From NCBI GenBank assembly GCA_016789485.1, contig JAEURE010000005.1:1-23604 (forward strand): a DNA stretch of 23,604 bases, in the 5' to 3' direction. A program made the position numbers and the translations under genes. How positions within the stretch are numbered: position 1 is the stretch's first letter; each line of letters opens with the position of its first letter. The notes below the pieces were generated by a model. That model was not told the origin of the DNA, searched no databases, and saw nothing but the letters and a program-made list of their open reading frames with translations. Shown here one piece after another: positions 1 to 23,604 of the stretch. Source of the DNA: Anaerolineales bacterium. GTDB taxonomy: Bacteria; Chloroflexota; Anaerolineae; Anaerolineales; Villigracilaceae.

Positions 1-390
1 GCTCCGCATGAGACCGAGATCACCAAACTGTACGATAAGCCAGTATTCGTTTATGGTTATCCCTCTGCGGTGAAGGCATTTTACATGGAACCGTGGCCAG
101 ACCGACCTGAAGTCTGCAAATCAGTAGACTTGCTTGCGCCTGAAGGCTATGGCGAAATCTGCGGCGGCTCCGAGCGCATGAGCGATCCTGAAAAATTGCT
201 GGCACGTATTCAGAAGGAAGGTCTACCCGAGGAAGCGTTCAAATGGTATCTGGAACTGCGCAAGTACGGCTCCGTTCCACACGCTGGATTTGGCATGGGC
301 ACCGAGCGCGTCACTGCCTGGATGTGCGGCATCGAACACATCCGTGAGGCAATTCCCTTCCCAAGGACGATCAAGAGAATTTATCCTTAA
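1..390 (+). CDS. asnS: Asparaginyl-tRNA synthetase, C-terminal part (5' end outside window)
   Basis: This is the last 129 codons of a class II aminoacyl-tRNA synthetase, open from base 1 in frame 1. It contains the conserved stretch [18 protein letters not shown], then [17 protein letters not shown], and the class II motif 3 region [15 protein letters not shown] with its ATP-binding arginine, ending in [12 protein letters not shown]. Known members charge tRNA-Asn with asparagine in the cytoplasm. The [15 protein letters not shown] segment and the ending fit AsnRS better than AspRS, which usually has different residues before the FYM segment and ends in PR.Y.R. The N-terminal anticodon-binding OB domain lies upstream and cannot be checked, so archaeal-type Asp/AsnRS remains a less likely alternative. 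The stop is followed six bases later by a strong terminator. Confidence 0.9.
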
Positions 391-395
391 ATCAA

Positions 396-429
396 AACTC
401 GGAGGTCTTGAAGACCTCCGAGTTTTTTT
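396..429. terminator. Bidirectional intrinsic terminator between asnS and the GH25 gene
   Basis: A perfect 13-bp stem (AACTCGGAGGTCT / AGACCTCCGAGTT) closes a 3-base loop and is followed by a run of seven T on the + strand. On the minus strand it is followed by TTTTGAT. It lies 6 bases after the asnS stop and 8 bases beyond the GH25 stop, so it can end both convergent transcripts. Confidence 0.9.
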
Positions 430-436
430 ATTTAAC

Positions 437-1453
437 TTACGGTATCTTCAACACCTGTCCCACACTGATATTGTTGATATTCTTCAAGTCGTTGGCAGAG
501 GCGATTGCCGCAACCGTCGTCCCGAATTTGATGGCGATGATCGAAAGATTGTCACCTGCTTTCACAGTGTACGTCCGTTGGGTAGTGGCGGATGGTCCAG
601 CCGCAGAACCAGTTGTCGGCGTGGAGGAAGAGGCGCTTTCCTGGGGTATGGCAATCGCAACAGGGACGGTCAATTTATCGCCAGCCACAAGCAATTGTGG
701 ATTCGCCATCACCAATTCACGGACGGTGACGCCGTAATCATTGGCGATCGATTCAAAGCTGTCGCCTTTTTTCACGGTATGTGTCTTTGGCGTCTGGTCG
801 GGAATCTTTGCGCCGGCAAATTTGTACAATTCCTCCAACGTGCCGTTGAAGACATTCATATCCACCGAGGCGTTGATGCCGTTGACAACACCCTTATCGC
901 TGTACTGCCAAAATGCCCAGTTGAACCAACCGCGCGGCAGAAATGGTTTTGACTCTTCCAGATACTGGTTTGGATATTGCGCGATCCAAAGCGGATAATC
1001 CTTGGCCCAGGCAGGGGGGCCGCCACCAGCAACGACGAAATAATCCTGCAAAAAGTATTGACCGGAATAAATAATGGGCTTTTTTCCAAAGGCAGCTTCC
1101 ACACGATCCAGCCAGACTTTCGCTGCGGGAATGATCTTTTCCTTGGTCATGCCGTCATTCGTTTCCAGGTCGAGAACGTGCGGTAGTTCCGCATCATCTT
1201 TGAAGGATCTGACATAGTCGATGAAATAATCGGCCTGCTTCTTCGCGTCCACATTGCAGCGAAAGAAGTGATACGCGCCGCGTAAAAGCCCCGCGGATTT
1301 TGCCCCTGACCAATTGAATTTAAAAGTGGAATCTTTATAGGTAATTCCCTCTGTGGCTTTCACAAAAACAAAACGCTGCCCTGTTGCGCGGACTTTGGGC
1401 CAATCTATACCTGCATCCCAATATGAAACATCAATGCCGGGAACTCTCGCCAT
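437..1453 (-). CDS. GH25 lysozyme (muramidase) with two C-terminal LysM domains
   Basis: The 338-residue product begins with a GH25 domain (about 1-215): GIDVSYWD at 6-13, the catalytic-type pair in VLDLET (D95 and E97), and WQYSDKG near 182-188. Two LysM repeats follow (about 224-263 and 294-337), joined by a Ser/Thr/Pro-rich linker. Family members cut the MurNAc-GlcNAc bond of peptidoglycan, and LysM binds the glycan. An ATG 12 bases upstream (1465) is in frame, but its own codons form the GGAGGT site that precedes the ATG at 1453, so 1453 is taken as the start. I see no signal peptide or membrane segment, although the substrate is outside the cell; phage endolysins and some actinobacterial GH25 enzymes are similar in this respect. 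No phage genes or holin lie nearby. Confidence 0.88.
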   Translation of the reverse strand: MARVPGIDVSYWDAGIDWPKVRATGQRFVFVKATEGITYKDSTFKFNWSGAKSAGLLRGAYHFFRCNVDAKKQADYFIDYVRSFKDDAELPHVLDLETNDGMTKEKIIPAAKVWLDRVEAAFGKKPIIYSGQYFLQDYFVVAGGGPPAWAKDYPLWIAQYPNQYLEESKPFLPRGWFNWAFWQYSDKGVVNGINASVDMNVFNGTLEELYKFAGAKIPDQTPKTHTVKKGDSFESIANDYGVTVRELVMANPQLLVAGDKLTVPVAIAIPQESASSSTPTTGSAAGPSATTQRTYTVKAGDNLSIIAIKFGTTVAAIASANDLKNINNISVGQVLKIP

Positions 1454-1491
1454 TTCTACCTCCATAAGATAAGTTGGTGCACAACATGTTT

Positions 1492-1520
1492 AGCGTAGCA
1501 CAAATCTTTTAGAAAATCAA
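1492..1520 (-). promoter_or_regulatory. Predicted promoter of the GH25 gene
   Basis: On the minus strand TTGATT (1520-1515) and TACGCT (1497-1492) are separated by exactly 17 bases, with a TG one base before the -10 element as in extended -10 promoters. Transcription would start near 1485, giving a leader of about 32 nt carrying the GGAGGT site. Confidence 0.5.
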
Positions 1521-1583
1521 TTCGATTATTAATAGGCTGTAATGTGGATATTTAATTTTTATCTACCCCCCCATTTGGGAGTA

Positions 1584-1592
1584 TGGTATAAG
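1584..1592 (+). promoter_or_regulatory. Extended -10 promoter of 6S RNA
   Basis: TGGTATAAG matches an extended -10 (TG-N-TATAAT-like). No good -35 is visible. The expected start, about 7 bases downstream, falls at 1599, exactly where the closing stem of the 6S RNA begins. Confidence 0.5.
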
Positions 1593-1598
1593 AAATAC

Positions 1599-1770
1599 AG
1601 CCCTTCTTTGTTCGTGATATTGCCCTCACGTTTTGAGCCAATACCTACTAAAAGGGTCCTTAACTTAATTAGAAATAACGCGATAGGCCTGAGCCAAGGC
1701 GGCGTTTCTAGGTAGGGACCCACCTGCTCATGCAGGTTCAAAACCTGGTGATACACGGCAAAAGCGGGGC
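1599..1770 (+). ncRNA. ssrS: 6S RNA
   Basis: 6S RNA binds the housekeeping RNA polymerase holoenzyme and mimics an open promoter. The sequence folds into the diagnostic shape. There is a long imperfect closing stem (1600-1616 with 1754-1770, GCCC to CGTG paired with CACGG to GGGGC, including U-G pairs that fit the + strand). A central bubble follows, then a terminal stem (GGGTCC 1654-1659 with GGACCC 1716-1721; ACGC 1678-1681 with GCGT 1702-1705) and an apical hairpin GCCT/AGGC (1687-1700). The 3' side of the bubble has the small hairpin ACCTGC-TCAT-GCAGGT (1722-1737) followed by TCAAAACC, resembling the CACCTTGAACC...GGTTCAAGG region of E. coli 6S. The 5' side has TTTGAGCCAATA, resembling E. 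coli CTGAGCCGATA. The 3' flank is U-rich (CTTTTGTTAGTACTTTT). The ends are estimates. Confidence 0.8.
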
Positions 1771-1791
1771 CTTTTGTTAGTACTTTTCGGC

Positions 1792-1821
1792 TTGACAGAA
1801 TCTCATGGCGGCATGTAAAAT
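1792..1821 (+). promoter_or_regulatory. Sigma-70-type promoter of the unidentified RNA
   Basis: A consensus TTGACA (1792-1797) and TAAAAT (1816-1821) are spaced by 18 bases. It is the best -35 element I noticed in the window, and no protein start lies within 560 bases downstream. Transcription is expected at about 1828. Confidence 0.75.
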
Positions 1822-1827
1822 CGCCGC

Positions 1828-2236
1828 CGTTGGTTAATCACAATTAAATAACGGAGATACAAGCGGCTGGGTCTTGCGCAGCAAGATCACGAGGTGGAGG
1901 TTCTCCCGTGCGAACGGGACGCTAATTACCAAGTTCCCCCCTCTCTTTTAGGAGAGGGTCGGATAAGGTAAGAAAATCGGATAGATCAGCGGATGCCTCT
2001 GAAGCCAGGTCACTGGCTTCCTTCTCCCTTCCAAAGAAAGCGGAATCGAGCAAAGGAGTTTAAAAAAACTCTATTGCTCGCCACCGAAAACCACGCGGCG
2101 ACGTGTGGGACAAGGTGGACGCAGTGAACAAGAGAATTGATCATGTTCAGTCAATTGCCTTGAAAAGTTGGAAGGGCGTTTCTTTTTAATACCAGTATGT
2201 ATTAAAACAGGTGTGCCCGGGCATGCCTGTTTTTTT
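1828..2236 (+). ncRNA. Unidentified large structured RNA (about 410 nt)
   Basis: A strong promoter and an intrinsic terminator bracket about 410 nt without a credible ORF. I see these helices in order: CCGTT/AACGG (1827-1854) with inner TTAAT-CACA-ATTAA; TCTTGC/GCAAGA (1872-1886); TCCCGT-GCGA-ACGGGA (1904-1919); TTACC/GGTAA (1926-1930 with 1967-1971) enclosing CCCTCTC/GAGAGGG (1939-1958); GAAGCCAG/CTGGCTTC (2001-2020). A perfect 9-bp long-range helix CCCTTCCAA (2026-2034) with TTGGAAGGG (2168-2176) then encloses three arms: a 34-nt hairpin (2047-2080), CCACC/GGTGG around CCACGCG-GCGA-CGTGTGG (2081-2118), and 2130-2161. A further hairpin is TTTTAATAC/GTATTAAAA (2184-2207). Two GCGA (GNRA) tetraloops and G-U pairs in two stems support the + strand. 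I cannot match it to RNase P RNA, tmRNA, SRP RNA, a riboswitch or an intron. Function unknown. Confidence 0.75.
2206..2236 (+). terminator. Intrinsic terminator of the unidentified RNA
   Basis: AACAGG (2206-2211) pairs with CCTGTT (2226-2231), with the self-complementary TGCCCGGGCA inside, and the hairpin runs into seven T (2230-2236). It overlaps the 3' arm of the preceding TTTTAATAC/GTATTAAAA hairpin by two bases. Confidence 0.8.
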
Positions 2237-2251
2237 ATTCAATCCACGAAC

Positions 2252-2309
2252 CTGACGAGGCGGATGGAAAAGGGCTAAAATGCTTTGAAAAATCCGTCAG
2301 GCTTCAAAG
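2252..2309 (+). promoter_or_regulatory. Possible promoter and operator region of the Ada-like gene
   Basis: CTGACG (2252-2257) and TAAAAT (2276-2281) are 18 bases apart, the same spacing as the RNA promoter upstream, and would start transcription near 2288. Two inverted repeats overlap this: CCTGACG/CGTCAGG (2251-2257 with 2295-2301) and CTTTGAA/TTCAAAG (2283-2289 with 2303-2309). Both could be operator arms for the AraC-type domain encoded downstream, but this is inference. The leader would be about 100 nt. Confidence 0.35.
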
Positions 2310-2389
2310 GCAGTTGGAAATGAGCAAGAATCGGGTCGCCCCAACGCAAGGTCCCAAATACAATCTCAAACATCAAAAAGGAGATTGAT

Positions 2390-3235
2390 ATGGACAATAC
2401 GATTGAACCTTCACAGCATTACAAATTGATCGAGCAAGCCATTCAGTTCATAGAGGCAAATGTGCAACGTCAGCCCGAACTGGAAGAAATCGCCTCTGCT
2501 GTCGGACTGAGTGAATATCATTTCCAGCGGTTGTTCACTCACTGGACGGGCATCAGCCCCAAACGTTTCATGCAATTTCTTACAAAGGAACATGCCAAGC
2601 GTTTGCTCAGCCAATCTGAGAACTTACTGGAAACCACGCACAAGATCGGGCTTTCCAGTCTCGGGCGCTTGCATGACCTCTTCGTCAACACAGAAGCGGT
2701 TACACCGGGTGAATACAAAACCGGTGGAGCGGGTCTCACCATCCGTTACGGAATTCATCCATCCCCGTTTGGAAAGTGCCTTATTGCAACCACCGAGCGC
2801 GGCATTTGCAATCTCAGTTTTGTGGACGGAAGCGAAGGGAAAGTGATTGACAGCCTTGTCGCAGATTGGCAGCAGGCAGAGATGATCGAAGATTACAAGT
2901 CCACTGCCCCGCTGGTCACACGCATCTTTTCGGAACTGGGAACTGGTACGCCTCTCAAGATTCATCTTCGCGGGACGAATTTCCAGATCAAAGTTTGGGA
3001 AGCGCTGCTCAGCATTCCATCAGGAGCAGTCACCACCTACGAATATCTCGCAGCGCAGATCGGCAATCCCAAAGCGGTACGCGCCGTCGGCTCGGCAGTT
3101 GGACACAACCCAATTGCGTATTTGATCCCATGCCATCGTGTGATCCGCAAAAATGGCGATTTTGGAAATTATTTGTATGGTTCCGCTCGAAAGAAAGTGA
3201 TCCTCGCAAGAGAATTTAGCGCAAGTGATGCGTAA
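2390..3235 (+). CDS. Ada-like fusion of AraC-type DNA-binding domain and O6-methylguanine-DNA methyltransferase
   Basis: The 281-residue protein has an AraC-type helix-turn-helix region (about 12-110; EIASAVGLSEYHFQRLF at 33-49) and a C-terminal DNA methyltransferase domain (about 120-278). The active-site motif IPCHRV has its acceptor cysteine at C248, preceded by the RAVGSAVGHNP segment. Family members remove methyl groups from O6-methylguanine by irreversible transfer to that cysteine. The N-terminal zinc domain of E. coli Ada, which senses methylphosphotriesters, is absent, so any gene regulation must be triggered differently. The motif after the active site reads GNYLYGSARKK instead of the more common GGYRWG..RK. 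The start has a good site, AAAGGAG, 6 bases before the ATG. The EamA gene follows closely and is probably cotranscribed. Confidence 0.9.
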   Translation: MDNTIEPSQHYKLIEQAIQFIEANVQRQPELEEIASAVGLSEYHFQRLFTHWTGISPKRFMQFLTKEHAKRLLSQSENLLETTHKIGLSSLGRLHDLFVNTEAVTPGEYKTGGAGLTIRYGIHPSPFGKCLIATTERGICNLSFVDGSEGKVIDSLVADWQQAEMIEDYKSTAPLVTRIFSELGTGTPLKIHLRGTNFQIKVWEALLSIPSGAVTTYEYLAAQIGNPKAVRAVGSAVGHNPIAYLIPCHRVIRKNGDFGNYLYGSARKKVILAREFSASDA

Positions 3236-3258
3236 GCATGGCTTGCAAAAAGGAAAAA

Positions 3259-4185
3259 ATGAAGTCTAAAATTTGGCTGGCTTTACTGGCACTCTACATT
3301 GTTTGGGGTTCAACATACCTGGGGATCAAAGTCGCGATCGAGACCATCCCTCCGTTTTTTCACGCCTCGATTCGATTCCTCATCTCAGGCATCATCCTAG
3401 TCATCTGGCAGCGTTCCGCAGGCCAGGCAATGCCTACGCGCAAGCAATGGGTTTCCACCGCAATTATCGGCACCTTGCTGTTGCTTGGCGGTAATGGACT
3501 GGTTGCCTGGGCAGAACAAACCATTCCATCCGGAATTGCCGCGCTCATCATCGCCTCCGTTCCAATGTTCCTGGTTGTTTTTGAGGCAATTCGTCCAAAC
3601 GGAGTAAAGCCAAACTGGCAGGGCATCCTCGGGCTGTTGATCGGTTTTGTAGGTATTTTCATCCTGGTAGGGCCCTCTGAATTATCGGGAAGCACCACAA
3701 AGCTAAATCCCTTTGGCGTGGCAGCCCTGCTTCTGGCGTGTTTATTTTGGGCGTCCGGTTCCATTTATAGTAAAACTGCGGACCTGCCAAAATCATCCCT
3801 GATGAACACTGGCGCGCAAATGTTAATGGGAAGTATCAGCCTGCTCATCATTTCGTTGATCTCAGGCGAGTTACATGGCTGGGACGTCACTGCTGTTTCA
3901 ACACGCTCGTTATATGGGCTGGCATATCTTATTTTTGTGGGATCGCTGGTTGGATTCGTTTCGTATGGCTGGTTATTACAGAATGCGCCCATATCTCTTG
4001 TGGCAACCTATGCTTATGTCAACCCGATCGTTGCAGTGTTACTGGGGGTATGGTTTGCCAACGAAGCGCTGGAACCGCGCATCTGGATCGCAACAGCGAT
4101 CATTATCGGCTCGGTAATATTCATAAACAGCACCAGGCCAAAGATTAAGTATGAAGCGGAGGAGGTCAGTGAAACCATATCGTAA
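3259..4185 (+). CDS. EamA/DMT-family transporter
   Basis: The 308-residue, very hydrophobic protein has two EamA repeats of about five membrane helices each. The first starts with YIVWGSTYLGIKVAIE, a typical signature of the drug/metabolite transporter superfamily (YedA/RhaT-like). GNGLVAWAEQTIPSGIAALI and the second-repeat segment VATYAYVNPIVAVLLGVWFANE are also characteristic. It acts in the cytoplasmic membrane; the substrate cannot be read from the sequence. An upstream in-frame ATG at 3238 lacks a ribosome binding site, whereas the ATG at 3259 follows AAGGA, so 3259 is preferred. Either start places it within 25 bases of the Ada-like stop, suggesting one transcript. Export of a toxic metabolite would fit the DNA-repair neighbour, but that is a guess. 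Confidence 0.88.
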   Translation: MKSKIWLALLALYIVWGSTYLGIKVAIETIPPFFHASIRFLISGIILVIWQRSAGQAMPTRKQWVSTAIIGTLLLLGGNGLVAWAEQTIPSGIAALIIASVPMFLVVFEAIRPNGVKPNWQGILGLLIGFVGIFILVGPSELSGSTTKLNPFGVAALLLACLFWASGSIYSKTADLPKSSLMNTGAQMLMGSISLLIISLISGELHGWDVTAVSTRSLYGLAYLIFVGSLVGFVSYGWLLQNAPISLVATYAYVNPIVAVLLGVWFANEALEPRIWIATAIIIGSVIFINSTRPKIKYEAEEVSETIS

Positions 4186-4211
4186 TCAGGAATTATCCGA
4201 CGCTCGTAAGT

Positions 4212-4242
4212 CAGTTTTCCAAAAACTGGAGAAGTCCTCCAG
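4212..4242 (+). promoter_or_regulatory. Two mutually exclusive hairpins in the glnA leader
   Basis: CAGTTTT/AAAACTG (4212-4218 with 4222-4228) and CTGGAG/CTCCAG (4226-4231 with 4237-4242) share the bases CTG, so only one can form at a time. They lie 26 bases before the glnA start. No T-run follows on the + strand, so attenuation by termination is not supported. On the minus strand the second hairpin is followed by TTTTT. Confidence 0.3.
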
Positions 4243-4268
4243 AAAAAATCAAAAAGGAGAAATGTAAA

Positions 4269-5609
4269 ATGGACGGAAAAGATTTGCTTAAGAAAGTCAA
4301 GGAAGATAATGTCAAGTTCATGTCGCTTCAATTCACCGATGTGATGGGCGCGGTAAAGAGTGTGGATATGCCGATCCGCCACCTTGAAGATGTTTTGAAG
4401 GATGGCGCGTGGTTCGATGGCTCGTCCGTGGAAGGGTTTGCCCGCATTCAGGAAAGTGATATGCGCCTGAAAATCGACCCTGAAACCTATGCCGTGCTGC
4501 CGTGGTCTGCGCCGGATTCAAAGCGTGCACGCGTGTTCTGCGATATCTACACACCCGCCGGTGACCCCTTCGACGGCGATCCGCGTGGCGCCTTGAAGCG
4601 CATCCTCAAGAAGATCGCTGAACGGGGCTGGATGCTCAACATCGGGCCTGAACCTGAGTTCTTTCTGTTCAAGGCTTCGGATGGAAAAGGCGTTCATCCT
4701 GTCCCCCACGATACGGGCGGTTACTTTGATTTTTCCTCCTTCGATGAAGCCGTGGTCGTCCGCACCGCATTGATGGATGCGCTTGACGCAATGGGATTGG
4801 ATGTGGAAGTGGGACACCATGAAGTTGCGCTTGGTCAGCATGAAATTGATTTTCGCTTCGCTGACGCGCTCAAGGCTGCGGATAACGTCCTGACGCTTAA
4901 GTACACCGTAAAAGCGATTGCCGCCCAACACGGACTCGTCGCTTCGTTCATGCCCAAGCCTGTGTACGGCATCAACGGCTCTGGCATGCACTGTCACCAA
5001 TCCCTCTTCGACATCAAGACTGGCGCCAATCTTTTCTTTGACGCAAAAGACGAAGCTCATCTTTCACCTTTGGCTTATTCATTCATTGCCGGTCAGCTGG
5101 AACATGCCCGTGCGCTCGCCGGTGTAGTTGCCCCGACTGTGAACTCTTACAAACGTTTGGTTCCCGGCTACGAAGCACCCGTGTATATCGGTTGGGCTCA
5201 ACAGAATCGCTCGGCGCTGATCCGTATTCCGCGCTACACCGAAGGACGCGACAAGGCTGTCCGCGCTGAACTGCGCTTCCCTGACCCGTCCTCGAACCCA
5301 TATCTGGCTTTCACAGTGATGCTTGCCGCCGCCCTCGATGGCATTGACAAGAATATGAAGGCTCCGAAGGCATTGAACAACATCAATCTCTATCACCTGA
5401 ACAAGGAAGAACGCACCAAGTTGGGAGTGACCGAATTGCCCGGCTCATTGGCTGAATCCCTGAGCGAATTGGAAAAGAACGAAGTGCTAAAATCTGCTCT
5501 CGGCGATTACCTCTTTGAGGCCTACCTGCGCGCGAAGTGGGAAGAGTGGGATGAGTTCCGCCTGCGTGTGACCGATTACGAGATCGAAAAGTATTTGGAA
5601 ATCGCATAA
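4269..5609 (+). CDS. glnA: Glutamine synthetase, type I-alpha
   Basis: The 446-residue enzyme makes glutamine from glutamate, ammonia and ATP in the cytoplasm. Visible motifs are WFDGSSVEGFARIQESDM (48-65), GPEPEFFLF, VEVGHHEVALGQHEIDFRF, NGSGMHCHQSLF, APTVNSYKRLVPGYEAPVY (ATP site) and ELRFPDPSSNPYLAF. Length and the GFAR motif (R59, aligning with the feedback-inhibition arginine R62 of Bacillus GlnA) indicate the GSI-alpha subtype. That subtype lacks the 25-residue insertion and is controlled by feedback and protein partners, not by adenylylation. AAGGAG lies 9 bases before the ATG. A short leader with alternative hairpins separates it from the EamA gene, so it may be expressed by readthrough or from its own weak promoter. 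A very strong terminator follows. Confidence 0.97.
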   Translation: MDGKDLLKKVKEDNVKFMSLQFTDVMGAVKSVDMPIRHLEDVLKDGAWFDGSSVEGFARIQESDMRLKIDPETYAVLPWSAPDSKRARVFCDIYTPAGDPFDGDPRGALKRILKKIAERGWMLNIGPEPEFFLFKASDGKGVHPVPHDTGGYFDFSSFDEAVVVRTALMDALDAMGLDVEVGHHEVALGQHEIDFRFADALKAADNVLTLKYTVKAIAAQHGLVASFMPKPVYGINGSGMHCHQSLFDIKTGANLFFDAKDEAHLSPLAYSFIAGQLEHARALAGVVAPTVNSYKRLVPGYEAPVYIGWAQQNRSALIRIPRYTEGRDKAVRAELRFPDPSSNPYLAFTVMLAAALDGIDKNMKAPKALNNINLYHLNKEERTKLGVTELPGSLAESLSELEKNEVLKSALGDYLFEAYLRAKWEEWDEFRLRVTDYEIEKYLEIA

Positions 5610-5639
5610 AAGCTATTTAGTGAACAGCTTTCAGCAAAA

Positions 5640-5685
5640 CAAAAATATTCCCTGCCGGTGAAGAGCCCGGCAGGGAATATTTTTG
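5640..5685 (+). terminator. Intrinsic terminator of glnA
   Basis: A perfect 19-bp stem (5640-5658 with 5667-5685, containing ATTCCCTGCCGG / CCGGCAGGGAAT) has an 8-base loop, and its 3' arm ends in TTTTTG. It is nearly symmetric, so it could also stop transcription from the other side. It abuts the promoter of the next gene. Confidence 0.85.
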
Positions 5686-5691
5686 TTGTCG

Positions 5692-5697
5692 TATAAT
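5692..5697 (+). promoter_or_regulatory. TATAAT -10 element directly before the start codon (leaderless mRNA predicted)
   Basis: A perfect TATAAT ends 7 bases before the ATG at 5705, placing the expected transcription start on or next to the start codon. The -35 position falls in the 3' arm of the glnA terminator and shows no TTGACA-like match. Only a GGA two bases before the ATG resembles a ribosome site, and it is too close to act as one. Confidence 0.6.
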
Positions 5698-5704
5698 CAC
5701 GGAC

Positions 5705-6229
5705 ATGCCCTCGAAAAAGTATTTTCAATTCATTTTACTAAGCATTGCCTCAACCCTTGTTCTTTCAGCCTGTTCGGAAGCAAAGAGCGACCTATTGCTG
5801 CTCGAAACCTTTACCAAAAACAGCGTGACGGTTTCGATCTATCTAAGCACATCACAAGATGGACAGGACGCGATTGTTGCGTCCTTTGCGCCGCCAGAAG
5901 GGTTCCATCTATACAGCAAGGATATTCCACGTGATGGCGTGGATGGGCTCGGCAGACCCACGTTGCTTGAGCTTACGCAGAACAGCAGGATGAAAGCAGC
6001 AGGCGAGTTAATGGAAAACACCTCTGCAAATATCCCTGAATTTGAGCCAAAGGACTTATTGGTCTATCCTGCAGGCCCTGTGACACTCACTCTACCGGTC
6101 CATTTACCAGCAGGAAAAGACCAGGTGAATGATGAAGTCGGTATCACGTACATGGCTTGTAACGACCAGGGATGTAAACCGCCTGTTGTGAATCAAATCA
6201 TTACTTTACATATTCCGCCCATTCAATGA
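5705..6229 (+). CDS. Lipoprotein with DsbD N-terminal (disulfide-interchange) domain
   Basis: The 174-residue protein has a lipoprotein signal (hydrophobic 7-20, lipobox LSAC with C23) and then an immunoglobulin-like domain like the N-terminal alpha domain of DsbD. The segment FAPPEGFHLYSKD and the motif ITYMACNDQGCKPP, with cysteines C152 and C157, match the conserved Y.AC....C.PP of that family, where the pair passes electrons to outer substrates. Here the domain stands alone: no membrane beta domain is attached or adjacent. Its stop overlaps an ATG of the next gene, a thioredoxin-fold lipoprotein, so the two probably form one unit that replaces the outer parts of DsbD. Electrons might come from a CcdA-like membrane protein encoded elsewhere (inference). 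Confidence 0.82.
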   Translation: MPSKKYFQFILLSIASTLVLSACSEAKSDLLLLETFTKNSVTVSIYLSTSQDGQDAIVASFAPPEGFHLYSKDIPRDGVDGLGRPTLLELTQNSRMKAAGELMENTSANIPEFEPKDLLVYPAGPVTLTLPVHLPAGKDQVNDEVGITYMACNDQGCKPPVVNQIITLHIPPIQ

Positions 6230-6243
6230 TACACAGGAAAAAA

Positions 6244-6786
6244 ATGAATAAAAATTTATTCTTGATTCTTACGACTCTATTCGTTCTGTCCTGCAGCACC
6301 TTGTTTCCCCAGGATTCAAATCCGGGCGTGCAAACAAATCCTCCGCGCACAGAAAATACGCCCACAGGCTCAATACCCAGGGAACTGATTGGATTTATCG
6401 AAGTCCGCTTACACCCCAAAGATGGGGACCTGAATGAAATGCTGGCGTCAGAGGCGGAAAAAGCGGCTGCGGCTGGCCTGCTCCCCGTTGTTGAGTTCGA
6501 TGCAGACTGGTGTCCTCCATGTCAGGCGATCAAAAAGTATTTGGAGGCTAAGAACGAATTAATGCTCAAAGCGTACGATGGGATGTATATCATCAAACTG
6601 GATGTCGATGAATGGGGCTGGGAGAATGGCAAGGTTGAGAATTTCACTGTAGAGGCAATCCCTGTCTATTTCAAATTGGACGAACAAGGGGAGCCCACAG
6701 GGGAATTCATTGACGGCGGCGCATGGGATGAGGATATTCCAGAAAACATTGCACCTGTAATGGATTCATTCTTCCATGGCGGATAA
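6244..6786 (+). CDS. Thioredoxin-fold lipoprotein
   Basis: The 180-residue protein has a lipoprotein signal (lipobox LSC with C17), a Pro/Thr-rich linker (about 22-45) and a thioredoxin domain. The active site EFDADWCPPCQAIKKYL has redox cysteines C90 and C93, and the cis-proline segment is EAIPVYF (P140). It resembles the C-terminal gamma domain of DsbD, or a thioredoxin of the cytochrome c or disulfide-reduction pathways, anchored outside the membrane. An in-frame ATG at 6226 overlaps the previous stop. The ATG at 6244 is preferred because AGGA lies 5 bases before it and the signal peptide then begins MNKNLFLIL. It is translationally close to the DsbD-N-like lipoprotein upstream, pointing to a shared pathway. 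Confidence 0.85.
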   Translation: MNKNLFLILTTLFVLSCSTLFPQDSNPGVQTNPPRTENTPTGSIPRELIGFIEVRLHPKDGDLNEMLASEAEKAAAAGLLPVVEFDADWCPPCQAIKKYLEAKNELMLKAYDGMYIIKLDVDEWGWENGKVENFTVEAIPVYFKLDEQGEPTGEFIDGGAWDEDIPENIAPVMDSFFHGG

Positions 6787-6845
6787 AAGCAGTTTCGCCA
6801 AAAATCCAGACCTTCGTGATGGTATTCAAATTAATCCTGCCACGA

Positions 6846-6851
6846 TATAAT
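6846..6851 (+). promoter_or_regulatory. -10 element of the cyclase-ATPase gene
   Basis: A perfect TATAAT sits 40 bases before the ATG at 6892; the predicted start is about 6858. The -35 region (TATTCA, 17 bases upstream) is weak. Confidence 0.45.
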
Positions 6852-6891
6852 ATGAAACCATATTTAATAGTTGAGGACCCAGGTCCCATCC

Positions 6892-9800
6892 ATGTCGTTA
6901 TCCCTGATTGAAACGCTAAAAAGCTATATTCCAGATATTCTTCAAAAAAGGATCGCAGCCGAACCAACGCCTCCAAACAAACCGTTTGGAGAATTTTATC
7001 AGGCGGCCGTCCTTTTTGTTGATATTTCAGGTTTCACCGCACTGACAGAGCAATTTGCAGCAAAGGGACCTTCCGGCGCCGAGGATATTTCTGCTGTTTT
7101 GAATGATTTTTACGGGCAATGGATCAACATCATAAAAAGTTACGGCGGGGATATCATCAAATTTGCGGGCGATGGTTTGCTGGTCATCTGGCAATACAAC
7201 AATCTTGAAAAAGCAAGCCTGCTTGCAGCCCAAACAGCTCTTGAAGCACGCAAAAAACTGGAAACTTTCCGCATAGGCGGCCATACTCTTTCCACACGCA
7301 TCGCACTGGGGGCGGGACAAATCGCATTGACGGGTCTGGGCGGCGTGTTCAACCGCTGGGAAATGGTCATCACTGGCGATGCGTTGGATCAGATCAGTAT
7401 GGCTCAAAAGACTCTCAAGCCCGGGCAGATCATTGTTTCTGTGGAGGCATGGGAACAGATAAAGAAATATGGGGTTGGCGTTCCAGCTGAAGAGGGGCGA
7501 ATGCTATTGTCGGGGGTCAACTCCCAGATCCCGAAAGAAGCGCCTCGTTACTTCAACCTGAAAGAAGACAGCATCCCCGCACTTAGATCGTATATCCCGG
7601 GCGCGATTGCAAAACGTATCGATGCCGGACAATCGGATTGGCTTGCAGAACTTCGGCGTGTTACAAGTCTCTTCATCAACATCCCTGAAATGACGCGTGG
7701 AACGGATACCGACCTCGCACAGAAGCTTGCGCAAATTTTGCAAAGTACTATCTACCGATATGAAGGCAGCGTCAACAAGATCGCAGTGGATGAAAAGGGA
7801 GTTTCGCTTTTGGCGGCCTTTGGGCTTCCGCCATTTTCGCATGAAGACGATCCCTTGCGCGGGGTTCTTGCGGCGCAGGATATCCTCACCGCGGTGAAAG
7901 AACTGGGACTGGGATGTTACATTGGCATTGCCACAGGGCGCATGTTCTGCGGCGTGATCGGCAATGAAAAGCGCAGGGACTATACGATCAATGGCGACGC
8001 GGTGAATTTGGCGGCACGCTTAATGCACGCCATTTCAGAAAATATGAGCACGCCTGCGGGAGAACTTATTCAGATCATTTGTGATACAAGCACCTATGAA
8101 GGCGCAAAAAGCCGCGTGGATTTTATTTCAATGGATCCCATCAATATCCGTGGCAAGTCCCATCCAGTGCCTATTTTTATTCCGCAAGCCCGTCATGCAA
8201 AAGGCAAGGGACAGATTGCATTAACCGACATGATCGGGCGTGAAGAGGAACGGTTTGCCATTGCGGAAGCCTTGCGTGCTTTGATCACAAAAGAAAGCAG
8301 GGCGGTCATCATCGAGGGCGAAGCAGGGTTTGGAAAATCGCGGCTGGTGGAGGAGTTATACCGCCAGGCTGGCGCGATGAATGTGAACATTCTGCTTGGT
8401 CTTGGAGAAGCCATTGAACAGGGCACTCCCTATCACGTCTGGAAGGATATTACGAAAAAAATATTCAACCTTGACGAGCAGGAAAGCATTGCAGAACAAA
8501 AACTCGTTTTCGAAAAATTGATGAATGAGAACGCGGAGCTCAAAGAGCGCGCGTCCCTGTTAAGTGCAGTGCTGCCGTTTGCAATCCCTGATAATGAAAA
8601 CACAAAGAACATAATCGGCGACGCACGTGCAAACGCCATGCACCATCTCATCATTGAACGGCTCTCGCAAGCAGCGTCACGTACTCCGATCGCACTTGTG
8701 ATTGAGGATGTGCATTGGCTGGACTCCGGCTCCTGGGCATTATTAACTCTTGCAGTGCAACGGGTCACGCCGCTGCTAGTCGTGATCACTGCACGACCCA
8801 TGGGCGTGAATGCACCGATGAGCTTCAAGCAGATACGGGACATGCAATTCACGCGGTTTTTATCGCTCGCACCGCTCAGCAATCTTGACATCGAAACCCT
8901 GCTTCAGCAACGATTGAATGTGCAAAAATTACCGAATGAACTTGTCACATTTATTCGGAACAAGGCGGAGGGTCATCCCTTTTACAGCGAGGAACTGGCT
9001 TACGCTTTGCGCGACAGCGGCTTCATCGAAATCAAAAATAATGAATGCCGCATCACTTCCGCTGCAGGGGACTTGGAGGAACTCAACCTGCCAGGCTCAC
9101 TGGAAGGAGTGATCACCAGCCGCATCGACAAAATGCCGCCTTCGCATCAACTCACCCTGAAAGTTGCTTCCGTTATCGGGAGAGTTTTCGCCCTGCGGGA
9201 ATTGTCTGCCATTTACCCGATCAAATCTGAACTGGCTGAATTACCGGAATATTTATCCAACCTGGAAAAACAAGAGCTGACCATCCTCGATACGCCCGAT
9301 CCTGAAGTATCGTATTTATTCAAACACATCATTACACAAGAAGTGGCATATAACCTGTTACTCTACTCGCAGAGACGCTCCCTGCACCGCGCCATTGCCG
9401 AATGGTATGAAGGATCCTTCATGCAGGACATCATCACCTACTACCCAGTCCTGGCACATCACTGGAAACAGGCAGATGTTCCTCAAAAAGCCATTGAGTA
9501 CCTTGAAAAGTCAGGCGAAATGGCTTTCCGAAATGGTACCTACCGGGAGGCGATCCAATTCTTTTCGCAGGCGCTTGAAAAAGCAGACAATGAAAGGGAT
9601 TTAAACATCCCCCCCTTGAAACGGGCATTCTGGCTCAGGCGCATGGGCGAAGCGCAAATGGGCCTCGGCGATATGGACTCGGCCCGGAAACATCTCCGCA
9701 AAGCAGTTTCCATCCTTAAACATCCCAGCCCAGCCACATCCATGGGTGTTGTTTTTGGCTTAGCGGCACAGTGGTTCATCCAAAACCTGCATCGCCATTT

Positions 9801-10995
9801 CCCGCATGTTTTTCTTGGGCGGTTAAAGGACAAGGACAAAGAGCTTCAGGAAGTGGCGCAAATTTTTACCTATCTGGGTCATGTGAATTATATTAAGTTG
9901 GAAAGTCTGCCGATGTTTTTTCACACCCTGGGAAGTTTGAATCTTTCTGAAGACGGCGGTAGTATGTCCCCAGCTCGCGTGTGGGCGCTGGGTTCTGCCA
10001 GTGCAATCTTCGGCTTTATCCCCAATCATAAACTGGCAAAACACTATACGGAAAAAGCCATTGAAGCCTCGGCACAAGTGGATAATCCCCGTTCCCAGAT
10101 ATGGACATATCTGGCTGTAGGCACATACCAGCTCGGCATCGCGGAATGGGATGCTTCTCGAATAGCCTTGCAAAAGGCAAAAGAGTTATCCATCAGCGCA
10201 TCAGACAATCACCTTGAAGGTGATGCAGAAACTGTCCTGGCTGGATTGGAATTCTATCGCGGCGCTAATTTTGCACAGAGCAAACAACATTACAACAGTC
10301 TGATGGCGCAGGGAAGTAAATCCGGAAATCAATTGCACCGCACCTGGGCGACTTATGGAATTTCCTTCCTTCACATCCTTCAAGGAGAGTTCCAGCAAGC
10401 CCTGCAGAACGCAAAGGGTGGTGAACTGCTCGACCCTACGCCGATCAATATCGCCCATTTAAACAGCATTCGTGCCATGGCAAACTGGAGATTGGGAAAT
10501 GAAGAAGAGGCGGTCAAAGCCATGGCGAAGGCTTTGCCAATCTTAATTTCACTTCCACCGCAGGTTTATTCCCTGCTGATTTCATATAGGATGCTTTCAC
10601 AAATCACTCTTGAGATGTGGGAGCAAAAGAAAAATTTTAACATCCACGGCTGGCAGACAGAAAGTGAAATCCAAAAAACTTTCAAGTCGCTGCAAAAAAT
10701 GCTCAGAAAATTTAAACCGGCCTTTCCAATTGGAGAACCCGGTTATCTGTTGTACCGCGGCATGCAAAAATGGATGAAAGGAAAAAGAGAATCAGCGCAA
10801 AAAGACTGGCAGGCAAGCGCCCAGTCTGCAAGAAGGCTTTCCATGCCATGGGACGAAGCCGTCGCCTTGCGGGAAATCGGCAGGCACACGGAAGGAGATT
10901 TGCGCAGGATCCATCTTGAAAATGCACTTACACTGTTTACATCCTGTCAGGCAGAATATGACATGATGGACACAAAGAAATTATTGGAAAAATAA
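6892..10995 (+). CDS. Soluble-adenylyl-cyclase-like protein: two cyclase domains, ATPase domain and helical repeats
   Basis: The 1367-residue cytoplasmic protein has the layout of animal soluble adenylyl cyclase (ADCY10). Cyclase domain C1 (about 35-215) holds both metal-binding aspartates, D44 in FVDISGFT and D94 in KFAGDG, plus K90. At the later site it reads TGDALDQISMAQ, without the catalytic Asn/Arg. Domain C2 (about 250-430) is the opposite: FINIPEM and KIAVDEKGVS replace the metal sites, but AVNLAARL supplies N372 and R376. Together they could build one composite active site making cAMP from ATP (nucleotide specificity inferred). A STAND/AAA-like ATPase follows, with Walker A GEAGFGKS (476-483) and Walker B ALVIEDVHW (601-609), then TPR-like helical repeats. 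A TTG at 6871 is in frame, but 6892 is the first ATG and directly precedes the conserved domain. No strong ribosome site is visible. Confidence 0.9.
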   Translation: MSLSLIETLKSYIPDILQKRIAAEPTPPNKPFGEFYQAAVLFVDISGFTALTEQFAAKGPSGAEDISAVLNDFYGQWINIIKSYGGDIIKFAGDGLLVIWQYNNLEKASLLAAQTALEARKKLETFRIGGHTLSTRIALGAGQIALTGLGGVFNRWEMVITGDALDQISMAQKTLKPGQIIVSVEAWEQIKKYGVGVPAEEGRMLLSGVNSQIPKEAPRYFNLKEDSIPALRSYIPGAIAKRIDAGQSDWLAELRRVTSLFINIPEMTRGTDTDLAQKLAQILQSTIYRYEGSVNKIAVDEKGVSLLAAFGLPPFSHEDDPLRGVLAAQDILTAVKELGLGCYIGIATGRMFCGVIGNEKRRDYTINGDAVNLAARLMHAISENMSTPAGELIQIICDTSTYEGAKSRVDFISMDPINIRGKSHPVPIFIPQARHAKGKGQIALTDMIGREEERFAIAEALRALITKESRAVIIEGEAGFGKSRLVEELYRQAGAMNVNILLGLGEAIEQGTPYHVWKDITKKIFNLDEQESIAEQKLVFEKLMNENAELKERASLLSAVLPFAIPDNENTKNIIGDARANAMHHLIIERLSQAASRTPIALVIEDVHWLDSGSWALLTLAVQRVTPLLVVITARPMGVNAPMSFKQIRDMQFTRFLSLAPLSNLDIETLLQQRLNVQKLPNELVTFIRNKAEGHPFYSEELAYALRDSGFIEIKNNECRITSAAGDLEELNLPGSLEGVITSRIDKMPPSHQLTLKVASVIGRVFALRELSAIYPIKSELAELPEYLSNLEKQELTILDTPDPEVSYLFKHIITQEVAYNLLLYSQRRSLHRAIAEWYEGSFMQDIITYYPVLAHHWKQADVPQKAIEYLEKSGEMAFRNGTYREAIQFFSQALEKADNERDLNIPPLKRAFWLRRMGEAQMGLGDMDSARKHLRKAVSILKHPSPATSMGVVFGLAAQWFIQNLHRHFPHVFLGRLKDKDKELQEVAQIFTYLGHVNYIKLESLPMFFHTLGSLNLSEDGGSMSPARVWALGSASAIFGFIPNHKLAKHYTEKAIEASAQVDNPRSQIWTYLAVGTYQLGIAEWDASRIALQKAKELSISASDNHLEGDAETVLAGLEFYRGANFAQSKQHYNSLMAQGSKSGNQLHRTWATYGISFLHILQGEFQQALQNAKGGELLDPTPINIAHLNSIRAMANWRLGNEEEAVKAMAKALPILISLPPQVYSLLISYRMLSQITLEMWEQKKNFNIHGWQTESEIQKTFKSLQKMLRKFKPAFPIGEPGYLLYRGMQKWMKGKRESAQKDWQASAQSARRLSMPWDEAVALREIGRHTEGDLRRIHLENALTLFTSCQAEYDMMDTKKLLEK

Positions 10996-11026
10996 AAGGC
11001 TTTCGAGAATGTGTCGAAAGCCTTTT
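10994..11026. terminator. Bidirectional terminator between the cyclase gene and the ABC operon
   Basis: AAAAGGCTTTCGA pairs with TCGAAAGCCTTTT around a 7-base loop. T-rich sequence follows on the + strand (TTTTATTTT) and on the minus strand (TTTTATTTTT). It overlaps the cyclase stop codon and lies 14 bases past the ABC ATPase stop. Confidence 0.85.
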
Positions 11027-11040
11027 ATTTTGTCACAAAA

Positions 11041-11769
11041 CTAGTGAATCGTTCCGCGTGCAAGCTCTATAATTTCTTTTTTATCTTCGTAAGTTCGCAC
11101 CAGTTTGCCATCCTGCATTTGCAGAACGCGATCCACATACTGACACATGCGCAAATCATGCGTCACGATGATACCTGCGCGTTCATTTTCGTGAATGAGA
11201 TTCGCAAAAGTCTCCACAACTTGAAAAGCGCGTTCGGTATCCAACGATGCAGTTGGTTCGTCAGCCAAAACTACTGCGGGATTATGGATCAACGCGCGGG
11301 CAATCGCCACTCGTTGTTGTTGACCGCCAGACATTTGCGCCGGCAGGTTATGCAAACGATCCGACAACCCCAGCCGCGCAAGCAGTTCATCCGAACGGAT
11401 GCGGCTGGCATGATCCAATCTGCCATTCAATCGCAGCATGAATTCCACATTTTCGCGGGCAGACAAAAACGGGATCAGGTTATTCGACTGAAAAGTAAAG
11501 CCGATCTTTTCACGGCGCAACTTCACACGCTGTTTTTCATTCATTTGGGCAAGGTCCTGCCCGTCGATCAACACCTGTCCGCTGGTCGGCGTGAGTAAAG
11601 CTGCCAAAATGGACAACATAGTGGTTTTGCCCGAACCGCTTGGTCCGACCAACGCCACAAACTCTCCAGACTTTACCTGAAACGAGACATGATCCACAGC
11701 GTTGATGGTTGCGCCGTCCAACAAGAAAGACTTTACCAAATCACGAACTTCAAGAGCTATAGTTGACAT
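11041..11769 (-). CDS. ABC transporter ATP-binding protein, LolD/MacB type
   Basis: The 242-residue ATPase carries Walker A GPSGSGKTT, the Q-loop region FQSNNLIPFLSARENV, the signature MSGGQQQRVAIARAL, Walker B VVLADEPTASLD and the switch histidine in IIVTHDLRM. The signature's MSGGQQQRV and the switch-region wording are typical of the LolD/MacB/DevA group, which works with FtsX-type permeases in export, lipoprotein release or mechanotransmission, not import. The gene follows the permease by 7 bases in the same direction, with AGGT before its ATG. No HlyD-like adaptor is encoded in the window. A two-way terminator ends the operon. Confidence 0.93.
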   Translation of the reverse strand: MSTIALEVRDLVKSFLLDGATINAVDHVSFQVKSGEFVALVGPSGSGKTTMLSILAALLTPTSGQVLIDGQDLAQMNEKQRVKLRREKIGFTFQSNNLIPFLSARENVEFMLRLNGRLDHASRIRSDELLARLGLSDRLHNLPAQMSGGQQQRVAIARALIHNPAVVLADEPTASLDTERAFQVVETFANLIHENERAGIIVTHDLRMCQYVDRVLQMQDGKLVRTYEDKKEIIELARGTIH

Positions 11770-11776
11770 TTTTTAC

Positions 11777-12937
11777 CTACCCCAACCGAAGAGCCTTAAG
11801 CGGCTCGATACGAACTGCATAAATAATGGATACCATCCCGCCAAATGGACCAATTGCCAAAAGCAATGCGATGGCGATCAAAGAACGCGCACCATTGAAA
11901 ACCAGTGGAATCGTGGGAGGGAAGCCCAGTGAGAACAAATACGTCAGACCGCCTCCAATTCCAACCCCAAGGGCGGTCACAAAAATGATTTGAATCACAG
12001 CGGACAGACCCACCACTCCATTTGAAGAACCAATGGCTTTCAAAACGCCGATTTGCGGAACTTTCTGCAATATTTGAATTTGGAAAAAACCGCCGATGAC
12101 AAGAATACCGATCAGCAAGGTAAAGACTCCCTGCGTTTGGACCGTTCCCTGCTGGGCAGAGTACCCGGGGATATTGTTGATGGTCGTTTCAATATCGGCA
12201 ACTTCAATGTTGGAAACTTCCTCTGTCAGCTTTGCAGCCATAACCTCCGCCTGCAAGGGGTCGGTCAACTTAACGGCAATGATGTTGGGGTACGGCGTGT
12301 CACTGGTCAACTCGGATTCAGATTGCGGGCGTATCTTTTCCCAGGTTGCAGCTGGGACAAAGATCGTGGGCTGGAAGAAATACGATGGTCCCTCCACCAA
12401 ACCAACGATCTTTAATTCGAAAAATTCATCTTCCGTGCCTTGTGTGGAGCGAATCTGGATAGTATCGCCAATCTGAATATCGGTACGCAGCGCCACATTG
12501 CGATCTATTACAGCTTCGCGAGCTTCCCCGCCGCGAAATTCACGACCATCAATGATCGGAGGCATGCCTGGTCTGCCGGGTTCCGCTCCAAGCATGGATA
12601 CTTTCAAAGACTCAGGCAGAGAGACGATCTCTGTACTGGATGTATAAATCGCGCCCGCATCTGCGACGCCGTCTACACGACGGACTGATTTTACAGTGTT
12701 TGTTTCCAAACGGCTGGATGAAATGCTATAGTCCGATTTCTCCAAAAAGACTACAAGCTGTGCATCCAAATTGGCCACATACTGACGATTGCCATTGGCA
12801 AGCCCCTCACCAAGCGCAGCAATAAATAAAACTAATAAAGTGATCAGTGCGATCACCAATGCCACAAGCAAAAAACGCCCCTTGTTACGAACCACTTCCT
12901 TGATGGCGAGATATGTTGCAAGAAAAATATTCTTCAT
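11777..12937 (-). CDS. FtsX/MacB-type ABC permease (DevC-like)
   Basis: The 386-residue protein has an N-terminal membrane helix (about 20-42), a large extracytoplasmic domain and three C-terminal helices (GVFTLLIGILVIGGFF, IQIIFVTALGVGIGGGL, SLIAIALLLAIGPFGGMV). This is the four-helix layout of MacB-like permeases. The segment LQKVPQIGVLKAIGSS is the conserved coupling region of FtsX-domain proteins. It should pair with the ATPase encoded just downstream. The extracytoplasmic part (about 45-250) contains a MacB periplasmic-core-like region with GADPG-type wording (MLGAEPGRPGMPPI). The peroxiredoxin-like gene ends 21 bases before this start, so all three are probably one operon. Substrate unknown. 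Confidence 0.9.
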   Translation of the reverse strand: MKNIFLATYLAIKEVVRNKGRFLLVALVIALITLLVLFIAALGEGLANGNRQYVANLDAQLVVFLEKSDYSISSSRLETNTVKSVRRVDGVADAGAIYTSSTEIVSLPESLKVSMLGAEPGRPGMPPIIDGREFRGGEAREAVIDRNVALRTDIQIGDTIQIRSTQGTEDEFFELKIVGLVEGPSYFFQPTIFVPAATWEKIRPQSESELTSDTPYPNIIAVKLTDPLQAEVMAAKLTEEVSNIEVADIETTINNIPGYSAQQGTVQTQGVFTLLIGILVIGGFFQIQILQKVPQIGVLKAIGSSNGVVGLSAVIQIIFVTALGVGIGGGLTYLFSLGFPPTIPLVFNGARSLIAIALLLAIGPFGGMVSIIYAVRIEPLKALRLG

Positions 12938-12958
12938 GACGCTTCTTTCAAATGTAGA

Positions 12959-13558
12959 TTAGACGACGGGCTTCGAATCAAACGGTTTATTCCAATCCAC
13001 ACCCATAATTCCGTGCAAAATCAAATCCACAGCAGGATGATCGGCAATATCTTCATAATAGTACGGCAGGCGGACTCGCCCATCCGTGCCGATGATAAAG
13101 GTACCGGACATTTGATAGGCATCCTGCCCTGCATGTGGAAGTTCGGGTTTGTATCCTTTTTGACGTGCCAGCCTGCGGTTGGATAGCCAAATGCGCGGAG
13201 AAAGCAGGGTTTGCCATGCTGTACCTTGGTACAAGCCATAAGCGCGATAGGCAGTCCTATCCGGGTCTGCCAGGCATATTGCACTGGGTGCGCGTTGTTC
13301 GCAGAAAGCTTTGGCAGATTCCGCCGAGGCGTGAGAAATGATCGCCAGGCGCAGCCCTTTCTCGGTTAACGCTTGATGCGCACCAATCAATTGATCCATC
13401 ATCTCTTTGCATTGCGGGCATCCAAAATGACGGGTAAACGCCAGCACCAGCACACTCTTCTGCCACAGGGAAGAAAGCTGCACGGACTTGCCATTCGCAC
13501 CCAACAACTTCACATCGGGCGCGGGGTCATTAAATTTGAGTTGATTTTTTATTGCCAT
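12959..13558 (-). CDS. Peroxiredoxin-like protein (AhpC/TSA superfamily, PRXL2-like)
   Basis: The 199-residue protein has a thioredoxin fold starting with the typical DPAPDVKLLGANGKSVQLSS segment and the motif LAFTRHFGCPQCKEMM, where C47 and C50 form a CxxC. In classic AhpC the first cysteine sits in a PxxxTxxC motif. The RHFGCPxC form instead marks the PRXL2/AhpC-TSA_2 branch, whose members reduce peroxides or act as thiol oxidoreductases. No signal peptide is seen, so it should be cytoplasmic. It is the first gene of an operon with an FtsX-type ABC transporter. The ATG follows AAGGA. The promoter upstream has a tandem 11-bp repeat that could bind a redox regulator (inference). Confidence 0.85.
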   Translation of the reverse strand: MAIKNQLKFNDPAPDVKLLGANGKSVQLSSLWQKSVLVLAFTRHFGCPQCKEMMDQLIGAHQALTEKGLRLAIISHASAESAKAFCEQRAPSAICLADPDRTAYRAYGLYQGTAWQTLLSPRIWLSNRRLARQKGYKPELPHAGQDAYQMSGTFIIGTDGRVRLPYYYEDIADHPAVDLILHGIMGVDWNKPFDSKPVV

Positions 13559-13601
13559 GTCTTCCTTACAGGTATTGAAATCTCAAAATTTGAACATCGA
13601 G

Positions 13602-13642
13602 ATTATACTACATTGCACATGTTTTGCAAAGGTTTTGCAAAG
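13602..13642 (-). promoter_or_regulatory. Promoter of the peroxiredoxin-ABC operon with tandem GTTTTGCAAAG repeat
   Basis: On the minus strand TATAAT (13607-13602) lies 16 bases downstream of TTGCAA (13629-13624). The -35 element sits within the first of two exact tandem copies of GTTTTGCAAAG (13621-13631 and 13632-13642). TTGCAA is itself palindromic, so each copy offers a symmetric site, spaced 11 bp, about one helical turn. This is typical of operator layout. Confidence 0.55.
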
Positions 13643-13663
13643 GGAGATTTTTTACGACAATCC

Positions 13664-13694
13664 AAAAAAAGAGCATACAGTTATCTGTATGCTC
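13664..13694 (-). terminator. Intrinsic terminator of the SDH/Clp-fold protease gene
   Basis: On the minus strand GAGCATACAG-ATAA-CTGTATGCTC forms a perfect 10-bp stem followed by seven T. It begins 7 bases after the protease stop and insulates the peroxiredoxin operon. Confidence 0.92.
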
Positions 13695-13700
13695 CAAAAT

Positions 13701-14708
13701 TTACGCGATATGCAAAATGGACTTTTCAACCTTGCCGCCATTCTTTGCCACCCGCCGCCAACTGCTGTTGTCGTTGAGCGAAATCCAGCGCCTTTCTTCG
13801 GTGCGGTAGAACCAATCCTTGTCCTGCTGGTAATACACAAGCACGCCTGTCGATTCCCAAATATTGAGAATCTCATTTCCATGCGCATGCGTGTCGTCGA
13901 AGTCGGTGGTAGCCCGTTGACCCATCTCGCTGTAGAGTTCGTTCAACTCCAGCAGAAGCGTGTTGATCTCTGGAGAGAGATGATTCACCTTTAAGCCAAT
14001 GCGTTTGGCTTCTTCAATCAGGATTGGATACCCGTGCGATGGATATTTTGAATTTAAGGTAGCGGCAATATTTTCGGCCACCTTTTCATCTTCAATATGA
14101 TAGGCAAGCAATTCCTTGCACAACATGATGGATAAGGATTCGGCACGGTCTACCGCGCCAATCACAAGCGGATGCACATGCTGGAATAATTGCTGGTACG
14201 GGTTCTCGCTCGTATTGGACCCTTGAGCCTGCCACAGTTTCACGACGCGATTCAATTCATCCAGGCTGACGCTCACGCGGTCATTGTCGCGATCTATCGG
14301 GGAAAGTGCATGTGTAAGGGAAGTATCCACCGAGGTAAGATATGCCATTGGCCCCATCTGGATCTCATTTGCACCAAGAGTGATCATCGTTGCTGCGGAA
14401 GCGCACTCCAGCGGAACCACAGCCACGACCTGCTTGCAATACTGGCGCAGCAGATTTACGATCCGCAGGGAGGCCTGCCCATTTCCGCCGCTGGATTTTA
14501 TGAAAAGATAAATATTTTCCTGATTACCGATCTTTTCCAATAACTCAAACAATGCCAGCACATCATCATGGCAGACGCTGCCGCGTGGGTTATTGAAGTA
14601 GGTCACCAAGGTGCCGCCAAGCAGTTTATTGACCTGCTTGATAATGCTCTGGGTCTTTTCAAATAATATGGGGGGTTGTTTTTCCTTGTTCTTGTTCTGG
14701 GTCGCCAT
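13701..14708 (-). CDS. SDH-family Clp-fold serine protease (serine dehydrogenase proteinase-like)
   Basis: The 335-residue protein has a ClpP/crotonase fold core: IYLFIKSSGGNGQASLRIV (66-84, oxyanion-type SSGG), then VVPLECASAATMITLGANEI (98-116), where S104 in CASAAT is the likely nucleophile, and MGPMAYLTSVDTSL. This pattern matches the SDH_sah / signal peptide peptidase SppA-like branch. The catalytic lysine or His/Asp partners cannot be assigned by eye. No signal peptide or membrane helix is present, so it is probably cytoplasmic. The last 70 residues form an extension ending in a Trp-rich stretch (DWFYRTEERRWISLNDNSSW) of unknown role. AGGAG lies 8 bases before the ATG. The GH3 gene ends 75 bases upstream on the same strand. 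Confidence 0.83.
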   Translation of the reverse strand: MATQNKNKEKQPPILFEKTQSIIKQVNKLLGGTLVTYFNNPRGSVCHDDVLALFELLEKIGNQENIYLFIKSSGGNGQASLRIVNLLRQYCKQVVAVVPLECASAATMITLGANEIQMGPMAYLTSVDTSLTHALSPIDRDNDRVSVSLDELNRVVKLWQAQGSNTSENPYQQLFQHVHPLVIGAVDRAESLSIMLCKELLAYHIEDEKVAENIAATLNSKYPSHGYPILIEEAKRIGLKVNHLSPEINTLLLELNELYSEMGQRATTDFDDTHAHGNEILNIWESTGVLVYYQQDKDWFYRTEERRWISLNDNSSWRRVAKNGGKVEKSILHIA

Positions 14709-14769
14709 TTTGTATTCTCCTAACCTAAGGGTGGCGGGATAATATCATTTATTTATTAATCAATGTTTA

Positions 14770-14779
14770 GACATATGTC
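14770..14779. repeat. Perfect 10-bp palindrome GACATATGTC
   Basis: It lies between the GH3 stop and the protease start, inside an AT-rich spacer, about 62 bases upstream of the protease ATG. It could be an operator; there is no further support. Confidence 0.3.
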
Positions 14780-14783
14780 CTAT

Positions 14784-17519
14784 TTACCTGCGTGACCAGA
14801 TCCAACCACCGACAAAACCAAGCAACTCCCCAAAAATCACGAAGGTGATCACACCGGATACGCTGCTGTTGATCATCAAATTGGTAATTCCAAACAGACC
14901 CAAGGCAAGGAAATTATAAGCAAGCAGACCACCCAACAGAATACCCAACGACCAACGCAAGGCAGATCTGCGATTGGAAATACGCACGAGAACAATATAG
15001 GCAATCCAGGCACTCACAAGGATAACCGACATGGCAACGACCCAGGCAGAAAAGCGCGGAAACCCACCTTCAGAGATATAGGGATCTACTTCCACTTCAA
15101 CAGGTGCTTCAGGCGTCGGCTCATCAATAGACTGGGTCAACTCCGGCACGACCACTGTTACAGCCACAGCGCCGGACTGAGAAACATCCAATTGCAGGAC
15201 TTCGGAAATGACAGCAGGTTCACTGGAAACACGAATCTCCAACAAACCCGGCTTGTCCAAACCAAAGGATGCCCTTGCCACGCCTTGTGTTGTAACGGAT
15301 TCCACCTGCTGTAAAATTCCGCCGCCTTCACCGGTGAGAAGCATGGAAAATTGTACAACTGTCCCATCTGGAACAGAATGTCCATTTTTATCCAGGATCG
15401 CACCCGTGCGGATCGCGATGGTGTCGCCAATTCGAAAGAGCGGAATTGGCGTTGGCTCAGGTGTAAGCAAAGAGCCCGGTGTAACTGGAACAGGTGACAG
15501 GTCCAGAAAGATCGGAATAATCTGAGCGGGATCCGGGGACATGACAGAGATCAAGTCATACCCAACCGCGGAGACGGAGATCGGGGATGCGCCAACAGGA
15601 GTCAACTCTTGAAAGAGCAGGCGGGCGGCAACGTCCACAAACTGAGGCTGTTTACTGTAAAGCGCGTAATAAGCCGTTAGCTTGGAAATAGTGGTGGTAT
15701 CAAAATAATAAGGTGCACCGAACGAAAAGAGGATTACATTTTTATCCCGCAAAAGGTCCGGACGTTCACGCAAAAAACGGCTGATAAGTGCAGGCTGGCC
15801 CACCGATGCATCCGTCACAGAAATGACGATCCAATCTGTCCGGTCAATATCTTCGATCATGAATTGACTGTCTTCCGGCTTATCAAGCAGAGCCTGTAAA
15901 TTCTCAAGTGAATAGGAAGTAAGCCGAAACCCCTCGGTTTGGTTTCCACTTTGGGGGCCATACAATTGCAAAATTACGCTCTCAAGTGCGTCCACAGCAA
16001 ACAACGGTTGCGGAGTGCAGTCCGCACATTGTTTTACATTTACAGTGTCCGTAAGAAAAACGAGGCGTTCATTGGGCTGGGGAGGAAGGGGTATGACAGA
16101 GGTCAGATCGGACAGAGACGGGCTGATCAAGGTTGCTGAATTGCGAGCCACTGCAAACGTAACCGCAATATCCGAACCCAGGTCCGGCAACTGATCGCCA
16201 TTATTCACAACATTGCTGAAAACAAAATTACCGTAGAGCCCCATTTTAGCAGCCAGAATGCGAGCCACGGAGGCGTCTACGCGCTGGGCAAAAGCAGGAT
16301 CTTCGTTGTATTTTTGCACGAAGAAATTAATGACGCGAGTAGTCGTAGTAAACGTATCAGGCGCATCATTTGAAACAATATTGCCAAGGTACAAAATATC
16401 ATTCCCAGCCAGGAAGGCATCACGGGCAGCAACGCGCGCAAAAAATTGACCGCCGCCGGAAGCATAAAAGTCCCTGACGGAAGGACTGCCCAAATCGTCA
16501 CTCACAACCAGGCCGCCGTTTGCGTACCAGGAGGCAAATTGAGGCAAAGCCAATATTTGACTCAAAGCCTGCGAATCGAAACTGATCGGCCTTGTAGTAG
16601 CACGGATATTCCCTTGAAAACCCTGATAACGAATATGAGAAACCAGCAGACCATCCACCGTACTGCTCTCAGAGATCGCATTTCCAGTCACTGCAAAGAA
16701 AGGCGCAAGCTCTATTTGTTTAAGCTGCTCCAAAGATTTACGGACGGTGGAAACTTCCTGTTCAGGCAATCGGTCTGCACCACCTACGCCGGGGAAGTGC
16801 TTGGCAATGACAAGAATTTTATTTTCACTGCCAATGTGTAAACCGTCCACATAGGCACGCCCCATCTCGCCCACCCAAAACGGGTCGCCGCCAAATACAC
16901 GGGCACCCAGATCTCCGCCCGAAGAGGATGGAGATTCCAATACATCCAGCGACGGACCAATATGAAAATTAAATCCAAGCGCAGCTAGCTCACGGCCACG
17001 CACAAGTCCAACTTGCGTGGCAAAATCAGGGTTCCAGGTGGCACCAATTGCCATCTCACTAGGCAGAGGAGTCAAACCGGTCAGGATCTGGTCCGTTGGA
17101 TGACCATCCCCCTCCTGTGTGGTGCCAATAAACAGAGGCACATACGTCGAAGTAAATACCTGCCCTGTTTGTGGGTCTGTAAATGGAGAAACGGCTGAGT
17201 CCCATTCCATGCGCTGAAGGGCTTCAATCAACGCATCGGCTTGAGTAACCGTATTGGTCCCGGTAAAGTTATCGTTTTGCGATGACAACATCACACCGCC
17301 AACGTGATAACGGGTTACCAGATCATAAATTTGAGAAGTAGAACCTGTATCTGTCCCATTAAATGTAACAAGGAATAATTGTCCAACGCGTTCTGCAGGG
17401 GTCATCCCATCCAGAATCAGACGAATGCCGGGCGGAGGCGTGGAAGTTTGCGCCTGCGCCGGAACAGGCACAAGGGTAAAAAGAAAAATCGCTAATAAAA
17501 AAACTCGAATGAATCGCAT
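14784..17519 (-). CDS. Secreted, membrane-anchored GH3-family glycosidase
   Basis: The 911-residue protein has a signal peptide (about 1-23, ending AQA), a GH3 catalytic domain (about 35-430), a probable GH3 C-terminal domain, an Ig/Big-like domain (about 690-770) and three C-terminal membrane helices ending in WSRR. GH3 wording includes LDGMTPAERVGQLFLVTF, IAKHFPGVGGAD and the PROSITE-like GLVVSDDLG with nucleophile D341. The closest branch is NagZ-type beta-N-acetylglucosaminidase. However, NagZ uses an Asp-x-His dyad on a loop after KHFPGHG; here the loop reads GVGGADRLPEQE and has no histidine. Activity or acid/base residue may therefore differ. Unlike NagZ it faces outside the cytoplasm. 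There is no ribosome site; a TATAAA ends 8 bases before the ATG. Confidence 0.88.
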   Translation of the reverse strand: MRFIRVFLLAIFLFTLVPVPAQAQTSTPPPGIRLILDGMTPAERVGQLFLVTFNGTDTGSTSQIYDLVTRYHVGGVMLSSQNDNFTGTNTVTQADALIEALQRMEWDSAVSPFTDPQTGQVFTSTYVPLFIGTTQEGDGHPTDQILTGLTPLPSEMAIGATWNPDFATQVGLVRGRELAALGFNFHIGPSLDVLESPSSSGGDLGARVFGGDPFWVGEMGRAYVDGLHIGSENKILVIAKHFPGVGGADRLPEQEVSTVRKSLEQLKQIELAPFFAVTGNAISESSTVDGLLVSHIRYQGFQGNIRATTRPISFDSQALSQILALPQFASWYANGGLVVSDDLGSPSVRDFYASGGGQFFARVAARDAFLAGNDILYLGNIVSNDAPDTFTTTTRVINFFVQKYNEDPAFAQRVDASVARILAAKMGLYGNFVFSNVVNNGDQLPDLGSDIAVTFAVARNSATLISPSLSDLTSVIPLPPQPNERLVFLTDTVNVKQCADCTPQPLFAVDALESVILQLYGPQSGNQTEGFRLTSYSLENLQALLDKPEDSQFMIEDIDRTDWIVISVTDASVGQPALISRFLRERPDLLRDKNVILFSFGAPYYFDTTTISKLTAYYALYSKQPQFVDVAARLLFQELTPVGASPISVSAVGYDLISVMSPDPAQIIPIFLDLSPVPVTPGSLLTPEPTPIPLFRIGDTIAIRTGAILDKNGHSVPDGTVVQFSMLLTGEGGGILQQVESVTTQGVARASFGLDKPGLLEIRVSSEPAVISEVLQLDVSQSGAVAVTVVVPELTQSIDEPTPEAPVEVEVDPYISEGGFPRFSAWVVAMSVILVSAWIAYIVLVRISNRRSALRWSLGILLGGLLAYNFLALGLFGITNLMINSSVSGVITFVIFGELLGFVGGWIWSRR

Positions 17520-17527
17520 TGCTTTCT

Positions 17528-17556
17528 TTTATATCACAATCCCGTACGTTACCAAA
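17528..17556 (-). promoter_or_regulatory. Predicted promoter of the GH3 gene, nearly leaderless
   Basis: On the minus strand TTTGGT and TATAAA (17533-17528) are 17 bases apart. Transcription would begin at about 17521, two bases before the ATG. The spacer contains CGTACGGG, one arm of the adjacent palindromic repeat, so a protein bound there would block the promoter. Confidence 0.45.
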
Positions 17557-17628
17557 AGGTTTTTAAAGAAGCGTACGGGACAATCCCGCACGTTACTAAA
17601 TGGTTTTCGGTGAAACGTACGGGACAAT
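17536..17628. repeat. Two tandem 44-bp units, each an imperfect palindrome
   Basis: The unit starts ACAATCCCG and ends CGTACGGG, repeating exactly every 44 bases (17536, 17580), with a third start ACAAT at 17624. Arms are CCCGTACG/CGTACGGG (17541-17548 with 17572-17579) and CCCGCACG/CGTACGGG (17585-17592 with 17616-17623). Loop sequences differ while the arms are conserved. Where the units meet, CGTACGGGACAATCCCGCACG forms another inverted pair. It could be a REP-like dispersed element, a small non-autonomous transposon remnant, or an operator array for the GH3 promoter it overlaps. Confidence 0.8.
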
Positions 17629-17639
17629 AAGCCCTAAGA

Positions 17640-17670
17640 TAAAAATGGACGCCGCTCAGTGAACGGCGCC
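17640..17670 (-). terminator. Intrinsic terminator of the phosphodiesterase gene
   Basis: On the minus strand GGCGCCG pairs with CGGCGTC around a 9-base loop, followed by CATTTTTAT. It lies about 55 bases past the stop codon. Confidence 0.7.
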
Positions 17671-17725
17671 TTGCTGATTTTCGCTTCGTTCCCCGCTCAA
17701 ACCTGCTCCCGACATCCTGACAAAT

Positions 17726-18478
17726 TTAGCCGCCCCGGCCAAGAACTCGAACCGCAGTCGCTGGGTCATCGGTAAAGATACCGTCCGCGCCCCATTCCTT
17801 GAGTTGATTCAACTCCTCAGGCGTATTTGCCGTCCACACATGCACGCGGCGCTTGAGGCGATGCGCGCGCTGCATCTGTTCCCTGCTCGTGCTTGAAATA
17901 TGAGGATGCAACGCTTGATAATCGCCAAACATAAAGCCGAAGGAACGCGCCCATAAACCGACAAGCCCGGGCATGGCAAGCAAACCGCGAGGACAACCGG
18001 GCAGTGCCTGCGCCGCAATCTTCAAGTTGGACGCAAAAAATGACGAAAAGATGATCTGCCCCTGATTGTTATGCCGCTTGATCAACTCACAAACTTTCAG
18101 TGTCAAGCCGTCACGCGGGGTGGAATAATTGGTCAATTCAATATTGATCAGCTTATCCTTCCCAACAGTTTCGAAGACTTCCTCCAGCAGAGGGACCCTG
18201 ATTCCTCTGAATTTTTCATCGAACCACGCGCCCGCATCCAGTTTGCGAATCTCTTCCAGGCTGACGGATGAGACCTTGCCGCTGCCGTTCGTGGTGCGGT
18301 TTAGCGTGGAATCGTGAATGACAACCACATGCCCATCGGAGGTTAATTTCGCATCAAGCTCAACGCCGTCCGCGCCTTTTTGGATGGCTTGTGAAAAAGA
18401 CGGCAGAGTATTCTCCGGTGCGTTGACCAGGTCGCCGCGATGGCCGAGAATGATTGGAGAGGGAAAATTTTCAAGCAT
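17726..18478 (-). CDS. Glycerophosphodiester phosphodiesterase
   Basis: The 250-residue TIM-barrel enzyme has the family motifs ILGHRGDLVNAPENTLPSF (H13, R14, E22), GADGVELDAKLTSDGHVVVIHDSTLNRTTNG (E40, D42, H55) and the C-terminal VHVWTANTPEELNQLKEWGADGIFTDDP. Members split glycerophosphodiesters such as glycerophosphoglycerol or glycerophosphoethanolamine into glycerol 3-phosphate and an alcohol. It has no signal peptide and resembles cytoplasmic UgpQ-type enzymes. The start at 18478 has no ribosome site. It lies 32 bases after the AAA+ ATPase stop on the same strand, so it is probably the second gene of that transcript. A terminator follows. Confidence 0.92.
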   Translation of the reverse strand: MLENFPSPIILGHRGDLVNAPENTLPSFSQAIQKGADGVELDAKLTSDGHVVVIHDSTLNRTTNGSGKVSSVSLEEIRKLDAGAWFDEKFRGIRVPLLEEVFETVGKDKLINIELTNYSTPRDGLTLKVCELIKRHNNQGQIIFSSFFASNLKIAAQALPGCPRGLLAMPGLVGLWARSFGFMFGDYQALHPHISSTSREQMQRAHRLKRRVHVWTANTPEELNQLKEWGADGIFTDDPATAVRVLGRGG

Positions 18479-18510
18479 GAGAGTCAGGTATCGGTTAAGG
18501 GAGAGGCGGT

Positions 18511-19839
18511 TTAAATATCCACAAAGTAGGCTCTGCCAGCGTGATCGATCATCTCACGCGACATCACAGGAGGCACAGCAAGATAGGAAGCAATGTCAAT
18601 GATCTGGTCGCACAGATCGCGCGGATGAGATGCTCTTAATTTGCGATTGCGTTTGATATACCATTCCTGCAAAAGATAAGCGAGACCCTGGTCGTTATAT
18701 TCAATGCGTTTCGCCTGGGCAACCCGCTTAAAAATTTCACGATATTCTTCAAAGGAAGGATCACCGATCTCAATCTTGTGACGCAGCCGGCGCAGGAAGG
18801 CTTCATCCACAAGGTCTTTGGGCGGCAAGTTCGTGGAAAAGACGATCAATACATCAAAGGGAACTTCAACTTTGCGGCCTGTATGCAGGCGCAAATAATC
18901 GAGACGATTCTCCAGTGGAACGATCCAGCGATTCAGCAAATCACGCGGGCGGACCTGCTGACGGCCAAAATCGTCGATAAGCAAAATACCGCCATTCGCT
19001 TTAACCTGAAAAGGTGCTTCGTAAAATTTGGTCGTGTCGTCAAAAACAAGGTCGAGACCTTCCAATGTCAACTCGCCGCCGACAACGATGAAGGGTCTGC
19101 GAATTTTTACCCAGCGCGGATCACGACGTATGTTCGTGCGCAAACTGCCTGTTGGGTTGCCATTGCCGGGCTCCGTATCCGGTGCAAGGCTGTGACTGAC
19201 CGCATCGTACACTTTGATGACCTGTCCATCCAAATACAAGGCATAGGGGATGTACATGTTTTGACTGAGGACAAGGTTGCCAAAGGCACGGGCGATACTG
19301 GTCTTGCCGTTCCCTGGAGGTCCGTACATAAATATGGAAGAGCCTGAATTAAGGGCGGGACCAAGCCTTTGGAATGTAGATTCGGAAATGACTAATTGGG
19401 AAAGGATCTGGCGCATGGTGCGCGTGGTGACGGTTAATCGTCCGCTTTTTTGACGGCGAATGGCTTCGTTATAAACCTCGAACGGCACGGGCGCAGGCCC
19501 TGCATATTGGCTGCGCTCCATCGCTTCGCGTGCTCGCAGGATTCCCGCGCTTGTGATGCCGTAGGTGTATGCGCCTTCACCCAAACCGCCCTGGGATGAT
19601 TTCACTTCGATGAATTTTTCCTGCTTCAAAATGGTCAGCAATTGATCGGTCACGCCTGCCAATGGCAGGGTAATTTCTTCAGAGATCTTGAACCCGGTCA
19701 AATAACCACGGAAGTAGAGGACTTTAAGGATCAAATCTTGCAGCCAAAGGGGCGAAAGACCAGTATCTTCAAGGCTATTGATCTGTGGAGGCGAAAAACC
19801 GCCAACAGCACCTGAAATTTGTCCTGTTTGTCTCGTCAT
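18511..19839 (-). CDS. AAA+ ATPase with N-terminal winged-helix-like region
   Basis: The 442-residue protein has an N-terminal region (about 30-110) that looks like a winged-helix domain (LQDLILKVLYFRGYLTG, then VTDQLLTILKQEKFIEV, then YTYGITSAGILRARE). An AAA+ module follows: Walker A MYGPPGNGKTS (171-181, K179), Walker B GGILLIDDFGRQ (283-294), sensor I VFSTNL (N337) and arginine finger region FLRRLRHKIEI (349-359). The segment between Walker A and B is unusually long, about 100 residues. The target is unknown; no partner gene of a recognised system is adjacent. A TTG at 19851 gives a 4-residue longer frame, but the ATG at 19839 is chosen. It is transcribed away from the GT2 gene; the phosphodiesterase follows in the same direction. 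Confidence 0.8.
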   Translation of the reverse strand: MTRQTGQISGAVGGFSPPQINSLEDTGLSPLWLQDLILKVLYFRGYLTGFKISEEITLPLAGVTDQLLTILKQEKFIEVKSSQGGLGEGAYTYGITSAGILRAREAMERSQYAGPAPVPFEVYNEAIRRQKSGRLTVTTRTMRQILSQLVISESTFQRLGPALNSGSSIFMYGPPGNGKTSIARAFGNLVLSQNMYIPYALYLDGQVIKVYDAVSHSLAPDTEPGNGNPTGSLRTNIRRDPRWVKIRRPFIVVGGELTLEGLDLVFDDTTKFYEAPFQVKANGGILLIDDFGRQQVRPRDLLNRWIVPLENRLDYLRLHTGRKVEVPFDVLIVFSTNLPPKDLVDEAFLRRLRHKIEIGDPSFEEYREIFKRVAQAKRIEYNDQGLAYLLQEWYIKRNRKLRASHPRDLCDQIIDIASYLAVPPVMSREMIDHAGRAYFVDI

Positions 19840-19884
19840 AATGATCACCAATCCCGCGCAATAAAATTTGGGTATAACAATTCA

Positions 19885-19890
19885 ATTATA
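19885..19890 (-). promoter_or_regulatory. -10 element of the AAA+ ATPase gene
   Basis: TATAAT on the minus strand lies 45 bases before the ATG at 19839. It is back to back with the + strand TATAAT at 19903, only 12 bases away. Confidence 0.45.
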
Positions 19891-19902
19891 CTTCTTTTCG
19901 TT

Positions 19903-19908
19903 TATAAT
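19903..19908 (+). promoter_or_regulatory. -10 element of the glycosyltransferase gene (leaderless mRNA predicted)
   Basis: TATAAT ends 9 bases before the ATG at 19918, so the expected transcript starts about 3 bases before the start codon. There is no ribosome site between them. Confidence 0.6.
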
Positions 19909-19917
19909 CCAGCCCAT

Positions 19918-20601
19918 ATGAAACTATCAGTCATAATCCCTGTTTACAACGAAGTTGAAAGCATTGAAACCATTTTGAATCGTGTGTATGATACAAAACT
20001 TACCCATGAAATCATTGTGGTGGATGACGGCTCAAAAGATGGGACGCGCGACAAATTAAAAGATTTGGATGGCAAAAAAGGTATTCATGTCATCCTGCAC
20101 GAGAAAAATCAAGGCAAAGGCGCGGCGGTGCGGACTGGAATGGCGGCGGCAAAGGGCGACATCCTCCTAATTCAGGATGCCGACCTCGAATACGATCCCC
20201 GTGATTTCCCCGAGCTATTGAAACCAATTCACGAAGGCCTTGCAGACGTGGTCTACGGCTCGCGTTTTCTTGGGCGCGCGCATCGAGTCACGATGTTCTG
20301 GCACCTGGTAGCAAACAAAATGCTGACCTTAATGACCAATATCATGTACGACACCATCCTGACCGACATGGAAACTGGATATAAAGTTTTTAAACGCGAA
20401 GTAATCGAGGGAATGGTCATTCGCGCCAACAGTTTCAATTTCGAGCCTGAGTTCACCGCAAAAATCCTCAAACGCAAATATCGAATTTTTGAAGTGCCGA
20501 TCACCTTCAATCCGCGGGATTACACCCAGGGCAAGAAGATCAAATTACACGATGCCTTCGAAGCGATCTGGGCATTGATCAAATACAGGTTCGTGGATTA
20601 A
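19918..20601 (+). CDS. Family 2 glycosyltransferase, dolichol-phosphate-mannose-synthase-like
   Basis: The 227-residue GT-A fold enzyme starts LSVIIPVYNEVESIETIL, has EIIVVDDGSKDGT (31-43), NQGKGAAVRTGM (64-75) and the metal/donor motif LIQDADLEYDP (D87, D89), then VVYGSRFLGR and the acceptor-side TDMETGYKVF. These are typical of the DPM1/polyprenyl-phosphate sugar transferase group, which transfers a sugar from a nucleotide donor to a lipid carrier at the inner membrane. No membrane helices follow the domain, unlike ArnC or GtrB types. An upstream in-frame ATG at 19819 would add 33 residues antisense to the ATPase gene and lacks support; the family start LSVIIPVYNE fits 19918. Confidence 0.9.
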   Translation: MKLSVIIPVYNEVESIETILNRVYDTKLTHEIIVVDDGSKDGTRDKLKDLDGKKGIHVILHEKNQGKGAAVRTGMAAAKGDILLIQDADLEYDPRDFPELLKPIHEGLADVVYGSRFLGRAHRVTMFWHLVANKMLTLMTNIMYDTILTDMETGYKVFKREVIEGMVIRANSFNFEPEFTAKILKRKYRIFEVPITFNPRDYTQGKKIKLHDAFEAIWALIKYRFVD

Positions 20602-20636
20602 TCAAAAGGCGGGCACAATGTGCCCGCCTTTTGATT
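20600..20636 (+). terminator. Terminator of the glycosyltransferase gene
   Basis: A perfect 17-bp stem (20600-20616 with 20620-20636, core AAAAGGCGGGCAC / GTGCCCGCCTTTT) has a 3-base loop. It overlaps the stop codon. The T-run is only four long, but A/T at both ends could make it work in both directions. Confidence 0.75.
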
Positions 20637-20705
20637 CCGCTTCAGCCATCCCCCCTGCCTGTTGATGTAAACCCAGGCTGGGTCGGCGCGAGAAGCGCTT
20701 CCATG

Positions 20706-20742
20706 AAAAAAACAGGGCATGGAAATTATTCCATGCCCTGTT
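20706..20742 (-). terminator. Intrinsic terminator of the S41 protease gene
   Basis: On the minus strand AACAGGGCATGGAA pairs perfectly (14 bp) with TTCCATGCCCTGTT around a 4-base loop, followed by a run of T. It starts 9 bases past the stop codon. Confidence 0.92.
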
Positions 20743-20750
20743 GGCGTACA

Positions 20751-23246
20751 TCAAGGCTTTACATAAACATTGTATTCAAGAATATAGTCACCTGCTTCGT
20801 AATCCGCACTTCCGTCGTTGATGGGAGCTGTGAAAGTGGTCGCTATGGATAACTTGTGTTCACCAGCTGGCCATTTGCTCAAAGCCGTGTAATACAGCCG
20901 ACACCATTGACCGCCATTCTCGAGATCTTCTCTCCTCAACTGGTCCAGAGGGACATCTTCACCGTCGAGAGTGAACTTTAATTCAATATTCTCAAAGTTC
21001 TGGTTAAGCACTTCCTTTGTGGACGTGCACCAAGCATACATCCAGATCAAAGTTTCTTCCTTCAAAATGGGGACAGTGTACGTGAGTGTACCGGGAGTGC
21101 CAAAATCCGCAGATTGATATTGTTCACGCGCCAGATCTTCAAGGAAATTCTTTCCAGAGGAAAACGCAGAAGAAGCCGCAGCGGCACTTGCCAATTCCGG
21201 CGGACCGGAAGGTGTGATGCCCGCGCCAAGAGGCTGGCTGATGGCCCGTTCTGCAAACGCGAGAACGACATCTTCGCCATTGTATTGCTGGAGAAGGGTC
21301 TCAGCGGTCACGGGAACTCGCAGGTCAGGCACAACGCCATTGCCTTCAAGATGAATATTGCCATCCGCATCCATGGCGCGGCCAATGGTCATTTGGGTGT
21401 AGAGACCCTCAGGCATGTAGAAACCTTCCACACTGCCGCCCGCTCCTTCCGAAGGATACTGTCCCACGATAATGGCACGGTCATTGATCGTCATATTATA
21501 GGAGAAGAATTCACAGGCACTGGCGCAGTTCGGACCAACCATGACCACAACCTGCCCGTTGTATTGAAGTTCTTCACGCGGCGGGATCATGGTCTCTTCG
21601 TAGTCCGGGTCAATGAAGAAATCACCGGTGCTGTCATCGTAATATGCGGTCTGGCCCACTACAATCTCTTCATTAAAGAAATAAGCTGCCATCTGGTCGG
21701 CAAGCCAGCCGCTACCGCCGCCGTTATTACGCAAGTCCAGGATGATACCGGGCACTTCATTATCATTGAAGTATTGCATGGCTCGTTCCCAGACCAGGAT
21801 GGAAAGCAGGTCGTTATCCGAAAAACTGGAGATTTTTACATAGCCATAACCGCTCGGCAGCATATCAAATTCTACCGGCAAGGCTTCAGCATCCACGCCT
21901 GCGCGGAAGGAGGAAGCATTAAAGCTATCAAACTCGTTGACCACAGGCAGGGAAGCAGTTTGTTCCGAGCCTTCAGGATTCTTGAAGACAACTTCAACTT
22001 GACCCTTTTCGAGCTTGAAGCGGGTTGCGTAGCGCAATTGTTGCAGACGCTTGATCTCTGGATTGCTAAATGGAGATGACCACGGAACAGTCGCTTCAAC
22101 CACATCGCCGGTTGGGACTCCATCCAACGAAATGATCTCCGCTCCCCAAATCATTCCAGCTTTCGCAGCAGGACCATTCTCTAAAACAAAATTGGTGATG
22201 AACTTGCCATCGTCCGTTTCGCGCATCCCAAAACCTAAACCACCCGCAGTTTCGGACTGGAAATCTGCGTCCAAAAGGGACGAATCAAATCCAATGTGGG
22301 TATCAGGAATAGACCAGAGGAAGTCGCGCAACGCCAATGCATAAGCGTGCGTATCCTTATTTTTCTCCGCTTCTTCAAAACGCGGACGGAATTCCTTGCC
22401 CTTCGCATCCCAATCGATCTTTTTCAGTTCAGTGAAGGCATATTCATTCTTGAACTTCTCGAGCATCGCATCGAATGCTTCAGTATAGGAAAGCGCAGAG
22501 AAATCATCCGCTGCAGAGCCTTCCGGCTCAAGCAGGGGAATTTCTGGGCTTTCGGAACGGTCAATGCCAAAGGGAGTTGAATCCAGATCGATGACAGACC
22601 AGCCCGCAGGGATGTCCATGATCGGGTCGTCATCGGTGAACAACTTCTTATCATCGCCAAACCCTGAAGGGAATGACTGCTTGTCATCCGGTGCATAGAC
22701 CAAATACTTGCCGCCGAACACTTCAAGGTAAAAATCGCTGTCATCACTGACGTTGGTGGAGGCATATGCAGAAGACCAGCCGCCGCCGCCCTGATCTCGG
22801 CGCTCAAGGAATGGATCGCCCCAGGTATTCGTCCAATATGCCACGGCAAAAACCATTACACCTGTCTCATCAGCAGCATCGTGATCAACATCATGCAAGG
22901 TACCGTTCGGCACTTCGGGCAACGTCAGGCTATATGTAAAAGGTGATGTATAAAAATCGGAAGTGATCTGACCGATGACTTGCGACTCAACCGGAATAAG
23001 GAACTTGCGATTACGGGTGACAAAGCCGCCCTGATCTTCGAGAATGATCACAGGCTCTGCAACGCCCATGGTGAAAAACGTATTAGTGTAGGTTACGGTT
23101 CCAGTAACAATTTTAGGACCCGATCCATCTTCTGCCGTCACTTCTGTGGAAGCTGGAACATCCGTCCCAGCCTTGGGGGCACATGCGGCAAGCATCATAC
23201 TTACAGCAACAAAAACTGCAACAATTTGAAACAAACGTGATCTCAT
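20751..23246 (-). CDS. S41-family serine protease lipoprotein with PDZ-like domain
   Basis: The 831-residue protein has a lipoprotein signal (hydrophobic 7-20, lipobox LAAC, C22). A beta-rich N-terminal region with no family I recognise follows (about 45-245). A PDZ-like domain (about 335-425, GLGFGMRETDDG then GPAAKAGMIWGAEIISLDG) leads into the S41 core (about 465-665): GYGYVKISSFSDN, IILDLRNNGGGSGWLA (501-516) and VVVMVGPNCASACEFFSYNM (567-586) with nucleophile S576. H317 in DTHIGF could be the catalytic histidine, as in tricorn-type members. The C-terminal 150 residues look like another beta domain. It should act on proteins or peptides outside the membrane. GAGGAGGT lies just before the ATG. 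The gene is divergent from the truncated gene at the window end. Confidence 0.88.
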   Translation of the reverse strand: MRSRLFQIVAVFVAVSMMLAACAPKAGTDVPASTEVTAEDGSGPKIVTGTVTYTNTFFTMGVAEPVIILEDQGGFVTRNRKFLIPVESQVIGQITSDFYTSPFTYSLTLPEVPNGTLHDVDHDAADETGVMVFAVAYWTNTWGDPFLERRDQGGGGWSSAYASTNVSDDSDFYLEVFGGKYLVYAPDDKQSFPSGFGDDKKLFTDDDPIMDIPAGWSVIDLDSTPFGIDRSESPEIPLLEPEGSAADDFSALSYTEAFDAMLEKFKNEYAFTELKKIDWDAKGKEFRPRFEEAEKNKDTHAYALALRDFLWSIPDTHIGFDSSLLDADFQSETAGGLGFGMRETDDGKFITNFVLENGPAAKAGMIWGAEIISLDGVPTGDVVEATVPWSSPFSNPEIKRLQQLRYATRFKLEKGQVEVVFKNPEGSEQTASLPVVNEFDSFNASSFRAGVDAEALPVEFDMLPSGYGYVKISSFSDNDLLSILVWERAMQYFNDNEVPGIILDLRNNGGGSGWLADQMAAYFFNEEIVVGQTAYYDDSTGDFFIDPDYEETMIPPREELQYNGQVVVMVGPNCASACEFFSYNMTINDRAIIVGQYPSEGAGGSVEGFYMPEGLYTQMTIGRAMDADGNIHLEGNGVVPDLRVPVTAETLLQQYNGEDVVLAFAERAISQPLGAGITPSGPPELASAAAASSAFSSGKNFLEDLAREQYQSADFGTPGTLTYTVPILKEETLIWMYAWCTSTKEVLNQNFENIELKFTLDGEDVPLDQLRREDLENGGQWCRLYYTALSKWPAGEHKLSIATTFTAPINDGSADYEAGDYILEYNVYVKP

Positions 23247-23269
23247 ACTACCTCCTCGGAATTTGCCCC

Positions 23270-23275
23270 ATTATA
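23270..23275 (-). promoter_or_regulatory. -10 element of the S41 protease gene
   Basis: The sequence ATTATAAT (23270-23277) reads TATAAT on both strands. On the minus strand the start would be near 23263, giving a leader of about 17 nt with the GAGGAGGT site. No convincing -35 is visible. Confidence 0.5.
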
Positions 23276-23284
23276 ATGCCGAAG

Positions 23285-23290
23285 TATAAT
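23285..23290 (+). promoter_or_regulatory. -10 element of the truncated unknown gene (leaderless mRNA predicted)
   Basis: TATAAT ends 6 bases before the ATG at 23297, so the transcript should begin at the start codon. TTGCCC (23263-23268) is 16 bases upstream as a possible -35. Confidence 0.6.
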
Positions 23291-23296
23291 GAACCT

Positions 23297-23604
23297 ATGA
23301 ATCCACAAATACAAGTTGAATTCGAACGCGCCATGCAAGCCCGCGCAAAAAATAACGAGGGACAGGCGCGCGTCTGCGCAAGACGAGCAGCAGGCATTGC
23401 CATACGCGATTACCTCACCCGCCACGGGATTCAAGTCTCAAGCACCAGCGCCTACGATCTGCTTAATCTCATTAAGGAAGATACGCTTCTCCCCCCTGAC
23501 TTGAAACTGGTCGCTGACCATTTGACATTGCGCGTCACTGAAGAATTTAAACTCCCTGTTGAAGCAGACCTCGTCGCCGAAGCCCGTCTTTTATGCAACT
23601 GGCT
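23297..23604 (+). CDS. Unknown protein, N-terminal 102 residues (runs off the window end)
   Basis: An open frame starts with ATG directly after a TATAAT and stays open for 102 codons to the last base. It reads MNPQIQVEFERAMQARAKNN, then ARVCARRAAGIAIRDYLTRHG, SAYDLLNLIKEDTLLPPDL, and VADHLTLRVTEEFKLPVEADLVAEARLLCNW. The composition suggests an all-helical fold. The pattern of an Ala/Arg-rich helix followed by an acidic helix resembles small HEPN-like helical proteins, but I see no RX4-6H catalytic motif and do not assign a family. It is divergent from the S41 protease gene and has no ribosome site. Confidence 0.75.
   Translation, partial: MNPQIQVEFERAMQARAKNNEGQARVCARRAAGIAIRDYLTRHGIQVSSTSAYDLLNLIKEDTLLPPDLKLVADHLTLRVTEEFKLPVEADLVAEARLLCNW

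Follow-up and report, generated by a model that had tools for sequence, protein, structure and literature searches.

Locus organization

The window, i.e. the whole stretch of DNA analysed (23,604 nucleotides of an Anaerolineales bacterium, contig JAEURE010000005.1), contains a structured RNA on the + strand at 1828-2236, preceded by a consensus promoter and ending in an intrinsic terminator. Its surroundings are as follows.

1597-1774, +: 6S RNA gene (RF00013, 74.7 bits), directly upstream of the ribozyme-like RNA
1792-1821, +: sigma-70-type promoter; TTGACA (1792-1797), 18-base spacer, TAAAAT (1816-1821)
1828-1862, +: 5' leader that would be removed by cleavage; start placed from the promoter
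2204-2236, +: intrinsic terminator with a sequence-conserved top (GCCC..GC)
2390-3235, +: AraC-HTH / 6-O-methylguanine-DNA methyltransferase (MGMT) gene, first of the string (Pfam)
3238-4185, +: EamA transporter gene (Pfam)
4269-5609, +: glnA, glutamine synthetase, 446 aa (Pfam, 419 bits); the downstream gene shared with other families

The initial annotation had described a large, helix-rich RNA with its own signals and no credible gene, and this outline holds. The promoter matches the consensus at 11 of 12 positions and its form is kept in homologues: TTGACN, 15 to 19 bases and TANNNT occur upstream in 35 of the 38 homologues for which 75 nt or more of preceding sequence is available; in shuffles the frequency is 0.5%. 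The terminator comprises a stem of 13 pairs at 2204-2233 plus a T tail and is conserved in homologues, with two-sided changes in six of ten pairs. A terminator scan of 1450-2450 found two sites where shuffles yield 1.4; the scan alone is thus not significant, and significance comes from conservation. No ORF of at least 60 aa overlaps 1757-2389 on either strand, and the next gene starts about 150 nt after the terminator. The RNA is read on the + strand, as annotated; the folding energy of 1828-2236 has z = -6.57 on the + strand and -4.04 on the - strand, and both GCGA tetraloops are present (1910-1913 and 2098-2101).

The terminator top (2215-2222) reads GCC[CU]nnGC in most of the 33 aligned rows, across families, which is unusual for a plain terminator. 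A second promoter-like site with 9 of 12 matches lies at 2252-2281; shuffles give 1.3 sites. The 6S RNA neighbours the ribozyme in many genomes of the same family, and in some (G020, G025) the two are about 1.6-1.7 kb apart. We rejected a single transcript joining 6S RNA and the RNA studied here: the former is a separate upstream gene, and the spacing varies among genomes.

Homology to the glmS ribozyme

At gathering score, the 6S RNA is the sole Rfam match in the whole window. With permissive filters, the best match in 1770-2320 is the glmS ribozyme (RF00234), whose model aligns over its full length (1-167) with 1851-2133 at 17.9 bits (E 0.06), short of the gathering score of 37 bits. The other Rfam matches here, L20 leader (E 0.95) and HOXA11-AS1 (E 1.3), are at chance level. 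Taken alone, the 17.9-bit alignment is weak.

Model R1 was built from the 28 rows of alignment A1 (27 of 46 nhmmer-chosen rows plus L055, with long-insert or cut-end rows omitted); these include L082, which precedes a MOSC gene rather than glnA, and no glmS leader was given. R1 matched all 51 test sources (52 matches, some sources overlapping), with glmS leaders at E-values, rough as they are, of 1.5e-10 to 9e-27, and also 65 further sources (66 matches). Each type is thus found by the other's model, by RF00234 weakly. The genome of the window holds a second, glmS-class copy (C56), which exceeds the Rfam cut-off and ends at a contig edge with its downstream gene out of view; own-genome R1 scores are 223.8 bits for C433 and 70.1 bits for C56.

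Over 101 genomes, RF00234 matched 88 at E <= 1, of which 36 lie above the cut-off; the window's own copy is absent among the matches listed in these whole-genome searches. One homologue of the window RNA (G085:C1:114829-115046), followed 106 nt on by a glnA match, reaches 42.9 bits and passes the cut-off, while the other listed copies of its type score 13-34 bits, below it. BLASTN with 1590-2240 gave matches in 78 of 101 genomes, own included; this query includes the 6S RNA, so part of these genomes match via 6S only.

Judged by sequence and conserved structure, the RNA is related to the glmS ribozyme, though divergent, and forms a separate subtype with an intact catalytic core. It is to be regarded as a homologue of the RF00234 family, not a member by Rfam's own rule. 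The initial annotation had proposed an unknown family and had found none of the marker motifs of common riboswitches; both statements were wrong, as glmS ribozyme motifs fill about 1853-2127. A free-standing non-coding RNA of unknown family is rejected by this homology, namely by the RF00234 alignment and the R1 matches.

Architecture and covariation

The elements of the RNA, all on the + strand, are listed below; "two-sided" denotes pairs with changes on both sides.

1853-1857 with 2023-2027, +: P0 leader helix, GGAGA with UCUCC; 98.8% of cells paired, 3 of 5 pairs two-sided
1862-1863, +: predicted self-cleavage site A-1|G1; all 33 glnA-type rows read A, G, C, G at 1862-1865
1870-1888, +: P1 hairpin; 7 of 8 pairs two-sided
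1889-1894, +: catalytic ACGAGG; 100% in 33 glnA-type, 59 glmS-group and 4 glutamate synthase (GOGAT) rows
1896-2000, +: P2, 1896-1900 with 1996-2000; 100% paired, 1 of 5 pairs two-sided
1904-1919, +: P2a, hairpin inserted in P2; 6 of 6 pairs two-sided
1926-1971, +: P2b, hairpin inserted in P2, from folds and alignments
1976-1978, +: cofactor-pocket region A, U, C; 100% in 33 glnA-type rows
1987-1992, +: 3' strand of the putative pseudoknot P2.2, whose 5' strand would be 1864-1869; unchanged in all 33 glnA-type rows
2001-2020, +: P3 hairpin; 5 of 6 pairs two-sided
2010-2013 with 2124-2127, +: pseudoknot of P3 loop UCAC with GUGA; outer pair U-A in 25 rows, C-G in 6, U-G in 2
2026-2176, +: outer helix, 2026-2034 with 2168-2176; exact, with 2026-2027 shared with P0
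2040-2122, +: P4 domain; 2040-2042/2120-2122, 2081-2085/2114-2118 and 2091-2097/2102-2108, with 98%, 79% and 90.5% of cells paired
2087-2090 and 2110-2113, +: P4 internal loop IL4, adenines kept
2098-2101, +: P4 GNRA loop GCGA, predicted to dock on P1

Here P0 is our name for the helix spanning the cleavage site. By glmS ribozyme numbering, we assign the A and U of 1976-1978 to the cofactor-pocket region.

Alignment A2 comprises 33 of 46 rows and 495 columns; 71 pairs in 12 helices were scored. In it 95.0% of cells are paired, and 44 pairs and 244 cells carry two-sided changes. Slid by one to three columns, the same structure gives 38-45% paired cells and 12-21 two-sided pairs; because the structure was drawn on the window sequence, the slid pairing control is biased towards it, and two-sided changes are the better measure. 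Compensatory changes across homologues thus exist for the RNA at large, and 14 of 15 pairs of the P4 domain are two-sided. Of the double-pseudoknot core that marks the family (P2, P2.1, P2.2), P2 has one covarying pair, and P2.2 pairs in all 33 rows, never varies and is therefore compatible with the alignment rather than proven by it; the P3-loop pairs other than the outer one are nearly invariant as well. Functional roles of IL4 and L4 in the glmS ribozyme are described in excerpts of PMC11602151.

The perfect 9-bp helix that the initial annotation singled out as the strongest is exact and conserved, with 91.6% of cells paired against 34-69% when slid; its two-sided changes (one of nine pairs) are no more than in shuffles or slid versions. 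Being nearly invariant, it is neither proven nor refuted by covariation. Separately, the GUUUAAAAAAACUC loop (window 2058-2070) is conserved in an optional P4 hairpin of many same-family A2 rows.

Genes downstream

In the window, the RNA is followed by MGMT, EamA and glnA and does not lie in the 5' UTR of glmS. We read the neighbourhoods of its homologues by phmmer with the window proteins and one GlmS. The order RNA-MGMT-EamA-glnA recurs in most loci of the window's family; different arrangements in this family are those of L171, with glnA direct (281 nt), and L078, with EamA-glnA. In other families of the order glnA comes directly after the RNA, 60-169 nt from core to match start (563 in L084). 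Placement of this type of RNA upstream of glnA is thus conserved across families.

Other targets occur inside the order too: glutamate synthase (PF01645) follows L157 and L088 (by domain scan, the latter in two frames) and L090 (assigned by a near-identical start), and L082 precedes MOSC and DinB genes. Outside the order, GlmS lies within 320 nt in 43 of 52 sampled loci and after one gene in three (L136-L138). Of the remaining loci (L176, L139, L145, L147, L179, L151), L176 precedes glutamate synthase and L139 a FAD/Fe-S protein. The gene intervening in L136-L138 encodes GTPase and SIS domains, according to a scan of L136.

To survey named genomes, we searched about 85,000 species, one genome each, for a conserved-core pattern of the glnA type, which favours that type. 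The 59 stretches found all carry titles naming Chloroflexota or a group within it. Queried with five proteins only, so that other genes in between are possible, 45 of the 59 have glnA downstream: glnA only in 21, MGMT-EamA-glnA in 20, EamA-glnA in 2, and glnA first with another match in 2. For the 23 direct-glnA stretches, the first match lies 231-493 nt from the pattern. In eight further stretches MGMT or EamA is seen and the DNA ends within 2.5 kb, before glnA could appear; three offer too little DNA, less than 600 nt. GOGAT is the first match in the last three, two of which score only 169 and 255 bits; the strong one is L218 (1302 bits, RNA-GOGAT-MGMT-EamA), the weaker ones are L255 and L221.

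These contexts bear on the stand-alone status implied by the initial annotation. Transcription might always stop at 2236, with glnA using its own promoter and the RNA acting in trans as a free-standing small RNA. The RNA's own promoter, strong terminator and distance of about 150 nt to the next gene fit this, as do the two genes preceding glnA in the window's family and the promoter-like site at 2252-2281. Nevertheless, the short distance to glnA elsewhere leaves little room for a promoter behind the hairpin, five copies (the f13 copies L104 and L172-L175) have no terminator in our scan, and across families the RNA precedes the same genes. We therefore judge a trans-acting RNA quite unlikely; the promoter and terminator stand, the stand-alone status is doubtful. 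In our view the RNA is probably a glmS-class self-cleaving ribozyme of a separate subtype that serves Anaerolineae as 5' leader for a string of genes including glnA.

Two loci combine both targets. In L172 (G421, 395-2671), ribozyme-glnA-ribozyme-glmS stand in tandem within 2.3 kb, possibly a trace of the duplication by which glnA acquired its ribozyme. L084 (G096:C26) carries two copies about 4 kb apart on opposite strands, one of the glnA type with glnA, the other with glmS.

Distribution and descent

R1 matches are found in 92 of 101 genomes of the order (1e-6), 224 of 396 of the class (E <= 0.001) and 71 of 301 of the phylum (1e-4). By our count, 46 of the 101 genomes of the order hold a match of at least 130 bits; all 21 copies in this score band that were classified by gene context sat in glnA strings, save L082.

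A quick IQ-TREE phylogeny (102 rows, 207 columns) places the window in a starred clade (99) of 16 glnA rows from its own family, without L171 and L078. Of the glutamate synthase copies, L088 and L090 group with glnA-type rows, L157 sits in a starred clade (98) whose other members are glmS leaders, and L176 takes a different position. The tree counts six label changes for glmS, two for glnA and three for GOGAT; with 51 of 99 inner branches open, it can only guide an estimate of how often recruitment took place.

The catalytic core in the glnA type and the glmS group

Alignment A3 holds 102 matches from 100 sources, a subset of the loci collected: 33 glnA, 4 GOGAT and 6 other rows, the remaining 59 forming the glmS group by default, among them L032, whose sequence stops at a contig edge, and L136-L138, where one gene precedes GlmS. 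Within the glnA group, positions 1862-1865, 1889-1894, 1976-1979 and 1986-1993 are invariant. In the glmS group 1889-1894 is invariant, and the other core positions are conserved at 94-100% save 1985-1988 and flanks (position A1988 is A in 74% and G in 25%). The four GOGAT rows keep 1889-1894 and 1989-1993 intact, with 1973-1979 gapped or changed in one or two rows, either through misalignment around a long insert or through real change.

Excerpts of PMC11602151 name B. subtilis G39, G41, C54 and G67 as contacting A-1/G1, and G42 (T. tengcongensis G40) as an active-site residue. In our own mapping by motif, G39, G41, C54, G67 and G42 would correspond to window G1891, G1893, C1978, G1991 and G1894. 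All 33 glnA-type rows keep these residues, and across the 59 rows of the glmS group they are conserved at 94-100%.

The clear difference between the two aligned cores appears at +4/+5 (1866-1867). There the glnA type has GC in 27 of 33 rows (AC 3, TA 2, TC 1) and the 59-row glmS group CA in 39, CC in 12 or 13 and GC in at least two. The 59 named-genome stretches carry GC in 52, AC in 5 and TC in 1, the positions lying outside the stretch in one. The C able to pair with G1989 shifts from +4 to +5 in most glnA-type rows.

Such a change invites the question of the ligand. In variant riboswitches, gene association and binding-site letters have changed together. Likewise, the glnA/GOGAT subtype could use the same scaffold to sense another amine, e.g. 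glutamine, instead of glucosamine-6-phosphate (GlcN6P): its target genes have changed, GS and GOGAT being glutamine genes, and the +4/+5 change adjoins the cleavage site. Excerpts of PMC11602151 add that few active-site mutations suffice to remove the GlcN6P requirement. Yet the equivalents of G39, G41, G42, C54 and G67 do not change in any of the 33 glnA-type rows, and GC at +4/+5 also occurs in the glmS group, which makes a new cofactor unlikely in our estimation.

A degenerate copy that kept its fold and lost cleavage would agree with the window's score below the Rfam cut-off and with the second, glmS-class copy in the genome. On the other hand, conservation of the catalytic residues is no lower than in the glmS group (the glnA-type sample being less diverse), and the helices covary strongly; we give this explanation very little credence and take the ribozyme to be probably active.

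The terminator as a likely part of the expression platform

We scanned the DNA between RNA and gene by script for a hairpin followed by a T tail. The scan, strict enough to fail L081, which has such a hairpin in A2, found one in 16 of 27 copies before non-glmS genes and in one of 83 with GlmS first. The difference has p 3e-11 with kinship ignored, and stretch lengths differ between the groups; among the 83, GlmS lies over 1 kb away in five copies, and L045 and L102 are one GlmS locus entered twice. By class, the terminator is found in 4 of 5 MGMT/EamA-first, 7 of 16 glnA-direct and 3 of 4 GOGAT copies and in the single FAD and MOSC copies; nine glnA-direct copies have no terminator in the scan.

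Cleavage could in principle control this terminator. Cutting would free the 5' leader from C2026-C2027, which would then hold G2175-G2176; this would deprive GCCC (2215-2218) of its partner GGGC (2174-2177) and let the terminator form. GGGC and GCCC hardly vary and can indeed pair (91.9% of cells against 20-61% when slid), and the conserved letters of the terminator loop otherwise lack an explanation. Against this, the pairing has no covariation signal beyond shuffles, and RNAfold moves the opposite way, the antiterminator probability rising from about 0.19 in the uncut RNA to 0.35-0.37 in the cut one, with a terminator probability near 1 in both. As modelling gives it no support, we set this attenuator aside as highly improbable. 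With or without the 5' leader, RNAfold predicts the terminator with a probability near 1, so that no ligand-dependent switch is visible. A further candidate, pairing the hairpin after P4 with the 5' arm of the terminator, was inconsistent between rows by eye and was dropped.

Proposed mechanism and relation to known systems

The glmS ribozyme is the textbook metabolite-triggered self-cleaving RNA; GlmS makes GlcN6P from glutamine, itself the product of glutamine synthetase. Ribozymes of the glmS class use GlcN6P as cofactor, and the mRNA decays once it has been cut, as stated in PMC11602151, PMC10043782 and PMC2258182. For the ribozyme in the leader of glnA, the most likely function would be repression of GS/GOGAT genes by GlcN6P-triggered self-cleavage. 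GlcN6P, when plentiful, would bind the preformed pocket, the RNA would cleave itself at 1862|1863, and the transcript continuing into glnA would be destroyed; glutamine synthesis would fall when its amino-sugar product abounds. Most transcripts would stop at the terminator after about 410 nt, and the genes would depend on read-through.

The glmS ribozyme shares with the RNA described here the AGCG site, ACGAGG with the active-site guanine, a putative P2/P2.2 core, P3, the P4 adenine loop and the GNRA loop. The present type differs in its position before glnA or GOGAT, in +4/+5 and in the intrinsic terminator that often stands behind it. Its extra core hairpins and the leader helix across the cleavage site differ from the RF00234 type and are also seen in glmS leaders of the same bacteria. 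Deinococcus-Thermus glmS ribozyme variants, reported by McCown et al. in 2011, are said to have additional stems inside the catalytic core in like manner; those are reportedly glmS-linked, whereas here the target gene changes. The glutamine riboswitch known as glnA RNA controls glutamine synthetase genes as well and is a different RNA: Rfam at gathering score gives only 6S RNA in the window.

To our knowledge, the glmS ribozyme has almost only one target gene; the abstract of the 2011 survey reportedly places all but two glmS ribozymes in glmS mRNAs. Among the matches listed for open-access literature (titles and abstract openings, a scope outside which that survey lies), we found no natural glmS ribozyme before glnA or GOGAT. 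One paper among them, PMC10349072 on Plasmodium glutamine synthetase, contains both terms and presumably uses the ribozyme as a knock-down tool. What is new here are the target genes and the likely expression platform of a known ribozyme class in a group of Chloroflexota, where this sensor has apparently been put to use in nitrogen assimilation.

If true, self-cleaving ribozymes can change to another pathway and be combined with a terminator, and the level of a cell-wall precursor is tied to nitrogen assimilation. A bolder version, which we put forward tentatively and hold to be rather doubtful, sees a glmS subtype rebuilt as a nitrogen-assimilation sensor for GS-GOGAT: glnA would have been recruited about once and glutamate synthase two or three times, the terminator often added, and the changed register may mean another amine cofactor, e.g. 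glutamine. The conserved glnA-linked clade and the copies before glutamate synthase are a ready test set for changed cofactor specificity.

Some loci outside the order have further neighbours. In L145 (868-1971) the ribozyme lies near a DegT/DnrJ aminotransferase gene, and the next ORF starts like the L147 protein; in L147 (2073-3224) an opposite-strand ORF is followed by a Gfo/Idh oxidoreductase gene. Both enzymes are possible amino-sugar targets. In L163, from about 782, the GlmS frame is apparently broken by a long insert beginning CLAPDTLIQLADG, which resembles an intein by its motif.
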